From Scatolibacter rhodanostii (GTDB taxonomy: Bacteria; Bacillota; Clostridia; Oscillospirales; Acutalibacteraceae), in the NCBI RefSeq assembly GCF_900197595.1, contig NZ_FZLO01000003.1:1-64000 (forward strand): 64,000 nt of DNA, in the 5' to 3' direction. Positions 1 through 64,000 of the stretch are shown piece after piece. How positions within the stretch are numbered: the stretch's first letter is position 1; each line of letters starts with the position of its first letter. A model generated the notes under the pieces. The model had not been told where the DNA came from. It saw nothing but the letters and a program-made list of their open reading frames with translations, and made no database searches. A program made the translations under genes and the position numbers.

Positions 1-274
1 CTAATTCACTTTTTCCGTTTTTCTTTGGAACTTCTATGTAAGCTCTGCGAAATTGTCGGCACTGTGTATCTTTTCTGACAATGCCGAATAGGTCGCGGAT
101 AATGCGCTCCTGCCAATCCAGAAGCTGAAAAGGCATGCCACGCCATTTTCCCGTGCCATGCTTTAGGTGTTCGACAAACAGTACCGCTGAATCAGCAAAA
201 CTTTTCTTATATATCGAGCCGGGAGCCTTGAAGAGACTTGGCTTGTAGTTTTTTAATCTGCGAAATTCCTCCAC
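1..274 (-). CDS. Phage large terminase subunit, N-terminal part (cut by window edge)
   Basis: Reading leftward, the frame stays open to the window edge and gives about 91 residues of a Terminase_1-type ATPase, the motor that packages phage DNA into capsids. Visible are the conserved WRGMPFQLLDWQE segment near residues 48-60 and, at the edge, the ATPase P-loop VPKKNGKSEL, a typical deviant Walker A of this family. I chose the GTG at 274 because GGAGG lies seven bases upstream; an in-frame ATG at 304 has no Shine-Dalgarno and directly follows a stop. It belongs to the minus-strand packaging module further right (small terminase, HNH), but a plus-strand kinase gene now sits between it and DUF4314. 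The rest of the gene is outside the window. Confidence 0.88.
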   Translation of the reverse strand, partial: MEEFRRLKNYKPSLFKAPGSIYKKSFADSAVLFVEHLKHGTGKWRGMPFQLLDWQERIIRDLFGIVRKDTQCRQFRRAYIEVPKKNGKSEL

Positions 275-375
275 ATAGTCACCTCCGAACGAAAATATAC
301 CCATTCATAAATATATGCGTGATTATATGGTTATAGACATTGTCCGAAATAATAATCTGTATTTCAGTATTAGAC

Positions 376-404
376 TTGACTTACCATAATATTTATGGTA
401 AGAT
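376..404 (+). promoter_or_regulatory. Promoter with palindromic operator upstream of APH-like gene
   Basis: TTGACT (376-381) and TAAGAT (399-404) are separated by 17 bases. Overlapping both is a near-perfect inverted repeat, CTTACCATAA (380-389) and TTATGGTAAG (393-402), with a 3-base centre. A dyad in this position suggests a repressor or a spacer-binding activator. No regulator gene is adjacent, so its binder is unknown. Confidence 0.7.
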
Positions 405-436
405 AACTTTAAATTGAAAGGTAGGTGAGTGTTATT

Positions 437-499
437 ATGAAAATTTATTCGTTAATGAAAAATCGAAGTGATATTGCTCACAATGTAAACATTCAATAA
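437..499 (+). CDS. Putative 20-residue leader peptide
   Basis: A short frame encodes MKIYSLMKNRSDIAHNVNIQ and ends in TAA at 497-499. AGGTGAG just upstream could act as its ribosome binding site. It lies between the promoter at 376-404 and a terminator hairpin at 536-569 that precedes the APH-like gene. The leader contains GAAGTG (465-470), a copy of the core of the terminator's right arm (553-558), so it could pair with the left arm and act as an antiterminator. That is the layout of ribosome-mediated attenuators found before antibiotic resistance genes. Its translation is inferred, not shown. Confidence 0.5.
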   Translation: MKIYSLMKNRSDIAHNVNIQ

Positions 500-535
500 T
501 TGTACTTATGTTTATTTTTTCAGCGATAAATTTTT

Positions 536-569
536 TGCACTTCTGTTTTTCAGAAGTGCATTTTTATTT
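536..569 (+). terminator. Intrinsic terminator in the 5' leader (attenuator)
   Basis: A perfect 10-bp stem, TGCACTTCTG (536-545) with CAGAAGTGCA (551-560), has a five-T loop and is followed by TTTTTATTT. It sits inside the leader, only about 15 bases before the kinase start at 584 and downstream of its promoter, so it would switch off the gene it precedes. Placed there, it is more likely an attenuator than an operon end. Confidence 0.75.
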
Positions 570-583
570 CTGAAAGGAAACAT

Positions 584-1561
584 ATGCTTAAATTAAGAAA
601 TCTAACCGAAAACTTCACGCTAGTAAAGGAAGTTCTACAAAAGTACTGGGATTATGATGAAGAAGGACTTGACGAAATGTTGGGTTATTATCGCATATCC
701 TCCAACGGAATTTACCCCTATTATTATGAGAAAAACGTTCGTTTTCTACGCATTGCACCTGTTGATGAAAAGCTGGAGAAAAACCTTTATGGTGAAATTG
801 CTTTTATCAAGAACTTAAATCAAAACAATTATCCTGCCTTAAAGCCAATCACGAGCAAGACTGGAGAAAGCGCAGTGCTCACTAATACGCCATGGGGAAA
901 ATATTACGTTACGTCATTTGAAGCTGTCAGCGGCATACAAATTTCTAAAACGAATATGTCGGCAGAAGTGATGTACGCTTATGGCAAAGCATTGGGCAAG
1001 CTCCATACTTTGTCGAGCGAATATACTCCAACGATTAAGAAGTGGGATTATAACGAGGTTTTGGATTGGATTGATACAGTACTTATCGAGTACAAAGCAC
1101 CACAATTTGTTCACACCGAATTGGCATCAATTAAAGACTTACTTGCAAAATTACCAGCTAACACGTTAAGCTATGGCTTGGTTCATTATGACTTTGAGTT
1201 TGATAATGTGTTTTATGATGAGGGTACGCATTCTTGCTCAGTGATAGATTTTGACGACGGCATGTATCACTGGTACGCCCTTGACATTGTTCAAGTACTG
1301 GATTGTATTGAGGAAGAACTGGACAGTGGGAAATGGGAAATGGCAAAAGATGAGTTTATAAACGGATACCGCTCGGAGCATTTGCTTTCCAAAGAAATGG
1401 TGGACAGCTACCCACTAATGAGACGTTTTACCAATCTATACGGTTATGCACGGCTAATACGCTGTGTTGCTGAGACATTTGATGCTGAGCCTGACTGGAT
1501 GTCTGAGCTCAGGATTGAGTTAAATACTGTGATTCGTGACAAAGAAAGTAAGATGAAATAA
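584..1561 (+). CDS. APH/homoserine-kinase-like phosphotransferase
   Basis: This 325-residue protein has the aminoglycoside phosphotransferase fold. The Brenner motif HYDFEFDN spans residues 201-208 (catalytic D203, N208), and the Mg-binding aspartate is in VIDFDDG (D222). The family transfers phosphate from ATP to small hydroxylated substrates such as aminoglycosides, homoserine or choline; the substrate here cannot be read from sequence. AAAGGAA precedes the ATG. The gene is plus-strand cargo inside a minus-strand phage module, with its own promoter, dyad operator, leader peptide and attenuator terminator, and it ends in a hairpin shared with the convergent DUF4314 gene. This regulation hints at an inducible resistance role, which is inference. 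Confidence 0.85.
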   Translation: MLKLRNLTENFTLVKEVLQKYWDYDEEGLDEMLGYYRISSNGIYPYYYEKNVRFLRIAPVDEKLEKNLYGEIAFIKNLNQNNYPALKPITSKTGESAVLTNTPWGKYYVTSFEAVSGIQISKTNMSAEVMYAYGKALGKLHTLSSEYTPTIKKWDYNEVLDWIDTVLIEYKAPQFVHTELASIKDLLAKLPANTLSYGLVHYDFEFDNVFYDEGTHSCSVIDFDDGMYHWYALDIVQVLDCIEEELDSGKWEMAKDEFINGYRSEHLLSKEMVDSYPLMRRFTNLYGYARLIRCVAETFDAEPDWMSELRIELNTVIRDKESKMK

Positions 1562-1565
1562 TGAT

Positions 1566-1601
1566 AACAGCAGGAACTTGAACATTCGAGTTCCTGCTGT
1601 T
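1566..1601. terminator. Hairpin between convergent APH-like and DUF4314 genes
   Basis: A perfect 13-bp inverted repeat, AACAGCAGGAACT (1566-1578) and AGTTCCTGCTGTT (1589-1601), lies between two convergent stops. T-rich sequence follows on both strands, though without a long T-run. It probably ends both transcripts. On the minus strand it would separate the large terminase from the rest of its module. Confidence 0.65.
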
Positions 1602-1604
1602 TAC

Positions 1605-1835
1605 TTATTCAACTATCCTAAACCCATCAATCCCAACAATCAAGTTCAAACCTTCCCCGTTATCCCACCGACACAGTATATGCTCCTTGTCGTCAACGCC
1701 AATAACAGTCGCCTTGTCACCGACTTTTAGCTTTGTATAGGGGTCATCCATCGGTGCGGTTAGCTCAACACGAGTGCCAGCTGGGTAGTCCTTGCTAATA
1801 CGCTCGACTTTTGCTTTTGTAGGAAAATTATTCAT
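1605..1835 (-). CDS. DUF4314 family phage protein
   Basis: A 76-residue protein with the DUF4314 pattern: a YPAGTRVELTAPMDD segment near residues 17-31, KVGDKATVIGVDD, then CRWDNGEGL and a C-terminal GIDGFRI. It resembles a small SH3-like barrel. Proteins of this family are common next to terminase genes in Clostridia prophages; function is unknown. The ATG at 1835 is chosen because GAGGTGCAGGGTG precedes it and it overlaps the end of the upstream gene by eight bases (ATGAATAA), suggesting translational coupling. An in-frame extension upstream is coding sequence of the neighbouring gene in another frame. Confidence 0.8.
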   Translation of the reverse strand: MNNFPTKAKVERISKDYPAGTRVELTAPMDDPYTKLKVGDKATVIGVDDKEHILCRWDNGEGLNLIVGIDGFRIVE

Positions 1836-2508
1836 CACCCTGCACCTCATTTTCTGTGGTGTCAGGGTGTTCTTTTTGTGGTTTTCCATAGCGAAAAGCA
1901 GAATTTCCGCTCAAATTCTCACCCATGATTTTCCTCAGATATTTATACTCAACCCCTGTACACCCGAGAGAAATAAGCCAAACCCTCATGGTAAATTTCT
2001 CGTTGTCAACGCCATCCTGTTGTTTAGCATTCACACGCTTTTTCTCTTTTGCTGTGTTGCAAAGTGCGGTGACGAGTTGTGCGTATGCGTGAACACGCTC
2101 ACTGTCCTCTGTAAACATGCACCATGGGAATTGAACTCTATCCTCCAAAAGCAGAATCGGTAATTCCTCAACTCCAAGTGCTGTCATGAGCAGATTTTCC
2201 TTTGATTTTACCATTTTGCGTAGATTTTCAAGGCTGTTTTCTGTGAAACCGTCAAGTGGTATTTCAATGGTAATGCTGTCTGGAATTGGCACACTTTCTG
2301 GGATAAAACCTTGTTTTTCAAGTTGTTCTAAAAGCTTGGCGGTTACTTCACCTGTTAGCGTTCCTTGCTTGTCAATGTGAATTTGACCCACTTCATATGC
2401 CGCCGAGGGCATACCCAAGTACTTGATTGGCTGATTCAATATTTCCGAAATAGCACCAACCAGTCTTTTTCGCTCTGCGCCCATCACGTTGAATTTGTAT
2501 TCTTGCAT
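1828..2508 (-). CDS. Mobile-element 'virulence-related' protein of unknown function
   Basis: This 226-residue protein matches a family often labelled 'virulence-related protein' in Clostridia prophages and integrative elements. Its hallmarks are an N-terminal FNVMGAERKRLVGAISEIL segment, a DKQGTLTG turn, a central LTIEIPLDGF-like block (here ITIEIPLDGF) and a C-terminal region rich in KEKKRV and KLSGNSAFR-like motifs (ENLSGNSAFRYGKP). No catalytic motif is visible, and the 'virulence' label has no mechanistic basis that I know of. GGAGGTACAAAA precedes the ATG at 2508. It is encoded between the ParB-methyltransferase remnant and DUF4314, and its upstream end is split from that remnant by the plus-strand methyltransferase gene. 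Confidence 0.72.
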   Translation of the reverse strand: MQEYKFNVMGAERKRLVGAISEILNQPIKYLGMPSAAYEVGQIHIDKQGTLTGEVTAKLLEQLEKQGFIPESVPIPDSITIEIPLDGFTENSLENLRKMVKSKENLLMTALGVEELPILLLEDRVQFPWCMFTEDSERVHAYAQLVTALCNTAKEKKRVNAKQQDGVDNEKFTMRVWLISLGCTGVEYKYLRKIMGENLSGNSAFRYGKPQKEHPDTTENEVQGDE

Positions 2509-2707
2509 TTTTGTACCTCCAAGAGTGTTTTTTACGTTTCCGTACACACATTAACGCTCTAAAAGCAAGTGAAGTCAAGGAACAAAACATAGATATTAGA
2601 TGGTTTCACTTGTATAAAGTTCGAAATGGAGATGTTGACTTTATTATATACAAGTGTTATTATTAATTCTAAAAAGCCAATTATATTTTTGAAAGGGGCT
2701 GATCGTT

Positions 2708-2764
2708 ATGAATTTCAATCAGAGAATTGCATGTAACAAAATATGGAGGGTGACAATATTTTAA
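2708..2764 (+). CDS. Putative 18-residue leader peptide of the methyltransferase gene
   Basis: The frame encodes MNFNQRIACNKIWRVTIF and stops at TAA 2762-2764. AAGGGG (2694-2698 region) lies nine bases upstream of its ATG, a good ribosome binding site. Its last codons run through GGAGGGT (2745-2751), and its stop touches the complementary ACCCTCC (2764-2770). A ribosome on this peptide would therefore control which arm of the following structure can pair. Translation is inferred. Confidence 0.55.
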   Translation: MNFNQRIACNKIWRVTIF

Positions 2765-2783
2765 CCCTCCTACAAAATGGAGG
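2745..2783 (+). promoter_or_regulatory. Three-segment RNA switch masking a ribosome binding site
   Basis: Segment 1 GGAGGGT (2745-2751) and segment 3 GGAGG (2779-2783) are both complementary to segment 2 ACCCTCC (2764-2770). Segment 3 is the Shine-Dalgarno of the methyltransferase starting at 2789. Pairing 1:2 frees it; pairing 2:3 hides it. A ribosome terminating or stalled at the leader stop (2762-2764) would cover segment 2 and also free it. This is the layout of translational attenuators such as those before erm genes, although here with three segments instead of four. Confidence 0.6.
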
Positions 2784-2788
2784 AAATT

Positions 2789-3619
2789 ATGTTTGAAAAA
2801 TCAAGAGACTATTTGGCGAAACCAGAGCTATATATTCCAAGCACTGATCCCTTTTGGGATGATGAACATATATCAAAAGGAATGCTTGAAGCACATCTTA
2901 ATCCACACTGGGATGCAGCAACTCGTAAAAGTGACTTCTTAGACATGTCGGTTAGTTGGATAGCCTCAATAGCTCCGCCAAAGCAATTTCATCAATTACT
3001 GGATTTGGGGTGCGGTCCTGGACTATATGCCGAACGGTTTAATAGTGTCGGATATTCGGTGATAGGGATTGACTTTTCCAGTCGCTCAATTGAATATGCG
3101 AAAGAACAAACACAGCATAATAAAAGTAATATCGAATACCATTATCAAAATTATTTAACAATTGATCATGTTGAGAAATTTGATGTAATAACGTTGATAT
3201 ACTGTGATTACGCCGCATTATCAATTACTGATCGGCTCATTCTATTAGAGAAAATTCATCGAGCGTTAAGACCAAATGGTAAATTTATCTTCGATGTATT
3301 CACTCCTAAAATGAGAAAAAAAGAAAGTCGAACTTGGTGTTATGAAGAGAAAGGCGGCTTCTTTTGCAAAGAACCATATATCTGTTTAGAATCCATTTAT
3401 CAATACGACGACTATGATGAAACGGAATTAAGACAAAGTATTGTGCTTAACGAAACAGAGGTACATTGCTATAACATTTGGGATCATTTCTTCACTAAAG
3501 AAAAACTGTTATCAGAAGCTCAACCTATAGGATTTGGCGCGTATGATTTTTATGGTGATGTTTCAGGTAAAAAATACTCAGATGCGGAAGAGACAATTTG
3601 TTGTGTGTTTACTAAGTAG
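2789..3619 (+). CDS. Class I SAM-dependent methyltransferase (cargo gene)
   Basis: A 276-residue methyltransferase. The SAM-binding motif I is LLDLGCGPGLYAERF around residue 70, followed by a GIDFSSRSIEYA motif (acidic residue that binds ribose) and a TLIYCDYAALS motif IV-like segment. The C-terminal third has mixed strands as in small-molecule methyltransferases. ATG 2789 has GGAGG five bases upstream; an in-frame ATG at 2777 has none. The substrate is unknown. A close paralogue of the same length lies at 13636-14466 next to a TetR gene; the two share FW(D/N)DEHISK and GCGPGLYAERF. It has its own leader peptide and RNA switch, and converges with the ParB-methyltransferase remnant. Confidence 0.85.
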   Translation: MFEKSRDYLAKPELYIPSTDPFWDDEHISKGMLEAHLNPHWDAATRKSDFLDMSVSWIASIAPPKQFHQLLDLGCGPGLYAERFNSVGYSVIGIDFSSRSIEYAKEQTQHNKSNIEYHYQNYLTIDHVEKFDVITLIYCDYAALSITDRLILLEKIHRALRPNGKFIFDVFTPKMRKKESRTWCYEEKGGFFCKEPYICLESIYQYDDYDETELRQSIVLNETEVHCYNIWDHFFTKEKLLSEAQPIGFGAYDFYGDVSGKKYSDAEETICCVFTK

Positions 3620-3673
3620 ACACTATTAATATTATGAGTCTAATACGAAACTGAGAAACTCAACTTATTAATA

Positions 3674-3710
3674 AAAGGGCAACCAAGTAGCGATAACTTG
3701 GTTACCCTTT
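3674..3710. terminator. Hairpin between convergent methyltransferase and ParB-methyltransferase remnant
   Basis: A 15-bp inverted repeat (3674-3688 with 3696-3710) has one C/A mismatch on the plus strand that becomes a G/U pair on the minus strand. T-rich sequence follows on both sides. It probably serves both convergent genes. Confidence 0.65.
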
Positions 3711-3715
3711 GTATT

Positions 3716-4981
3716 TTATGACAGTTCGTGATATGTCGTTTTCTCCCCATTCCTAAGCAAAAATATCCCCTCATCACTCTCTTTGAACGCAATAAATCGC
3801 TTCACAATCACATCGCAGTATTTTGGATCAAGCTCCATTAAGCGAGCAACACGGTCGCATTGCTCAGCCGCCAGAAGTGTCGTCCCCGAGCCACCGAATA
3901 AATCCAGCACTATATCGCCGTCACGAGAAGAGTTGTTGATGGTTTTCGCCACCAGTGCCACTGGCTTCATGGTGGGGTGTTCCTCTGACTTTTTCGGTCT
4001 GGGAATCTCCCAGACGTCCGATTGCCCACGGTCTTTCAGCTCCACCAGCCGTGCTTTACCCTCAAGCCAACCATACCAAATCGGCTCATATTGCGTATGT
4101 TAATCCTTGCGTGACAGCACGAGAGAATCCTTGTACCAGATAATCGTCGATGACCAGTGAAAGCCACTTTCTTGGAGTGCTTGCATACAAGAACCCCACT
4201 CCTGCGCACTCATAGCCAAATACAGGATAGCTCCCGGTTCGCAAGCTGTAGCTAAAGCTTTGCATGAATCTAGCAAAAAATCATAGAAATCAACAGCGGA
4301 CATCTTGTCGTTCATGATTGTGCGTTTCTTCCACGAGGGGTGGGCAGAACCGCCGTAATCTACATTCCACGGTGGATCACAAAAGCTCATTTGCGCCTTT
4401 TTGCCGTCCATGAGTGTTGCGACTTGCTCTAAATCCGCGGAATTCCCACACATCAAGCGGTGTTTGCCAATCAGCCAAATATCACCAAGCTGGGTAATAG
4501 GTTCGGTTATCTTTTCAGCCTCTGTATCAGCATCAAAATCGTCTTCTTTGTACTCGCCAGACTCACGGCGAACCTCCTGATACAGCTTATCAAGCTCCTG
4601 CGTTTCAAAACCAAGCAGCGGAATTTCCATGCCAGCAGACTCAATATCCGTAATCACAGTGTACAATTTAGGTCTATCCCAATCGCCTTGAATGCGATTC
4701 AGTGCCACATTCAGCATTTTCTCACGCACTTCGTCCATGTCTACCACAACGCAGTCGATTTCCGTGTAGCCAAGATGCTGCAGAACCTTAAACCGCTGAT
4801 GTCCACCCACAATATTGCCTGTGCGAGAATTCCAGATGACAGGCTCTACATACCCGAACTCCTCCACCGAACGAAGGAGTTTTTCATAGTCTTTATCGCC
4901 CGGTTGCAAATCAACACGAGGGTTGTATGTCGCCGGATTCAGCTTATCAGCAGAAACTTTTTGAATTTGCATATCACCCAT
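3716..4981 (-). pseudogene. ParB-like/DNA methyltransferase fusion, split by an in-frame TAA
   Basis: The reading frame runs from ATG 4981 (AGGAG seven bases upstream) to 3716, 421 codons, with one in-frame TAA at 4100-4102 (codon 294). The first 140 residues are a ParB/Srx-type nuclease-like domain with the GGHQR motif (TGNIVGGHQRFKVLQHLGY). The rest is a beta-class N4/N6-adenine or cytosine methyltransferase: catalytic DPPW (SFCDPPWNVDYGG) comes before the SAM-binding FGGSGTT (LDLFGGSGTTLLAAEQ) in the downstream half. On both sides of the TAA the frame is unchanged and the sequence still reads as methyltransferase (SLVLSRKD-stop-HTQYEPIWYGW), so a single TAT-to-TAA change is the simplest explanation. 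The methylase is probably dead because the SAM motif lies after the stop. It sits right after the small terminase, four bases apart. Confidence 0.82.
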
Positions 4982-4985
4982 AACT

Positions 4986-5522
4986 TTACTCCTGTTTCGA
5001 TTTTTTACGCGTTCTGCCGCCAAACATCACTTTCATCAGGTCTTGCTCCGGGTTATCGACTGTGCGCTCACTGTTGCGAGAAATAATGTCCCAAATGGTC
5101 GCCCAAATTGCCAGCACAATTTTTTCCTGTTTCATGGCAAGCTCTGGATATTTTGAAATCTCCACATCACCGTTGTCAGTCTTGCCCACAATGGGGTAAA
5201 AACGTGACTCATACTGGGTTTGCAGCAGATTGTATTTCGCCAGAGCATACTCCGTGATGAGTTCACGTGGAATGAGGTATAAACAGCCGGAAGGCTCCAT
5301 GTAACGAATTGCTTCCCGATAAATCTCAGATGGTTTTTGTGTGGGGCGGTCTTTGATTCTAATCATGTCATCGAGGTAACCAGGTGGCTCTGATGGGTCA
5401 TAAGTATCGTCAAAAAACGCCACTTTCGTGAGCGGACGGTGACCAGGATTGCCAGCCGCAATCTTCTCTGCAAGGGGTTTAGGCTTGCGTCCTGCGCCTT
5501 TTCTTGCGCCGCCTCTGGGCAT
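4986..5522 (-). CDS. Phage small terminase subunit, P27 family
   Basis: A 178-residue protein opening with PRGGARKGAGRKPKPLAEK, the basic glycine/arginine-rich start of P27-type small terminases, followed by HRPL and a helical region that ends in a basic tail. The small subunit recognises the phage pac or cos site and hands DNA to the large terminase. ATG 5522 is chosen because GGAGGG lies about seven bases upstream; a longer frame starts at 5570 without a site. The gene directly precedes the ParB-methyltransferase remnant and follows the HNH gene, the usual order HNH-TerS-TerL of HK97-like phages. Confidence 0.85.
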   Translation of the reverse strand: MPRGGARKGAGRKPKPLAEKIAAGNPGHRPLTKVAFFDDTYDPSEPPGYLDDMIRIKDRPTQKPSEIYREAIRYMEPSGCLYLIPRELITEYALAKYNLLQTQYESRFYPIVGKTDNGDVEISKYPELAMKQEKIVLAIWATIWDIISRNSERTVDNPEQDLMKVMFGGRTRKKSKQE

Positions 5523-5791
5523 GGCTATCCCTCCTGTTTGAATCTCTCTTGTTTTATGATATGCTATCACTTTTCAAAACTTGCTTGTACGGGATTTATT
5601 TGTCAGAACCTGTCCTTTTGTGCCGAACCCTTGTCCGTGCCGAATTTTTCTTGTCCTGCCGCCGTTTTGCGTCTGCTCTGCGTTTTTCCCACCCCAAAAT
5701 CCGTACATTTTTAGACTTTTGCGATACAAAATGATTGATTTATTCTGACTTTCTGAAAAACAAGGGAAATATCAGAGTTTTAGACATGACA

Positions 5792-5822
5792 AAGTCCCAC
5801 AAACACTGGGTTTGTGGGACTT
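5792..5822. repeat. Perfect 13-bp hairpin between HNH and small terminase genes
   Basis: AAGTCCCACAAAC (5792-5804) and GTTTGTGGGACTT (5810-5822) flank the loop ACTGG. It lies in a 380-base gene-free stretch (5523-5903), the only structure I see there. No long T-run follows on either strand, so it may be a terminator, an RNA processing site or a packaging-related site near the terminase genes. Confidence 0.5.
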
Positions 5823-5903
5823 CTGAAATCTTTGAAATCGCGTAAGTTTAGCGCGAAACCCTGCGCCGATTGCGCAGCAAAGGGTGGTAGAGATAGATAC
5901 CCC

Positions 5904-6245
5904 CTACCCCCGACGGTGGATTTTGTTGTGACAAGAATGGCATAGCGACATGAGATTGGAATCTTCATGTGTTCCACCGTTTTCGGTGGGAACAATGTGA
6001 TGCACAAGGTTGGCAGGGGTGAGCTTATCAGACTTCAAACATTCTTCGCATAGAGGGTGCTTGGAAAAATAAAGGTCACGTAGGACACGCCAGCGGTGAT
6101 CATAAGTGCTGGAATAATCAGCTCTACGAGCGGTAGCATTGTAGTCACGGTTCACAATGGTTTTATGTTTCGGACAGTATCGTCCCTCACGAATTACCTC
6201 GGGGCAGCCGGGGTAAGCACAGGGTTTAAATGGCTTTTGTGGCAT
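5904..6245 (-). CDS. HNH endonuclease (phage packaging-associated)
   Basis: A 113-residue protein with two zinc-binding cysteine pairs and an HNH core: CAYPGC and YCPKH near the N-terminus, LCEEC around residue 70, then LVHHIVPTENGGTHED with the catalytic histidines, and CHSCHNKIH at the end. HNH proteins of this type are encoded beside terminase genes in many phages and assist DNA cleavage by the large terminase. ATG 6245 has AGGAG seven bases upstream; a TTG two codons earlier is less likely. It ends with TAG, which shows that TAG is read as stop in this module. Confidence 0.85.
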   Translation of the reverse strand: MPQKPFKPCAYPGCPEVIREGRYCPKHKTIVNRDYNATARRADYSSTYDHRWRVLRDLYFSKHPLCEECLKSDKLTPANLVHHIVPTENGGTHEDSNLMSLCHSCHNKIHRRG

Positions 6246-6498
6246 AAGCAAGCTCCTTTCAAAAGGACTGGCATGAACGGCAAACAGGGAGAGAACACCA
6301 GCTCTACTATATCTTTTATATCTTTTTAGCGTTTTATTTTACGCTTCGCGTTATGCAATAACTTTGGAAAAAGCCTTTGTGCCGTTCCAAACCGCATGAA
6401 CACGAGATAAATACCCTTCCGAATAGTGTTCCATACCATGTGAAAGCGTTCCCAAAAGGGCAAAAAAATAAAGGTTATTTGTCGGGGAGTTCTGCTTT

Positions 6499-9012
6499 TC
6501 AACGCAGTTTTAAGCCTTTGAAAATTGCTCTGCGAGTAATGGGTTCATCATGCAGTGTGACAACTCCACGCTGAGAATTTGTTACTTCTTTCAGAAAATT
6601 TGGAAAAGACACCTTGCCGCGATTGTTTGCGTTACAATACTCCACGAATGCACCGTAGACTTCTTTACGGTAACTGACAGCATCTGGTTCGAGCAAACAC
6701 TGCTCCTGAATAAAAGCGAGAACCGTGTTATTTTCAATCTTATAGGCTTGCAGCTCTGCTTTGGTGCGCTTGGTTTCGGTAAACTGATAGTGGCTAGCAA
6801 TTAGCCTTTTCAAGCCGTCTATTGCCTAGAGTAAAATGCCGTCACGTTCCAGAGACAGTTTATCCCCAAGCTGGAGGTCGTGCTTGTCGGGAGGCACAGG
6901 CTTACTGAATCGAATGATGATTAGACGGCGGTAAAAGGCTTCGCTTTTGTCACCATAGTTGCGTGGAATGTCGTTGCAAGAATACAAGAATCGGGCAAAT
7001 GGTTTAAAACTGAATGGGTCTTTGTGTTTGCGCTCGCCTGTAATGTAATCTTCACCAGTGACAGCTTTGAACATACCCGCATCGTCAATCTTCTTTGAGG
7101 GTAGGTCGGCAAATATATTTGCCAGTTTTCCGAAGAGCTCTGCTGGCTGGAAACGGTCGGACAGGGATTGAAGCGGTATATTACTGACATTTTCAGCACC
7201 CAGCAGAAACTCTTGTAAACAGGTAAGAATCGTGGATTTACCCACATTCGGTAAACCGCAGAGTAAAAAGCTTTTCTGTGCCTTTGTGATGGGTACAAGA
7301 AAATATCCGAAAATCTCTTGTATTAAGTTGATTTCAGGCGGCTCAAGGGCACTGTTCAGAAATTCCATAAAGCGTGGACATTTTGCCTCAGGGTTATAGT
7401 TTGCTTTCATCTGAACGGTTGAATAATACGCTGGTTCGTGGTCACGAAAAGAATCATCAAGCACATTGTATAAGCCATTTTTGCAGTTGATAATAAAAGG
7501 GTTTGCATTGACTTCCCGAATAGCCTTTCGGATTGTCAGCTGCCATTGACCCTCAACATCGTTGATTTGGTTCATGGTGACATCACGCGGATTGAGGTAA
7601 GTGCGAACAGTGGCTTTTGCATCTTTTTCTGTTCGTGGCTGATAAACGCCAGTTTCATAGAAATAATATTGCTCCGTGCAGTAGAAAGCATGAAATGTTC
7701 CCATCAGATGATTGGCAAGGATACCAGGCATTAAGCGTGGAACACCATTTCTATTAACCTCGTACCACTCGTCTAAGCCTGACTTCCTCTTTTTCACTTC
7801 ATTATGACTGACAAATTTGCTATAAATCTCACGATACAAGGCTATCAATCCACGCACATCACTGGATTTATATTCAAAATGCTTCTTCATGTCATATCGA
7901 ATGAACGGCTCGGCAAGAGAAGGCTCTTGGTTGTAGAGATAATCAGCAATATAGCGATTAGCAAGCTGTAAATCGGCAACCGTATCACCTGACTTTTTGA
8001 TGGAATCCAGCCATTTCTTGAGTTCCACCAGTGTTGCAGGAAAAAAGGCTAACCCGGCTGGAGATTTTGCTTTGCATTTATGTTCATGAGGGCATTTAAA
8101 GTCGCCCTCAAAGATTTTCTTGCAAGTAATCGGCTTTGTTCCAGAAGCGTGAAAATGCTCAATTTTGCTTTGGGTCTGACGAAACGAATACTTGGGGTAC
8201 GGCTTTGAGAGCTTGTGAATGGCTTCTTCACCGCCCTCGAACACAGCCATGTTGGAAATCATAGCGTACCAATCCGGTTCTGGAAGCGTTTTAGCTTTTC
8301 TTTTACAATAGGTGAAAAAAGGGCATTTTCTTCCCATGAGAGATAGCCCTTTTTGCTGTCCACGCTCTTTTATAGCAGATGATTCAGTTCTATTCGAGAA
8401 GCTTTCTTCCTCTGGAATTTCAGGCAGTTCTGCCGAAATCTCTGCTTGTGTATAACGCAGTTCTGGGTTGAATTTGATGCACTGCACCAAAACAGGCTCG
8501 CCCTTGCAGTGATAGAAGCCTGGAATCCGCATAACTCGGCTCTCGTTGATACATTTGGGATCACCAGAAAATTGCTTCACCAATAGCCCTTGAATAGGTC
8601 GGAATTTCTCTACTTTGGCACTGCTTTTCATCAGCCAATAACAGTGGAGGGATTTCTGTGTTTTGACAATAATAGAGGGTTCGATTTTAAACACTTTGAT
8701 TTTTTCAAGCTGTTCTTCAAAAGAGCAATTGTCCATTTCGACAAACTGCGCATTAACCCGGTTAATGGTTTCATCCTCGTGACCGCCGGAATTCACAACA
8801 AAGAAAACGCCTCTGTCAGCCTTGTTATGTCGTTCCAATGTTTCGGTTATATCGGAAAAAGCTTCAAGTAGGCATTCGAGCTTTTGCCCGGCAAAGCTGC
8901 CATCGCCCTTATCTTCAAAAACACGCAAACAAACGCGATCTTCCGGTTCAAAGAAAGCGTGCAGGAAATCTTCTGACGGCACATTGATTGGAGTTAGCGA
9001 ATAGGCACTCAT
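6499..9012 (-). pseudogene. P4/D5-type phage primase-helicase, split by an in-frame TAG
   Basis: The frame from ATG 9012 (GGGAGG upstream) to 6499 gives 837 codons with one in-frame TAG at 6826-6828 (codon 729). The N-terminal half has features of virus-type primases (FVEMDN, HCYWLMK); the C-terminal half is an SF3-type helicase with Walker A GLPNVGKSTIL near residue 590 and the SCNDIP and YRRLIIIRF motifs. After the stop the same frame continues as AIDGLKRLIASHYQF. The stop falls where this family has a conserved tryptophan (G-I-L-x-W-A-x-x-G-L), so TGG to TAG is the simplest change. All catalytic motifs precede the stop, so a truncated protein may still be active. The ribosome binding site overlaps the end of the polymerase gene. 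Confidence 0.85.
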
Positions 9013-9013
9013 G

Positions 9014-10951
9014 TTACACCTCCCATTCGTGGAGTTCACCGAAACGTTTCCCTGCAGCAGCCTCAGCGATAATTGGCACAGAAAATGCTTCAAATGGCTG
9101 TTGTTCCATGCAATTTTTGATGAAATTCACGGTATTTTCAAGCTGTTTTTCAGGAATTTCAAAGACCAATTCATCATGTATTTGTAGAATCGGCATCAAC
9201 CATGGGCGATCAGGCAAGCCTTTTAGAATCCTTGCCATAGAAAGTTTCAGAATATCTGCAGCTGTGCCTTGGATTGGAGTGTTCATCGCTACACGTTCGG
9301 CAAAGGATTTTTTCGCCCAATTTGAGGAGGCGATATCGGGTAGATTGCGCCGTCTGCCAAGCCAAGTTTCAGTGTATCGACGAAACCCAGCACGCTTCTT
9401 GACTTCTTCCTGCCAACGCTCAAGTCTAGGATAGCCGATTTTCAAGTTGCGAATAATGGTTTCACATTCTTCAAGGGAAACGGTCAGCCCTGCCTTGAAT
9501 TTCAAAGTTTTCTGTAATCCCTTTGGGAACAAGCCGAAGAACGTACCGAAATTGCAGTTTTTAGCTATGGTACGGCGTTCCTTGTACTGTGGGTGATTTT
9601 TATCACTGGCTTCTTCAATGGGAATACGATAAATGACGGCGGTTGTGAGTGCGTGAATATCACCGCCGTTTTGGTAAGTTTCGAGCATCCGCTCATCTTT
9701 GCAGTAAAAAGTACCCACACGCAATTCTATTTGAGAAAAGTCTAGTGATAACAGCAACTTACCCTCGGAAGCAACCATGAAATTACGGACGCCGACATCA
9801 TCAGCGCCACTTCTCGGCATATTCTGACAGTTAGGCGAGCGTGAAGCGAATCGTCCTGTTTCAGTTGCAAGAGGCAGTAGATCGGGATGAATCCGACCTG
9901 TGGCTGTGTTAATGTATTTCAAATAGCCGTCTATGTAGGTACTTTTGATTTTCGCCCAATGTCGGTATTCTTGTACATAATCGAATAAGGGTACGAGATT
10001 TGGTTTGTTTTCTGCACACCATTCTTTCAACAGAATAATCGCTTCGTCATCAAGTGCGTTGTTTTCTTTGGCGGTGAGCTTCATTCTGGGAAGTTTCAAT
10101 GTGTCAAAAAGATACTTCTTGAAAGCAGCTGTACTGGCATTTGAGCCAATGTTAATATCACCGATAATGAACTGGATTTCATACTTGAGTTGCCCAAGTT
10201 TTAAATCACATTCCTTTCGCTTTGCAAGCATGAGATTCTTATCAAAGGGTAGTCCGTTGTATCGCATAATGCCAACATAGACGGCGGTTGGTGATTCGAT
10301 TTTCTCCACAATATATCTGTGCTTAGGCAGGAAACGGTCAAACCAGTTGTTCAGCAGATGATACAACCGCAGAGCATAGTCTGCATCGGCACAGGCATAA
10401 CAGACTGTTTTTTCATCTTGTGGGTTGAGTTCATCAAAGTGTTTGCTGCCAACGGTATCCTCATATGAGGGTAGTTGTTCGTTAAAAAACTCTTTTGCTA
10501 GAGTTTTTAGTCCACAGTCACCAAGGGTACGAAATTCTTTCTCATTCTTGTAAATGAGCTGCGCGGCTGCAATGGTATCATAGCACGGTTCTTGTACTAC
10601 AATGCTGCCACCGGGGCTCCCGGCACGAGCGTAGAGAAACTGGCTCTCGAAAGCAAGGTTGTGGGAGATTTTGGTGATGCTAAAATCAGCGAAGAAGTCT
10701 GTAAGCCAAACCCATATCTCCGCTTGATTTTCTGCATTTTCACCTGTTTTATGAACTAGTGGCAGATATACGGCACTGTTTTCAGCAACGGAAAAGCTAA
10801 TGCCAACGATATGCGACTTATGAGCATCGAGTGCTGATTTCTCTTCAACCCTGTATTTTTCATCTGGCGCGGTTTCAAAATCGAAGGCGACAATGGTTGC
10901 GCCAGAGAGGGAGTTCTGTAGGTCTAATAGAGATAGAATAGGTTTGTACAT
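9014..10951 (-). CDS. Phage family A DNA polymerase
   Basis: A complete 645-residue Pol I-type enzyme. The 3'-5' exonuclease domain shows Exo I DFET (24-27), Exo II HNLAFE (97-102) and an Exo III-like YACADADYALRL (185-196). The polymerase domain has motif A LDFSQIELR, motif B RRTIAKNCNFGTFFG and motif C LQIHDELVFE. There is no 5'-3' nuclease domain, as usual in phage enzymes. ATG 10951 lies nine bases after AGGAGG. It would synthesise phage DNA with the primase-helicase encoded immediately downstream (one-base gap, with overlapping Shine-Dalgarno). Unlike the primase and ParB-methyltransferase genes it is intact. Confidence 0.92.
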   Translation of the reverse strand: MYKPILSLLDLQNSLSGATIVAFDFETAPDEKYRVEEKSALDAHKSHIVGISFSVAENSAVYLPLVHKTGENAENQAEIWVWLTDFFADFSITKISHNLAFESQFLYARAGSPGGSIVVQEPCYDTIAAAQLIYKNEKEFRTLGDCGLKTLAKEFFNEQLPSYEDTVGSKHFDELNPQDEKTVCYACADADYALRLYHLLNNWFDRFLPKHRYIVEKIESPTAVYVGIMRYNGLPFDKNLMLAKRKECDLKLGQLKYEIQFIIGDINIGSNASTAAFKKYLFDTLKLPRMKLTAKENNALDDEAIILLKEWCAENKPNLVPLFDYVQEYRHWAKIKSTYIDGYLKYINTATGRIHPDLLPLATETGRFASRSPNCQNMPRSGADDVGVRNFMVASEGKLLLSLDFSQIELRVGTFYCKDERMLETYQNGGDIHALTTAVIYRIPIEEASDKNHPQYKERRTIAKNCNFGTFFGLFPKGLQKTLKFKAGLTVSLEECETIIRNLKIGYPRLERWQEEVKKRAGFRRYTETWLGRRRNLPDIASSNWAKKSFAERVAMNTPIQGTAADILKLSMARILKGLPDRPWLMPILQIHDELVFEIPEKQLENTVNFIKNCMEQQPFEAFSVPIIAEAAAGKRFGELHEWEV

Positions 10952-11377
10952 TGCATGAGTCCTCCTTGTCATTATGCTAACTATATCTATATGACAAAAA
11001 AGGATCAGTTAAATATTGTCCAGATAAAAAGATATGGAATACAGAAATATTTATGATACATTTGTAAACAATCAGCTTAATTCTTTTAAGATTTTATGCT
11101 ATAATAACAAAAAAGACGACAAAAAGGTGGATGCAATCGTAGTAGTTTGCTATAAGAAATGATGGAAACAAGTGTATTTGTACGGATAATCTAGATGTGC
11201 TGAAAATGATAGCAAGTTGTATAAAGCTTGTCAAAGGAGTTTGTACAGCACACTATCCGTTAGCGATTAAGCAGCCATATTCCACTCAGAGTAGACTAAA
11301 TCCAACAGGCTGTGGGTTGTACTCATTTATCAAAACAACTATAATAAAGATATAACAGACTGCAACTTGGAGGGTAT
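10952..11377. other. 426-base gene-free junction between phage module and cargo array
   Basis: This divergent intergenic stretch separates the minus-strand polymerase from the plus-strand XRE gene. A TATAAT-like element near 11100 and ACTATAATAAAG before 11350 are candidate promoter parts. GGAGG precedes the XRE start. I see no open frame, RNA gene or clear repeat. Confidence 0.5.
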
Positions 11378-12055
11378 ATGGATACAGTTAAAATTGGTGC
11401 ATACATAGCACTATGTAGAAAAACACACGGCATGACTCAACAACAATTAGCCGATGAACTTGGTATTACCAATAAAGCGGTATCAAAATGGGAAACCGGA
11501 CAAGGGATGCCTGATGTCACAATACTGCCAGTATTGGCTAGTATATTGAGCACAAGCGTAGATGATTTGCTGTCCGGTGAAAAAACGATTAATGAAAAAA
11601 CAATAGATAGCGAAATCATCAAAAATGTCAAGAACAATATTATCGACGGTGAAAATAGGCGATTTTATGTCGCAAAAACAATTGCAAAACTCAGTCTATT
11701 TTTTGCGATTCTGGGACTAGTGTTGCCCTATTTTATATGGCTTGAAACCGAAAATTATATGGGTATACTCTTTGGTAGTTGGTTAGAGATATGTAGTTGC
11801 GTTGTATTTTTTGCAGGATATGGTTATGCTAAAAATGGCATAAAACAAAATCAGTTAGTTGATGAATTAAAGCAATTCAAGATAAAGTGGTTACGCATTT
11901 CATTTGTGGGTTGGTTACCATTGCCATCATATTTAGTGATATCACTCATCTGCGATGTATTCAGTGCGCAATTTGCGTTAAAACTCACTTTATCGTTTGT
12001 GCTTACACTCAGCTTATACTTTGGGCTCATATACTGGAAAAGAGCGTCTAAATGA
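11378..12055 (+). CDS. XRE-family regulator with membrane-spanning C-terminus
   Basis: A 225-residue protein. Residues 1-70 are a helix-turn-helix of the XRE/Cro type (KTHGMTQQQLADELGITN, then KAVSKWETGQGMPDV and a LPVLASILSTSVDDLLSGE end). A linker leads to about four hydrophobic segments (for example FFAILGLVLPYFIWL and LTLSFVLTLSLYFGLIYW). So it is probably a membrane-anchored regulator that senses the envelope or a partner in the membrane. GGAGGGTAT precedes the ATG. Its stop overlaps the start of the CPBP protease gene, so the two are likely co-translated and may work as a regulator-protease pair. The target promoter is unknown. Confidence 0.85.
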   Translation: MDTVKIGAYIALCRKTHGMTQQQLADELGITNKAVSKWETGQGMPDVTILPVLASILSTSVDDLLSGEKTINEKTIDSEIIKNVKNNIIDGENRRFYVAKTIAKLSLFFAILGLVLPYFIWLETENYMGILFGSWLEICSCVVFFAGYGYAKNGIKQNQLVDELKQFKIKWLRISFVGWLPLPSYLVISLICDVFSAQFALKLTLSFVLTLSLYFGLIYWKRASK

Positions 12056-12672
12056 CGATGATACAAGATTTTATTTCGGCTATTTTTTATGGTGTACTAC
12101 AACTTCTCCTATTTGCCTTGATTCCATTGACATGGTGGTTGTTCACGGCGAGAAAAAACCACAGTTTTTTTGTCTGGATAGGGTTACATAAAACATCTGT
12201 GAAAAGCAAAGCCCGATTATTTATTGCCATCAGCATTTTTGTTATTATTATGAGCACTATGTTCTCGGTCATTATCCCGCTTTTATTGGGAAATGTGGAA
12301 AATGCAACGACTCAAAAAGTTGGAAAGGGTATAACGGCAATACCAAGCATAATAGTATACAGCTATATACAAACTGGGTTATCAGAGGAAGTGTTTTTCC
12401 GTGGCTTTATCGGTAAGCGTTTGATGAGTAAACTTGGCTTTATTTGGGGTAACACTTCACAAGCATTTATTTTTGGTGCAATCCATAGCTTATTTTACAT
12501 AACACAGATAGCGCTTTGGCGGTGCTTAGGATTTGGTTTGCTGGTATTTATAATGGCATGGGTTCAAGGATATCTCAATGAAAAAGTTGGAAAAGGCTCT
12601 ATTGTACCAAGCATACTTTGTCATGGAACAATGAATGCTTTAAGCGGCATCGTTGCAACTATAAACGCATAG
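12052..12672 (+). CDS. CPBP-family intramembrane metalloprotease
   Basis: A 206-residue polytopic membrane protein with the three CPBP (Abi/Rce1) motifs: SEEVFFRGFIG (glutamate pair and arginine), FIFGAIHSLFY (histidine) and CHGTMNALSG (histidine/asparagine). These residues bind the metal in Rce1-like proteases. Members cleave CAAX-like peptides, process bacteriocins or give self-immunity. The start overlaps the XRE stop (ATGA); a second ATG at 12058 is possible. Coupling to a membrane-bound regulator suggests regulated proteolysis, which is inference. Confidence 0.85.
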   Translation: MTMIQDFISAIFYGVLQLLLFALIPLTWWLFTARKNHSFFVWIGLHKTSVKSKARLFIAISIFVIIMSTMFSVIIPLLLGNVENATTQKVGKGITAIPSIIVYSYIQTGLSEEVFFRGFIGKRLMSKLGFIWGNTSQAFIFGAIHSLFYITQIALWRCLGFGLLVFIMAWVQGYLNEKVGKGSIVPSILCHGTMNALSGIVATINA

Positions 12673-12955
12673 ATCTAACCTGTTCTGAGAAGAAAGCACG
12701 GAACAGCAGCAGTATCTATCCCCCTGTTATGTACCCTTATCGTCTTCTTGCACATTACGTCCTATGTGAGTATAACACTATTTGGTATGACTTGCATTTT
12801 TCGAATAGAATTGAGGGTAAAAAAACGAAAAGTTAGTAAAACCAAAACGGTTTATGAGACCATAATAGATGGCTATTACGGTCTTAATTGAATCAATATA
12901 GAAAATAACAAGTATCGGCGTTTTAAATAAATTATCAAAAAAACCATTGAATTCA

Positions 12956-13000
12956 TTGACAAAAGTGTCCGAGTTTTGATATAATGAATATATATTCATT
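12956..13000 (+). promoter_or_regulatory. Promoter and palindromic operator of the TetR-methyltransferase-EFR1 operon
   Basis: TTGACA (12956-12961) and TATAAT (12980-12985) are 18 bases apart. An 18-bp perfect palindrome, AATGAATAT-ATATTCATT (12983-13000), overlaps the -10 element and the probable transcription start, 17 bases before the TetR start codon. This is the expected position for autorepression by the TetR protein. The rest of the gene-free stretch 12673-12955 shows nothing I can name. Confidence 0.82.
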
Positions 13001-13017
13001 GAATAGAGGTTCAACAA

Positions 13018-13593
13018 ATGGGAATAAGAAATGAACAAAGAGAAGCAAGGTACTGGGAGATTCTTTCTGTTGCGCTCGATTTATTTATAACAAAAGGATA
13101 TTCGGGGACAAAAGTTGCGGACATTGCCACAGCGGTTGGCATGAGTACAGGACTTTTATTTCATTACTTTAGATCGAAAGAATCACTTTATGAGGAACTT
13201 ATCAAGCTTGGAATTTCCAGTTCGACGAATACTTTTCCTAAAGAAAATGACGACCCCTTGCGTTATTTAGAAGAAACTGCCAAGCAAATATTTACTAGTT
13301 TGGAGGAACAACCTTTTGCAGCTAAAATGTTTGTGTTGATGGGGCAAGCGTACTATTCAGGGGTTTCCTCCTATGCCGATGAATTAAAATTAATGGAAGT
13401 GGATATGTACACTTCCACTGTTGCCCTAATGAAAAAGGGACAAGAACGAGGTGTCATTCGTGAGGGCGACCCATATGCCCTAAGCATTGCGTATTGGAGT
13501 TCGATTCAAGGCATTTGCGAACAAATGGCGGTATTGCCAGATGCCCCTTGCCCTAAAGGTAAATGGATTGCTGATATGTTTCACAAGTCGTAA
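13018..13593 (+). CDS. TetR-family transcriptional regulator
   Basis: A 191-residue regulator. The N-terminal HTH of about 50 residues is typical (ILSVALDLFITKGYSGTKV, ADIATAVGMSTGLLFHYFR, SKESLYEEL). The C-terminal helical domain binds an unknown ligand. A perfect palindrome over its own -10 region suggests that it represses the operon it heads, which continues with a methyltransferase (43 bases on) and an EFR1-type ferredoxin protein. The ligand is probably a toxic small molecule, since downstream genes could modify or reduce it; that is inference. Confidence 0.9.
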   Translation: MGIRNEQREARYWEILSVALDLFITKGYSGTKVADIATAVGMSTGLLFHYFRSKESLYEELIKLGISSSTNTFPKENDDPLRYLEETAKQIFTSLEEQPFAAKMFVLMGQAYYSGVSSYADELKLMEVDMYTSTVALMKKGQERGVIREGDPYALSIAYWSSIQGICEQMAVLPDAPCPKGKWIADMFHKS

Positions 13594-13635
13594 TCAAAAT
13601 CGAATTTTACTGACTACTTTTAAGGATAAATAGCT

Positions 13636-14466
13636 ATGTATAATAACATTTTTAAGCACTTGGAACGTCCAACGCTCTATAAGCAAAATGATGAGATCTT
13701 TTGGAATGATGAACATATTTCAAAACACATGCTTGCAGCCCACCTTAACCCTGATTTTGACGGTGCAAGCCGAAAATTATGCTTTATTGACCAGTCTGTA
13801 AAATGGATATCAGAAATTATACCGTTTTATGACTATCCCCGATTATTGGACATAGGTTGTGGTCCGGGGTTATACGCTGAGCGGTTTTGTAAAACCGGTT
13901 ATAAAGTAACGGGAATTGATTTTTCAAAACGCTCAATTGAATATGCTAAGAATTCTGCGAATAAGCAAGGTTTAGATATTACTTATGTTTATCAAGACTA
14001 TCTGAAAATGGATTACAGCAATGTTTTTGATTTAGCCACCTTTATTTATTGCGATTACGGTGCTCTGTCAACCGAAAACAGAGCAATTATTCTACGGAAA
14101 ATATACCATAGTCTAAAAGTTGGCGGAAAACTCGTATTGGATGTATTTTCTATGGTGAAATACGACGATTTTGAAGAAATGAAAACTTGGAACATTCATG
14201 AGAATGGCGGATTTTGGAGCGCAAAAAGATATCTGTCATTAAAAGCACACTACAAGTATTCTGACAATGTGACACTGGAACAAACAGCTGTTATCACCGA
14301 CAGTGAAATCAAAGAATACTGCATATGGAATTCTTGCTTTACGTTAAAAACCCTAATGAGAGAGGCAAATGAAGCAGGATTTCACAAATTTGCAGCATTC
14401 AGTGATGTAACCGGAAAAGCTTATACGGAAAACAGCCACACGATTGCAGTTGTTTTAGAGAAATAG
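13636..14466 (+). CDS. Class I SAM-dependent methyltransferase (paralogue of 2789-3619)
   Basis: A 276-residue methyltransferase with motif I LLDIGCGPGLYAERF near residue 74, GIDFSKRSIEYA, and TFIYCDYGALS. It has the same length and the same landmark segments as the gene at 2789-3619, and visual comparison suggests well over 40 percent identity, so both are one family, likely small-molecule methyltransferases. The gene follows a TetR regulator and precedes a ferredoxin-domain protein in one operon. Unlike its paralogue it has no leader-peptide structure; regulation is by the TetR operator. The substrate is unknown. Confidence 0.87.
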   Translation: MYNNIFKHLERPTLYKQNDEIFWNDEHISKHMLAAHLNPDFDGASRKLCFIDQSVKWISEIIPFYDYPRLLDIGCGPGLYAERFCKTGYKVTGIDFSKRSIEYAKNSANKQGLDITYVYQDYLKMDYSNVFDLATFIYCDYGALSTENRAIILRKIYHSLKVGGKLVLDVFSMVKYDDFEEMKTWNIHENGGFWSAKRYLSLKAHYKYSDNVTLEQTAVITDSEIKEYCIWNSCFTLKTLMREANEAGFHKFAAFSDVTGKAYTENSHTIAVVLEK

Positions 14467-14510
14467 TAATTAGGGATTTTCCATTGAGTCTAAAAAATAG
14501 AGTTGATGTG

Positions 14511-15410
14511 ATGAATATTTATTCCAACATAAAGATTGCGTACTATTCCGGAACAGGCGGCACAGAATTAGCGGCGAAAACACTGCAAAATACAATTATA
14601 AAAGCAGGTTGCGTTTGTACATTAGAGCGTATTGCTTTTGATATGAAAACGAGCGACAGAAAGTTTGATTTACTCATTTTGCTTTTTCCAGTCCATGCAT
14701 TTAATGCACCGCACGCTGTTTATCAGTGGCTTGACGGCTTGGAAACAATACGAAATGTCAATGCAGCCGTCATTTCTGTTTCAGGCGCAGGTGAAGTTTG
14801 CCCCAACACAGCTTGCCGTGTTGGAAGCATGAAACGACTTTGCAAAAAAGGCTATCATGTTGTATATGAACGTATGCTTGTCATGCCATCAAATTGGGTA
14901 TCACTCCCGCCAAATCCCCTGCCATATTTACTGATTAAGGCACTGCCAATTGCTATTGAACAGATTTCACACGACATATTATCAGGCATTATAAAAAAAT
15001 CCTCACCGCTATGGATAGATCGACTTTTTTCAAAGCTCGGAAAGCTTGAAACAGCAGGTGGGCATTATTTTGGGAAACGCATAAAGGTACTAGAAAACTG
15101 CACTAAATGTGGTTGGTGTGTCAAAAATTGTCCGTCTGGTAATATTGTTCTGCAAAACGGAATGCCGACTTTTAGCGATAAGTGCCATTTCTGCCTAAAA
15201 TGCATCTACGGCTGCACAAGTAAAGCTTTACAGCCGGGAACCTGTAAATTTGTTGTCATTCCAGAGGGGTATTGTTTACAACACATCGCACAACGACCTC
15301 CGCAAAACTCTCAGTTACCTATGAAAGATTTAAAGGTTGGGTTCTTCTGGTCTGGGGTTAAGAAATATCTATTGTCACTGAACACTCATCAACATGATGG
15401 TTCAAAGTAA
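14511..15410 (+). CDS. EFR1-family flavodoxin/ferredoxin protein
   Basis: A 299-residue protein: an N-terminal flavodoxin-like domain (IAYYSGTGGTELAAKTLQ, FPVHAFNAPHAV) and a C-terminal 2[4Fe-4S] ferredoxin domain (CTKCGWCVKNCPSG and CHFCLKCIYGC). Such EFR1 proteins move electrons, but the physiological partner is usually unknown. The start at ATG 14511 is chosen over a TTG nine codons earlier because it aligns with the beginning of the flavodoxin fold. The frame lies 45 bases after the methyltransferase and ends the TetR-led operon. Reduction plus methylation of one compound is a plausible but unproven theme. Confidence 0.85.
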   Translation: MNIYSNIKIAYYSGTGGTELAAKTLQNTIIKAGCVCTLERIAFDMKTSDRKFDLLILLFPVHAFNAPHAVYQWLDGLETIRNVNAAVISVSGAGEVCPNTACRVGSMKRLCKKGYHVVYERMLVMPSNWVSLPPNPLPYLLIKALPIAIEQISHDILSGIIKKSSPLWIDRLFSKLGKLETAGGHYFGKRIKVLENCTKCGWCVKNCPSGNIVLQNGMPTFSDKCHFCLKCIYGCTSKALQPGTCKFVVIPEGYCLQHIAQRPPQNSQLPMKDLKVGFFWSGVKKYLLSLNTHQHDGSK

Positions 15411-15492
15411 CCTGTGTAGGAGAATTCAAAATGAAACCCTTTGAAATTGCGTAATTAATATGCGCTTTTATTAAATTATTGGAGGTATAGCT

Positions 15493-15969
15493 ATGAATTT
15501 CCGAGTTATCTCACTGCCATCCTTTAAGGCTGTTTCGTCTGGATTGGACAAAAATTTTGACTTTTCAGAAAATGGTGTTTTAGGAAAGTTCAATGCATAT
15601 TTCTCAAAAATTAAACCACAGCCAGCGGATAACTTTTCGCCAAGAGATTATCTATACTTTGACGAACAGCAAGGCGGTATGGTCTGGATTTATGCGCTGA
15701 CGGATTATGTCGACACAGAGGATTTTGAAACCTTTGATTTTGACGGTGGCTTGTACATTACATATCACTACAAGGACGGCGATCACGAGGGAAATGACTG
15801 TTTATACAAAGAAGTGCTTAAATGGGTTGGAAAATCCGAACTATTTGAGCTAGACAAGCGAGAAAATCACTATTCTATGGGGCATATTATTACGCCGCAA
15901 GAAGTAATTAAGGCACAAGGTTTTGCACAAATGGAGGCATTTGTACCTGTGAGGCTAAAAACCGAATAA
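15493..15969 (+). CDS. Stand-alone GyrI-like small-molecule-binding protein
   Basis: A 158-residue protein of the GyrI-like/AraC effector-binding fold with no DNA-binding domain. Visible parts are the opening NFRVISLPSFKAVSSG, a YLYFDEQQGGMVWIYALTD strand pair, FDFDGGLYITYHY and a C-terminal QMEAFVPVRLK strand. The family binds hydrophobic or cationic drugs, or inhibits or shields gyrase. TTGGAGGTATAGCT precedes the ATG. A close paralogue (156 residues) lies at 28739-29209 on the other side of the recombinase. The effector domain of the AraC regulator at 25022 could make a 157-residue protein of the same size from an internal start. Confidence 0.85.
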   Translation: MNFRVISLPSFKAVSSGLDKNFDFSENGVLGKFNAYFSKIKPQPADNFSPRDYLYFDEQQGGMVWIYALTDYVDTEDFETFDFDGGLYITYHYKDGDHEGNDCLYKEVLKWVGKSELFELDKRENHYSMGHIITPQEVIKAQGFAQMEAFVPVRLKTE

Positions 15970-16050
15970 TGAAACTATCAAAAGCTTGCAATTATTTAGG
16001 CACTACTCTTAAATCATAACACAGAAAATATATAGTTGGGGAGTATTACC

Positions 16051-16443
16051 ATGAAACTAGGTGCTACATTATATATAGAAAATACAGTTGAAGCTGTCGA
16101 ATTTTATAGGCAAGCTTTTGGATTAACTTTAGGATATCATGAGAAAAATTCAAACGGCACGTATATGCATGCAGAACTCCTAAAAAATGGAAACGAGATG
16201 TTTGCCGTAAGCGAATCATCAAATGTCAAATTTGTTTCAATGATGCTTGGCTCGTCGCTAAAACAATCACGTCCAACCATGAGTTATAGCCTCAATTTCG
16301 ATACGGAAATTGAGGTTATGAATGCGTATGAATTATTATCAAAACAAGGCACGATAGTATTGGCGATAGGCAAATTGCCATGGAGTGACTGTTGTGCTGA
16401 AGTAGTGGATAAGTACGGTGTTTATTGGTATATCACGACTTGA
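16051..16443 (+). CDS. VOC-family (glyoxalase/bleomycin-resistance-like) protein
   Basis: A 130-residue protein with a PhnB-like VOC fold: KLGATLYIENTVEAVEFYRQAFG at the start, AELLKNGNEMFAVSE in the middle and a C-terminal CCAEVVDKYGVYWYI strand. VOC proteins bind metals and either convert or sequester small molecules; the metal ligands cannot be assigned safely here. ATG 16051 is chosen because GGGGAG lies eight to ten bases before it; a longer frame begins at 16036. Substrate unknown. Confidence 0.8.
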   Translation: MKLGATLYIENTVEAVEFYRQAFGLTLGYHEKNSNGTYMHAELLKNGNEMFAVSESSNVKFVSMMLGSSLKQSRPTMSYSLNFDTEIEVMNAYELLSKQGTIVLAIGKLPWSDCCAEVVDKYGVYWYITT

Positions 16444-16553
16444 AAAAAGGATCATTGTGCTTGAAAAAGTACCAACTAACGCAGATACTTGTTTAATGAT
16501 ATGGAAAAACTGTTAGCTATTAAGCGAAAACCGAATAAATAAAGGATATATTT

Positions 16554-16979
16554 ATGAAGAAAAAGTGTTGTATGGTTGCAAATCTATTGCTGCTTGCGTG
16601 GTTCTTTCTAGACATGGCGGGTATATATTTTGAGGATACCTATTTAGTTACCCGTTCGTGGAAAGAGGACGGAATATTTATGGTTATCTTTGTTGTTGCA
16701 CTGCTCTTTTTTATGTTAAGAGAAAAGATAGGTAAATATATCTTAATCGGTTGGCAATTGATGTGGCTCATTACGCAGTTTATCTCCCATGAGTATTACA
16801 CCATTTTTGGTGGTGGAGAAGCTAAAATGCGCTATTTCACTGATTCTATAAAGTTGTTTTCTTCCGAAAATCGCTATATTCCTGACTTATATCATATTGT
16901 GCTTCATGTTTTTATTGTAATAGCATTGATAAGCACAATTTTGTATGTTAGTGGCAATAAAAAGAAACGCATTTCATGA
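16554..16979 (+). CDS. Small polytopic membrane protein, function unknown
   Basis: A 141-residue protein with four probable membrane segments: MVANLLLLAWFFLDMAGIY, GIFMVIFVVALLFFML, YILIGWQLMWLITQFI and LHVFIVIALISTILYV, ending in KKKR. I do not recognise a family. AAAGGATATATTT precedes the ATG. It sits between a VOC protein and a PNPOx-like protein in the cargo array, all on the same strand, without a clear promoter of its own. Confidence 0.75.
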   Translation: MKKKCCMVANLLLLAWFFLDMAGIYFEDTYLVTRSWKEDGIFMVIFVVALLFFMLREKIGKYILIGWQLMWLITQFISHEYYTIFGGGEAKMRYFTDSIKLFSSENRYIPDLYHIVLHVFIVIALISTILYVSGNKKKRIS

Positions 16980-16997
16980 AATACAAAGGATGATTCT

Positions 16998-17444
16998 ATG
17001 AAAACAAAAGAACAGATATTAGAATTTATACATAAGCAAAAAGTGGCTTTCATTGCCTCAGTGGATGACGAGGGTTTTCCGAATATGAAAGCGATGCTCA
17101 TGCCACGAAAAATAGAAGGTAATTTTTTCTATTTCACGACAAACACCTCATCACTAAGGGTAAAACAATACCAAGACAACGAAAAAGCAAGCATTTATTT
17201 CTTCAACAAAGGGCGCTTTCGCTATAAGGGCGTCATGCTTATTGGCACGATGGAAATTTTACAAGATACGGATATAAAGCAGGAAATTTGGCGAACTGGC
17301 GACACAATGTTTTATAAAAAAGGTATCACCGACCCTGATTATTGCGTGTTAAAGTTTACTGCAATAAAAGGACGGCATTATTGTGATTTGAAAACCGAGA
17401 ATATTGATATACTAAGTTTGCACAATGAGGATGGTAGCGGTTGA
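16998..17444 (+). CDS. Pyridoxamine 5'-phosphate oxidase-like flavin-binding protein
   Basis: A 148-residue protein of the PNPOx-like split-barrel fold: VAFIASVDDEGFPNMKAML at residues 17-35 is the common N-terminal strand pair, followed by FYFTTNTSSLRVKQYQDN and ASIYFFNKGRF. Members bind FMN or F420-like cofactors and reduce various substrates. ATG has AAAGGATG upstream. The stop (TGA at 17442-17444) overlaps the start of the next CPBP gene (TGATG), so the two are translated together. A second, diverged PNPOx-like gene lies at 19226. Confidence 0.82.
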   Translation: MKTKEQILEFIHKQKVAFIASVDDEGFPNMKAMLMPRKIEGNFFYFTTNTSSLRVKQYQDNEKASIYFFNKGRFRYKGVMLIGTMEILQDTDIKQEIWRTGDTMFYKKGITDPDYCVLKFTAIKGRHYCDLKTENIDILSLHNEDGSG

Positions 17445-18070
17445 TGGGAAAAGCAAACACTAAGATTACGCTAACGGCTTTGAGTGTAATTTTTATAGGC
17501 TTTGTTGTGGCGATGGTGGCGAATATATATATTAATGAGTGGGCATTTATTCCATTAGCACTTGTATATTGGACGTCTATTTTCGTTATCGTTAAGCCTA
17601 CAAAAAAGAAGTTGACGTTAATCTTATCTCAGAATACAAGATTAAAATATATTCTGATTTCCCTTATTCCTGTGCTGTTCGGCATCGCTTCGTTTGCATG
17701 GGGAATTCAATACATAAACGGGTTTGCTTTAATTTTGCTGTGGATCATATTTGCTGTATTCAACCCTATCGCAGAGGAACTTTTTTGGCGTAGTTATCTA
17801 CTAGACAATTTATCTTGGAAACCGGTAGCAAAAATTCTTTTTTCGACAGGACTTTTTCTTTTAAGTCACATGATGTGGGGTGTGTTTTCTATCACAATCA
17901 GAAGCCACATAATGATTTTACCCTTAATTGTCATGGGTTTAATTTGGGGATATGTCTATCACAAGACAAAATCCTTAAAGTGGTGTATCATTGCACATTG
18001 TTTAGTAGACATTTTAAACTTATCGGTCTGGGTTTTCTTGAATATTTACATACCGCCCGTTATTCAATAG
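17444..18070 (+). CDS. CPBP-family intramembrane metalloprotease (second copy)
   Basis: A 208-residue polytopic protein. The three CPBP motifs read AEELFWRSYLL, FLLSHMMWGVF and HCLVDILNLS. It is distinct from the CPBP protein at 12052, as seen by EELFWR versus EEVFFR and different spacing. ATG 17444 overlaps the preceding stop; a TTG one codon earlier is less likely. Context gives no target. In other islands such proteases give immunity to peptides or process them; that is only a possibility here. Confidence 0.82.
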   Translation: MGKANTKITLTALSVIFIGFVVAMVANIYINEWAFIPLALVYWTSIFVIVKPTKKKLTLILSQNTRLKYILISLIPVLFGIASFAWGIQYINGFALILLWIIFAVFNPIAEELFWRSYLLDNLSWKPVAKILFSTGLFLLSHMMWGVFSITIRSHIMILPLIVMGLIWGYVYHKTKSLKWCIIAHCLVDILNLSVWVFLNIYIPPVIQ

Positions 18071-18123
18071 CAACGTATACAAACACTAGAAAAACAGGTT
18101 AATTTATTTTGAAAGGTAATTTT

Positions 18124-18594
18124 ATGGTACATTTAGTTTATTGCGACAACGCAGGCAAAAAAGGTGAACATGTTTTAGACAAAATTATAACTGGTGAAAA
18201 AACCATGGTGGTGCGTGGGGCGGCTGGAAGGAAAATTCCTCATAGTCGTGTTTTCGAGGGCGAAATACTGTATTTTATGGAAAAAGGCACAGCTGACATT
18301 TCGGCAAAAGCTATTGTGAAATCCGTGCAAAATTACGTCAAGCTGACAGAAGATGAAATTAATCAAACCTTTGCTGACAATCAAGAAAAGTTGGCTTTAA
18401 CAGACAAGCAGCGTACTCGTTGGCACAAAAAATGCTTGTGTTTGGTGGAATTTGCACAAGTGGAAAAAATTGAGCCCGCTCTTGCGTTTGACCACCAAGG
18501 CAATATGGACGATTGGCTAATTATTGAGAAAATTGAGGACATAGTTGTGGGAACAAGTATCCCATACAACTATGAAAAATCGAGGTTTTCGTAA
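18124..18594 (+). CDS. ASCH/PUA-like protein, function uncertain
   Basis: A 156-residue protein with features of an ASCH-like fold: VLDKIITGEKTMVVRG near residues 18-33 resembles the 'I-x-x-GxKTxxxR' start of that domain, and FEGEILYFMEKG fits its second strand. ASCH domains bind RNA or nucleotides and act in coactivators, but this member is too divergent to assign. AAAGGTAATTTT precedes ATG 18124; a longer frame starts at 18109. Neighbours are a CPBP protease and an uncharacterised protein. Confidence 0.55.
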   Translation: MVHLVYCDNAGKKGEHVLDKIITGEKTMVVRGAAGRKIPHSRVFEGEILYFMEKGTADISAKAIVKSVQNYVKLTEDEINQTFADNQEKLALTDKQRTRWHKKCLCLVEFAQVEKIEPALAFDHQGNMDDWLIIEKIEDIVVGTSIPYNYEKSRFS

Positions 18595-18611
18595 ATTGGA
18601 GAGTTTCAATT

Positions 18612-19181
18612 ATGAAAATAATGCTAAACATGATGAAAAAGAAAAAAAGTGGTGTATCACCTGATATATTACCCTTGTTCGAGGATATCATTATTCAACA
18701 CAGCGGTACAGATTGTGACAATTATTTTATGCAAGCAATGGGTGAATATTTGCCACAAAATCAACGCTATACGTTGTGGGAGATGCACGGCGGCTGCCAA
18801 GGAACTGGACAGGATAAAATCAGAAAAGCCTTTGCATTACAGCACGTGGGAAAGCCGCTGCGTACCAGATTTGAACGCTACATAACTGCCTTTATCGGTG
18901 ATTTTACTGGGAAAACTTGTGATATCACACTTAATGAGGACGACAATACCATCACAGTGACATTCGCTTGCGAGGATTGTTATAAGCATACAGTCAGCGG
19001 TAAATACACAGCGCCCTTGTCATTGTATTATGAATCCTGTGCCGGCGGTCGTATGTACGGCTTGGAAAAGGCGTTGGGTATTAAGCTGAAAATTAAGTCA
19101 ATGAAAATACCAGAATCTGATATAAGCAAAGAAAATCCATGTGTTTATATTTATGATATTGTTAGTGATGCTAAACTTTAG
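18612..19181 (+). CDS. Uncharacterised cysteine-containing protein
   Basis: A 189-residue protein that I do not recognise. It begins with a basic stretch (MMKKKKSG), contains EMHGGCQGTGQDK near residue 58 and CEDCYKH near residue 120, then a C-terminal block CAGGRMYGLEKALGIKLKI. The paired cysteines could bind a metal, and the second half resembles small ligand-binding V4R-like or thiazoline-hydrolase-like domains, only loosely. GGAGAG precedes the ATG. Translation is likely coupled to the cargo array; function not assigned. Confidence 0.65.
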   Translation: MKIMLNMMKKKKSGVSPDILPLFEDIIIQHSGTDCDNYFMQAMGEYLPQNQRYTLWEMHGGCQGTGQDKIRKAFALQHVGKPLRTRFERYITAFIGDFTGKTCDITLNEDDNTITVTFACEDCYKHTVSGKYTAPLSLYYESCAGGRMYGLEKALGIKLKIKSMKIPESDISKENPCVYIYDIVSDAKL

Positions 19182-19225
19182 TGTATTGTATATTCACAAT
19201 TATAAAAAATTAGGAGAAATTAAGC

Positions 19226-19699
19226 ATGAGCAAATTTGAAGAAGGATTAAAAGCAATCGACAAACTATGCGGAAATAACAAAGATAATGTGATTTCGTTA
19301 TCCACTATTTCTACAGATTTAAGTGCGAACGGACTGCCACAGCCTTGTACACGGGATGTTGATGCCTATTACGAAGACGGTGTATTTTACGTCGTAACGT
19401 GGGGCGAATCAAACAAAATACGGCAGATTGCTATGAACAATGCAGTGGCTTTTTCTGTGAACTTCGGCGGTATTTACGGTGTGGGTGTTGGGGAAAATTT
19501 AGGTTGGGTGCTTGACCCTAAAAACGCGGAATTAAGGGAAAAATTACGCACCGTTTTTGCCGCATGGTATGATATCGCCAATAACGAGGATAACGAAAAC
19601 TGTGTCATTCTGGCTATTCGTATGACAAAAACAACGGTAAATATTGACCACGGTGCCGTTTATTACGCCTTGGATTTTGTGAACAAAAGCGAGGGGTAA
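19226..19699 (+). CDS. Pyridoxamine 5'-phosphate oxidase-like protein
   Basis: A 157-residue protein with PNPOx-like split-barrel features: NVISLSTISTDLSANGLPQP as the first strands, PCTRDVDAYYEDGVFYVVTW and a conserved NNAVAFSVNFGG strand. It is related in fold, not closely in sequence, to the gene at 16998. AGGAGAAATTAAGC precedes the ATG. The adjacent kinase starts nine bases after its stop. Substrate and cofactor are not visible. Confidence 0.8.
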   Translation: MSKFEEGLKAIDKLCGNNKDNVISLSTISTDLSANGLPQPCTRDVDAYYEDGVFYVVTWGESNKIRQIAMNNAVAFSVNFGGIYGVGVGENLGWVLDPKNAELREKLRTVFAAWYDIANNEDNENCVILAIRMTKTTVNIDHGAVYYALDFVNKSEG

Positions 19700-19707
19700 T
19701 TTTATAT

Positions 19708-20664
19708 ATGCCATTATTGACAAAAAACGTGCAATCGCAAAACACGCTGGAAAGCATGGTGAAACAAGCATTTCCTAATAAAAAGCTAACGCATATCCAA
19801 GAACTAACCGAGGGATTTTTCAACATTGCTTATGCTGTTGTTTTTGATGATGGTACAGAAAGTGTGTTAAAAATTGCTCCGCACCCAGACACAACTGTCA
19901 TAGCTTATGAAAAAAACATCATGGCGACCGAGGTTGCGTGTATGAAAATTGTCGCTGAAAAGAGTGCTGTGCCTTTACCAAAAGTGCAGTTCAGCGATTT
20001 TTCATGCGCACTCTGCAATGCGCCGTACTTTTTCATGGAAAAGATTGAGGGAAAGAGCTTTTCCACGCAAAAAGATAGTTTTAGTGCAGAAGAAATCAGC
20101 TATATTTACCATGAAACTGGCAAGTTAAACAAGCAAATCAACGCGATAACAAACAACTTTTTCGGCTATCCAAGTCAAACTGAATTTCAGGGTGAACATT
20201 GGTATGATATTTTCGCAAAAATGATAAAAGCGATGGTGCAAAACGCTGAAAAAGCACAAATAAAGTTGCCTATTTCACTTGATGAACTGCTCTGTTTATT
20301 AGAAAAACACAAGCTGATTTTTGAGGAAGTGAAAATACCACAGCTTGTGCATTGGGACATTTGGGACGGAAACGTATTCGTGAAAGACGGCAAAATTACT
20401 GGTATCATCGACTGGGAACGTTGTTTGTGGGGTGATGTTTTAATGGAAGTCGGTTTTCGGTCGTACGCTCAAACAACCGAATTTCTAAGTGGTTATGGTA
20501 TTGAAAAGTTTACAGTTTCAGAGCAAAAACGCATCCTTTGGTATGATATTTATCTGCTTTTGGTTGCTGTTCAAGAACATGTTTATCGGGGATATGATGC
20601 GGATAATGGCTGGGCAATTTCGCTGATGAATGAAAAATTTGATGAAATAAAAAGTTATTATTAA
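19708..20664 (+). CDS. Aminoglycoside phosphotransferase-like kinase
   Basis: A 318-residue APH-fold enzyme. The nucleotide-binding N-lobe has SVLKIAPHP with the expected lysine, the catalytic loop is LVHWDIWDGNVF (residues 213-224, catalytic D217, N222), and the Mg-binding aspartate lies in GIIDWER (D235). The HWD variant occurs in many uncharacterised APH-family proteins of Firmicutes. It is followed by a VOC protein and an ANT(6)-like enzyme, so three resistance-type folds are adjacent. It could phosphorylate an antibiotic, but sugars or metabolites are equally possible. It is not closely similar to the APH-like gene at 584. Confidence 0.85.
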   Translation: MPLLTKNVQSQNTLESMVKQAFPNKKLTHIQELTEGFFNIAYAVVFDDGTESVLKIAPHPDTTVIAYEKNIMATEVACMKIVAEKSAVPLPKVQFSDFSCALCNAPYFFMEKIEGKSFSTQKDSFSAEEISYIYHETGKLNKQINAITNNFFGYPSQTEFQGEHWYDIFAKMIKAMVQNAEKAQIKLPISLDELLCLLEKHKLIFEEVKIPQLVHWDIWDGNVFVKDGKITGIIDWERCLWGDVLMEVGFRSYAQTTEFLSGYGIEKFTVSEQKRILWYDIYLLLVAVQEHVYRGYDADNGWAISLMNEKFDEIKSYY

Positions 20665-20674
20665 AGGAAATGAT

Positions 20675-21055
20675 ATGTTAATAATTACACCTAATCTTCA
20701 TTTTAATGGACAGTGTAAAAAAGCCATCGAGATTTATAAGCAAGCTTTCGGTGCAAATGTAATGCAATTGATATACGACGATGAGGATTTGGTTTTTCAT
20801 GCCGAACTCAACATTGATGGATGTCGCATTATACTGAGCGATTCCGAGGGAGAGTCATCATCTTTTGGAAATTCAATGTCACTCATTATTACTTTCGATA
20901 CGGCTGATGAAGTGAAAAGGACATTTTCGTTATTTGAAGAAAGCTGTAAAATCATCCACCCTATACAAAAAACGGATTACAGCAGTTGCTTTGTGTCGTT
21001 CATTGATAAATTCGGAATTCGTTGGGAATTGATGACTGAACAGACTTTAAAATAG
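20675..21055 (+). CDS. VOC/PhnB-family protein
   Basis: A 126-residue PhnB-like VOC protein: ITPNLHFNGQCKKAIEIYKQAFG at the N-terminus, VFHAELNIDGCRIILSDSEG in the middle and SFIDKFGIRWELMT at the end are the usual landmarks of the family. It starts ten bases after the kinase stop (AAAGGAAATGATATG context) and precedes the nucleotidyltransferase. Role in binding or altering a small molecule is inferred from the family. Confidence 0.85.
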   Translation: MLIITPNLHFNGQCKKAIEIYKQAFGANVMQLIYDDEDLVFHAELNIDGCRIILSDSEGESSSFGNSMSLIITFDTADEVKRTFSLFEESCKIIHPIQKTDYSSCFVSFIDKFGIRWELMTEQTLK

Positions 21056-21069
21056 AAAGGAGAATGGTT

Positions 21070-21903
21070 ATGCTGAATGAACTTATATATGTAAACGAAA
21101 AATTCACAAAAATCATGCAAGAACAGCAAGGCGTGTTTGGTGCATGGTACTTCGGCTCGTTTGCCCGTGGCATGACGGACGAGTTTTCTGATATTGATAT
21201 TGTGTTTTTGATTAAAGAAAGCGATTTTGATAAGATTGATGAAAATTTGAATGTGTTGCTTTCAGGTGCGTGTGATGAGATTACATTGCGCTGGGCTGAG
21301 GGGTTTAACAGCCATGCAATAAAGAATTATGGCTATTTAATTCGCTATGGCGGAAAGCTTTTTCAGTATGATGTTTTCCTTTTAAATCAAGGGCAAATTG
21401 ATGATTTTATGTGTCAAATCCACTATACAGAATTGAAAAAACCGGACGTCATTTTTGATAAGAATAACAACGTTCAAGCGTTGATTGATAAAGGGATTAA
21501 GGGCAGTTCATGGCGAGCAGATATTCGCTATTTAATCACAACATACTGGTTTCATGTGCAGATGTCGGCAAAGTATTTATTACGAAAGGATTACTTCAAA
21601 TTAGAGGGAGTCTTGCGGATTCTGATGGATACACATATGTCGCTTTTGCTTACCGTCTACGACAAAACGACGTGGGGAGGCAGTGCTAATAAGCTGCATT
21701 TTATCCCTGAAGAAAAGCAAGAGCATCTGATGTGCTATGGCTGTAGCAAGGATTTTTCGATTGTCAGAACGAATCTGTTACAGGTGATGAAATGGTTTTG
21801 CGATGATGTTAGTTCATCTAAAGATATTGAGATTATTCAGTATAACGAACAGCTTAATACAAAAGTTTTAGATGATTGGGAAGATAAAACAAAGATACTG
21901 TAA
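21070..21903 (+). CDS. Aminoglycoside 6-adenylyltransferase (ANT(6)/AadE)-like protein
   Basis: A 277-residue nucleotidyltransferase. The Pol beta-type catalytic motif YFGSFARGMTDEFSDIDIVFL spans residues 23-43 (GS near 25, D38 and D40 as metal ligands), followed by a helical C-terminal domain seen in ANT(6) enzymes. Those enzymes transfer AMP to the 6-hydroxyl of streptomycin; activity here is not shown. ATG 21070 is preferred over 21064 because AGGAG then lies seven bases upstream. A hairpin-like GAATGCC.../...GGCATTC pair follows the stop. Confidence 0.85.
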   Translation: MLNELIYVNEKFTKIMQEQQGVFGAWYFGSFARGMTDEFSDIDIVFLIKESDFDKIDENLNVLLSGACDEITLRWAEGFNSHAIKNYGYLIRYGGKLFQYDVFLLNQGQIDDFMCQIHYTELKKPDVIFDKNNNVQALIDKGIKGSSWRADIRYLITTYWFHVQMSAKYLLRKDYFKLEGVLRILMDTHMSLLLTVYDKTTWGGSANKLHFIPEEKQEHLMCYGCSKDFSIVRTNLLQVMKWFCDDVSSSKDIEIIQYNEQLNTKVLDDWEDKTKIL

Positions 21904-21952
21904 ATACGAGAATGCCCTCTTCCAGATATCTAGGAGAAGGCATTCATTGCTT

Positions 21953-22108
21953 ATGTATTCACGCAAAGTATCGTTATCTGAAATTGAAAAAAACGATTTC
22001 AATTTGAATATATCAAGATATGTTAGCACGGCAGAAAAAGATGCTATCTTGGATCTTGCTGATGTTAAGAAAAATTTGCATAGTATCCGAAATGTTGATA
22101 TAAATTAA
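21953..22108 (+). pseudogene. C-terminal remnant of a type I restriction methylase (HsdM)
   Basis: A 51-codon frame carries the C-terminal signature of HsdM/N-6 methylases: RKVSLSEIEKNDFNLNISRY followed by V-S-T-A. The NLNISRY block is highly conserved in these proteins and directly precedes an acidic tail, as seen here. The rest of hsdM, and any hsdS or hsdR, is absent, so it is a fragment left by deletion or recombination. It sits 110 bases before the serine recombinase, a spot where element boundaries are likely. Confidence 0.75.
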
Positions 22109-22218
22109 GCTAAGACAAAACACAATCAATTTTTAAGTGAATTCGGATTGCCGAAGTTATTGTAAATCTTCGATTTAAATCCAATGAATACTCAGTAGGA
22201 GGCTAGGAGGTCTGTATA

Positions 22219-23418
22219 ATGGCAAAAGAATTAGATGCAGACCGAATAGAAAAAGCAAGAAAAAAGGCAGAGACGGTAAATCGCAAAGAGCAAGAACGTC
22301 AGATATTACGAAATACAATTGAGCAAAACCGCAAAGGCGAGCGTAAAGTTACCTTAATCATGCCAGTTAAACAAAGCGATTCGGATGTAGACATAAAAAA
22401 GCTGCGTGTTGCCGCATATTGCAGAGTCAGCACTTTGGAAGAAGAGCAAATGGGCAGTTTTGAAATGCAGGTACAGCATTTTACTGAGGTGATTGAAAAT
22501 AATCCAAGATATGATTTTGTGAAAATCTATAAAGATGAGGGTGTTTCCGGCACATCGGTGGCAAAGCGTAAAGAATTCCAAAATATGATTCGAGATGCAC
22601 AGCATGGTAAAATTGATTTGATTTTAACAAAAAGCATCAGTCGGTTTGGTAGAAATATCGTAGATATATTGACATCTTTGCAATTATTGAGCGATTTAAC
22701 CCCTCCTGTCGCAGTGAATTTTGAGGTTGAGGGTATTGATACATCTGACGGCAGAAATAAGTTGCTTATTTCTATTCTGTCAGCACTTGCCGAATTGGAA
22801 TCACAGCAAAAAAGTGAAGCGGTGAAAGCTGGGATTCGTTATCGAATGCATGAAGGCGTATATAAATTTTCCGTTCAGAATACCCTTGGCTATTACCGAG
22901 ATTATACTGGCACTTTAAAAATCGAGCCTGCTGAAGCTGAAATAGTCCGTTACATTTACGATAGCTTTTTAGAGGGAGCTTCGCCGCAAAACATTGCTGA
23001 TGCTTTAACCAGACAAGGAATTGCGTCACCCAAAGGTATGATACATTGGAGAGGAGGTACAATTAAAGGTATATTGTCAAACGAAAAATATTGCGGTGAT
23101 GTATTATATCAAAAAACATATACAAAAGACTTTTTGACACATAAGTCCGTGAAAAATGATAATGTTTTAATTCAATATCATTGGGAAAACTGCCATTCAG
23201 CTATCATTTCACGTACAAAATGGGATAAAGCTCAAGAATTTCTTCTGAAAAAGAAATGGGGTTCTCAGAAATCTCAGATTGACAATATACCGAAAAAGTT
23301 TGTTGTTGCGCGAGTAAAGTCGGGCAGTTTAAAGGGATTTTACTTGATAAATCCACTGTGGACAAAAGAAGAACGAGAACAATTTAAACGTATTTTAAAA
23401 TCACTTAACGATTTATAG
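22219..23418 (+). CDS. Large-serine-type site-specific recombinase, short form
   Basis: A 399-residue recombinase. After a 60-residue basic N-terminal extension, the resolvase domain begins at LRVAAYCRVST (catalytic serine in the RVST motif, about residue 73) and contains DEGVSGTS and KSISRFGRN. The recombinase domain follows (YYRDYTGTLKIEPAEAEIV, GTIKGILSNEKYCGDVLYQ). Family members usually continue with a cysteine-rich zinc ribbon (CGxC pattern) and coiled coil; here no such cysteines appear and the sequence moves straight to RVKSGSLKGFYLINPLW. It may be a natural short type or a deletion form. AGGAGGTCTGTATA precedes the ATG. The recombinase probably moved part of the island. Confidence 0.85.
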   Translation: MAKELDADRIEKARKKAETVNRKEQERQILRNTIEQNRKGERKVTLIMPVKQSDSDVDIKKLRVAAYCRVSTLEEEQMGSFEMQVQHFTEVIENNPRYDFVKIYKDEGVSGTSVAKRKEFQNMIRDAQHGKIDLILTKSISRFGRNIVDILTSLQLLSDLTPPVAVNFEVEGIDTSDGRNKLLISILSALAELESQQKSEAVKAGIRYRMHEGVYKFSVQNTLGYYRDYTGTLKIEPAEAEIVRYIYDSFLEGASPQNIADALTRQGIASPKGMIHWRGGTIKGILSNEKYCGDVLYQKTYTKDFLTHKSVKNDNVLIQYHWENCHSAIISRTKWDKAQEFLLKKKWGSQKSQIDNIPKKFVVARVKSGSLKGFYLINPLWTKEEREQFKRILKSLNDL

Positions 23419-23437
23419 CTGAAATGAAAGGATTGTA

Positions 23438-23842
23438 ATGATGAAAGACTTTAAAAATATTAGCTTTGATATTATTGACTTAACAGTCAATGCATCACCA
23501 GATATCTATATTAACAAGGGTGGTATTAGTTTTACAAAGAAAGTATTAGAAGATTTAGGTTATCCTGCAAATGTTCAATATTGCATTAGTGCCGAGAATA
23601 AGGTTTTTGCTATTCGTGTTTGCAGAAGTAACGATGCAAAAAGCACACCATTTTCAAAGCCAAGAGCAGAACAGACTACCACATTAAGTACGAATAATAA
23701 AAATTTTGTTGAGTCTGTTAAAGCGTTACTAAAAGATTCACAAGACCCAAATATACGTTATAAGGTTACAGGACATTTTGATTCGGAAAGTAAAACGATG
23801 TTTTTTGACATGGAAGAAGCTGTTGAGGAAGCTTTTCGCTAG
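23438..23842 (+). CDS. Hypothetical companion of the serine recombinase
   Basis: A 134-residue protein that I do not assign to a named family. It opens with DIIDLTVNASPDIYINKGG and ISFTKKVLEDLGYPANVQ, and ends with an acidic EEAVEEAF. No cysteine cluster, signal peptide or membrane segment is present. It lies 20 bases after the recombinase with AAAGGATTGTA before its ATG, and a strong terminator follows the pair, so the two form one unit. A role as accessory or directionality factor is a guess based on position. Confidence 0.7.
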   Translation: MMKDFKNISFDIIDLTVNASPDIYINKGGISFTKKVLEDLGYPANVQYCISAENKVFAIRVCRSNDAKSTPFSKPRAEQTTTLSTNNKNFVESVKALLKDSQDPNIRYKVTGHFDSESKTMFFDMEEAVEEAFR

Positions 23843-23939
23843 TCAATGATATATTCACACGATACCTTTTGGGTGCAAAATCCCTTATGCCGAAAAACAA
23901 AAAATGTGATTATATGTTAATTGACGTGATTTGCCAATA

Positions 23940-23992
23940 AAGTTAAGGCGGATTGGATGTAAAAACATCTGTTCGCCTTAACTTTTTGTTTT
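23940..23992 (+). terminator. Intrinsic terminator of the recombinase unit
   Basis: AAGTTAAGGCG (23940-23950) pairs with CGCCTTAACTT (23974-23984), with a smaller GATGT/ACATC stem inside the loop, and is followed by TTTTTGTTTTT. It ends the recombinase and companion transcript about 100 bases after the companion's stop. Confidence 0.85.
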
Positions 23993-24029
23993 TACTTTAA
24001 TAATTTTTTACTATTTAGGAGGGCTATTG

Positions 24030-24698
24030 ATGCAAAATAAAATTTCCAAATACCCTCTTAAACCATTACTGGTTTTTCTTTTGTTGGATATCTTACTTAT
24101 CGCTTTGAGATGGTTTACATCACTGAATTTTGAAATTACTTCGCCTAATTTAATTATGCGCGTACTCGGCTTGTTAATGACTATCGCTTTACTTCCCATA
24201 AATTTTGTCGTGCTTCTAGCAATCGCCGGCATACTAATTGAGTGGTTACCCAAAACAGCATTTGAAAAGCCGATTAGTGATGGAACCCGTATTAAACTTG
24301 AAGGAATCGGTAATTTCTTTTATAGTAATTGCTGGATAAGTGGTTATTGCAAAGGCAAAACCTTTTCTCTGCTTGGGGAAAAATATAGGCTATATATCAT
24401 CATGCTAGCCAGTTCAAAGTCCGCTTTCGTTACACAGGAACAAATACAGGCATACTATGAATTTACTGAAAATTATTCAGAGAATCTAGCTGAGCTTGAA
24501 AGTGTTCTTCTTGCAGAGAAATACGACAAAATTTTTGCACCGGCTGAACTTATCATAGACCGCAGTGGCAACTATGAGTTAAAGGCAATTGATACCGCTT
24601 CTGGTGTTGACTATCTTGAATTTATAGTAACCTTCAACCCCATAAACGTTGTACACCGACAAATGAGTTATAACGAGCGGCATAGCCGCTATCATTAA
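24030..24698 (+). CDS. Membrane protein of unknown function
   Basis: A 222-residue protein. Two hydrophobic segments near the N-terminus (PLLVFLLLDILLIALRWF and VLGLLMTIALLPINFVVLLAIAGIL) are followed by a soluble, charged C-terminal domain with YYEFTENYSENLAELESVL and LEFIVTFNPINVVHRQMSY. I do not recognise the family. AGGAGGGCTATTG precedes ATG 24030 (a TTG one codon earlier is possible). It is the first gene after the recombinase terminator and ends in its own hairpin. Confidence 0.75.
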   Translation: MQNKISKYPLKPLLVFLLLDILLIALRWFTSLNFEITSPNLIMRVLGLLMTIALLPINFVVLLAIAGILIEWLPKTAFEKPISDGTRIKLEGIGNFFYSNCWISGYCKGKTFSLLGEKYRLYIIMLASSKSAFVTQEQIQAYYEFTENYSENLAELESVLLAEKYDKIFAPAELIIDRSGNYELKAIDTASGVDYLEFIVTFNPINVVHRQMSYNERHSRYH

Positions 24699-24733
24699 AA
24701 TACCCCCTTCCAAATAGGGGGTATTTATTTTAT
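24698..24733 (+). terminator. Intrinsic terminator
   Basis: AAATACCCCC (24698-24707) pairs with GGGGGTATTT (24717-24726), followed by ATTTTAT. It overlaps the stop codon of the membrane protein gene. The next 290 bases (to 25021) hold only a probable promoter (TTGCAA and TAAAAT-like boxes near 24910-24940). Confidence 0.8.
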
Positions 24734-25021
24734 AGTATGAATTTTTTGAAAATCTATCTTTTAAACTCTGTAGTGCGCTCATTTACGCCAAAACTTGATT
24801 TGGCAAAATAGATTACCACTGCTTATCTATTGCAATTGCAGGCTGAATCTTATTATCAATGATAAATTGCTAAATATAACTAAACTCTATTGGTGTTAAT
24901 TAAAACCAAGTTGCAAGCGCTGTCTTATTTATGATAAAATGAGTACTGATAATTCTGTGCATAGATTGCATGGTAAAAAGCAAAAATCTCCTCTATGATA
25001 AAAACAGGAAGGAGAGATGAG

Positions 25022-25876
25022 ATGGATTGGCTTGACAGTATGAATAATGCTCTTAGCTTTATGGAAGAAAATTTAGGCGAGGAAATCAATTTTGATGATG
25101 TGGCAAGCAAAGCTTGTTGCTCAACTTATCATTTTCAGCGTATGTTTTCATACATTACTGGGGTGTCGCTTTCAGAGTATATCAGAAGAAGACGGTTAAC
25201 ACTTGCCGCATTTGAGCTGCAAAATACTGATATAAAAATCATAGATATTGCTTTGCAGTATGGCTACGACTCACCAGAAGCCCTTGCCAGAGCCTTTAAA
25301 AAACTACATGGCGTAACGCCCACATTGGCGCGCGATAAAGGTATTACGCTAAAAGCATATCCTCAAATCTCTTTTCAAATTTCTATTAAAGGAGATATTG
25401 AAATGCAGTATCGTATTGAAACCAAAGAAGCTTTTAACTTATTCGGTGTTATCGGCAACATTCAATCTGATTCTATGGAGGGTGCATTTGTAGAAGTACC
25501 AAAATTTTGCGTAAAGTGTGATGAAGATGGCACGGTCACAAAAATGAACGAAATTCTTTTACGCTCACCAAATTCTATGTTGCATGCTGCGCTCTATGAC
25601 CACACCGATACAGGGTTTAAGTACATGATTTGCTATCCTATACCGTGTGAAGTACCAATACCAAAAGAATTTGATACTCTGTCTGTTCCTGCTCTAACAT
25701 GGGCAATTTTCCCCGCAGAAGGCTTACAAGTTCCTGATGTTTGGCGCAGAATTTATTCAGAGTGGTTTCCGACTTCAGATTTCGAGCAAGTGTTAGGCCC
25801 AAGTTTCGAAATGTACTATGGTGAATCAGATAAAAAGCCATATGGTGAAGTCTGGATTCCCGTGAAAAAGAAATAA
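25022..25876 (+). CDS. AraC-family regulator with GyrI-like effector domain
   Basis: A 284-residue regulator. Residues 1-105 are an AraC double HTH (MNNALSFMEENLGEEIN, YHFQRMFSYITGVSLSEYIR, IIDIALQYGYDSPEALARAF). From residue 128 a GyrI-like domain follows (MQYRIETKEAFNLFGVIG to EVWIPVKKK). This layout is that of small-molecule-inducible activators. The ATG at 25022 has AGGAG seven bases upstream; a longer frame from 24995 is less likely. At codon 128 a second in-frame ATG (25403) has AAAGGAG eight bases upstream, so the effector domain may also be made alone (157 residues). It ends in a strong terminator. Confidence 0.88.
   Translation: MDWLDSMNNALSFMEENLGEEINFDDVASKACCSTYHFQRMFSYITGVSLSEYIRRRRLTLAAFELQNTDIKIIDIALQYGYDSPEALARAFKKLHGVTPTLARDKGITLKAYPQISFQISIKGDIEMQYRIETKEAFNLFGVIGNIQSDSMEGAFVEVPKFCVKCDEDGTVTKMNEILLRSPNSMLHAALYDHTDTGFKYMICYPIPCEVPIPKEFDTLSVPALTWAIFPAEGLQVPDVWRRIYSEWFPTSDFEQVLGPSFEMYYGESDKKPYGEVWIPVKKK
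25388..25405 (+). promoter_or_regulatory. Internal ribosome binding site and in-frame start inside the AraC-GyrI gene
   Basis: AAAGGAG (25388-25394) lies eight bases before ATG 25403-25405, which is codon 128 and begins the GyrI-like domain. The product from this start would be 157 residues, practically the size of the two stand-alone GyrI-like proteins in the window (158 and 156). TipA of Streptomyces makes full-length TipAL and drug-binding-only TipAS from one gene in this manner. Confidence 0.6.
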
Positions 25877-25891
25877 GAACATATTCATGAC

Positions 25892-25930
25892 AAAAGAGCT
25901 CTGCTGTGTTAGCAGAGCTCTTTTCTTTTA
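25892..25930 (+). terminator. Intrinsic terminator
   Basis: A perfect 14-bp stem, AAAAGAGCTCTGCT (25892-25905) and AGCAGAGCTCTTTT (25911-25924), has the loop GTGTT and is followed by CTTTTATTTT. It ends the AraC-GyrI transcript. Confidence 0.9.
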
Positions 25931-26013
25931 TTTTCTTAAAGAATTGAACCTCACCTGTTTCCCTTGTTTGCTATATAATATTAATTTACACAAATCATTA
26001 AAGCTTCTTCTCC

Positions 26014-26044
26014 TTGACATTGACGTAAGGTCACATGATATAAT
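26014..26044 (+). promoter_or_regulatory. MerR-type promoter with 19-bp spacer
   Basis: TTGACA (26014-26019) and TATAAT (26039-26044) are separated by 19 bases, longer than the usual 17, as in promoters activated by MerR proteins. TGAC (26021-26024) and GTCA (26030-26033) form a small dyad inside the spacer, where MerR regulators bind. It precedes the MerR-family gene at 26070, which suggests autoregulation. Confidence 0.7.
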
Positions 26045-26069
26045 ACACAAAAGAGAGACAGGAGGGTTT

Positions 26070-28727
26070 ATGGATTTAATCAAAATCACCCAAGTGACAG
26101 ATGAATATGAGATTTCTTCACGCACACTGCGTTACTATGAACAAGTGGGCTTGATTGAAAGCACTCGTCCCGCATTTGAAAAATATCGCTATTACGACAG
26201 AAAAAATTTGAATCGGCTGCAACAAATTTTAGTTCTTCGTAAAATGCAGATGTCGATTAAAGACATCTTGCGCATTTATGAGAATGAAGATATGCAGACT
26301 CTTGTTAGAAGTTTTGTTTGCAAAATAACAGAACTTGATGAGGAAATACATACACTCTCTGAATTAAAAACATATATCAATGACTTTTTAAATGCCATGA
26401 CAAATCATGGGGTTGTGCATATTTCTGCTTTGCCATTGCTCTATGAAAAGATGGAATTTGAGCTATCAGCGACACAAAATAAAAATCTGTCTTTAACAAA
26501 GCTTAACGAACTTTCGGACAAGCTAGCAAAGCCTTTGAACATGGATATCATTACTTTGCCACCGGTAATAATGCTAACTTCTCTCTGCAAAGACAGCCAA
26601 ATCTCTGATATAGAGGGCTTCTGGAACTATTTATCAGAAAATCAAATTCCTTTTGGTAAGCCAGGCAGTCGAACACTATTTGAATGCCAAAAAGATAGAA
26701 ACATTCTGCTTTTACAAGTCCTTTCACCAGAGCAAGTTGATGATTTAGCTAACTGCAACTTTGTATGTCAGCCATTTTCAGGTGGTCTTTTTGCAGTAGA
26801 ATCGGCGTTTGTTGACGAAGACTTAGCAGCTTTACAAGAGCGTATGCTTCTTGGATTTGACGGCAACGCAAAGTATGAGGTAGATTTTTTACACAATGGT
26901 AATTTGCGTCACGAGACCTTAATCGAATCTATTTTTTCTCCGGAGAGTGATCGAGAACGCATACAGATTTACATACCCATCAGAAAACGCAAACCAAGTT
27001 TTCTTAATTATCCAGATTTTAATATAACTGAAGTCATGAAATTGAAAGAGATTGAACATATGAATCCAATATTGCGTTCATATGTTGTTGATTTCCATAA
27101 AATCAGTCCCCTATACAATCCACACTTTGAAATTTTAAAAAATGGCGATGCGGAATTCAATGCCTGGATTAGCCAACGTATGCTAGATACCAATGTCGCT
27201 GTAAGACTGCCCTTTCGAATTGATATCGAATTTCTTGCAGAAGAAAAGAGCGAAGAATATTTGTGGGGAACAAATGAAGGAAGCTTGTGGTTTTCCCACG
27301 GAAACTGCACCTACACCATAAATAGCGAAAATTATGCGGATACTGGGCAGAAAAAACATGGCATTTCTTTTGATCAGCCAATCTTAGAAAACCATATCAG
27401 TTATTCAAACATTGGCTATATTCCACACGACACATGGAACAGATTAACGTGGATTATCGGCACAAAACACTTTGCGGTAATTTTAAACGATAACGTTCGT
27501 TTTTGTGCCGAAAATCTCGCTTATATGCAGATGGATTTGCATTTATTAACACCACAGACTGTTCTCATTGGCAGTAACGGTCAAGGGAAAAAAGTATTTC
27601 GCTCAATTCGAATTTCACAGCTTAAAACTTATCCAAAAATAACTACTACACAAGGAGCGTTGTCAATGACTATCAAACAGAGCAACAACATGCTGCCAAA
27701 TGTGAGGCAAATTGTGCACCCCGAATACGGAGAAAATTATTGGTTTAATGGCTGTGCAAGTTATGTGATGGAGTGCTTAGGTGAAAAAGACTATGACTAT
27801 TGGTTTTTTGCAGGGCTTACAGGCGATAATTTCACACAGATTTATAGCAAAAATTCTTATCACGGAGATAGTTCAGTGGATTATCGCTTAAGTGAAGATG
27901 GCAACCATCAAATCATTGAAGATATCTTTGCAAAAATAGGTTATGCCAGCACATTTGTGCCGTTAAAACAAATTACTTCTAACCGTAAACTATATACTGA
28001 AATGCTTATTTCTAGTATTAATCTAGGCATACCTGTGATACTGAATGACTATGGCAATAACCCACACAACCGCTTGGGCTGGGGTGTTTTGGTAGGCTAT
28101 GCTGATTATGGAAAAACTCTGCTCTACATGGGTGGTGACGCTACCCAACCCGACAGCATTTCTATAGATGACCTACTGCCAAAGCCAAGCAATAACGATA
28201 CCCATACACATTCTATTGGCTGGATTTTTGTAGGTGAAAAGCAAACAGACAAACCTTTAGCCGAAATTTATCGTGAGCGAATTTTATCTTTGCCAGAGCT
28301 TTGGAAACAGGAAAATGAAAATTACTGCTTTGGTGCAAAAGCCTTTATAACATGGGCAGAAGATATTGAAAATGGCTATTTCGAAAAAATTCTGCCCGAG
28401 GCATTTGAGCATTGGCTAATGCACGGTGTATATGTCTGCTGTCTAGCAACAAATAGCGGAGGTTGTCAATCTTTTTTAGAAAAAACACTGAAGTTAAACC
28501 CGGACATGTCTTTTATCAAAAATATAATGGCTCAATATACGCAGACCGGCCAGTACTGGAATAATGACAACGGAAAAGATTTAGAAGCCATTGGCGGTGG
28601 ATTTAATGCTACCCTAGACGTGTTACAGGACAAAGACAAACGTAACCAAGTGGCGAATAAGCTGAGGGATTTTTCCGCTTGTATGGATACGGTTACCCAT
28701 TCTATCTTAACAAATAAACAATTATAG
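26070..28727 (+). CDS. Multidomain MerR-family regulator (effector, LamG-like and BtrH/C39-like parts)
   Basis: An 885-residue protein, far longer than ordinary MerR regulators (about 130-280). Residues 1-110 are a MerR HTH and coiled coil (ISSRTLRYYEQVGLI, YRYYDRKNLNRLQQILVL). About 150-320 looks like a GyrI-type effector domain ending in RIQIYIPIRKRKP. About 340-525 is beta-rich and resembles LamG/concanavalin-like modules (FRIDIEFLAEE, LTWIIGTKHFAVILND). About 540-885 resembles BtrH/C39-like proteins (YGENYWFNGCASYVMECLG with a cysteine, NNPHNRLGWGVLVGY with a histidine). ATG 26070 follows CAGGAGGG. A 19-bp-spacer promoter precedes it. An internal start at 27666 could release the last part alone. 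The two middle domain calls are tentative. Confidence 0.82.
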   Translation: MDLIKITQVTDEYEISSRTLRYYEQVGLIESTRPAFEKYRYYDRKNLNRLQQILVLRKMQMSIKDILRIYENEDMQTLVRSFVCKITELDEEIHTLSELKTYINDFLNAMTNHGVVHISALPLLYEKMEFELSATQNKNLSLTKLNELSDKLAKPLNMDIITLPPVIMLTSLCKDSQISDIEGFWNYLSENQIPFGKPGSRTLFECQKDRNILLLQVLSPEQVDDLANCNFVCQPFSGGLFAVESAFVDEDLAALQERMLLGFDGNAKYEVDFLHNGNLRHETLIESIFSPESDRERIQIYIPIRKRKPSFLNYPDFNITEVMKLKEIEHMNPILRSYVVDFHKISPLYNPHFEILKNGDAEFNAWISQRMLDTNVAVRLPFRIDIEFLAEEKSEEYLWGTNEGSLWFSHGNCTYTINSENYADTGQKKHGISFDQPILENHISYSNIGYIPHDTWNRLTWIIGTKHFAVILNDNVRFCAENLAYMQMDLHLLTPQTVLIGSNGQGKKVFRSIRISQLKTYPKITTTQGALSMTIKQSNNMLPNVRQIVHPEYGENYWFNGCASYVMECLGEKDYDYWFFAGLTGDNFTQIYSKNSYHGDSSVDYRLSEDGNHQIIEDIFAKIGYASTFVPLKQITSNRKLYTEMLISSINLGIPVILNDYGNNPHNRLGWGVLVGYADYGKTLLYMGGDATQPDSISIDDLLPKPSNNDTHTHSIGWIFVGEKQTDKPLAEIYRERILSLPELWKQENENYCFGAKAFITWAEDIENGYFEKILPEAFEHWLMHGVYVCCLATNSGGCQSFLEKTLKLNPDMSFIKNIMAQYTQTGQYWNNDNGKDLEAIGGGFNATLDVLQDKDKRNQVANKLRDFSACMDTVTHSILTNKQL
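27652..27668 (+). promoter_or_regulatory. Internal ribosome binding site and in-frame start inside the MerR gene
   Basis: AAGGAG (27652-27657) lies eight bases before ATG 27666-27668, in frame as codon 533. It marks the junction between the beta-rich module and the BtrH/C39-like part and would yield about 353 residues. It could be a relic of a gene fusion, or a working start giving a separate C-terminal protein. Confidence 0.55.
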
Positions 28728-28738
28728 GAGGTATTGAG

Positions 28739-29209
28739 ATGGATTTTCGACTTATTTCTATTCCGCCATTCAAAGCGGTATCATCAGGTGCAGACAAGGA
28801 TTTTGATTTTTCAGAAAACGGAATTCTCGGCAAATTTAACACCTACTTTTCAAAGCTAACACCAGACCCAGCTGACAATTTCACACCGAGAGATTACCTT
28901 TACTTTGATGAACAAAAGGGAGGTATGGTGTGGATTTATGCACTGACTGACTATATTGAATCTGAGGATTTCGAAACATTTGACTTTGCAGGGGGATTAT
29001 ACCTCACCTATCATTACAAAGACGGCAATCATGCTACCAATGAGCGCCTATATCAAGAGGCCTTGTCTTGGATTTCAAAATCAGAACTATTTGAACTTGA
29101 TAAGCGTGAAAACCATTACCCCATGGGGCATATTATTACACCACAAAATGTAATTAAAGTGCTGGGCTGGGCACAGATGGAAGCTTTTGTGCCCATAAAG
29201 TTGAAATAG
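28739..29209 (+). CDS. Stand-alone GyrI-like protein (paralogue of 15493-15969)
   Basis: A 156-residue GyrI-like protein without an HTH. Landmarks match the gene at 15493 almost block by block: FRLISIPPFKAVSSG, FDFSENGILGKFNTYFSK, PADNFTPRDYLYFDEQ, YALTDYIESEDFETFDF, SKSELFELDKRENHY and MGHIITPQ. By eye about three quarters of positions agree. AGGAGGTATTGAG precedes the ATG and it begins 11 bases after the MerR gene, probably in the same transcript. Members bind drugs or other small molecules. The pair lies on opposite sides of the serine recombinase. Confidence 0.87.
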   Translation: MDFRLISIPPFKAVSSGADKDFDFSENGILGKFNTYFSKLTPDPADNFTPRDYLYFDEQKGGMVWIYALTDYIESEDFETFDFAGGLYLTYHYKDGNHATNERLYQEALSWISKSELFELDKRENHYPMGHIITPQNVIKVLGWAQMEAFVPIKLK

Positions 29210-29224
29210 AAAGGAACGGTAAAT

Positions 29225-29677
29225 ATGCTGCTCTCTCCACCCACAATAGAAGAGATGTGTGACCTAATAGGACAACATTTGTACGAAACATGGACAAACC
29301 TCACTGAACTTATTGAAGCAAACTATGATATGGACCACCTATGGAATAGTGGTGGAAAACGTTGGACATATGAATATAAGTATCGCCGCGGCGGTAAAAC
29401 TCTTTGCGCTTTATATGCAAAGGAAAACATGTTTGGACTAATGATTATTTTTGGTAAGGCAGAGCGAGAGAAGGTCGAGGCAATTCGCGGCGAATTATTA
29501 CCCCAAACACAACAAATTTATGATGAAGCCACCACTTTTCACGATGGAAAATGGGTGATGTTTGAGTTGACCGATGCTTCCCTATTTTCTGATCTAAAAA
29601 AATTGCTTTCTATAAAAAGAAAGCCTAATCGAAAGTATTTTGGTAATTCAAAAAAAGCCTTTCCCGCTGAAATGTGA
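29225..29677 (+). CDS. DUF3788 family protein
   Basis: A 150-residue protein that matches the DUF3788 pattern: ETWTNLTELIEANYDMDHLW, then KRWTYEYKYRRGGKTLCALY and a KAEREKVEAIRGELLP helix. These proteins are common next to AraC/GyrI regulators and antibiotic-response genes in Firmicutes; no biochemical role is known to me. It starts 15 bases after the GyrI-like gene with AAAGGAACGGTAAAT before its ATG, and a strong terminator follows, so MerR-GyrI-DUF3788 look like one operon. Confidence 0.8.
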   Translation: MLLSPPTIEEMCDLIGQHLYETWTNLTELIEANYDMDHLWNSGGKRWTYEYKYRRGGKTLCALYAKENMFGLMIIFGKAEREKVEAIRGELLPQTQQIYDEATTFHDGKWVMFELTDASLFSDLKKLLSIKRKPNRKYFGNSKKAFPAEM

Positions 29678-29693
29678 ATTGACTATCCAGAAA

Positions 29694-29750
29694 AAAGAGA
29701 TAAAACCGACAAGTTTTTTAAATCAGAAATCTTGTTGATTTTATCTCTTT
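29694..29750 (+). terminator. Intrinsic terminator of the MerR-GyrI-DUF3788 operon
   Basis: A near-perfect 20-bp inverted repeat (29694-29713 with 29731-29750, arm sequence beginning AAAGAGATAAAA) ends in TCTCTTT. It lies 17 bases after the DUF3788 stop. The strong A/T symmetry may also work on the other strand. Confidence 0.75.
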
Positions 29751-29879
29751 CATGCTTCCGTTGAAACCTGTTGCTTTTATAGTCAAAACAATTGATAAAA
29801 AAAGTCGGATTTCTTATACCATTTTCTGCTATAATGGTGGCAAAGCTTGGCTTGCCAAAACTACTTAAAGGAGAAATAA

Positions 29880-30374
29880 ATGTTTTTTCATGGATTAGAA
29901 TTCACAGAAATGCTTGTAGAAGACATCCCTACTTTATCCCCTATTATGAAACGTGCTTTTGATGATGATGCTCAGCTATTTTTCAATCAAGATGCCGGAG
30001 GCCCACCCGGATATGATGATGGCAGCTTTTTAAAACAGTGGGGTATCGAATCTGACGCGTTGTCTTACAAAATAAGCTTGAATGAAAAGGTGATTGGTGC
30101 CATTATGGTCTTTATTGACGGCGACAATCAACGAGGTTTTCTTGGTAATTTATTTATTGATAGTGACTTAATTGGGCATGGATATGGTTATACGGCCTGG
30201 TGCTTTATCGAAAATACATATCCTCAAATAAAAATATGGCAAACGGAAACACCTGCTGTTTCCTATCGCAATCATCGTTTTTATATCAATAAATGTGGTT
30301 TTCATGTCTTTGCTGTAGAAGGCGATGATAATCGCTTTGAAGCTATGTTCAAGCTAGAGAAAATAATACACTGA
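29880..30374 (+). CDS. GNAT-family N-acetyltransferase
   Basis: A 164-residue GNAT protein. It opens with LEFTEMLVEDIPTLSPIMKRAF, has KVIGAIMVFIDGD in the centre and the acetyl-CoA binding stretch around NLFIDSDLIGHGYGYTAWCFI (motif A, Q/R-x-x-G-x-G here as LIGHGYG), and ends in RFEAMFKLEK. The acyl acceptor is unknown. AAGGAGAAATAA precedes the ATG. A TATAAT-type -10 box near 29830 gives a likely own promoter. The AraC-GyrI gene starts 18 bases downstream. Confidence 0.82.
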   Translation: MFFHGLEFTEMLVEDIPTLSPIMKRAFDDDAQLFFNQDAGGPPGYDDGSFLKQWGIESDALSYKISLNEKVIGAIMVFIDGDNQRGFLGNLFIDSDLIGHGYGYTAWCFIENTYPQIKIWQTETPAVSYRNHRFYINKCGFHVFAVEGDDNRFEAMFKLEKIIH

Positions 30375-30392
30375 AAGAAAGGCACTCTGAAA

Positions 30393-31721
30393 ATGAATTA
30401 TTATGAATGTATTCAGACCTCTGTAGATTATATAGAAAATCATATTTATGAGGAAATCGACCTCAATCAAGCTGCGGATTCAGCCTATATGTCATTATCT
30501 AACTACTATAGATTGTTTTTTGCAATTGTTGGGTGCAGTGTGAAAGAATACATCCGTCTTAGGCGCATTCATCTGGCCGCACAAGACTTGAACTGCGATA
30601 AAGATACGATTCTCACCCTTGCAGTAAAATACGGTTTCAACAGTGCTGATTCTTTTTCTCGTGCCTTTAAAAAAGCAACAGGATTTCTTCCCAGTACCTT
30701 TAAAAAACAAAATAGACGTTATCTATTTGAAAAGGTGGAAATTATGGATAAATATTTTGAAACTGATGATTTAGCTTTGTTACAACAATATCCTGACATT
30801 AAGGTATTGAGAGAAAACGAGCCATTCTTTGCAGCCGCTTTTCGGGCAGAGAGCAAATCGCCAGAGCATGATGCTTTTATAGGTCTGAAAAAGTGGTTTG
30901 ATCAAAATCACGTTGCAGAAATCATGCCCAACTATCGTGTGTATGGTTATGACATTCCCACTACAGTTAAAGAGGATGGAACATACGGTTATGAAGTCGT
31001 AGTCACAATTCCAGATGATTATGATGTGGTTGGTGAGGGCATCACAAAAAAGCATTTTGAGGGTGGGCTGTATGCCGTAACGCCTACTACAGTAGGAGGC
31101 ATTGTTGGTGCGTGGAAAAGATTTATGTCTTGGTTGGACTTGAGCCGATATGAAATGGGCTCACACCAATGCCTAGAGGAGCATGATGTTGACAGCGGTT
31201 TTATCAATCGTGACATGAATCATCCAGAAAACATCAAGATTAATCTCTATATGCCAGTCACAAAAAGACGTGAAACACAGTACCATGAAAGGCAAGTCAC
31301 ACCAACACGTGTGGCATATTATCGAGCGTCGGGGAAAGATTCTGAGCAAATTGCTCACAAAGTCTGGTCTACTATGCTGTCTTGGGCACAGAAAAATAAT
31401 CTCGACAGCGATCAGTGCAAAATCTATATGTTTAATCATGGATTTCAGCGTGTGGAAGAGTTTTGGCATGAGATTATGATTACACTTCCTAAAAATTTTG
31501 CATTTGAAGATAAGTTGGTTCAGGAGAAAATATTTGACGGCGGAAAGTATCTAACTTATTCTACAAAGCTCAACAGCCTTGTCGCTAACTGGCAAAAAAT
31601 CAGCCAATATATTTCTGCCAATAAAATTGCTAGCGGAAACCATCATTGGGTTGAGGAATGGATATTAGAAAACTGGCAGTTCCCTGAAAAAGAAATTGTA
31701 ATTCATTATCCCCTTAAATAA
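30393..31721 (+). CDS. AraC-family regulator with two effector-domain units
   Basis: A 442-residue regulator. Residues 1-105 form the AraC HTH pair (YIENHIYEEIDLNQAADSAY, LSNYYRLFFAIVGCSVKEYI, LAVKYGFNSADSFSRAFKK). The remaining 325 residues are about twice the size of one GyrI-like domain and show two repeated strand patterns (GYEVVVTIPDDYDVV...KHFEGGLYAV and EEFWHEIMITLPKNF...KIFDGGKYLTY), so probably two effector units in tandem. It is co-transcribed with the GNAT gene upstream. At codon 118 an in-frame ATG (30744) follows AGGTGG, the third such internal start among HTH-effector fusions here. Confidence 0.85.
   Translation: MNYYECIQTSVDYIENHIYEEIDLNQAADSAYMSLSNYYRLFFAIVGCSVKEYIRLRRIHLAAQDLNCDKDTILTLAVKYGFNSADSFSRAFKKATGFLPSTFKKQNRRYLFEKVEIMDKYFETDDLALLQQYPDIKVLRENEPFFAAAFRAESKSPEHDAFIGLKKWFDQNHVAEIMPNYRVYGYDIPTTVKEDGTYGYEVVVTIPDDYDVVGEGITKKHFEGGLYAVTPTTVGGIVGAWKRFMSWLDLSRYEMGSHQCLEEHDVDSGFINRDMNHPENIKINLYMPVTKRRETQYHERQVTPTRVAYYRASGKDSEQIAHKVWSTMLSWAQKNNLDSDQCKIYMFNHGFQRVEEFWHEIMITLPKNFAFEDKLVQEKIFDGGKYLTYSTKLNSLVANWQKISQYISANKIASGNHHWVEEWILENWQFPEKEIVIHYPLK
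30733..30746 (+). promoter_or_regulatory. Weaker internal ribosome binding site and in-frame start in the AraC gene
   Basis: AGGTGG (30733-30738) lies five bases before ATG 30744-30746, which is codon 118, just past the HTH. Spacing and sequence are weaker than at 25388 and 27652. A product from here would keep the whole ligand-binding part and lack DNA binding. Confidence 0.4.
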
Positions 31722-31846
31722 TTTTTATAAAATTTGAGTTGTCGTTTGCTTGCACTAAATTTACTTCTAAAAGCGTTATAATTATAAGACCTAGCAGACT
31801 GCCTCAAATAGGTTTACGAGTACTATCTTCATTTTCTAATCTGATT

Positions 31847-31875
31847 TTGACTTTTAAAATAAAATATATTATTAT
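31847..31875 (+). promoter_or_regulatory. Promoter of the GNAT gene with upstream leader frame
   Basis: TTGACT (31847-31852) and TATTAT (31870-31875) are 17 bases apart. They lie just upstream of a short frame (31908-32027) and the GNAT start (31966). Confidence 0.65.
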
Positions 31876-31907
31876 GACTATAAATAATATATAGAGGAGT
31901 GATTGTG

Positions 31908-32027
31908 ATGAAAAGCATTCTTTTTACAACTAAATTAACCAAAGACTTTATAAGGAGAAAAATTTATGCACACAATTACTTATTCAAAACTAACAAGAGA
32001 AAATTTCAACCTATATTCGTTAGATAA
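31908..32027 (+). CDS. Possible 39-residue leader frame overlapping the GNAT start
   Basis: ATG 31908 has GAGGAG (31894-31899) eight bases upstream, one of the best ribosome sites in the area. The frame starts MKSILFTTKLTKDFIRRK and stops at TAA 32025-32027, 60 bases inside the GNAT gene in a different frame. AAGGAG of the GNAT start lies within this leader. Translation of one would compete with or reopen the other. I do not recognise the peptide; it may be regulatory or accidental. Confidence 0.4.
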   Translation: MKSILFTTKLTKDFIRRKIYAHNYLFKTNKRKFQPIFVR

Positions 32028-32505
32028 TTTTATCCGCTATCAAATCACAAAAGAATCTTGGAGAAAAGTAGATTCTCAACTTGTCTTAGTGCCTAATGAC
32101 TATATTGAAGATTGGGATTTAAACAAGCGAAGATATGTAGCTAAAAAAATTCTTGATGTCATAGACCAAAACGGCATTGCTTATGGTGCATTTAATCAAG
32201 GAGATATCATCGGTGATATTTGTCTCGGCAGCACTCGTTTTGGCAGCCATAACCAATATATTGAGTTGGCTATGTTTCACGTGTCTGAACCTTTTAGGAA
32301 ACAAGGAGTGGGAAGAACTCTCTTCAAACTTGCTTGTGACGATATCAAAAATCTTGGTGTTGCAAAACTCTACCTATCAGCAAATTCAGCTAAGGAAAGT
32401 ATCTTAGCTTATCGAAAATTAGGTTGTGTAGAAGCACTTGAAATCAATCATGAAATTGCTCAAAATGAACCTTTTGATATCCAAATGGAATACAAATTGT
32501 ATTAG
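31966..32505 (+). CDS. GNAT-family N-acetyltransferase (streptothricin-acetyltransferase-like)
   Basis: A 179-residue GNAT protein. The region IELAMFHVSEPFRKQGVGRTLF (about residues 98-119) contains the acetyl-CoA motif A, R-K-Q-G-V-G, followed by KLACDDIKNLGVAKLYLSAN and a C-terminal AYRKLGCVEALEINHEIA. The order and length recall streptothricin-type acetyltransferases, without proof of substrate. TAAGGAGAAAAATTT precedes the ATG. A promoter and leader frame lie upstream and a strong terminator downstream, so it is a single transcript unit. Confidence 0.82.
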   Translation: MHTITYSKLTRENFNLYSLDNFIRYQITKESWRKVDSQLVLVPNDYIEDWDLNKRRYVAKKILDVIDQNGIAYGAFNQGDIIGDICLGSTRFGSHNQYIELAMFHVSEPFRKQGVGRTLFKLACDDIKNLGVAKLYLSANSAKESILAYRKLGCVEALEINHEIAQNEPFDIQMEYKLY

Positions 32506-32537
32506 TATTTAATACCTTACTTCATATAAGTTGAGAA

Positions 32538-32590
32538 CACCTGCCTGTATATTCGTATCCACGATAATATATAGGCAGGTGCTTTATTTT
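32538..32590 (+). terminator. Intrinsic terminator at the end of the accessory region
   Basis: CACCTGCCTGTATATT (from 32538) and AATATATAGGCAGGTG (to 32581) pair with few mismatches; CTTTATTTT follows. It separates the accessory genes from the sporulation genes. Confidence 0.85.
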
Positions 32591-32819
32591 GTGTTTACTC
32601 TCCCTACTCCCACATTCCAATCCTTTTTTAGTCATACAACTTTAAAATTGTTCCTTCATGGTGAAAACAACCGATATACTTTTAAATTTGATTGGCTATA
32701 ACAAATGTTTGTCTAAATTTTGCAGTGGTAAGCTCTATTTTTCACTCACAAAAAGAAAGGGCAAACCATACTATAAAAGTGACTCTGTATTTTATTTAAG
32801 CAATGCTGGAGGGTTGGAT

Positions 32820-33665
32820 ATGCCCATTAATTTTGGAATCATTGGCGGCGATGCGAGGCAACTTTATTTAGCAAAGTCGCTTGAAGAAGACGGTCATTCT
32901 GTCTATTTGAGTTGTTTGGAAAACGCAAAAGGTGCGGAAGTTTTTCCAAAAGTCCCATTGAAAAAGATTAGTACGCTTTGTGAAACAGTTATTCTGCCGC
33001 TTCCCGTTATAAAAGGCGAGGGGCTATTAAATGCTCCTTTTTCTGCCCACGCCATAAAAGCGGATGATGAGTTCGCCAAAATGCTAGAAGGTTGCACAGT
33101 CTTGGCTGGAATGACCTCAAAACTACCCCAAACAGAGGTTTGGCAAAAAACATCGCCAATCGACTACTATAGCCGAGAAGAACTCATATCCGGAAACGCA
33201 GTGCTAACCGCTGAAGCTGCTATTGCAATGGCTATTCAAGAATATCCCGGCGCTTTAAACGGTGCTTCTTGTCTGGTCACTGGTTTCGGTAGAATCGGCA
33301 AATCTCTTTGCGATATGCTGCATTCTCTTTATGCTAAAGTAGATTGCGCTGCACGTAAGAAGCTTGATTTCATGATGATTCAAAACATGGGATGTCAGCC
33401 GGTTCAGTATCAAGCTATATCACGGCGATATGACATCATATTTAATACAGTTCCTTCAGAGGTCTTGGGCGAAAAGCAATTGGCATCACAAGATAAAGAT
33501 ACCATTATTATTGAATTGGCATCTTTACCGGGAGGCGTTTGCCTTGAAACTGCCCAAAAAGCTGGAATTCGTGTGATAGATGGTCAATCATTGCCGGGCA
33601 GAGTTTCGCCGAAAACATCGGGCGAATATATTAAGCAAACGGTGTATAACATTCTGGAGGAGTAG
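32820..33665 (+). CDS. dpaA: Dipicolinate synthase subunit A
   Basis: A 281-residue subunit of dipicolinate synthase, which with DpaB oxidises dihydroxy-tetrahydro-dipicolinate to dipicolinic acid, stored in the spore core during sporulation in the mother cell. An N-terminal glycine loop (FGIIGGDARQLYLAKSL) and a second Rossmann NAD(P) motif (SCLVTGFGRIGKSLCDML, about residue 155) are visible. ATG 32820 follows GGAGGG by about seven bases; upstream in-frame sequence back to 32658 has no Shine-Dalgarno and does not resemble the family. DpaB starts one base after the stop. Confidence 0.93.
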   Translation: MPINFGIIGGDARQLYLAKSLEEDGHSVYLSCLENAKGAEVFPKVPLKKISTLCETVILPLPVIKGEGLLNAPFSAHAIKADDEFAKMLEGCTVLAGMTSKLPQTEVWQKTSPIDYYSREELISGNAVLTAEAAIAMAIQEYPGALNGASCLVTGFGRIGKSLCDMLHSLYAKVDCAARKKLDFMMIQNMGCQPVQYQAISRRYDIIFNTVPSEVLGEKQLASQDKDTIIIELASLPGGVCLETAQKAGIRVIDGQSLPGRVSPKTSGEYIKQTVYNILEE

Positions 33666-33666
33666 T

Positions 33667-34233
33667 ATGAAGAAAATTGGATTTGCCATGTGCGGTTCTT
33701 TCTGCACACATTCTATAGCTGTTGATATGATGAAAAAGCTGAGCGAAAAATATTCGATTGTGCCGGTCATGTCATCCATGACATACACAACCGACACACG
33801 ATTCGGTCAGGCAAAAGATCTCATTCAACAGGTAGAAGAAATTAGCGGGAAAGAAATTCTGCATACCATTGTAGATACAGAACCAATTGGCCCAAAACAA
33901 ATGGTTGATTTAATGGTAGTTTGCCCCTGTACCGGAAATACATTATCAAAACTTGCCAATGGCATCACAGACACCTCGGTTACAATGGCAGTGAAATCAG
34001 CCCTAAGAGGAGGAACGCCAGTTGTATTATGCCTTGCAACCAATGATGCTTTAGGTGGTTCAGGGCAAAACTTATTAAGACTAATGAACGCTAAAAATGT
34101 ATACTTCGTACCATTATCACAAGACGATGCTCAAAAGAAACCTCTTTCGTTAGTGGCCGATTTCTCTTTGTTGCCAGAAACAATAGAAGCTGCTTTTGAA
34201 CATAAACAGCTTCAGCCCATCTTAAAAGTATAA
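33667..34233 (+). CDS. dpaB: Dipicolinate synthase subunit B
   Basis: A 188-residue flavoprotein-like subunit (UbiX/flavoprotein fold), the partner of DpaA in spore dipicolinate synthesis. It begins KKIGFAMCGSFCTHSIAVDMM and includes the PCTGNTLSKLANGITDTSV segment typical of SpoVFB. GGAGGAGTAGT precedes ATG 33667. It closes the dpaAB operon, with a strong bidirectional terminator 25 bases on. No sigma-K-type promoter was identified with certainty. Confidence 0.93.
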   Translation: MKKIGFAMCGSFCTHSIAVDMMKKLSEKYSIVPVMSSMTYTTDTRFGQAKDLIQQVEEISGKEILHTIVDTEPIGPKQMVDLMVVCPCTGNTLSKLANGITDTSVTMAVKSALRGGTPVVLCLATNDALGGSGQNLLRLMNAKNVYFVPLSQDDAQKKPLSLVADFSLLPETIEAAFEHKQLQPILKV

Positions 34234-34258
34234 TTATCCTCTTCAACCTCTCAAAATA

Positions 34259-34300
34259 AAAGACCCGTTTTCAGTCTATTAGCTGAAAACGGGTCTTTTA
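34259..34300. terminator. Bidirectional terminator between dpaB and the ECF S component
   Basis: A perfect 16-bp inverted repeat with arms AAAGACCCGTTTTCAG (34259-34274) and CTGAAAACGGGTCTTT (34283-34298) has T-rich ends on both strands. It serves the convergent dpaB and ECF genes. Confidence 0.9.
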
Positions 34301-34882
34301 TTAAGAACGCTTCTGAATGCGAGAAAGTACTTTCGTAATTGCCGTGCTAAGAATGGAACAGACAATAATTTCAACAACTGCGTTAATGCCCACAAAAGAG
34401 ACAAAGAAAGCAAATACATTTTGAGAGGCTCTAAGGTCAACCATGAGAGGAATATTCCAAAAGAAAAGGAATAGCGAACCAACAAAAAGAACGGTATTCG
34501 CTATGGGTGCAATCAACGAAGGAAGAATAAAAGAGGACAGTTTGTTTTGATTCAATTTAGACGCTACAAAGCCAGTAATGAGCCCCACTAAAACACGAGG
34601 CACAAAGCAAACAATGAAAGTCATTGGCACACTGGCCGCTAACAGCGCTGCTCCTAGTACCCCACTAAATGCTTGGAAAAAGCTTGTCAGTCCAAATACA
34701 GCACCTAAAATGCCCCCTCCTAGCGGCCCAAGAGCAATTGCTCCGACGGCAACCGGAATAACCAAAAAAGTGATTTCTAATGCAAATATTCTTAGATACC
34801 CCAAAGGCGTAAAGCTCATTAGTAAAAGTATGGCAACAAGAATCGAGAGTTGTGCTAAAAACAGAGTCTTTTTATTTTTCAT
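34301..34882 (-). CDS. ECF transporter S component
   Basis: A 193-residue protein with about five to six membrane helices, the substrate-binding S subunit of energy-coupling-factor vitamin transporters. Typical marks are MSFTPLGYLRIFALEITFLV, VGAIALGPLGGGILGAVFG, PRVLVGLITGFVASKL and a small C-terminal helix. The substrate (pantothenate-, pyridoxine- or folate-like) cannot be told. Shared EcfA and EcfT subunits are not in the window. No riboswitch is obvious upstream; the 240-base gap 34883-35124 contains only A/T-rich sequence. Confidence 0.83.
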   Translation of the reverse strand: MKNKKTLFLAQLSILVAILLLMSFTPLGYLRIFALEITFLVIPVAVGAIALGPLGGGILGAVFGLTSFFQAFSGVLGAALLAASVPMTFIVCFVPRVLVGLITGFVASKLNQNKLSSFILPSLIAPIANTVLFVGSLFLFFWNIPLMVDLRASQNVFAFFVSFVGINAVVEIIVCSILSTAITKVLSRIQKRS

Positions 34883-35124
34883 AATTTTACCTCTTATTAT
34901 TTTATAGTTTTATTATACTAGACTTTACGAATCAAAATCAACCCCTACTTCAAGAGGTTTGCAGAAGTAAAGGTTATATGTTAAAATAGTTTCAAACAAG
35001 TTGAAACATTGCAAAATGAATTGTCGGCTTGAAAAGCCGTCCTATCGTGTACGACGCTATCTATGTTAAACAATATCTGGAACTTTAATATACTACAGAT
35101 GAAAAAAGAATCGAGGGTGTCAAG

Positions 35125-35949
35125 TTGAAATTATTTGCATTTGATTTAGATGGAACGACCTTAAAAGAACATATACATATATCAGAAAAAAATCAGGCTG
35201 CACTGCAACTTCTCCATGAAAAAAATATCGTTTTAGTCCCATCAACGGGCAGAATTCTTAACTTTATTCCTGAGAGTATATTATCTCTCCCTGGCGTTCG
35301 ATATTTGATTACGTCAAACGGGGCTGCTGTGTATGATTGTAAGGAGAAAAAACAGATTTATGACAATGCTATGCCCTCTCATAAAGCAGTGGAAATACAA
35401 AAAATATTAGACAAATACGACGTCTATATGGAATACTATCACGAAGGCAAAGTCAAGCTTGAGAAAAGATTTCAAATGCTTGATTATCAAGCTCTTGGTA
35501 TTCCCAGCGACCGTATCATCTTCTTTCAAAAGCAATATGAGATGATTGATAGTTATTTAGAGGAGCTTACCGTTCATGGTATGAAACCTGAAAAAATAAA
35601 TTTGCCTTTTATAAAAAGCGATATCTATGAAGCACTATGGCAAGACTTGCAAACTGTAGAAGGAATTCATTTAACCTCATCGGTGAAAGGCAATATTGAA
35701 ATTAATGATATCTCTTGCCACAAGGGCAACGCTTTGAAATTTTTATCAGATTATCTGCACATGATACCCAAAGATGTTATGGCTATTGGTGATAACGGAA
35801 ACGACATTGAAATGCTAGCCTTTGCAGGAATTTCAGTTGCAATGGGTAATGCTACCCCAGAAGCAAAACAAATCGCAAAGTATGAAACGGATAATTGTTC
35901 AGAGGATGGACTTGCGACAGCAATCACACGTTTTTCTGGCCTGTTTTAA
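35125..35949 (+). CDS. Cof-type HAD hydrolase
   Basis: A 274-residue HAD phosphatase of the Cof type. Motif I is FAFDLDGTT (nucleophile D8, D10 region), motif II lies in VPSTGR, a lysine-containing motif III is in the cap-proximal KGNALKFL segment, and motif IV is AIGDNGNDIEML. Such enzymes dephosphorylate sugar or nucleotide phosphates or FMN. The start is a TTG, preceded by GAGGGTGTCAAG; no ATG is close. A terminator follows. Confidence 0.87.
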   Translation: MKLFAFDLDGTTLKEHIHISEKNQAALQLLHEKNIVLVPSTGRILNFIPESILSLPGVRYLITSNGAAVYDCKEKKQIYDNAMPSHKAVEIQKILDKYDVYMEYYHEGKVKLEKRFQMLDYQALGIPSDRIIFFQKQYEMIDSYLEELTVHGMKPEKINLPFIKSDIYEALWQDLQTVEGIHLTSSVKGNIEINDISCHKGNALKFLSDYLHMIPKDVMAIGDNGNDIEMLAFAGISVAMGNATPEAKQIAKYETDNCSEDGLATAITRFSGLF

Positions 35950-35973
35950 AGCTTTCTATCTGTAAATCATTCT

Positions 35974-36018
35974 ATAGACTGTTAGGTGTATCCTTATCCC
36001 TAACAGTCTATCTTTATG
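35974..36018 (+). terminator. Intrinsic terminator
   Basis: A perfect 13-bp stem, ATAGACTGTTAGG (35974-35986) and CCTAACAGTCTAT (35999-36011), is followed by CTTTATGCTCTTT. It ends the HAD gene. Confidence 0.8.
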
Positions 36019-36382
36019 CTCTTTAAAGTTTAGCCCTGTACATTAAATATACGAAAAACTCATAGCACCTGTAAATTCATAAATGTCTTTATTTTTTATG
36101 AAAATAATGTTATAATATAGGCAATTCTTTCATATAAATTAATTTGAGATAAAACAAAGAGCGCCCCTTTAAATATAATTTTTTATTTCCTACAAAATTA
36201 TCATAGAATTTATACTTTTGGTCATGATATAAATCAATGACCATACTTATTTTCTGAATAAAAACACGATTACACTTTCACCGTGTTGCAAATATTTGCT
36301 GATACAAATATTGCCCCACAACGATTGAATCTATGATACAGTGCAACTTTATATTATATTGAGAACGCCTAAAGGAGTCATT
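36019..36382 (+). other. Long A/T-rich leader region before murC
   Basis: A 364-base stretch without a gene. TATAAT near 36113 (in GTTATAATATAGG) is a likely -10 element, which would give murC a leader of about 260 bases. TGGTCAT and ATGACCA around 36219-36243 can form a 7-bp hairpin, and GCAAATATTTGC-like repeats occur near 36290-36310. I cannot name a riboswitch. Confidence 0.45.
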
Positions 36383-37756
36383 ATGAAACATAGTATTTTA
36401 GATACTGCAAAAAAAGTACATTTTATTGGAATTGGCGGTTCGGGGATGTGCCCTATGGCCGAAATGTTATATAAAAGAGGCTACATCATCACAGGTTCAG
36501 ACTTATATGAATCCGAAACGCTAGATCGTGTGCGAGCTCTTGGTATTCCAGTGACTGTTGGACACGCTGCTGAAAATGTTGGAGATGCTGAAATTGTAGT
36601 GTATACTGCTGCAGCTAGAAAAGATAACCCAGAGATTTTAGAGGGTAACCGTCGTGGATTAGCTGTTATGGAGCGTTCTGTTATGCTAGGTCTCATCACT
36701 GACCAATTTGCAAAATCAGTCGCAATATCCGGCACTCACGGCAAAACGACAACCACTGCTCTAATCACTCAAATTTTAGTCGAATCTGGTCTTGATCCCA
36801 ATGCTATTATTGGTGGCAAACTGCCGCTTATCGGTGGTAATTGCCGTGTTGCTGACACTGATTACATGGTATGTGAAGCTTGCGAATATGTCGATACTTT
36901 CTTACAGCTCCATCCTCATATTTCTGTAATCACCAATATTGATGCGGATCATCTTGACTACTTTAAAACTTTAGATAATATCATCAAATCTTTTCACCAG
37001 TTTGCTTCTCAAACCTCAAATATTGTTGTTGTCAATGGCGATAATTTAAATTCTATGAAAAGCATTGAAAAAATAGAAAATGCTAAGATTGTCACTTTTG
37101 GTTTTAAGGATACAAATGACTACTATCCTTTAGACATGAACGAAGAACCAACTGCTTGCGAAGACTTCACCCTTATGCACCACGGCGAAAAATTAGGGCG
37201 TGTTGAGCTAAAAGTCCCTGGTGAACACAACTTGTTTAATGCTCTTGCAGCTGCAGCTGTTGGCGATATTCTTGGTGTTTCCGGTGAACAAATCTGCCGT
37301 TCTTTGGGTAATTTCACAGGTGTTCACCGTCGTTTTGAGATTCTAGGCGAATTTAACGGTGTCACCATTGCTGATGACTTTGCTCACCACCCCACAGAGT
37401 TAACGGCTGTATTGTCTTCTGCCATGAAAATGGGCTATCAAAAAGTTTGGGCAGTCTTTCAACCCCACACCTATTCTCGTACGTATGACCATTTAGATGA
37501 ATTTGCAGAAGCACTGTCTATATCTGACCGTGTTGTAATGAGTGAAATCCTAGCTGTGCGTGAAGAAAATGTTTACGGCATTAAAACCGCTGATTTAGCT
37601 GAAAAAATATCTAACAGCGTGTGGTTTGATGGTTTTGATGAAATCTCGGATTATGTCATTGAACAAGCACAGCCAGGTGATTTAATTTTAACACTAGGCG
37701 GCGGCGATATTTACAAATGTGCAAATATGATTGTAGATAAATACAAGAAAAAATGA
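36383..37756 (+). CDS. murC: UDP-N-acetylmuramate-L-alanine ligase
   Basis: A 457-residue Mur ligase that adds L-alanine to UDP-MurNAc in peptidoglycan precursor synthesis in the cytoplasm. The N-terminal Rossmann loop FIGIGGSGMCPMAEML, the ATP P-loop ISGTHGKTTTTALI (about residues 112-125), TNIDADHLDYF and the C-terminal FAHHPTEL are visible. AAAGGAGTCATT precedes ATG 36383. It converges with rplL, with three stacked hairpins between. Confidence 0.95.
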   Translation: MKHSILDTAKKVHFIGIGGSGMCPMAEMLYKRGYIITGSDLYESETLDRVRALGIPVTVGHAAENVGDAEIVVYTAAARKDNPEILEGNRRGLAVMERSVMLGLITDQFAKSVAISGTHGKTTTTALITQILVESGLDPNAIIGGKLPLIGGNCRVADTDYMVCEACEYVDTFLQLHPHISVITNIDADHLDYFKTLDNIIKSFHQFASQTSNIVVVNGDNLNSMKSIEKIENAKIVTFGFKDTNDYYPLDMNEEPTACEDFTLMHHGEKLGRVELKVPGEHNLFNALAAAAVGDILGVSGEQICRSLGNFTGVHRRFEILGEFNGVTIADDFAHHPTELTAVLSSAMKMGYQKVWAVFQPHTYSRTYDHLDEFAEALSISDRVVMSEILAVREENVYGIKTADLAEKISNSVWFDGFDEISDYVIEQAQPGDLILTLGGGDIYKCANMIVDKYKKK

Positions 37757-37798
37757 GGCTATCAATTTCTTCTAAGACAGCTTATATAAGAACTCTTA

Positions 37799-37912
37799 AA
37801 GTCAACCATCGTTTAATGGTTGACTTTTTTATATAGAAAAACCCACTTGTTTAATCACAAGTGGGTTTTCTATATAAAAAGACAGAATCAAAATTTGATT
37901 CTGTCTTTTAAA
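37799..37912. terminator. Three stacked hairpins between murC and rplL
   Basis: Hairpin 1 (37799-37809 with 37815-37825, then TTTTATAT) ends murC. Hairpin 2 (37838-37850 with 37857-37869, arm AAAACCCACTTGT) has flanks that extend the symmetry to TATAT on both sides. Hairpin 3 (37877-37892 with 37894-37909, arm AAAAGACAGAATCAAA) lies just after the rplL stop and with T-rich minus-strand sequence is its terminator. They block transcription in both directions. Confidence 0.85.
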
Positions 37913-37919
37913 AACAAAC

Positions 37920-38294
37920 TTATTTAACTTCGACTTCAGCGCCAACTTCTTTAAGTTTTGCAGCAAGAGCTTCTGCATCATCTTTAGAAATGCCTTCTTT
38001 AACAGCTTTAGGAGCAGAATCGACCAACTCTTTAGCTTCTTTCAAACCAAGGCCAACTACATCTTTAACAACTTTGATGACTTTGATTTTCTCGCCACCA
38101 GCAGCTTTAAGAATAACATCAAATTCTGTTTTCTCAGCAGCAGCTTCAGCAGCAGGAGCAGCGGCAACAGCAACAGCAGCAGGAGCTGAAGCAGATACGC
38201 CAAACTCTTCTTCAAGAGCTTTAACAAGTTCAGAAAGCTCCAAAACGGTGAGAGCCTTTACTTCTTCAATAAGGTTAGTTACTTTTTCTGACAT
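37920..38294 (-). CDS. rplL: Ribosomal protein L7/L12
   Basis: A 124-residue stalk protein. It shows the N-terminal dimer domain ([20 protein letters not shown]), an alanine-rich hinge and the C-terminal [20 protein letters not shown] with [16 protein letters not shown], which binds elongation factors. ATG 38294 follows GGAGG by eight bases. It lies 24 bases after rplJ in one operon from the promoter at 39011-39039. rpoB does not follow; murC is convergent instead. Confidence 0.97.
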
Positions 38295-38318
38295 AATGAT
38301 TACCTCCAAATTTACGTT

Positions 38319-38852
38319 TTAAGCAGATTCTTTTTGTTCAGCAATAGCATTAAGAGCAATTGCAAGACCACGAATTGTGCCGTTAAGCACATTGGCAAAG
38401 CCTTGGATAGGGGCATTCAAGCCGTACAAAGCCTGTGCCACCAAAACTTCTTTTGACGGAAGCTTGGCTAGAGCAACAATACTTGCTTCATCTACGACAG
38501 AGCCATCGATGAAACCAGCTTTAACAGAAAATGTTTCTAAATCCTTAGCACATTCAGTTAGAATCTTAGGAGCTGAAACATAGTCGTCTTTCGCAATAGC
38601 GATAGCAGTTGTACCTTTAAAAGAGTCATCTAAACCATCAATCCCTACTTCTTTAAAAGCACGAGATAAGACAGAATTCTTTACTACCTTATAAGTACAG
38701 CCTGCCTCACGCAGTTGTTTTCTCAGTTTAGTATCTCTCTCAACAGTGATACCACTATAACTGACCAAAACACCCACATTAGCTTCTTTAAGCTGTGCAG
38801 AAAGTTCCGCTACTTGAACCTTCTTTTTTTCAAGAACTTTTTCGCTTGGCAT
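38319..38852 (-). CDS. rplJ: Ribosomal protein L10
   Basis: A 177-residue L10, the stalk base that carries L7/L12 dimers. It begins PSEKVLEKKKVQVAELSAQL and has KVVKNSVLSRAF and the C-terminal alanine-rich helices for L12 binding. ATG 38852 follows GGAGG by seven bases; an upstream start at 38885 is within the leader. The gene is preceded by an L10 leader with an attenuator-like hairpin and its own consensus promoter. Confidence 0.96.
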   Translation of the reverse strand: MPSEKVLEKKKVQVAELSAQLKEANVGVLVSYSGITVERDTKLRKQLREAGCTYKVVKNSVLSRAFKEVGIDGLDDSFKGTTAIAIAKDDYVSAPKILTECAKDLETFSVKAGFIDGSVVDEASIVALAKLPSKEVLVAQALYGLNAPIQGFANVLNGTIRGLAIALNAIAEQKESA

Positions 38853-38883
38853 TAGTTCACCTCCGAATAACGAATTACAATAC

Positions 38884-39003
38884 AAAACGCCTTCCCTCTA
38901 CACAAGGAAAGGCGCAAAAAGCTAAGCAATTTGCTTGTTTCTTTCCTCGGCAGGCACGGTTAGACCGTTTATGCAATTGCACCTGCTGTCTTTGGTAAAA
39001 CAG
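38884..39003 (-). ncRNA. Ribosomal protein L10 leader RNA
   Basis: The transcript from the promoter at 39011-39039 has a 150-base leader with several stems, including one from GCAGGTGCAATTGC-like and kinked sequence in the middle. It ends in a hairpin CGCCTTTCC/GGAAGGCG (about 38889-38914) followed by TTTTG on the minus strand, an attenuator before rplJ. The layout fits the known L10 leader, in which the L10-L12 complex binds to repress its own operon. The family match is by position and shape, not by covariance search. Confidence 0.75.
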
Positions 39004-39010
39004 CTTGTTT

Positions 39011-39039
39011 ATTATATCATGCAAAAGAAAACTTGTCAA
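39011..39039 (-). promoter_or_regulatory. Consensus promoter of rplJ-rplL
   Basis: On the minus strand TTGACA (39039-39034) and TATAAT (39016-39011) are perfect consensus boxes with a 17-base spacer. It makes rplJ-rplL a separate transcription unit from rplK-rplA. Confidence 0.9.
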
Positions 39040-39053
39040 TCTAAAATTATATT

Positions 39054-39746
39054 TTAGATATATTTACTTGTTGCAATTCGAACACCAGGACCCATCGTTG
39101 CGCTAACAACGCAAGATTTTACATACTGGCCTTTAGCAGCAGCCGGTTTTGCTTTCACAATGGCTTCCATTAAAGTTGAAAAGTTTTCTGCAAGCTTGTC
39201 GCCGCCAAAAGAAACTTTACCAATTGGGCAGTGAATGATGTTGGTTTTATCCAAACGATATTCAATCTTACCTGCTTTGGCTTCTTTAACAGCTCTAGCA
39301 ATGTCAGGAGCAACTGTACCAGCCTTGGGGTTTGGCATCAAACCACGCGGGCCGAGAAGTTTACCCAAACGACCAACAAGACCCATCATATCAGGGGTTG
39401 TGATCAGCACATCAAAATCCAACCAGTTTTCAGATTGAATCTTCTGTACCATTTCTTCGCCGCCAACAAAGTCAGCGCCTGCTTCTTTTGCAGCATCAAT
39501 GTTTGCATCTTTACAGATAGCTAAAACTTTGATATCTTTACCGGTTCCGTTTGGCAAAATGATAGCACCACGAACCTGTTGGTCAGCGTGACGTCCGTCA
39601 ACACCAAGTTTAACATGCAGTTCAATAGTTTCATCAAATTTTGCAGTACCGGTTTTTACGCACAATTCAAGTGCTTCTTTTGCCTCATATAACTTGGCGC
39701 GGTCAAATAATTTGGCTGCGTCAACATATTTTTTTCCATGTTTCAT
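39054..39746 (-). CDS. rplA: Ribosomal protein L1
   Basis: A 230-residue L1, which binds 23S rRNA at the L1 stalk and aids E-site tRNA release. It shows [40 protein letters not shown] and [20 protein letters not shown] seven bases before ATG 39746 sets the start. Co-transcribed with rplK from the rpmG-secE-nusG-rplK-rplA promoter. A small ATCTAAAA/TTTTAGAT palindrome follows the stop. Confidence 0.97.
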
Positions 39747-39798
39747 AACGTTTCCTCCAGTGGTAAATATCGGATTTAGGATTCCTCCCACCCGGGAA

Positions 39799-40224
39799 TT
39801 AATCCGCGACTTCGATGCCCATGCTTCTTGCTGTACCAGCGATCATGCTCATAGCAGTCTCGATAGTGGCAGCATTCAAGTCCGGCATTTTCTGTTCTGC
39901 AATCTTCTGCACTTGTTCGCGGGTTATTTTAGCTACCTTTTTCTTGTTAGGCTCACCAGATGCTTTATCCAGTCCGCAAGCTTTTTTGATTAAAATCGCA
40001 GCGGGTGGAGTCTTGGTGATAAAAGTGAAAGAACGATCGGCATAAACCGTGATGACTACCGGAATAATAAGTCCGATATCATTTTTAGTTCTTTCATTAA
40101 ATTCCTTTGTAAATGCCATAATATTGACACCATGCTGACCCAGTGCAGGACCAACAGGCGGCGCCGGCGTTGCTTTTCCGGCAGGTATTTGAAGCTTAAT
40201 AAAGCCCGTAACCTTTTGAGCCAT
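39799..40224 (-). CDS. rplK: Ribosomal protein L11
   Basis: A 141-residue L11, which forms the GTPase-associated centre with 23S rRNA. It opens [20 protein letters not shown], has [17 protein letters not shown] and the C-terminal RNA-binding [13 protein letters not shown] 40224 lies after GGAGGTGCAAAAA. It lies 52 bases upstream of rplA in the same operon. Confidence 0.97.
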
Positions 40225-40344
40225 TTTTTGCACCTCCAAAATTCGTGGTTAATGGCGATACGACAGTGTAAAAATTCAGCCGTATCTCCCACAGGGAAAT
40301 TCCCCACATAAAAAGCGAATTCTCGCTAATTACCAATGCATGAT

Positions 40345-40872
40345 TTAATATGAAATTGGTTCTGCTTGGTTCAGTTCAAGATCAGTCGGTGTTTCACGAC
40401 CAAACATAGAGACCAGCACACGCAAACGATTATTTTCAAGATCGATTTCTTGCACAAGTCCTACATAACCGGCAAGAGGACCGTCAATAATATTGACAGA
40501 ATCTCCTACTTCGTAGGAAACCTCTACCTGTTTCTTGTTGATGCCAAGGCTCTCCACTTCCGCATCTGTCAGCGGAATTGGTTTGGAAGAAGGTCCCACA
40601 AACCCGGTACAACCGCGAATATTTCGCACAGCATACCAAGATTCATCCGTCATAATCATTTTCACAATGACATAACTCGGAAAAACCTTACGTTCCACTT
40701 CTTTTCTTTTGCTGTCGCTTCCGACCTCAATGACTGTTTCAGTTGGAACTCGCACTTCATAAATTAAATCTTGAAGCTGGCGGTTTTCAACTGTTTTTTC
40801 AAGGTTAGATTTCACCTTATTCTCATATCCAGAATAAGTGTGAACAACATACCATTTTGCTTCTTCTGCCAC
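40345..40872 (-). CDS. nusG: Transcription termination/antitermination factor NusG
   Basis: A 175-residue NusG that binds RNA polymerase and modulates pausing and Rho action. The NGN domain begins AKWYVVHTYSGYENKVK and the KOW domain holds VGDSVNIIDGPLAGYVG. The start is taken as the GTG at 40872, because GGAGG lies eight bases upstream and the next residues match the family start; ATG 40892 is in another frame and a TTG at 40896 has no ribosome site. Encoded 37 bases after secE. Confidence 0.95.
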   Translation of the reverse strand: MAEEAKWYVVHTYSGYENKVKSNLEKTVENRQLQDLIYEVRVPTETVIEVGSDSKRKEVERKVFPSYVIVKMIMTDESWYAVRNIRGCTGFVGPSSKPIPLTDAEVESLGINKKQVEVSYEVGDSVNIIDGPLAGYVGLVQEIDLENNRLRVLVSMFGRETPTDLELNQAEPISY

Positions 40873-40909
40873 TTGGGTTACCTCCGCTTCATTCAAACGA
40901 ACAACAAGC

Positions 40910-41176
40910 TTATCCTGAAACTTTCATCACAAGACTAAGAAGATTCATAAACAGCAGGTCCATCCCGGAAACGAAAAGTCCCAGCAAAACAATTGCGACC
41001 AAAACCACACCTGTGCTTTTGAGCACAGCTTTCGGTACGGGCCAAACAATCTTCTTCACTTCAGCTTTTGTGTCACGGAAGAATTTTTTTACTTTGTTAA
41101 TAAAAGAAAAAAATTTATTTGGTTTCTTGGATTTGCTCTTTTCGCTGGTAGATTGTTTCTTTTCTTTCTCAGCCAT
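40910..41176 (-). CDS. secE: Preprotein translocase subunit SecE
   Basis: An 88-residue SecE: a lysine-rich N-terminal part (KKQSTSEKSKSKKPNKF), the amphipathic FFRDTKAEVKKIVWP helix that lies on the membrane, and one membrane helix ending with GLFVSGMDLLFMNLL. It clamps SecY in the Sec translocon. ATG 41176 follows GGAGGATTTGAA. Confidence 0.95.
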   Translation of the reverse strand: MAEKEKKQSTSEKSKSKKPNKFFSFINKVKKFFRDTKAEVKKIVWPVPKAVLKSTGVVLVAIVLLGLFVSGMDLLFMNLLSLVMKVSG

Positions 41177-41192
41177 TTCAAATCCTCCGCTC

Positions 41193-41342
41193 TTATTTCG
41201 TTTCTTTATGCATGGTGTGTTTCTTGCAGAACTTGCAATATTTGTTCATTTCAAGTCTGTCTGGATCATTTTTCTTGTTCTTTTTGGTAACATAGTTTCT
41301 CTGTTTGCATTCAGAACAAGCCATTGTAACTCTAACTCTCAT
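41193..41342 (-). CDS. rpmG: Ribosomal protein L33, zinc-binding type
   Basis: A 49-residue L33 of the large subunit. It carries the zinc-binding CSEC near residues 9-12 and CKFC at 36-39, and the usual [15 protein letters not shown] segment. ATG 41342 follows GGGAGGTGCCGAA. The gene is the first in the rpmG-secE-nusG-rplK-rplA operon and lies 17 bases upstream of secE. Confidence 0.95.
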
Positions 41343-41437
41343 TTCGGCACCTCCCGGTTTACGGAAAAAATTTGGGGAACTTTACCCCGGCCTCCCTCAA
41401 AAGTGGCATAAAAAAATAACCTCTTTGAGGTATTAAT

Positions 41438-41467
41438 AGTATATCATAGGTTGTCTTGCGCTGTCAA
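41438..41467 (-). promoter_or_regulatory. Promoter of rpmG-secE-nusG-rplK-rplA
   Basis: On the minus strand TTGACA (41467-41462) and TATACT (41443-41438) are 18 bases apart. A short CCTC/GAGG hairpin followed by TTATTTTTTT lies in the leader at about 41410-41431 and could act as a pause or attenuator. The gap up to 41502 shows no tRNA gene. Confidence 0.85.
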
Positions 41468-41502
41468 CCAAAATTTTAGCGTTTATATCGCAAATTAATT
41501 TA

Positions 41503-41545
41503 AAAACTGCTGCAAACTTTTTTTCCTTTGCAGCAGTTTTTTGTC
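41503..41545 (-). terminator. Terminator of the polysaccharide cluster
   Basis: A perfect 14-bp stem, AAAACTGCTGCAAA (41503-41516) and TTTGCAGCAGTTTT (41527-41540), directly follows the flippase stop on the minus strand. It isolates the cluster from the rpmG operon. Confidence 0.85.
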
Positions 41546-43090
41546 TTACAGACGGTCAGCAAATGAACTTTTTTTTATAAATTTTCTTGTTATTTTTGAT
41601 ATTATACCGCCAAATATTTCTTTTTCATACGAATTCATAATAAAGAACCACAATCCAAGCGCGTAAATTATCACATATATAATAATTTTGATTAATAAGC
41701 CAAAATAAGAATTTGGCAATGGAACTTGATTGAGCAGTACACCCCCAAAACCAGTCACCACGCTGAATAAGATAATAGGAGCAACTTCTTTCCAATATCG
41801 CCCAATCTCTAGCTTCATTTCTTTTTTATAATAGATATTCAAAATAATATTCGAAACTAGACAAGCAATGCCGGTTACTAACGCAGCACCAACCGCTCCA
41901 AATTCTCTTGCTACAGGAATGGCAATCAGAATACTAACAACAGCGATAACTAAAAATGAAATAGAACGAAAAGCAAGTTTATTAGAAGCCTGTAAGATGG
42001 TAATGCCTATATTTTGAATCAGGTCAATTGTAATTGGCGCAATTAAGAACAGTACAATCCAGTAAGCATCTGCATAACTTTTCTCCAACCAAAGACCAAT
42101 AAATTGCTGACCAAAGACAGTAAACCCGCTCAGCACGCAAAACATCAATAACGCTTGTATACGGCCGATTCGAATCAACATATCCGAGAGTTCTTTCGGC
42201 GGTGCATTATGTGTCACACGTTCGGTTACATTCGGCAGAAAAACACTGGTAATGGCGGTAGAAAGTGATTGATAGTTGAGAAAAATAGTCAAGGCTGCTC
42301 CATACATACCGACTGCGGCAGTGCTCACCGCAACATTCATAATCACCTTATTGCTTTGCCAAAACACCTGATCCATAAGGGCTCCGATGAATGTATACAT
42401 TGAAAATTGAAGCATACTTCTAAATAATCCGCTGTCAAAATGGTGAAAACGAATTTTCATATTCAGTTTACGCAGGCAATAATAAATTTGCGCTAAGATG
42501 ATGGCAATGTTTAGACCGGTCTGCACAGCGACAATCCCCATGGCCGTTGGCATGTGCGAGAGAACCAAAATCAAAAAAACAGGTTGCGTCACAATCTGTA
42601 TAAGCGTAATAAGTCTAAGAAAAATAAATTTCTCATACGAAATGATAACTGCGTTGAATATTTTGGTGGGAATCGTAATTGCCATATTAAAAATGACAAC
42701 AATTAAAATTTGTCTGGCTCTTACAATCATTTCTTGAGACATATCTCCAGAAAGAACCGGGTCAAAGATATGATATAAAATCACGCCTGCTATGATAATC
42801 AAGACTGTGATTACACTATAAATCATGGTCGAGAGAGACAAGACATTTTCCATATTCTCTCGATTATTTTCCGCTTTATATTTGGAATAGTAGCGGATAA
42901 TGGTTGCTGACAATCCAAAATCCATGATAGAAAGATAAGCTGTGAAACTCCCAATTAATTGATAAAGACCATATTCATCTTCGCCCAAAAAGTGGATAAA
43001 CAAGGGAACATAAACAAATCCTAATACCAACTGAAATAGCAGGGTAATATAGGATAAGACAACCCCCACTTTTCTCTGACTTTTATCCAT
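41546..43090 (-). CDS. Wzx-like polysaccharide flippase
   Basis: A 514-residue MATE/Wzx-type membrane protein with about 12-14 helices. It opens KVGVVLSYITLLFQLVLGF and LGEDEYGLYQLIGSFTAYLSIMDFGLSATIIR, typical of O-antigen or cell-wall polysaccharide flippases that move lipid-linked repeat units across the membrane. Last gene of a seven-gene minus-strand cluster. The Wzx family assignment is based on topology and position; the sugar is unknown. Confidence 0.85.
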   Translation of the reverse strand: MDKSQRKVGVVLSYITLLFQLVLGFVYVPLFIHFLGEDEYGLYQLIGSFTAYLSIMDFGLSATIIRYYSKYKAENNRENMENVLSLSTMIYSVITVLIIIAGVILYHIFDPVLSGDMSQEMIVRARQILIVVIFNMAITIPTKIFNAVIISYEKFIFLRLITLIQIVTQPVFLILVLSHMPTAMGIVAVQTGLNIAIILAQIYYCLRKLNMKIRFHHFDSGLFRSMLQFSMYTFIGALMDQVFWQSNKVIMNVAVSTAAVGMYGAALTIFLNYQSLSTAITSVFLPNVTERVTHNAPPKELSDMLIRIGRIQALLMFCVLSGFTVFGQQFIGLWLEKSYADAYWIVLFLIAPITIDLIQNIGITILQASNKLAFRSISFLVIAVVSILIAIPVAREFGAVGAALVTGIACLVSNIILNIYYKKEMKLEIGRYWKEVAPIILFSVVTGFGGVLLNQVPLPNSYFGLLIKIIIYVIIYALGLWFFIMNSYEKEIFGGIISKITRKFIKKSSFADRL

Positions 43091-43144
43091 ATGGCCACCT
43101 GACGAGTATTCTCGCTCTTCCTCTCTATGTCTTTTTACGTTCCC

Positions 43145-44035
43145 TTATCGGGGCAGTATCTTATCTTTTATGCTTTTCAAACAGCGAGATACCGTCAACG
43201 TTGCTTTAGAAACACCAAGCTCTTCTGCAATCTGTGCTGTTGTTTGACCAAGTTTTTTAGCCGTTCTTTCATATGCCGCATAACAGCCCAATCGGCGCAA
43301 TCCTCTAATATCCAAATTCTCTAAGTCGCTTTTTAGCGCAAGTAAATAGCCTCTAGGATTTCGCTCTAGTAATTGGATTGATTGATATGTTAAGCCATCC
43401 TCTAGGTATTCCCCAATATAAATAATATCGTCATACCAGCGGATATGATAGCCAGCTTTGCCTAAAGCAAACCAGACAATCGATTCTGACACAAAGCGTT
43501 CTTCCGGAAAAACAGGAAAAGGAAATTGTCTTAAGATATCCGTATAAAAAGCTTCTGCCTTATCCCCGCTAATGCCATGCTCTGAACGTCGTTGTGAGGT
43601 TGCATCGGCATAAGCTTTGCCCGAGCCGGTACCAATCATTTTTTCAGATGTATACCCTCTAGCTCCTGCCACACCACAAAATTTGATAGAAAAATCGCTT
43701 GGTAAAGCTTTTTCCCATTGTAATATCTTTTCTATAGCATCCGGCAAAAGATAATCGTCACTATCTACAATAAAAAAGAGTTTACCGTTCGCTTTTTCAA
43801 TTCCCAGATTAATAGCTGTATGTTTACCTCCATTTTCTTTTTGTATATAGCGAACAGCAAAGTCATTTTTGTCTTGTTCCCATTTGGTTAGCAAAGATTC
43901 TGTTTGATCAGATGAACCATCATCCACCACAAGCCACTCAAAGTCTTTATTTATTTGTTCTTGTAGGGAACGATATAATCTCTCAAGCGTCGCTGAACGA
44001 TTATAGGTTGGCGTGAATACTGTGACTGCTGCCAA
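43145..44035 (-). CDS. Glycosyltransferase family 2
   Basis: A 296-residue GT-A enzyme. It begins VTVFTPTYNRSATLERLYRSL, has LVVDDGSSDQTE, and the metal-binding DxD motif as FFIVDSDDYLLP. A TTG start (44035) with GGGGAG upstream is used since no ATG fits. The C-terminus reads QTTAQIAEELGVSKATLTVSR, which looks like a helix-turn-helix, unusual in this family. It works with the GT4 enzyme upstream and the flippase downstream. Confidence 0.85.
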   Translation of the reverse strand: MAAVTVFTPTYNRSATLERLYRSLQEQINKDFEWLVVDDGSSDQTESLLTKWEQDKNDFAVRYIQKENGGKHTAINLGIEKANGKLFFIVDSDDYLLPDAIEKILQWEKALPSDFSIKFCGVAGARGYTSEKMIGTGSGKAYADATSQRRSEHGISGDKAEAFYTDILRQFPFPVFPEERFVSESIVWFALGKAGYHIRWYDDIIYIGEYLEDGLTYQSIQLLERNPRGYLLALKSDLENLDIRGLRRLGCYAAYERTAKKLGQTTAQIAEELGVSKATLTVSRCLKSIKDKILPR

Positions 44036-44079
44036 AACCGTCTCCCCTTTCCCTCTGTTTTATATTCTTCACTACAATC

Positions 44080-45183
44080 TTATAGTAACTCTTCTACCTT
44101 TTTTATCGTGTCCTCTAATGAAAAAATGTTGCCCCGTTGCTGTGCTTTCTGCTTCATTTCTTCTAAAAAATCTCTGTCCGTCAACATTTTTTTCATGCCT
44201 AAATAGATTCCATCTACCGAATTCTCGACCATCAGGCCATATTCCCCCTGATTTAGCAAATCTTTTGGCCCGCCACAATCGGTTGAAACAACCGGAAGCC
44301 CTAAAACCAAGGCTTCTGCCACTACAAGAGAATATCCCTCCATCCGAGACGAGCAAACGAAGACATCACATTGATTCATAACAGCATAAGGGTTATCTAA
44401 AAAACCTATAAAATGTACCTGTCCTTGCAGCTGCAAAGTTTCTGCTTGTTTTTGCAATGCTTCTTTTTCAGAACCTTCTCCTAGAATCAATAAATCGAAA
44501 TCTGGAAATTCTTTCGCCAATCGAGCGGCGGCTTCAAGTAATCTGTCAATACCTTTAGGCGGTACCAACCTCCCCACTGTGCAAAAAGCAAATCGGTCTT
44601 TTTTTTCATATAGCGATGTATTTTCTGAAGCTTTGTGCAAAATAGTGTGCCTGTCAATTGGATTGTATAAAACCATCGGTTCTTTCTCTGGCGAAACTTT
44701 CTCTATAAAAGCGCTTTTGGCCTCTTGCGAAACACAAACAACATGATGGAAACGGTCGTAACAATCCTTCTCAGAATTTTTACTATAAAAGCCAGATTCC
44801 TTATCCGTCAAACCTAAAACATCGGTATGAATCCAAGCAATATTATTTACACCAGAAGAGGCCGCACTGGCAAGACGATTACAAGGGCCTTCTAGAAATC
44901 CGATTTCAACATCATAGCCGTCTTTCACCCACAACTCATGCACCCAGCTTGCAGGCAAATATTTGAGAAGGCGGTATACAATACTCTTTTTGATGCGGCT
45001 GGGTTTTTTGACAATGGTTTCGTATTGTATGCGCTTATCCAATTGGCTACGGTAAACACCTTCGTCAAAAATAGTCTGCACTGTGATTTCATGATGTTCA
45101 CATAGGTGATTCACTAATGTCAGCAGAACTTTTTCCGCTCCTCCACCACCAAGATTATTGATGAGAAACAGTATCTTCTTCAC
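44080..45183 (-). CDS. Glycosyltransferase family 4
   Basis: A 367-residue GT-B enzyme. The acceptor domain starts ILFLINNLGGGGAEKVLLTL, and the nucleotide-sugar domain has FCTVGRLVPPKGIDRLLEA and the acidic motif SRMEGYSLVVAEALVLGLPV. GTG 45183 is chosen because AAGGAGG lies nine bases upstream and the family start follows; it overlaps the polymerase gene by 29 bases, suggesting coupling. Confidence 0.88.
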   Translation of the reverse strand: MKKILFLINNLGGGGAEKVLLTLVNHLCEHHEITVQTIFDEGVYRSQLDKRIQYETIVKKPSRIKKSIVYRLLKYLPASWVHELWVKDGYDVEIGFLEGPCNRLASAASSGVNNIAWIHTDVLGLTDKESGFYSKNSEKDCYDRFHHVVCVSQEAKSAFIEKVSPEKEPMVLYNPIDRHTILHKASENTSLYEKKDRFAFCTVGRLVPPKGIDRLLEAAARLAKEFPDFDLLILGEGSEKEALQKQAETLQLQGQVHFIGFLDNPYAVMNQCDVFVCSSRMEGYSLVVAEALVLGLPVVSTDCGGPKDLLNQGEYGLMVENSVDGIYLGMKKMLTDRDFLEEMKQKAQQRGNIFSLEDTIKKVEELL

Positions 45184-46630
45184 TCGGCTCTGCCTCCTTA
45201 TCTTGTCGAACCCAGGCAAGAAAATAGCCAAGATAAGTCCAGAATATAAATACAACAAATAGGAACATAAATCCAACTAAAAGGGAGTCAAATAGATTTT
45301 CTACCATTAAGCTCGCCAGCAGTGAAAACAAAATGCTGGGAAGTAGGAAATCTTGCTTTGTGGCTCGCTTTTTCCACAAAAACTGAAAACCAGTCAAGAT
45401 AACCAAGAGAAAAAATCCTATGAAAGCCAATAGTGGCAAAATTCCCCCACTTACTAATATTTGCAAGTAAATATTGTGCATATTAGAAGCCATTTTTGGT
45501 GTTGCCCGCAAAAATTGTTTTGACAGATGCGGCTTTACTTCCTCTAAAACATTAGCATTACCGACACCAGTCATTATATTTTGAGAAGCAACCTTAAAGC
45601 CTGCTGTCCAGATCACAAAGCGGCCATTAGAGACGTCTTCGGTCAAATATTCGCGATCCGTTTCTACTGGTTTAAATTGTTTCTTTTCCTCTGGATCCAG
45701 TATATTAGTTAAACTTTTTAAATTTAAGCTCTCCTGCACATAAGCCAAGCCTGCTGGTAAATAACTGACACCCGTCTTGATGATTCTTTCTGAACCCACT
45801 ACCGTAGAAGCACCCAAGAGCAGAATTAGCATCATGCTCAACACTTTGACTCTCTTTTTTTGAATTGTATGGACCAAATAGTGAATGCCATAGAAGAACA
45901 AAAACACTAAAACAAAAACAATTAAGGCCACCATAACTGAACGTGAGTTAGAAAGATAGAGAACGATAAACTGCAAAAGAATATTGAAAATTGTAAATTT
46001 TTCAAATGGAGATTTTTCTTTTGTCGCAGACAGCGACTTGTTTTTTTGTGATAAAGTCAAAATCACAAAAGAAGCAACAATAGACAGAAAGCTAATCAAC
46101 GCTCCCGTATTTGGGTTACCAAAAATGCCGAATAAGCGGTTTTCAAATACCCCAATCCAATAATCTCGGCCATCAACTGTATACGTCATCTCGACATTCG
46201 TCATAAAAATAAGGAAAGATAAAAAAGAAAAGAGAAAAGACAGAAAAATAAAGACAGATGAAAGTACGCTTAACTCTTCTTTAATTTTTTCTTTACTTTG
46301 ATCAGGAGACACATACATAAATAAAAACAAAAAAACAATTAGATAAAACCAGTCAATCAAATTCCTAGAAAAATTTTGAGAATAGTTCGCCACAACTCCG
46401 ATGAGAGAAGCTCCTAAGAAGACAAATAACGAAAGATAAAACTTACTTTTATGAATGGTTCTATCTCGAAAAGCAGTGACAGCAGTGACAACCAACCCCC
46501 ACAAAAGAAAGACTTTCAACAATTGCCCGCTAATTCCCATAGCAAATGGGAAGACATATAAAAAAGTAACCACTAAAAGAACAATTTTATAGTGATAAGA
46601 ATCCGTAATCCATTTCCAAGCTTTTGACAA
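45155..46630 (-). CDS. O-antigen ligase/Wzy-like polymerase
   Basis: A 491-residue membrane protein with about 12 helices and a large outside loop containing SNMHNIYLQILVSGGIL (the H-x-x-x-L-Q-x-x-x-x-G-I-L motif of the Wzy_C family). It polymerises or ligates lipid-linked repeats. The start appears to be TTG at 46630 with GAGGGTGTG upstream. It ends in the 5' part of the GT4 gene. Confidence 0.83.
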   Translation of the reverse strand: MSKAWKWITDSYHYKIVLLVVTFLYVFPFAMGISGQLLKVFLLWGLVVTAVTAFRDRTIHKSKFYLSLFVFLGASLIGVVANYSQNFSRNLIDWFYLIVFLFLFMYVSPDQSKEKIKEELSVLSSVFIFLSFLFSFLSFLIFMTNVEMTYTVDGRDYWIGVFENRLFGIFGNPNTGALISFLSIVASFVILTLSQKNKSLSATKEKSPFEKFTIFNILLQFIVLYLSNSRSVMVALIVFVLVFLFFYGIHYLVHTIQKKRVKVLSMMLILLLGASTVVGSERIIKTGVSYLPAGLAYVQESLNLKSLTNILDPEEKKQFKPVETDREYLTEDVSNGRFVIWTAGFKVASQNIMTGVGNANVLEEVKPHLSKQFLRATPKMASNMHNIYLQILVSGGILPLLAFIGFFLLVILTGFQFLWKKRATKQDFLLPSILFSLLASLMVENLFDSLLVGFMFLFVVFIFWTYLGYFLAWVRQDKEAEPSEEDTVSHQ

Positions 46631-46701
46631 ACTTTCACACCCTCTTATTCATTTGTTTTGTTTCTCTGTCATTCATCTCGCTATTTCATCAGCCTGAATG
46701 A

Positions 46702-47769
46702 CTATTGAAACAATTCTTCAATCCCTCTTATTCTATCTTGCTGACCAAAAAAGGCACTGGCTCTCTTTTTGGCATTTTGAGTATACTTGTCCAAATTATT
46801 CCCTGTTAGTATTTGCACTAAGCCGTTATAAAAAGCGTCTTCAGAATTTTCTGTGATAATACCAGCTTCACTATCAGCGATTAATTCGGCCATGCCAAAC
46901 ACATCTGTTGTCACAATCGGTTTCTCAAGAAAAAGTGCCTCACTTGCTGCCACACTAAAACCTTCTATAAAAGAAGAACAAACAAAGCAATCTGCTCTCT
47001 TCAAAAATTTGTAGGGATTTTTTTGAAAACCCCAAAACTTTACAACGGACTGCAACTGATTCATTTCAACAAATTTCTCAAGTTCTTCTCGTTGGTACCC
47101 ATCTCCCACCAACCAAAGACGAACCGGATAATGACTTTCACAAAGCTTTTTTACTGCTGATAAGAGCCTCAAAAATCCCTTTTCCTCGCTCAAACGGCCA
47201 ACAGCACACAAGACAGGTACATCGGACGGTTTTTCTTCCACTGCTTCTTCAGAGAATTTTGTGATCTGGGTAAAATCCATCGGATTATACCGCACCAACA
47301 ACTTGTCCTGATTGGCAAACAGGTGCTGATAATGTTCCTTAACGGCCTGTCCCACAAATATAATTTTGTCGTAGCAATCATTGGCTTCGGGATTTGTCAT
47401 GTCCAACCCATGCACCCAACAATATTTAGGTGCTTCTTTGTTTTTGGAATGCGCCAAAAGGAGAGTCGGTTCTCCCGCTTGAAAAGCCACCTCATAATCA
47501 TATTTTTCACGCACAATCCACTTGTAAAGCCATTTTTGTGGAAAATGTGATAACAAAGCAGAAAAGCCTTTAAAATAAAACCCAAATATTTTTTTGACTT
47601 TTACGTGTTCGGCAATCTCAAATTTTTGAGGCTCATATCGAAAAAGGCATATAAGCGTAATATCAAATTTTTCAGAATCCATGCCATTGACAATGTCAAG
47701 GATTACCCTCTCTACTCCACCCAAATCCAAATGATTGGTCATAAAAAGGATTTTCTTTTTTTCATTCAT
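46702..47769 (-). CDS. Glycosyltransferase family 4
   Basis: A 355-residue GT-B enzyme. It opens ILFMTNHLDLGGVERVILDI, has AVGRLSEEKGFLRLLSAV and the donor-binding SFIEGFSVAASEALFLEKPIV. The start ATG 47769 is preceded by a purine-rich AGGAAACTTTATCAGT. Acts in the same pathway as its neighbours; sugar unknown. Confidence 0.88.
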   Translation of the reverse strand: MNEKKKILFMTNHLDLGGVERVILDIVNGMDSEKFDITLICLFRYEPQKFEIAEHVKVKKIFGFYFKGFSALLSHFPQKWLYKWIVREKYDYEVAFQAGEPTLLLAHSKNKEAPKYCWVHGLDMTNPEANDCYDKIIFVGQAVKEHYQHLFANQDKLLVRYNPMDFTQITKFSEEAVEEKPSDVPVLCAVGRLSEEKGFLRLLSAVKKLCESHYPVRLWLVGDGYQREELEKFVEMNQLQSVVKFWGFQKNPYKFLKRADCFVCSSFIEGFSVAASEALFLEKPIVTTDVFGMAELIADSEAGIITENSEDAFYNGLVQILTGNNLDKYTQNAKKRASAFFGQQDRIRGIEELFQ

Positions 47770-47840
47770 ACTGATAAAGTTTCCTCTCCCAGTCCTTTAA
47801 ATAAAGCTCTATACGTTCAGTATTTGTTTATTTCTATCCG

Positions 47841-48923
47841 TTATCCAGTTTGTTTATGACTACGAAATTTTGTCAGCAATCGGTTATAAAGACTACCAAA
47901 ACGAAATTTCATCAAATACATGAATCTACTATAATGAGCCACAATCGTTATTTTATTGCCATAAATTGCCCTTGCTAACTTGCCAGAAAACCCATTTGAA
48001 CGGATATGCGATTTCGCTGCGTTTTGCACGCCAGTAACCGCCAAGATATGGCCAATATATGCTTTTTTCTCTTTGTAACTAAACGGACACTCTGGTTTAA
48101 ATAAATCAATAAAGCACGAATAAGTCCATTTTATATACAGAAATTCTGCTTCCTTTTTATATAAAGGCAATTGCGTTTGCACGTCTTGTGCCCCAATGTA
48201 ATCAAGAACATGTTGATATAACGTAGTCATAATTTGATGTTTATCGGCTCGATAGGCAGATACCAAACCATCTGTTTGGCTTGCTCTATACAGGTATAAT
48301 GGTTCCTCTAAAAAAGCAATACTCTGTACTGATTTTAAATATTCTAAGTTGAAAATCAAATCTTCGCCCAATGAAATATTGGGTAAAAAAGAAATGTCAT
48401 GTCCGCGAATAATACTCATTTTATAAAGCTTATTAACCGGAGAGTGGATGAGTGAACTTCGCAGCAACGACAAGACTTTTTGCACGCAGGCATCTTTATT
48501 TGCAAGAACACTGTCTGCTTCTGTAATCACTTCTTCTCGCACCTTTTTGTCGTTGGCATCAAAAAGTATATTTGAAATCCCACACACAACCAAATCAGTT
48601 TGATTTTTTTGAGCAGAGGCGAGCATTTTTTCATACATATCCGGTTTTACCGCATCGTCAGAATCCATAAAGACGAGCCATTCTCCGGTTGCATAGGCAA
48701 GGCCAGCATTTCTTGCCATAGAAACACCGCCATTTTTTTGATAAATCACTTTTATTCGTTTATCTTTTTCTGCAAGCTGACCGCAAATTTCTGTTGAACC
48801 ATCCGTAGATCCATCATCCACTAAAATCAGTTCAAAATCCTGTATTGTCTGCGCCAGAATGCAGTTCACTGCCTGTTCAATTTTATCTTTCCTGTTATAT
48901 ATAGGTACAACTACTGATATCAC
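47841..48923 (-). CDS. Glycosyltransferase family 2
   Basis: A 360-residue GT-A enzyme. It starts ISVVVPIYNRKDKIEQAV, shows LILVDDGSTDGSTEIC and the metal-binding VFMDSDDAVKP. The GTG start at 48923 fits the family, with an AAAG-rich weak ribosome site. It lies between two GT4 genes in the cluster. Confidence 0.87.
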   Translation of the reverse strand: MISVVVPIYNRKDKIEQAVNCILAQTIQDFELILVDDGSTDGSTEICGQLAEKDKRIKVIYQKNGGVSMARNAGLAYATGEWLVFMDSDDAVKPDMYEKMLASAQKNQTDLVVCGISNILFDANDKKVREEVITEADSVLANKDACVQKVLSLLRSSLIHSPVNKLYKMSIIRGHDISFLPNISLGEDLIFNLEYLKSVQSIAFLEEPLYLYRASQTDGLVSAYRADKHQIMTTLYQHVLDYIGAQDVQTQLPLYKKEAEFLYIKWTYSCFIDLFKPECPFSYKEKKAYIGHILAVTGVQNAAKSHIRSNGFSGKLARAIYGNKITIVAHYSRFMYLMKFRFGSLYNRLLTKFRSHKQTG

Positions 48924-48939
48924 TTTAAATATCTGCCTT

Positions 48940-50073
48940 TCATGTATGGCTCATATATGGCGTGTAAATTTCTTCCATACGCACAAGCGCATTCTCAAGC
49001 GAATATCGCTGTACATCACGAATATTATTCTTAGCCATTCTTTGTCTTTCCGGCAAATTCTCATAAAGAGAAAAAATCTTATCTTGGCAGTCGTCTACGT
49101 CACCAGGCATATATAGCCTGCCGTTCTCGCCATCTTGAATTACATCTATTTGTCCTCTAATTTTTGTACAGGCAATCGGCAGCCCACAGGCCATTCCTTC
49201 TATCACGCCAATAGGCAGACCCTCTTGCCAACTGGTAGAAACCAAAACATCTGACATGGCACACAGTTCATCAACGTTTCTACAATAGCCGAGAAATCTT
49301 GTACAATCTGCAATGCCTAATGTATTGGCACGCTCTTTGCATAGCTCCCAATCTCTGCCCGTACCCACAAGCAGCAGCTTTAGATTTGGAATTCTCCCTT
49401 TCAATTTTGATACGGCATTTAATAATAGTTCGTGATTCTTTCTGGGAATAAACTCAGCAACATAAATAAGCACAAAATCGTTTGGTGACAAATTATTTTT
49501 TTCGCGAAGTAAATTCTTACGACTTTCATCTACCATAGAAAACCGCTTTAAATCAACGCCTACCCCATCAATTTTATATACACTACCAGCCTTAAAATGC
49601 TTGTCAAACGTCAACTGATAATCTTCTTGGTTCAGTGTAATTATACAATCGGTGTACCTTGACAAAAATTTTTCAACAGGATAGTAAAGCATCCAATTTT
49701 GTCTAGGTGCTCCTTGATAAAAATGAAATCCATGTGCCGTATATAAGACCTTAGTACCGCTTTTACGCATATTTCTTGCGGCCAGTCTTGTCACAACACC
49801 ACCTACTGGCGTATGGCAATGCACAATTTCATACTTTTCGGTTTCTATAATTTTTTTTAATTGTTTATACGCCTTCACATTATCCATATGATAAGGAGAG
49901 CGATTAAAAGGAATCTTATATTCCTTATCACAGCAAATATTCTCTGGTAAAGGCTCTTCTCCGGCAGAAGCATAGTGAACTTCATATCCTTTGTCCCTAA
50001 ACCATTTCATATAAGGTAAATTAAATTTTGCAAAGTTACTTGTGTGAGACACAAATAAAACTTTTTCCTTCAT
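48940..50073 (-). CDS. Glycosyltransferase family 4 (first gene of the cluster)
   Basis: A 377-residue GT-B enzyme. It begins EKVLFVSHTSNFAKFNLPYM and has VHCHTPVGGVVTRLAARN, IYVAEFIPRKNHELLLNAV and the donor-site TSWQEGLPIGVIEGMACGLP. The first three resemble enzymes that add the initial sugars to a lipid carrier (EpsD/CapM-like). ATG 50073 follows AAGGA by nine bases. No priming UDP-sugar transferase gene is in the window; it must be elsewhere. Confidence 0.88.
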   Translation of the reverse strand: MKEKVLFVSHTSNFAKFNLPYMKWFRDKGYEVHYASAGEEPLPENICCDKEYKIPFNRSPYHMDNVKAYKQLKKIIETEKYEIVHCHTPVGGVVTRLAARNMRKSGTKVLYTAHGFHFYQGAPRQNWMLYYPVEKFLSRYTDCIITLNQEDYQLTFDKHFKAGSVYKIDGVGVDLKRFSMVDESRKNLLREKNNLSPNDFVLIYVAEFIPRKNHELLLNAVSKLKGRIPNLKLLLVGTGRDWELCKERANTLGIADCTRFLGYCRNVDELCAMSDVLVSTSWQEGLPIGVIEGMACGLPIACTKIRGQIDVIQDGENGRLYMPGDVDDCQDKIFSLYENLPERQRMAKNNIRDVQRYSLENALVRMEEIYTPYMSHT

Positions 50074-50381
50074 ACTTTGCAATCCTTTCTTGTCGACAAT
50101 CTATTTTCAATACAACAATATACAAACAAGCTCTATCTTCTCGTTTTATTTTACCCTATGGCTTTTAAAAATATGCCCGATATATGTAAATGTCTATATC
50201 TCAATAAAAGAAAACCATTCGATAACAATGTCTAAATTAGTATTATACAAGGAAATTATTACATTTATATAAATAAAAGGTTAATTATCTTGTGATATAA
50301 TCCTAAATTGTCATTAAAATAGAAACTCACTGCCCTACTTGCACTTTCAACAAGCAGGGCAGCAAATTCTTAGCAGCAGAA
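50074..50381 (-). other. 308-base upstream region of the polysaccharide cluster
   Basis: No gene is visible. It should hold the cluster promoter. On the right, CTGCCCTACTTG (50330-50341) and CAAGCAGGGCAG (50351-50362) form a 12-bp hairpin with one G/T position. It is probably the terminator of the gene at 50382, though a long T-run is missing. Confidence 0.6.
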
Positions 50382-51158
50382 TCATTTGTCTAGTCGGTCA
50401 ACAACCTTTTTTTCTTTTTTCTTTTTTTCAGGCTTAATATTTTTTCCTATCAATTTTCGAGTATATTTTAATTCTGTTTTTAGTTCTTCAGAAACTTTTT
50501 CAGAAACCTTTTCAATTGCCTCATTGCTCACAGCGTTTAAGATAGAAATTGTTAAAATGGAACGTACATCCATATCTCCATTCTCATACATATCAGAAAA
50601 TAAATCGCACAATTTATCAAACAACGAGCTACCATTATATTTTATGACAAAAGCATCACACAACGGTGCCACTTTTTCTTTTGCAAATGTAGCAAAACGA
50701 ATTTGCCCATAGGTAATGCGCTCGTTTCTAATATCTTCTTTTAGCTCTGGGAAAATATTAGCTAAGCGGTTAATAAAAAATAAAGGGTCAATGCTACGAT
50801 CGTCTTTTGTTTTTTTCTTCTTTTGCTGAACGAGTTCCACTCGCTTTGGTCCGCTGACAACTTCTAAAAAGTCATTGGCAATGCTTTCAATATCGGCACG
50901 AGTTCCATCTGCCTCATCAAAAAGCCAAGTCGAAAGATTGCGCCAATCTCCTGGTTTTTTATCCGCATTCAAAGAAGTTGAACGCAAGAAAAACTGCTTG
51001 CCCTTTTGATTATATAAAAGACTATATGCCACATCTTCTGTAACAAAGATAACGGCTTTCCCTTTTTCATCTTCTAAAGGGGTTGGTTCGCTAAAACCTT
51101 GAGCTGTCAATACTTCTGCCAGTTTGTCCTTGACAATTTCAAATGCGTTAAAATCCAA
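50382..51158 (-). CDS. Uncharacterised protein with basic C-terminus
   Basis: A 258-residue protein. It opens DFNAFEIVKDKLAEVLTAQG, has a small beta segment (KAVIFVTEDVAYSLLYNQKGKQFFLR) and continues helical (DPLFFINRLANIFPELKEDI) to a lysine-rich end (KKKKEKKVVDRLDK). I do not know the family. The start is uncertain: TTG 51158 has GGAG eight bases upstream; GTG 51167 is too close to it. It lies alone between two terminators. The central run QQKKKKTKDD and the tail suggest nucleic acid or surface contact, as inference. Confidence 0.65.
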   Translation of the reverse strand: MDFNAFEIVKDKLAEVLTAQGFSEPTPLEDEKGKAVIFVTEDVAYSLLYNQKGKQFFLRSTSLNADKKPGDWRNLSTWLFDEADGTRADIESIANDFLEVVSGPKRVELVQQKKKKTKDDRSIDPLFFINRLANIFPELKEDIRNERITYGQIRFATFAKEKVAPLCDAFVIKYNGSSLFDKLCDLFSDMYENGDMDVRSILTISILNAVSNEAIEKVSEKVSEELKTELKYTRKLIGKNIKPEKKKKEKKVVDRLDK

Positions 51159-51246
51159 ACAAATCACTCCACAATGCTTATTATGCAGAATAGTATAGCA
51201 TGTTTTTCTAGAAAAGTCTATATTTTTGTCATACTGCTCCTAATGC

Positions 51247-51284
51247 AAAAAAAGCAGGGCTCTTTTCAGAGCAACCTGCTTTTT
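51247..51284 (-). terminator. Terminator of the lysozyme gene
   Basis: AAAAAAGCAGG and CCTGCTTTTTT arms around a GCTCT/AGAGC inner stem (51247-51284) follow the lysozyme stop by about 20 bases on the minus strand, ending in T-run sequence there. Confidence 0.8.
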
Positions 51285-51305
51285 TCAACTCAATAACTTT
51301 ATAAT

Positions 51306-53825
51306 TTATCCCAATGCCCAACTTCCAGTCTCACCAGATGCATTATAGGTGAAACCCTTTGGAATATCAAATCCTGGATTAAAAGCATTGTCATAGCTTG
51401 CATCGTATCCGCCATAGCAGAAAATTTTAGCTTCGGCTACTCTTCTCTTTACAAGACCAACAATTCTAGAACCGTTCGCTATATTCCACTGCAACAAATT
51501 GCTACCAAGCATTTGCTCATCTATATACTGCAAATCAATTGCTCCGCCGATGTTCACACCGCCAGCTTGTACCCAACCAACTTGATTGTTATACTTCACT
51601 TGATACCAACGCTGTGAAACACTAGAACTAGATGAAAGGCGAATATCCACTACCGCAGAGCCTTGCACTTCAACTTTTGTCCCATTGGGAACATTGGCAA
51701 GTTTCTTCGATGTTGTAGATGTCTCTGCATAGAGAGGCAAATCAATAACATTTAGGGTGCCTGTTGTTGCCCCGTTAAAGGCAGTTGCATTATTTATTAC
51801 TCTAAAGGTTTCATAGTCTAGCTTAAATACACCGCCACCTAGATTATAAGCAAAACTAACCAAAGCATCAAACTGTTGTTGATTCATGGCGATATCATAG
51901 CGAGAGCGATAATTCTCAACGGCAGAAACATAGCCGCCATTATTGACTGAAGCTGTCAAAGAAGCTTTTAATTCTGTTTCTGTCAAATTATTATAGAAAG
52001 TCGATTTATCATTGACAACAATACCATAGCCAACTGTCAAAGGAGCACCTGTGCCAATTAAATCGATATACGCTTCTGAGCTTGCTCCCTCACGTGCTGC
52101 AATAAAATTAATTATCTTAGAACTAGCAGCGCGTGAATCACGTGAAGTAGTGGTTTCATCTGTCGTGCTGACGATCTTGAACGTATTTTGGGCAGAGGAA
52201 GCATTCCAACCGTTGCTGCCCACACGTGAAGAGACAACTACACTATAATTTCCGGCTGTATCAAAGGAGACCGGAATACTAAATACATTTACCGTATTTG
52301 GTCCTTGTGTTTCTGTTCTGCTCACACTTGAGGATTCATAAGAAGTGTTGCCATCAGGACCAGAAATGTCAAATTTAACTGCTGTTTTCCCAGTATCTGT
52401 CACGGCAATAAGATTAAATGTGCTTCCTGAAGACGGTGTGTTAGAATCTGCATAGGTGAAACGTACCGCTTCTGGATTTTGCACTTTGATGGCGACTGTT
52501 CCCACATTGCCTGCATCATCTTTCAAACGAATAGTCGTAGATCCTGTTGATTTCGCATAAATCAATGCTTTACCCGCATCTTGTGAAAATGCAGTAACGG
52601 TTGCAATCTCAGGGTTATCACTTACCCAGCTGATTCCCGTTGTAGAACCTTGGATATTTCCTGTTATGTAAAGAGTACGATATTGGCTTATTGTTGCACC
52701 AGAAGTTGAAATGGTGACTTTCTTTTGATTTGTTCCCCCATTAGAATTTCCCGGAGTTGGTTCTTGGGGCTGAGGCTGTTCTGTTTCAGGTGTTTTAGGA
52801 GTCTCTTCAGCAATATACTCTTTTGTATATTCTGCAGAAACATATCCCTCTTTGCCGCTCTCAGTTTTTACTTTATACCATTTCTTATCTGCTGAAAGTT
52901 CAGTTGCTGTCAATATTGCGCCTTGAGCCAGCGTCAGTATTTTTTCGTCAGAAGTAGATGGACCCTTCCTTAAATTTAAAGCATCTGTCGTCTTTAAAGT
53001 CAAATTTACGGTTGTTGGAGTTTCTTCCGAATTCTCTCCTGCATTTTCTTCAGGCTCTGATTCTATCGGAGGTGTTTCTTCTTCCAATTCATCGTTTAAA
53101 TTAATTACAAACTCTGCACTGACATAGCCCACTGTGCCGTTACTCGTCTCAACTTTATACCAATTTCCACTCGTATCTAGCCCCAACGAAGTCAATAGAG
53201 TTCCGGTAGGCAACGAATCAATAACTAGGTCTGTGATAGAGGGACCTTCTCTTAAATTCAGAGTGTTTGTTACTTTATCACTCACACGCAAATCTGCTTT
53301 TTGTTCTGGAGCAGACGGTGTTGGAGAAGATACTTCGGGTTTGCTTTCAGGCTTAGATTCTGCCTGTGATTCCTCGGTTTCAGGTTCTTTTTCCGGTTCA
53401 GAAGCCACTGGTTGTTCTACTTCTTTGGGGGGATCTACCGATTCGCCCTCTGCCAATTCAGCTACACCGAGAGGCTCTCTAGCTTCTGTGTTAACATCTG
53501 CCACCTGAGTATCTGTTGCTTCTTGAAAGGTATACTCTTCAATGGTTTGCACCTGTTCTGCAACAGGGATAACCTCTGCCGTAGAAGCTTTCTCTTCTGC
53601 TTTAGATGTCTTAGCAGTGCTTTTTGATTTAGAAACCTTTTTTTCCGCTGAAGATGATGAACTGCTCTTTTTAGATTCCTTTTCGCGGTTATCAATTACA
53701 GTTGGCCCTGACGACTCTCCTGTAGATACGTCTTCCTTCTCTCCTACTGTACAGCCTGTAATTGTCGAAACAAGCAACAAAGACACAAGCATAATAGAAA
53801 CCCGTGATAAAATTGTTTTCTTCAT
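51306..53825 (-). CDS. Lipoprotein lysozyme with SH3 domains, one nested in the GH24 fold
   Basis: An 839-residue predicted lipoprotein. Residues 1-25 are a signal with lipobox ending TITGC (C25). Residues 30-175 are low-complexity, rich in S, K and E. SH3b domains lie at about 180-245 and 275-335 (NTLNLREGPS, DALNLRKGPS, each ending GYVSAE). A BIG-type Ig domain is at 365-450 and a second Ig-like one at 452-552. A GH24 lysozyme begins at about 565: catalytic E579 in AREG, D588, T597 in LTVGYG. After AYNLGGG (659-665) an SH3-like module (about 690-756) intervenes before the final GH24 helix (LLQWNIANGSRIVGLVKRR, 777-795). It would cut peptidoglycan at the cell surface. ATG 53825 follows GAGGCGG. 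Confidence 0.85.
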   Translation of the reverse strand: MKKTILSRVSIMLVSLLLVSTITGCTVGEKEDVSTGESSGPTVIDNREKESKKSSSSSSAEKKVSKSKSTAKTSKAEEKASTAEVIPVAEQVQTIEEYTFQEATDTQVADVNTEAREPLGVAELAEGESVDPPKEVEQPVASEPEKEPETEESQAESKPESKPEVSSPTPSAPEQKADLRVSDKVTNTLNLREGPSITDLVIDSLPTGTLLTSLGLDTSGNWYKVETSNGTVGYVSAEFVINLNDELEEETPPIESEPEENAGENSEETPTTVNLTLKTTDALNLRKGPSTSDEKILTLAQGAILTATELSADKKWYKVKTESGKEGYVSAEYTKEYIAEETPKTPETEQPQPQEPTPGNSNGGTNQKKVTISTSGATISQYRTLYITGNIQGSTTGISWVSDNPEIATVTAFSQDAGKALIYAKSTGSTTIRLKDDAGNVGTVAIKVQNPEAVRFTYADSNTPSSGSTFNLIAVTDTGKTAVKFDISGPDGNTSYESSSVSRTETQGPNTVNVFSIPVSFDTAGNYSVVVSSRVGSNGWNASSAQNTFKIVSTTDETTTSRDSRAASSKIINFIAAREGASSEAYIDLIGTGAPLTVGYGIVVNDKSTFYNNLTETELKASLTASVNNGGYVSAVENYRSRYDIAMNQQQFDALVSFAYNLGGGVFKLDYETFRVINNATAFNGATTGTLNVIDLPLYAETSTTSKKLANVPNGTKVEVQGSAVVDIRLSSSSSVSQRWYQVKYNNQVGWVQAGGVNIGGAIDLQYIDEQMLGSNLLQWNIANGSRIVGLVKRRVAEAKIFCYGGYDASYDNAFNPGFDIPKGFTYNASGETGSWALG

Positions 53826-54366
53826 GTTTTTTACCGCCTCGCTTTTCATCTCAATTCTTATTTAAATGGATTATAACGGTCTCAGACTACAAATAAATTC
53901 ATATTATATTTTCATTTTATGAGATAGCAGAAAATAAACTATTTCAAAAAGGACTGGTTCTGCTTTCTTTTTCTTCTTATTTTTCTGCTGTTTATTACTA
54001 TTTTCAGGAGAAAAACCTGTATAGCCTAAAACTGTAACAATTTTGTTATCTCATTATATACTATAAATCTGACAAATACAACAGTCATTTTTCTAAATCC
54101 CAATTTATTCTATATTATTAGTTATATTTTTCACAGCGTTACAATTAATTACAATAAAAAAACTTGTTGTGCATGTTTCTATATTTTATCAACATTTAAC
54201 AATAAATAGTAGATATGTTTAATCTAAATAAATTTTTCTTAAGATTTTCGTAATTTTTACACCAAAACTTCGTAATATATTTGTACTAAACTATCTCTCG
54301 TAGCAAAGAGTTATTGCTCTATTGCAAAATAAGTGATTATGGAAAGTATGAAAAGGAGTCTTAAAA
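53826..54366. other. 541-base A/T-rich divergent intergenic region
   Basis: It separates the minus-strand lysozyme lipoprotein from the plus-strand small lipoprotein and must contain both promoters. It is strongly A/T rich with many T-runs. I see no gene, RNA or clean repeat. Confidence 0.5.
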
Positions 54367-54588
54367 ATGAAAAAAATTCTTGTAACTATGATGGCAGCTA
54401 TGATGGTTCTTTCTTTAGCATCTTGCGGCGGCGACAAAAAAGACGCTTCCTCCTCCACTGCTTCTACAGCTTCTACCAGCTCAGCTGTTTCTGAAGACGC
54501 TTCTGCTAAATCAGACACAAGCAAAGCAGATGATACTTCTAAAGCAGATGCAAGTTCTGAACTCGTTTCTTCTGAAGCTGCTAAATAA
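54367..54588 (+). CDS. Small Ser/Ala/Asp-rich lipoprotein
   Basis: A 73-residue protein. Residues 1-20 are a signal peptide with lipobox LASC (C20) after MMAAMMVLSL. The mature part is only S, A, D, K, T, E and V in quasi-repeats (DTSKADDTSKADASS). Similar low-complexity lipoproteins occur in Clostridia without known function. AAAGGAG precedes the ATG by about eight bases. A strong terminator follows. Confidence 0.8.
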   Translation: MKKILVTMMAAMMVLSLASCGGDKKDASSSTASTASTSSAVSEDASAKSDTSKADDTSKADASSELVSSEAAK

Positions 54589-54614
54589 TTTCAGCTTACT
54601 TAATTTGTTCCTAA

Positions 54615-54664
54615 TAAAAGTGACTTCTTGTGAGGATATCTTACGAGAAGTCACTTTTATTATT
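54615..54664 (+). terminator. Terminator of the small lipoprotein gene
   Basis: TAAAAGTGACTTCT (54615-54628) pairs perfectly with AGAAGTCACTTTTA (54646-54659), followed by TTATTTTATTTTT. Confidence 0.9.
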
Positions 54665-54693
54665 TTATTTTTCATCTCTGTTATAAGTAAAAA

Positions 54694-54737
54694 CTGAAAG
54701 GCAGAACCAAAATAAAAATTCCGGTTCTGCCTTTCAG
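54694..54737 (-). terminator. Terminator of ackA
   Basis: A perfect 15-bp stem, CTGAAAGGCAGAACC (54694-54708) and GGTTCTGCCTTTCAG (54723-54737), lies just after the ackA stop. T-rich minus-strand sequence follows. Confidence 0.88.
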
Positions 54738-54760
54738 TAGCTTTATATTAAAAAATAATG

Positions 54761-55969
54761 TTAAATTGTTTCAACAATACGCTTGGTATCTCTTGCAATA
54801 ACCAATTCTTCGTTTGTTGGAATAACAAACACTTCAATAGAAGAATCTGGTGTGGAAATTTTACCTTCTCTACCGCCTACTGTCTGTTTGTTTAATTCCT
54901 TATCCAGCTTTAGACCCATAAATTTAAAGTCGTTACAAACAACTTCTCTATGGTGCGCTTGATTTTCTCCCAAACCAGCAGTAAACACAATTGCATCACA
55001 GCCGCCCAAGGCTACCATATAACCACCAACAAATTTAGTGATTTGATATTCTAAAATATCTTGTGCCAGCTGTGCTCTAGCATCCCCTGCTTTTGCAGCA
55101 GCAGTTACGTCTCTATCGTCACTTGAAATGCCTGAAATACCCAGCATACCAGACTTCTTGTTCATGACTATATCCATTTCTTTTGGAGACAGACCCTCTT
55201 TTTCCATAATAAAGGTAACAACAGAGGGATCCAGTGTTCCGGTACGACTTCCCATCATAAATCCATCAAGCGGTGTCAGACCCATGCTAGTATCAATGAC
55301 TTTGCCGCCTTCGATAGCAGTAATAGAAGAACCATTACCCAAATGACAAGTGATTATTTTTAGGTCTTTGCTGTCTTTTCCCATAAGTTCTGCGCAACGC
55401 TGGCTTACATAGCGGTGAGAAGTTCCATGGAAGCCATAACGACGAATGCCATATTTTTCATAATATTCATAAGGAACATTAAACATATATGCTTTTGGGG
55501 GCATGGTAGCATGGAAAGAAGTATCAAAAACAACAACTTCAGGAACATCCTTGCCAAAGACTTCTATACAAGCTCTAATGCCTTGCACATGAGCTTGATT
55601 GTGCAGCGGTGCCAAAGGAATCAACTTTTCAATTCCCTCGATAACACTTTCATCTACCAAAACAGATTCACTGAACTGTGCGCCACCTTGCACAACACGA
55701 TGGCCAACAGCCTTAACTTCAGACAGTGTTTTCACAACGCCATATTCAGCATCTACAAGCGCTTCTTTAACTTGCATGAAGGCATGCGTATGATCTGGCA
55801 TATTCACGGTTTTCTTTAACTCTTTGCCGTCATCTGTTTTATGTGTAAAGATGCCGTCCTCCATGCCAATTCTTTCACAATTGCCTTTGGCGAGCACTCT
55901 TTCATTTTCCATATCAATTAATTGATACTTCAAAGAAGAACTGCCCGCATTGATAACCAAAATTTTCAT
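54761..55969 (-). CDS. ackA: Acetate kinase
   Basis: A 402-residue acetate kinase, which makes ATP and acetate from acetyl phosphate in fermentation. It shows INAGSSSLKYQLI at the start, RYGFHGTSHRYV, HLGNGSSITAI and the DGFMMGSRTGTLDP phosphate loop. ATG 55969 follows a GAAGGGATTTTGAG stretch; the extension to 56008 has no site. No pta gene is adjacent. The divergent neighbour, tmcAL, uses acetate. Confidence 0.96.
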   Translation of the reverse strand: MKILVINAGSSSLKYQLIDMENERVLAKGNCERIGMEDGIFTHKTDDGKELKKTVNMPDHTHAFMQVKEALVDAEYGVVKTLSEVKAVGHRVVQGGAQFSESVLVDESVIEGIEKLIPLAPLHNQAHVQGIRACIEVFGKDVPEVVVFDTSFHATMPPKAYMFNVPYEYYEKYGIRRYGFHGTSHRYVSQRCAELMGKDSKDLKIITCHLGNGSSITAIEGGKVIDTSMGLTPLDGFMMGSRTGTLDPSVVTFIMEKEGLSPKEMDIVMNKKSGMLGISGISSDDRDVTAAAKAGDARAQLAQDILEYQITKFVGGYMVALGGCDAIVFTAGLGENQAHHREVVCNDFKFMGLKLDKELNKQTVGGREGKISTPDSSIEVFVIPTNEELVIARDTKRIVETI

Positions 55970-56124
55970 TCTCAAAATCCCTTCATCCAGAACTGAAATT
56001 ATTCGCAATAGACTTGCCAGAAAAGCAATCCTGCGTTAATATTAGAACATACGCATAAAAGCGCTTACAAACCTATACTATAATATTACATATCTCAAAT
56101 AAATTCAAGGAGTTTCTAAGGGAA

Positions 56125-57315
56125 ATGTCAGAACCAACAAATTTTTGCGGCATAATCTGTGAATTCAATCCCCTACACTTCGGTCATAGCGAAATTATTA
56201 CCCGTGCTAAATCAATTGCTCCCGTCGTCTGTGTGATGAGCGGCAACTTTGTTCAACGAGGCGAACCAGCTATTTTAGACAAATGGAGTCGTACTCGTCT
56301 TGCTCTACAAAATGGGGCAGACTTAGTGTTAGAGCTTCCACTGCCTTGGGCTTGCTCCGGTGCAGAAAATTTTGCATATGGTGCGGTAAGCATCCTAAAT
56401 TCACTTGGACTTTCGGGTACACTTTTATTTGGCAGTGAATGTGGTAACGCTGTTATTCTAGAGGAAACTGCTGGTATCTTGCTTTCCAAAAGATTTGCAG
56501 CTATGCTTACACAGGAGCTGGAGAGTCAGAAAAACAGTTTCGCTGCCACCCGCGAAAAGACCTTATTACTTCATTTTGGCAAGAAGTATGCCGAAATATT
56601 ACAAAAGCCCAATAATATTTTGGGAATTGAATATATAAAAGCAATCAAAAACCTTTCTGCTGACTTAAAACCGCTTTCTATTGCAAGACTTGGCGCCGGT
56701 CACGATACGACCGCCCTCGCCGGAGAATTTTTATCAGCCAGCGAAATCCGCCAACATATATTAGAAGAAAAAGACATTTCTAATATTCTTCCCCAGAATA
56801 CTGCTTCTCTTTTAACAGAGTTAATCTCCCGTGGTGAGGCCCCTCATACAATCGACTCTATTGAGCGTGCCATTTTAGCTTGTCTACGGCAAATGACTCG
56901 AAGTGACTTTGCCGCCTTACCTGATATAAGCGAAGGCCTAGAACACAAATTGTTTACTTCTATTCAAAAGGCAAAATCACTCGAAGAAGTGTATATTCTC
57001 ACTAAATCAAAACGTTACTCTCATGCCCGAATCCGCCGACTTGTTATGTCAGCCTTTTTGGGTTTGCGGTCTAATTTACCGAAGAGACCACCCTACATCC
57101 GTGTTCTGGGTATGAATCAAACAGGTGAAACTCTGATTCGAAAAGCGAAACTGACATTACCTCTAGCGGTACGTCCCAGCGATTTCAAAAGACTTGGCGA
57201 TGATGCACTCATGCTTTTTGAGCTAGAGGCAAACGCTGACAACCTTTATGCGCTCTCTTCTCCTACAATTAGCTCTTGTGGGAACGATTATACACAGCCA
57301 ATTATTAAATTGTAG
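56125..57315 (+). CDS. tmcAL: tRNA(Met) cytidine acetate ligase
   Basis: A 396-residue TmcAL (YlbM family), which makes N4-acetylcytidine at the wobble base of elongator tRNA-Met from acetate and ATP. It carries the HIGH-type nucleotidyl motif FNPLHFGHSEII, VMSGNFVQRGEPAI, DLVLELPLPWA and GIEYIKAI. It starts at ATG 56125 after AAGGGAA. It is divergent from ackA with 155 bases between, so promoters of both may be in that gap. Confidence 0.92.
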   Translation: MSEPTNFCGIICEFNPLHFGHSEIITRAKSIAPVVCVMSGNFVQRGEPAILDKWSRTRLALQNGADLVLELPLPWACSGAENFAYGAVSILNSLGLSGTLLFGSECGNAVILEETAGILLSKRFAAMLTQELESQKNSFAATREKTLLLHFGKKYAEILQKPNNILGIEYIKAIKNLSADLKPLSIARLGAGHDTTALAGEFLSASEIRQHILEEKDISNILPQNTASLLTELISRGEAPHTIDSIERAILACLRQMTRSDFAALPDISEGLEHKLFTSIQKAKSLEEVYILTKSKRYSHARIRRLVMSAFLGLRSNLPKRPPYIRVLGMNQTGETLIRKAKLTLPLAVRPSDFKRLGDDALMLFELEANADNLYALSSPTISSCGNDYTQPIIKL

Positions 57316-57452
57316 AATTCCGATTGTCTACATTCGAACTGCACAAAGATTCCCTAAATTTAATTTCGCTTTCTTATATTATTGTAATCTCATTTTTCTA
57401 AAACAGAGTTTTATTCTCTACTAATTCGTAATGATAATGATGTCTACAGCAT

Positions 57453-57495
57453 AAAAACTCTTTGGTTTAATTGAAACCAAAGAGTTTTTTTAATT
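57453..57495. terminator. Bidirectional terminator between tmcAL and the GNAT gene
   Basis: A perfect 16-bp stem, AAAAACTCTTTGGTTT (57453-57468) and AAACCAAAGAGTTTTT (57474-57489), has T-runs on both strands and serves the convergent genes. Confidence 0.88.
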
Positions 57496-57498
57496 CAC

Positions 57499-57948
57499 TC
57501 AGCTATTATCTATATCATGTTTAAATTTCTTTTTATAGCCTGTATTGTCTTTTGCATAACCGATATTTTCGTAGAAACGACAAGCATCTTCTCTTGATTT
57601 TTCTGTAACTAAAATAACTTGTCGGCATCCTTTTTCAACCGCTTGCCGTTCTAGTTCAGAAACCAACGATTTGCCAATTCCCATACGCTGTGCTTCTGTG
57701 TCTACTGCTAAGTTTTCAAGAAGCATAAAGGGTTTGCAATCGCCAAATAACTCACCGCAGACAATTCCCATAACCGAACCAAGCAATTGTCCACTTTCAG
57801 AAAAATATCCCAGAAAAAGATAAGCCGGGTTTTTATTTAGAACATCAAATTGCCGTTCCATCTCATCACAGTCAGAATCTGTTCCCCAAAAAACTCGATA
57901 TAACTTTGACAAAGCCGGCATATCTGTACGCAGCAACTCTCTAATCAT
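57499..57948 (-). CDS. GNAT-family N-acetyltransferase
   Basis: A 149-residue GNAT enzyme. The acetyl-CoA site is LENLAVDTEAQRMGIGKSLV (Q-R-x-G-I-G), followed by LERQAVEKGCRQVILVTEK and a FYENIGYAKDN end. The substrate is unknown. ilvE is encoded 25 bases upstream on the same strand, so they may be co-transcribed. Confidence 0.82.
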   Translation of the reverse strand: MIRELLRTDMPALSKLYRVFWGTDSDCDEMERQFDVLNKNPAYLFLGYFSESGQLLGSVMGIVCGELFGDCKPFMLLENLAVDTEAQRMGIGKSLVSELERQAVEKGCRQVILVTEKSREDACRFYENIGYAKDNTGYKKKFKHDIDNS

Positions 57949-57973
57949 CTTTTTCTCCCAGCTTCAAACCATT

Positions 57974-59041
57974 TTAGATTTTTATCATCCAACCGAGTTT
58001 GTCTTCCACTTTTCCCCATTGAATTCCCGTCAATTCATCGTATAAACGCTGTGACAGCTCTCCTATTTTTCCGTCGTTGAATATGAGCTTATTCTCACCA
58101 ATCATCAACTCTCCAACAGGCGAAATAACAGCTGCCGTTCCGCTGCCAAAACATTCTTTAAGGCGGCCATTCTGTGAACCTTCTATCACTTCATCAATAG
58201 AAATCTGTCTTTCAACAACAGGAAGCCCCCATTCTTTCAGCATATCAACACAAGACATTCTTGTAATGCCAGAAAGAATAGAACCATTAAGTGCCGGGGT
58301 GACAATTTCATCTTCAAAAACAAAGAAAATATTCATCGTGCCGACTTCTTCAATATATTTATGCTCGATCCCGTCTAGCCAAAGAACCTGAGAATAATTT
58401 TTTTCTTCTGCTTCTTGCTGTGCCTTTAAGGATTGAGCATAGTTAGCGGCTGTCTTGATATAGCCCGTGCCACCTTTAACTGCTCTAACATATTTGTCTT
58501 CCACAATGATTTTAACAGGATCAAGTCCGGTAGGATAATAAGCACCAACAGGTGAACAAATAATCATGAAATAAACTTCACTGGAAGGATGAACGCCTAC
58601 GTATTGATCTGTACCAAACATAAACGGACGCAGATATAAAGAGGTACCTTCTGCATGAGGAATCCACTCTTGATCTAAATCCACAAGAGCTTTCAGTGCT
58701 TTTAACGCAAAGTCCTCATCAATTTGCGGCAAACACATTCTTTCAGCTGAATAATTTAATCTCGCAAAATTCTTCTCGGGACGAAATAGTCTAATCTCGT
58801 CATCTACGCCACGATAGGCTTTAAGCCCCTCAAAAATAGATTGACCATAGTGTAAACTCATCAAAGACGGGTCTAGCTCAATCGGGCCATACGGCACGAT
58901 ACTGGCATCATACCAACCCGCGCCGTCTTTATATTTTGCTATAAACATGTGGTCTGTAAAAATCTTGCCAAACCCCAATTTGCTCTCGTCGGCCGGTTTC
59001 GGCTTCGGATGAGTTGTCTTTTCAATTTTTATGTCCAACAT
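57974..59041 (-). CDS. ilvE: Branched-chain amino acid aminotransferase
   Basis: A 355-residue class IV aminotransferase of the BCAT type. It interconverts leucine, isoleucine and valine with their 2-keto acids. PLP would bind the lysine in GGTGYIKTAANYAQSL; other marks are LHYGQSIFEGLKAYRG and FGSGTAAVISPVG. GGAGGAAATG lies in front of the start (59041). No T-box or other leader is evident. Confidence 0.93.
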   Translation of the reverse strand: MLDIKIEKTTHPKPKPADESKLGFGKIFTDHMFIAKYKDGAGWYDASIVPYGPIELDPSLMSLHYGQSIFEGLKAYRGVDDEIRLFRPEKNFARLNYSAERMCLPQIDEDFALKALKALVDLDQEWIPHAEGTSLYLRPFMFGTDQYVGVHPSSEVYFMIICSPVGAYYPTGLDPVKIIVEDKYVRAVKGGTGYIKTAANYAQSLKAQQEAEEKNYSQVLWLDGIEHKYIEEVGTMNIFFVFEDEIVTPALNGSILSGITRMSCVDMLKEWGLPVVERQISIDEVIEGSQNGRLKECFGSGTAAVISPVGELMIGENKLIFNDGKIGELSQRLYDELTGIQWGKVEDKLGWMIKI

Positions 59042-59157
59042 TTCATTTCCTCCCTATCAAAATCACTTAGCAACCCAATATGAATCTTCTATTATTTAGT
59101 ATATCACTCGCTTTAGTTGAATGCAAGAGCAACTCACTAAAACTGCAAAAGTAAGTA

Positions 59158-60477
59158 TTATTTTAGCCTTAAACCCTTTGGATACTTGTTTTTAAGTCTG
59201 CCACAAGAAGCTTTGCCAAATCCAACCGTCACATTATTGACGCAAACAGCTGTATATCCCTTACTCTCTGATTCAATTTCTTCCCCTTTTAGAAAAGCTT
59301 GCAGAGACAAATCTTCTGCTGGAAAATTGAGTGAAACAAAGCAGTCCTCTTTTTTTCTACTCATAAAAAGAGCATGGGCAGGTTCGATTCTTTTCCCTTT
59401 CATTTCCCCCAACAAAACGCCTGCTCGCAAAATATTCAGTCCTTTTGTCTGTGGCATTTCGTTTGGAATGAGCAAAATTTTATCTCGCTGACAGAAAAAT
59501 CTTTCGGTAGGTTGTGTCTTCAAAATATCATCACACAGTTGCTTTGCCAAAGCGAATTCTAGTCGACTTGGTGCAACTGAAAATCCAGATACACGAGTTA
59601 AGTTTTCTTCAACATGACGCATTTTGCAGACAAAATGTCCCTCGCCGCCGTCCATAGGGAAAACCCTAAGCGCAGGCATATCAAAAGCTTTTCTGCCAAA
59701 CGGTACCGTAATTTCTTCTATTTCAAACGCTGGATTTTCTTGCAAAAAGGTTTCTATTGTCTGTTCGTTTTCTTCTTTTGAAAAGGTACAGGTCGAATAG
59801 ACCAAAACCCCACCTGTTTTAACAGCTTTAGCGGCCGACTGCAAAATGGACTGCTGCCGAAGCGCACAAGCTTCCACTGCTTTTTGGCTCCAACCAGTTA
59901 AAGCGTCTGGTTCTTTTTTGAACATGCCCTCACCTGAACAAGGTGCATCTACTAACACCTTGTCAAAAAAACCATTTAGTTCTTCACACAATTTTTCAGG
60001 GTGAGCTGCTGAAACCACCGCATTACGAATTCCCATTCTTTCAATATTAGAGAGAAGAATATTCGCTCTTGATGTTACAATTTCATTAGACCACAAGAGT
60101 CCCTTACCTTGCAGGCAAGCCGCAATTTGAGTGGATTTTCCGCCAGGTGCAGCGCATAAATCCAATACCTTGTCACCGGGTTCGGGTGCGAGCACGGTCA
60201 CCGCTGATGAAGCAGAAGGCTCTTGCGCGTAAAACATACCCGCGTGATGCGCGGCTAAATGTCCTACTTTTTCTTCTTTGGCATAAAATAAATTTTCAGC
60301 AAATGGTGACTTCTCTAAATGAAAAGGCAAACTTTTTTTCAGCGTATCTTCATCACACTTCAATGAATTTAAACGTACACCTTTATAACGAGGTTGTTCA
60401 TAAGAGGACAAAAACTCCTCAAACTCATCTTGTAGCATTTCTTTCATTTTTAACAAAAAATCTTTTGGTAAATTCAT
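59158..60477 (-). CDS. RsmF/RsmB-type RNA cytosine-C5 methyltransferase
   Basis: A 439-residue NOL1/NOP2/Sun family enzyme. It shows motif I LDLCAAPGGKSTQIAA, the active-site DAPCSGEGMFKKEP (cysteine releasing product) and VYSTCTFSKEENE (catalytic cysteine). The C-terminal part is a PUA-like RNA-binding domain typical of RsmF. It would methylate 16S rRNA. AAAGGTGAAAGC precedes ATG 60477. Confidence 0.88.
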   Translation of the reverse strand: MNLPKDFLLKMKEMLQDEFEEFLSSYEQPRYKGVRLNSLKCDEDTLKKSLPFHLEKSPFAENLFYAKEEKVGHLAAHHAGMFYAQEPSASSAVTVLAPEPGDKVLDLCAAPGGKSTQIAACLQGKGLLWSNEIVTSRANILLSNIERMGIRNAVVSAAHPEKLCEELNGFFDKVLVDAPCSGEGMFKKEPDALTGWSQKAVEACALRQQSILQSAAKAVKTGGVLVYSTCTFSKEENEQTIETFLQENPAFEIEEITVPFGRKAFDMPALRVFPMDGGEGHFVCKMRHVEENLTRVSGFSVAPSRLEFALAKQLCDDILKTQPTERFFCQRDKILLIPNEMPQTKGLNILRAGVLLGEMKGKRIEPAHALFMSRKKEDCFVSLNFPAEDLSLQAFLKGEEIESESKGYTAVCVNNVTVGFGKASCGRLKNKYPKGLRLK

Positions 60478-60544
60478 GCTTTCACCTTTTATGAATATTT
60501 TAGGCTTATCCGTGCAAAAATAATAGATAGAAAGGGGTGATATT

Positions 60545-60727
60545 ATGAACCAGAATAATCAAAACAATCAGAACAACAACAATTATAACAATCAGCAAAA
60601 TCAGAACCAGAACCAAAATCAAAATCAAAACAAGAATAAAGCGCAAAACAAAAATCGCCAAAATTCACAAAATAACCAGAATCAAAACAAGTACAACAAT
60701 AACAACAACAAACCTGGTGATTGCTAA
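60545..60727 (+). CDS. Asn/Gln-rich 60-residue protein
   Basis: The frame encodes 60 residues of which 30 are Asn and 15 Gln, with a few K, Y, R and a C-terminal KPGDC. A good ribosome site, AAAGGGG, lies before the ATG, and a strong hairpin terminator follows. The N/Q pattern (such as NQNQNQNQN) is prion-like. No family is recognised. It is flanked by convergent or divergent core genes (rsmF-like and YitT). Composition could reflect repeat expansion. Its short length and ribosome site argue for a real gene; the codon use (AAC, AAT, CAA, CAG mixed) argues against a pure DNA repeat. Confidence 0.7.
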   Translation: MNQNNQNNQNNNNYNNQQNQNQNQNQNQNKNKAQNKNRQNSQNNQNQNKYNNNNNKPGDC

Positions 60728-60752
60728 TTTTAACCAAAGCGAGCAGCAAGTA

Positions 60753-60780
60753 AGGGCGCCAAAAGGCGCCCTAATTTTTT
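60753..60780 (+). terminator. Terminator of the Asn/Gln-rich gene
   Basis: AGGGCGCC (60753-60760) and GGCGCCCT (60765-60772) form an 8-bp stem with AAAA loop, followed by AATTTTTT. It overlaps the end of the YitT gene on the other strand. Confidence 0.85.
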
Positions 60781-61697
60781 GCCTCTTTCTTTTTTACTCG
60801 GTTTTGAATTAATTCCTTAAGCGATTTATCGTCTGATGAAGTCGGCTTAAATCCTTCTCCCGAAATCTCACCCGCTTCACCGACAATTACAAATGCATCT
60901 CGATCAATGCTACGGATAATTTCGTTGATTTTATAAACTTCATATCGCCTGACAGCACAAAAAAGCATTTCACCTTCTTGCTTATTATAACCGCCTCTCG
61001 ATTGTAGATAAGTCACTCCACGATCCATTTCTTTCATAATACGGTCGCCAATTTCTTTTGTTTTGGGAGATAGGATATAGAAGGTTTTGCCGGCTCCGAT
61101 GTCAGTTCCATACAGAATCGCATCGATTAAACTGGTACACACAAAAATAACTACGCCAGCATACATTGCACTTTCGATACTTTGAAAGACAAACCCTGAA
61201 ATGGTGACCACACCTATATCAATGGCCAGCATTAGTTTTCCCATAGAAATGTGTCTTAAACGTCTTCCCAGCAGGCGTGCCACCAAATCGGTTCCGCCTG
61301 TTGTTGCACCACGCATAAAGACAATGCCCAATCCAATTCCTTCTAATACACCACCAAAAATAGCGGTCAAAAGCGAATCTCCAGAATAAGGCGGTATAAA
61401 CATTCCTACCACATCAATCAACACAGAAGAAATGGCAATGGCCATCATACTTTTCATGACTAGCTTATATCCAATTTCTAAAATAGCCCACAAGACAATT
61501 GGTATATTTAAAACGATAACCATAATACCGATGGGAGTATCAAACAAATAATTCAACATCGTTGCAATACCGGTTACACCACCAGGTGCAATGTGGTTAG
61601 GTGCAGTAAAAACGCTAACGCCCAAAGCATAAACGGTAGAACCAGCCATGATATACAGCAAATCTAGCAAGAATTGTTTGACTTTTGACTTTTTCAT
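60771..61697 (-). CDS. YitT family membrane protein (DUF2179)
   Basis: A 308-residue protein: about five to six membrane segments (LLYIMAGSTVYALGVSVF, GIMVIVLNIPIVLWAIL, GVLEGIGLGIVFM) and a C-terminal DUF2179 domain (GVTYLQSRGGYNKQEGEMLF and ISGEGFKP). Function unknown; several YitT proteins occur in Firmicutes. ATG 61697 follows GGGGGATTAGA; the earlier start at 61751 lies in the mrnC end. It is the last gene of the prp-rpmA-obgE-mrnC group. Confidence 0.88.
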   Translation of the reverse strand: MKKSKVKQFLLDLLYIMAGSTVYALGVSVFTAPNHIAPGGVTGIATMLNYLFDTPIGIMVIVLNIPIVLWAILEIGYKLVMKSMMAIAISSVLIDVVGMFIPPYSGDSLLTAIFGGVLEGIGLGIVFMRGATTGGTDLVARLLGRRLRHISMGKLMLAIDIGVVTISGFVFQSIESAMYAGVVIFVCTSLIDAILYGTDIGAGKTFYILSPKTKEIGDRIMKEMDRGVTYLQSRGGYNKQEGEMLFCAVRRYEVYKINEIIRSIDRDAFVIVGEAGEISGEGFKPTSSDDKSLKELIQNRVKKKEAKN

Positions 61698-61716
61698 TCT
61701 AATCCCCCACCTACAC

Positions 61717-62115
61717 TCAAAGCTGCGCTGTAATTTTATTGAAAAATTCACGCAAGCGGTCGATATCTCCTTTTAAATACAAATAGCCAAAAAGAGATTC
61801 TAATCCGGTCGCATTGTGATAATCTTCAAGCTGTGCATTTTTAGGCACATGGTTCACCTTCGCATTGCGTCCGCGCCGATAAACATCTTGTTCTTCTTCT
61901 GTCATGATTGGCAGTAAAATTTCTTTGATAAACCGCGATTGGGCTTCGCATTTTACAACTTCTACAGCACGAGCATGCAATTTCTTGACTGGGCAATTTC
62001 CTTGCCCTACTAAAAACTCACGCACGAATAAATCAAAAACACCGTCGCCTAAAAAGGCAAGCGCTAACGGGCTCATTTCTTTTAAAGGAACAGACACATC
62101 CAGTAGTTTCTCCAA
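61717..62115 (-). CDS. mrnC: Mini-ribonuclease III
   Basis: A 132-residue RNase III catalytic domain without the double-stranded RNA-binding domain. It processes 23S rRNA precursors. LAFLGDGVFDLFVREFLV carries the catalytic acidic cluster, and NAKVNHVPKNAQLEDYHNATGLESLFGYLYL the second. GGAGGCAAGAATTT precedes the start (62115). It lies 12 bases after obgE in the same direction. Confidence 0.92.
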   Translation of the reverse strand: MEKLLDVSVPLKEMSPLALAFLGDGVFDLFVREFLVGQGNCPVKKLHARAVEVVKCEAQSRFIKEILLPIMTEEEQDVYRRGRNAKVNHVPKNAQLEDYHNATGLESLFGYLYLKGDIDRLREFFNKITAQL

Positions 62116-62126
62116 ATTCTTGCCTC

Positions 62127-63398
62127 CTAGTCAACAAAATCAAATTCGATGTCATAGATATTGACCGTATCACCCTCTTGAATTCCTGCTTTTCGCAAAG
62201 ATTCAATGACACCGGCATGCACTAAAACGTTTTGGAAATAGTTCAAGGAATCCATTTCGTCAAAGCGAATAGTAGGCATGAGTTTTAGCAGCCAATCTGC
62301 TTTTACAAAGTAAACACCGTCTTGTGATTCAATTTCAACAGGAGCTCTCTCAAAGGTTGATTCCGGTTTGAGAGGTTCCGGTTCAGTCTCATACACCTTA
62401 ATTGGCGGTAGCTTCGAGAGTTTCTCCATAACACAATCGAGCATGGGGTCGACACCGTCTCGAATGGCTGCCATAATCGGGAAAAATTCGTATCCCTTTT
62501 CTTCAACATATCTTTTAAAGTCTTCTACTTGCTCATCTTCAGCTAAATCACATTTATTGCCAACGACAATCATCGGCCGGTCAGCAAGCTCCGTATTAAA
62601 TTTGCGTAACTCATTATTGATAATATCAAAATCTTCTTTAGGATTTCTGCCCTCACTGCCTGCCACATCAACTACATGCACCAACATGCGGCAACGCTCA
62701 ACGTGCCTGAGGAACTGATGTCCTAAGCCCACACCTTCCCATGCTCCTTCTACTAGACCGGGGATATCTGCCATAACAAAAGAAAAGCCACCTTTTAAAC
62801 TGACAACACCTAAAACAGGTGTAATCGTGGTAAAATGGTAGTTAGCAATATTCGGCTTAGCTTCACTGACTACAGAAATCAGCGTTGATTTTCCTACATT
62901 CGGAAAACCAACCAGTCCGACGTCTGCCAAAAGCTTAAGTTCAAGCTGCACTTCCATTGCTTGTCCAGGTGTTCCCGGTTTTGCAAAACGCGGCGTTTGG
63001 CGAGTTGGTGTTGCAAAATGAGTGTTTCCCCAGCCACCGTTTCCGCCTTTGGCAATGATTTGATTTCCGTTTTCAGACATGTCTGCAAGAATTCTGCCTG
63101 TCTCCACATCTTTTACAATCGTGCCTCTGGGCACACGAATGACTAAATCAGGCGCACTTTTACCAAAACAGCGCTTCCCTCTACCGTTCTCGCCATTTTG
63201 CGCTTTATATTTTCTTTTGTAGCGGAAATCAGCCAGAGTAGATAGGTTGTCATCTACTTCAAGTACAATATTGCCGCCCTTGCCGCCATCGCCGCCATCA
63301 GGACCGCCAGACGGTATATATTTTTCTCGGTGAAACGCTACGGCACCGTCGCCGCCGTCACCGGCCTTAATTTGAATTTTGGCTATATCAATAAACAT
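62127..63398 (-). CDS. obgE: GTPase Obg
   Basis: A 423-residue Obg. The glycine-rich Obg fold covers residues 1-158 (AGDGGDGAVAFHREKYIPSG), the G domain has P-loop VGFPNVGKSTLISV, DIPGLVEGAWEG and VGNKCDLAED, and the C-terminal OCT domain follows. It acts in 50S assembly and stress or sporulation control. A terminator separates it from rpmA upstream, so it may have its own promoter. GGAGGAAATTT precedes the ATG. Confidence 0.96.
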   Translation of the reverse strand: MFIDIAKIQIKAGDGGDGAVAFHREKYIPSGGPDGGDGGKGGNIVLEVDDNLSTLADFRYKRKYKAQNGENGRGKRCFGKSAPDLVIRVPRGTIVKDVETGRILADMSENGNQIIAKGGNGGWGNTHFATPTRQTPRFAKPGTPGQAMEVQLELKLLADVGLVGFPNVGKSTLISVVSEAKPNIANYHFTTITPVLGVVSLKGGFSFVMADIPGLVEGAWEGVGLGHQFLRHVERCRMLVHVVDVAGSEGRNPKEDFDIINNELRKFNTELADRPMIVVGNKCDLAEDEQVEDFKRYVEEKGYEFFPIMAAIRDGVDPMLDCVMEKLSKLPPIKVYETEPEPLKPESTFERAPVEIESQDGVYFVKADWLLKLMPTIRFDEMDSLNYFQNVLVHAGVIESLRKAGIQEGDTVNIYDIEFDFVD

Positions 63399-63507
63399 AA
63401 ATTTCCTCCACCGACAGAAATACTGTCACCTTTTATATTTCCCATTTTTCTGCAATTTCTACAATCAACAGAACTTCTGCCTGCTAAATTACCGATAAAT
63501 TGCAAAA

Positions 63508-63534
63508 AGACTCCCTCAAGAATGAAAGGAGTCC
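63508..63534 (-). terminator. Terminator between rpmA and obgE
   Basis: GACTCC and GGAGTC arms (about 63509-63533) with a loop of about 13 bases are followed on the minus strand by CTTTTTG. It lies just after rpmA. Confidence 0.65.
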
Positions 63535-63557
63535 TGCAAACATCATCATGTATATGC

Positions 63558-63842
63558 TTATTGCTCGACAGAATAAACGCTGACTTTCTTGCGGTCTGCG
63601 CCCATACGCTCAAATTTCACTTTGCCATCAACTAAAGCGAAAAGAGAGTCATCTGAACCTCTGCCCACATTATTGCCTGGGTGAATTTTTGTGCCGCGTT
63701 GTTTAACAAGAATGTTCCCTGCCAAAACAAACTGACCGTCTGCTCTTTTCACGCCAAGTCTTTTAGATTCTGAATCACGGCCGTTTTTAGTAGAGCCGCC
63801 GCCCTTTTTGTGTGCAAAGAGCTGAATATTAATTTTTAACAT
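63558..63842 (-). CDS. rpmA: Ribosomal protein L27
   Basis: A 94-residue L27 with an N-terminal extension [19 protein letters not shown]. The [11 protein letters not shown]-type cut site, cleaved after F by the Prp protease, is typical of Firmicutes. The mature protein sits near the peptidyl transferase centre. GGAGGTATAATAATT precedes the ATG and overlaps the end of prp. Confidence 0.96.
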
Positions 63843-63847
63843 AATTA

Positions 63848-64000
63848 TTATACCTCCACATAGCTCACACGAATATAATCGTCATATTGTTCTTCTAATG
63901 ATAGCAAATGGTTTTTTAGCCCTTCCATGACAATGCGGCACATTGGAATATCTTTAATTTCGATTCGAAAAAACATATCTCCATCTTGCGCCCGTAATTG
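63848..64000 (-). CDS. prp: Ribosomal-processing cysteine protease Prp, C-terminal part
   Basis: The last 50 residues of a Prp (YsxB) protease, cut by the window edge. Readable are [41 protein letters not shown] and the stop at 63848-63850. The family lies between rplU and rpmA in Firmicutes and cleaves the L27 extension, which is present here. The catalytic His and Cys lie beyond the edge. The gene overlaps the ribosome site of rpmA. Confidence 0.85.

Follow-up and report, generated by a model that had tools for sequence, protein, structure and literature searches.

A short leader-peptide switch shared by unrelated antibiotic-resistance-like genes in soil bacteria is probably an undescribed antibiotic-sensing element

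The window analysed here, the whole stretch of 64,000 nucleotides from a Scatolibacter rhodanostii contig, contains a short open reading frame (ORF) immediately upstream of a gene for a SAM-dependent methyltransferase, and the question raised by this locus is whether the RNA at the junction of the two works as a regulatory switch and, if so, what that switch responds to. The first-pass annotation had described a leader peptide with three complementary segments, the second of them abutted by the leader stop codon, and direct reading of the sequence located all of these elements, which are listed below together with their surroundings.

2607-2616 and 2647-2656, no strand assigned: 10-bp dyad CACTTGTATA around the -35 region, found by an inverted-repeat scan; a possible transcription-factor operator
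2635-2663, + strand: predicted sigma-70-type promoter TTGACT-17-TATTAT with an extended TG, from a consensus scan
2691-2698, + strand: Shine-Dalgarno (SD) sequence of the leader ORF, GAAAGGGG, read from the sequence
2708-2764, + strand: leader ORF of 18 codons plus TAA, encoding MNFNQRIACNKIWRVTIF (ATG at 2708-2710, TAA at 2762-2764)
2745-2751, + strand: segment 1, GGAGGGT, within leader codons 13-15; pairs with segment 2
2764-2770, + strand: segment 2, ACCCTCC, the anti-SD arm; able to pair with either of the other two segments
2779-2783, + strand: segment 3, GGAGG, the methyltransferase SD; predicted to be closed by segment 2 when a ribosome is on segment 1
2789-3619, + strand: class I SAM-dependent methyltransferase of 276 aa (ATG at 2789-2791), its fold being that of small-molecule/peptide methyltransferases

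The last base of the leader stop codon is also the first base of segment 2 (2764). As isolated hairpins, segments 1 and 2 form a structure of -12.6 kcal/mol and segments 2 and 3 one of -9.2 kcal/mol, and since segment 2 is common to both, the two hairpins compete for it and are mutually exclusive, as had been claimed. This arrangement was recreated in 1 of 20,000 dinucleotide shuffles of 2708-2778, the criterion being a perfect 7-nt inverted repeat that contains CCTCC and lies upstream of the SD, which was held fixed. In addition, neither the window (0 expected) nor the 2.7-Mb genome contains a second match to the 25-nt core. Taken as a whole, the surrounding 167 nt fold with an ordinary total energy (z = -0.33), and the claim thus rests on the arrangement and on comparison, not on overall stability. 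An alternative pairing upstream of segment 1 in the window fold was dropped, being absent from the homologous locus of Lachnoclostridium sp. UBA1308 (L031).

Homologues of the window methyltransferase (family A; twenty relatives from genome contigs, the others from whole genomes) had been expected to retain the leader and the complementary segments, but most of them possess the enzyme without the leader, indicating that the leader is dispensable for the function of the gene. Among the retrieved homologues, the complete switch was kept only in L031 (75% identity), whose leader reads MIINNIITRNNNKRRVTII up to its stop and which shares the GGAGGGTGACAATA-N-TTTA core and all three segments, with two changes in segment 2 relative to the window, both of them wobble-compatible. 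The Paenibacillus homologues L040 and L034 (68-72% identity) have the promoter-proximal sequence in common, the leader body and segment 2 are gone and the SD is free, a loss resembling the deletion alleles of erm leaders. Likewise, the covariance search for the three segments across methyltransferase homologues, which had been suggested as a check, gave good scores with a model of the switch family for the window and L031 only, among 70 sources (373 kb) with the methyltransferase family or its relatives. The idea of a switch nevertheless survives these losses in family A, because the same switch recurs on unrelated genes.

A search of plasmids revealed the same core, with a leader reading MKKTAVLPTNGRATIL up to its stop, before an MsbA-type ABC exporter on a plasmid of Paenibacillus cellulositrophicus; this was the sole real match of the whole-leader DNA search in plasmids, the rest being chance (e.g., Enterobacter serine-protease genes). 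A pattern built from these three copies (GGAGGGYGACNATANTTTARCCCTC, up to three mismatches) gave 24 matches in 396 Paenibacillaceae genomes against 3 with the reversed-pattern control, and about 20 of the 24 precede an ABC exporter, a GNAT acetyltransferase, an APH-type kinase or a methyltransferase of a further family. One genuine copy was found among viral contigs (L164), and 389 genomes of Bacilli at large held one true copy only, the already found L160, suggesting that the switch family is concentrated in Paenibacillaceae. The 14-mer GGAGGGTGACAATA alone hit 53 viral contigs, all by chance except for the window's own element, and L165, L166, L167, L180 and L181 were likewise set aside as chance matches with no leader or with the SD out of register. 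After the removal of chance matches, 23 distinct copies including the window remained before six gene families, 21 of them beyond the window and L031, upstream of five other families in Paenibacillaceae genomes, plasmids and viral contigs.

Methyltransferase A: window, L031
Methyltransferase B: L160, L161, L168, L172, L184
Methyltransferase C: L162, L164, L169, L174, L176, L178, L179
ABC exporter: L159 (sequence identical to L170), L163, L173, L175, L177, L185
GNAT acetyltransferase: L171
APH-type kinase: L182, L183

Each of the six downstream families (methyltransferases, an exporter, an acetyltransferase and a kinase) is of a class that is linked with resistance. The occurrence of the same switch and the same peptide ending before five other, unrelated resistance-like families suggests that it is probably an antibiotic-sensing control element. 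For methyltransferases B and C themselves, no plasmid relatives were found, and for family C the same scan found none in viral contigs either. Some copies seem to be decaying, given that the downstream frame of L184 is apparently interrupted, the kinase frame of L182 is short, and L160 and L162 have no evident leader start. Such decayed leaders, together with the segments lost from L034 and L040 and the lack of the switch in most family A homologues, would fit a chance arrangement or a historical remnant without present function in the window; the window copy, however, matches the family core exactly and has its leader start, SD and stop intact, and we regard this explanation as very improbable.

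The leader C-terminus reads [W/G/R]-R-[V/A]-T-I-[L/I/F/V]-stop in nearly all 23 copies (exceptions: WRAAIL, WRVTTL, WRGTIL and RRATLA), a core conservation that is partly circular, several C-terminal bases having been fixed by the search pattern. Of the 19 coding mismatches to the pattern, 14 fell at third codon positions, 3 at second and 2 at first (binomial P = 0.0004, relatedness ignored), and this concentration at third positions argues that the peptide is selected; the final sense codon, of which the pattern had left the first base free, encodes a hydrophobic residue (L, I, F or V) in 22 of the 23 copies. Both features are less predetermined by the pattern. As judged from these sequences, the evidence points to selection on the leader peptide end. 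The leaders are about 13-19 codons long, SD-like GAAAGG/GAAGGG sites precede most of those in the relatives, and their N-termini are unrelated between most gene groups, those of methyltransferases B and C being alike.

As for the RNA segments, the search pattern included neither the start codon nor the SD of the regulated gene, yet a GGAG SD lies 7-10 nt after segment 2 in 23/23 copies, with all five 2:3 pairs formed in 22/23. In the two kinase copies, segments 1, 2 and 3 are altered together to GGAGAG, CTCTCC and GGAGAG, respectively. For helix 1:2, 94% of the cells are paired, against at most 67% once the helix is slid, and covariation was not above a within-column shuffle control, the pairs hardly varying and a triple change occurring once.

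The effect of a translating ribosome was modelled by constrained folding, in which a footprint from -12 to +15 relative to the P-site was stepped along the leader, and the resulting accessibility profile was similar in nearly all copies. Across 21 leaders, the predicted mean SD accessibility stayed at 0.01-0.05 for P-sites 10 to 4 codons ahead of the stop and rose to 0.36-0.54 once the P-site was within 3 codons of the stop or at the stop itself. At 11-13 codons ahead of the stop, it averaged 0.41-0.49, without opening the SD in every copy, and in the window it was 0.59-0.77 for P-sites from codon 3 to codon 8, so that a second mode of induction, by early stalling, is conceivable. In the model without a ribosome, SD accessibility differed among the copies from 0.00 to 0.91. 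The first-pass annotation had taken the exclusive pairings as the switch; their exclusivity holds, but it does not suffice for induction in the model, where the SD stays free beside the 1:2 hairpin and is tightly closed with a ribosome on segment 1, and the conserved C-terminus is therefore the likely sensor.

The reading that we favour, at a probability of roughly 0.6, is that the element is a leader-peptide translational attenuator of an undescribed family, induced by ribosome arrest at the leader end, which is preferred as the inducing event since only the C-terminus is conserved. Transcription would start at about 2670, and ribosomes would translate the 18-codon leader; with a ribosome on segment 1, short of segment 2 (P-site at about codons 9-15), segment 2 would pair with the SD and close it, and with a ribosome held at the last codons or the stop codon, segment 2 would be masked and the SD open. 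R-[V/A]-T-I-[L/I/F/V]-stop would be the likely arrest sensor, and a small molecule bound to the ribosome, probably the antibiotic that the regulated enzyme or exporter acts on, would delay the final steps of elongation or termination and thereby turn on methyltransferase translation, while segment 1, by competing for segment 2, may reset or tune the switch. We infer leader translation, arrest at the leader end, induction by a drug and the identity of that drug alike, the response to a drug being suggested by the classes of the downstream genes.

An early arrest as in ErmC, whose leader is a four-segment set, would instead have a drug-bound ribosome stall in the first ~8 codons, so that the free segment 1 takes segment 2 and releases the SD, normal translation keeping segment 1 covered and the SD closed. 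The modelled opening at window codons 3-8 and, in many relatives, 11-13 codons ahead of the stop is consistent with such a stall; however, it would require no R-V-T-I-L-stop, whereas it is the C-terminus that is conserved and the N-termini that are not between most gene groups, and L163, L177 and L178 show no SD opening at early positions in the model. We consider early arrest unlikely. Constitutive translational coupling, whereby ribosomes ending the leader open the SD and re-initiate with nothing being sensed, would account for the stop codon abutting segment 2 and for the open SD with a modelled ribosome at the stop, but it leaves unexplained both the amino-acid conservation at the leader end, with third codon positions free, and the confinement to resistance-type genes across six families, and is in our view improbable. 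Amino-acid attenuation, in which starvation stalls the ribosome at the Trp/Arg codons (TGG AGG) and closes the SD, is scarcely credible: many copies do have W-R at the segment 1 codons, and the model does predict a closed SD with the P-site there, but Gly or Arg replaces Trp in 11/23 copies, the GG and AGG bases are required for pairing anyway, and the downstream genes are not biosynthetic.

Leader-end arrest, the favoured reading, places the element in a known kind, leader-peptide translational attenuation (erm/cat/tlrB type). In accordance with that kind, a short leader with its own SD and start lies upstream of the gene here and in most relatives, a hairpin able to sequester the main SD overlaps or abuts the leader end, SD accessibility varies with ribosome position in silico (constrained folding), and the leader peptide appears selected (14/19 coding mismatches at third positions, with divergent N-termini). 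Regarding other classes, the R/K-X-R/K motif of macrolide arrest leaders (+X+) is not found at the conserved end, which is R-[V/A]-T-I, and no intrinsic terminator with a U-run, as in transcription attenuators of the bmrB/trp type, lies between the leader and the gene. A weak 5-bp stem at 2766-2783, considered as a terminator, is the SD hairpin itself, followed by AAATTATGTT with no U-run. Moreover, Rfam covariance models gave no credible match in the window or in seven relatives. The suggestion of an unrecognised riboregulator thus stands as a leader-peptide translational attenuator, given the six gene families, the conserved peptide end and SD pairing, and the lack of an Rfam match, and falls in so far as mutual exclusivity alone was to bring about induction.

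Among the closest single systems is tlrB (yxjB), for tylosin resistance in Bacillus subtilis, also a soil member of the Bacillota, which shares a short leader with a conserved arrest motif, here a putative one, at its C-terminus next to the stop codon, and the sequestration of the SD of a SAM methyltransferase gene in a hairpin that a stalled ribosome prevents (PMC6851288). The tlrB system differs in its macrolide R/K-X-R/K motif (MIIQFIRYR), its added terminator and NusG pausing, and its methylation of 23S rRNA (PMC6851288), whereas the window leader ends in R-V-T-I-L/I/F, has no terminator before the gene and precedes an enzyme with a small-molecule methyltransferase fold. The ermC and ermB attenuators share a leader peptide, competing hairpins, SD sequestration, presumed stalling and a methyltransferase target (PMC5118997, PMC10219788); in contrast, the window has three short segments, the second of them starting at the leader stop, and neither its leader nor its enzyme is related to Erm. 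In bmrB-bmrCD of Bacillus subtilis, a leader ORF controls an ABC multidrug exporter, as in the ABC-transporter copies here, but through transcription termination and a 53-aa leader rather than SD sequestration and a short leader (PMC4191407). In TnaC, a ligand arrests the ribosome when the stop codon occupies the A-site and the final sense codon the P-site, which is the step proposed here, but TnaC senses tryptophan, ends in Pro and acts via Rho-dependent transcription termination (PMC8429421). The proposed leader-end arrest thus combines the C-terminal arrest of tlrB with the termination-arrest step of TnaC (PMC6851288, PMC8429421). The open literature, to which the search was confined, held nothing relevant on the peptide end or on such Paenibacillus leaders, and the peptide family, the three-segment layout abutting the stop codon and the spread over six gene families appear to be new. 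If the favoured reading is true, unrelated resistance-type genes in different bacterial orders form one regulon, defined by a small exchangeable leader; this leader could then be used as a tag in searching for unknown resistance genes and, in a reporter, to find the antibiotic to which those genes answer, and its arrest sequence would be a further one beyond the macrolide +X+ class already known.

The 276-aa methyltransferase, which had been assigned to a class other than Erm, indeed has general Methyltransf_25/11 matches in Pfam, with no Erm model among the matches listed. Its AlphaFold model (pLDDT 89) is nearest to cypemycin CypM, crocagin CgnL, celesticetin CcbJ and glycine N-methyltransferase; as these nearest folds are small-molecule/peptide methyltransferases, the model suggests a small molecule rather than rRNA as the more likely substrate. 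In addition, the APH-family phosphotransferase adjoining the methyltransferase (584-1561) has the amicoumacin kinase as its nearest solved relative (6sui, E 3.7e-18), as has the L183 kinase behind one switch copy (E 7.5e-29). Bacillus makes amicoumacin, an inhibitor of translation whose gene cluster includes AmiN (PMC12366304). This kinase likeness is a lead for the inducer, at a distance too great to assign a substrate to the kinase. A more specific proposal, which we hold as doubtful, is that R-[V/A]-T-I-[L/I/F/V]-stop could be a new drug-dependent termination-arrest peptide and that one natural antibiotic, subject to methylation, acetylation, phosphorylation and export, might block release at the leader stop and turn on unrelated detoxifying genes that have acquired the leader; amicoumacin or a relative would be the best lead for that antibiotic, because two linked kinases are nearest to the amicoumacin kinase.

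In L031, ORF reading at 4036-5860 indicated two genes after the methyltransferase, one for a PadR-like regulator and one for a glycosyltransferase of the macrolide-glycosylating kind. The window itself encodes a methyltransferase paralogue at 13636-14460 (46% identity), with a regulator-like ORF directly upstream and no RVTI leader. A second, different leader was detected at 437-583 before the APH-type kinase gene, comprising an ORF that reads MKIYSLMKNRSDIAHNVNIQ up to its stop (437-499) and a strong terminator-like hairpin (GCACTTCTG-TTTTT-CAGAAGTGC plus ATTTTTATTT, -15.6 kcal/mol); it looks like ribosome-mediated transcription attenuation, and the plasmid search found no relative of it. The + strand kinase and methyltransferase are set amid - strand phage-type genes across 1605-9093 (DNA methyltransferase/ParB, terminase small subunit, HNH endonuclease and primase), which gives the two genes the appearance of cargo in a prophage-like element; part of this element is filed in IMG/VR (L105). 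Within this region, two adjacent - strand ORFs at 3716-5023 each match one half of a single phage DNA methyltransferase family (phrog_498), which suggests an interrupted gene.
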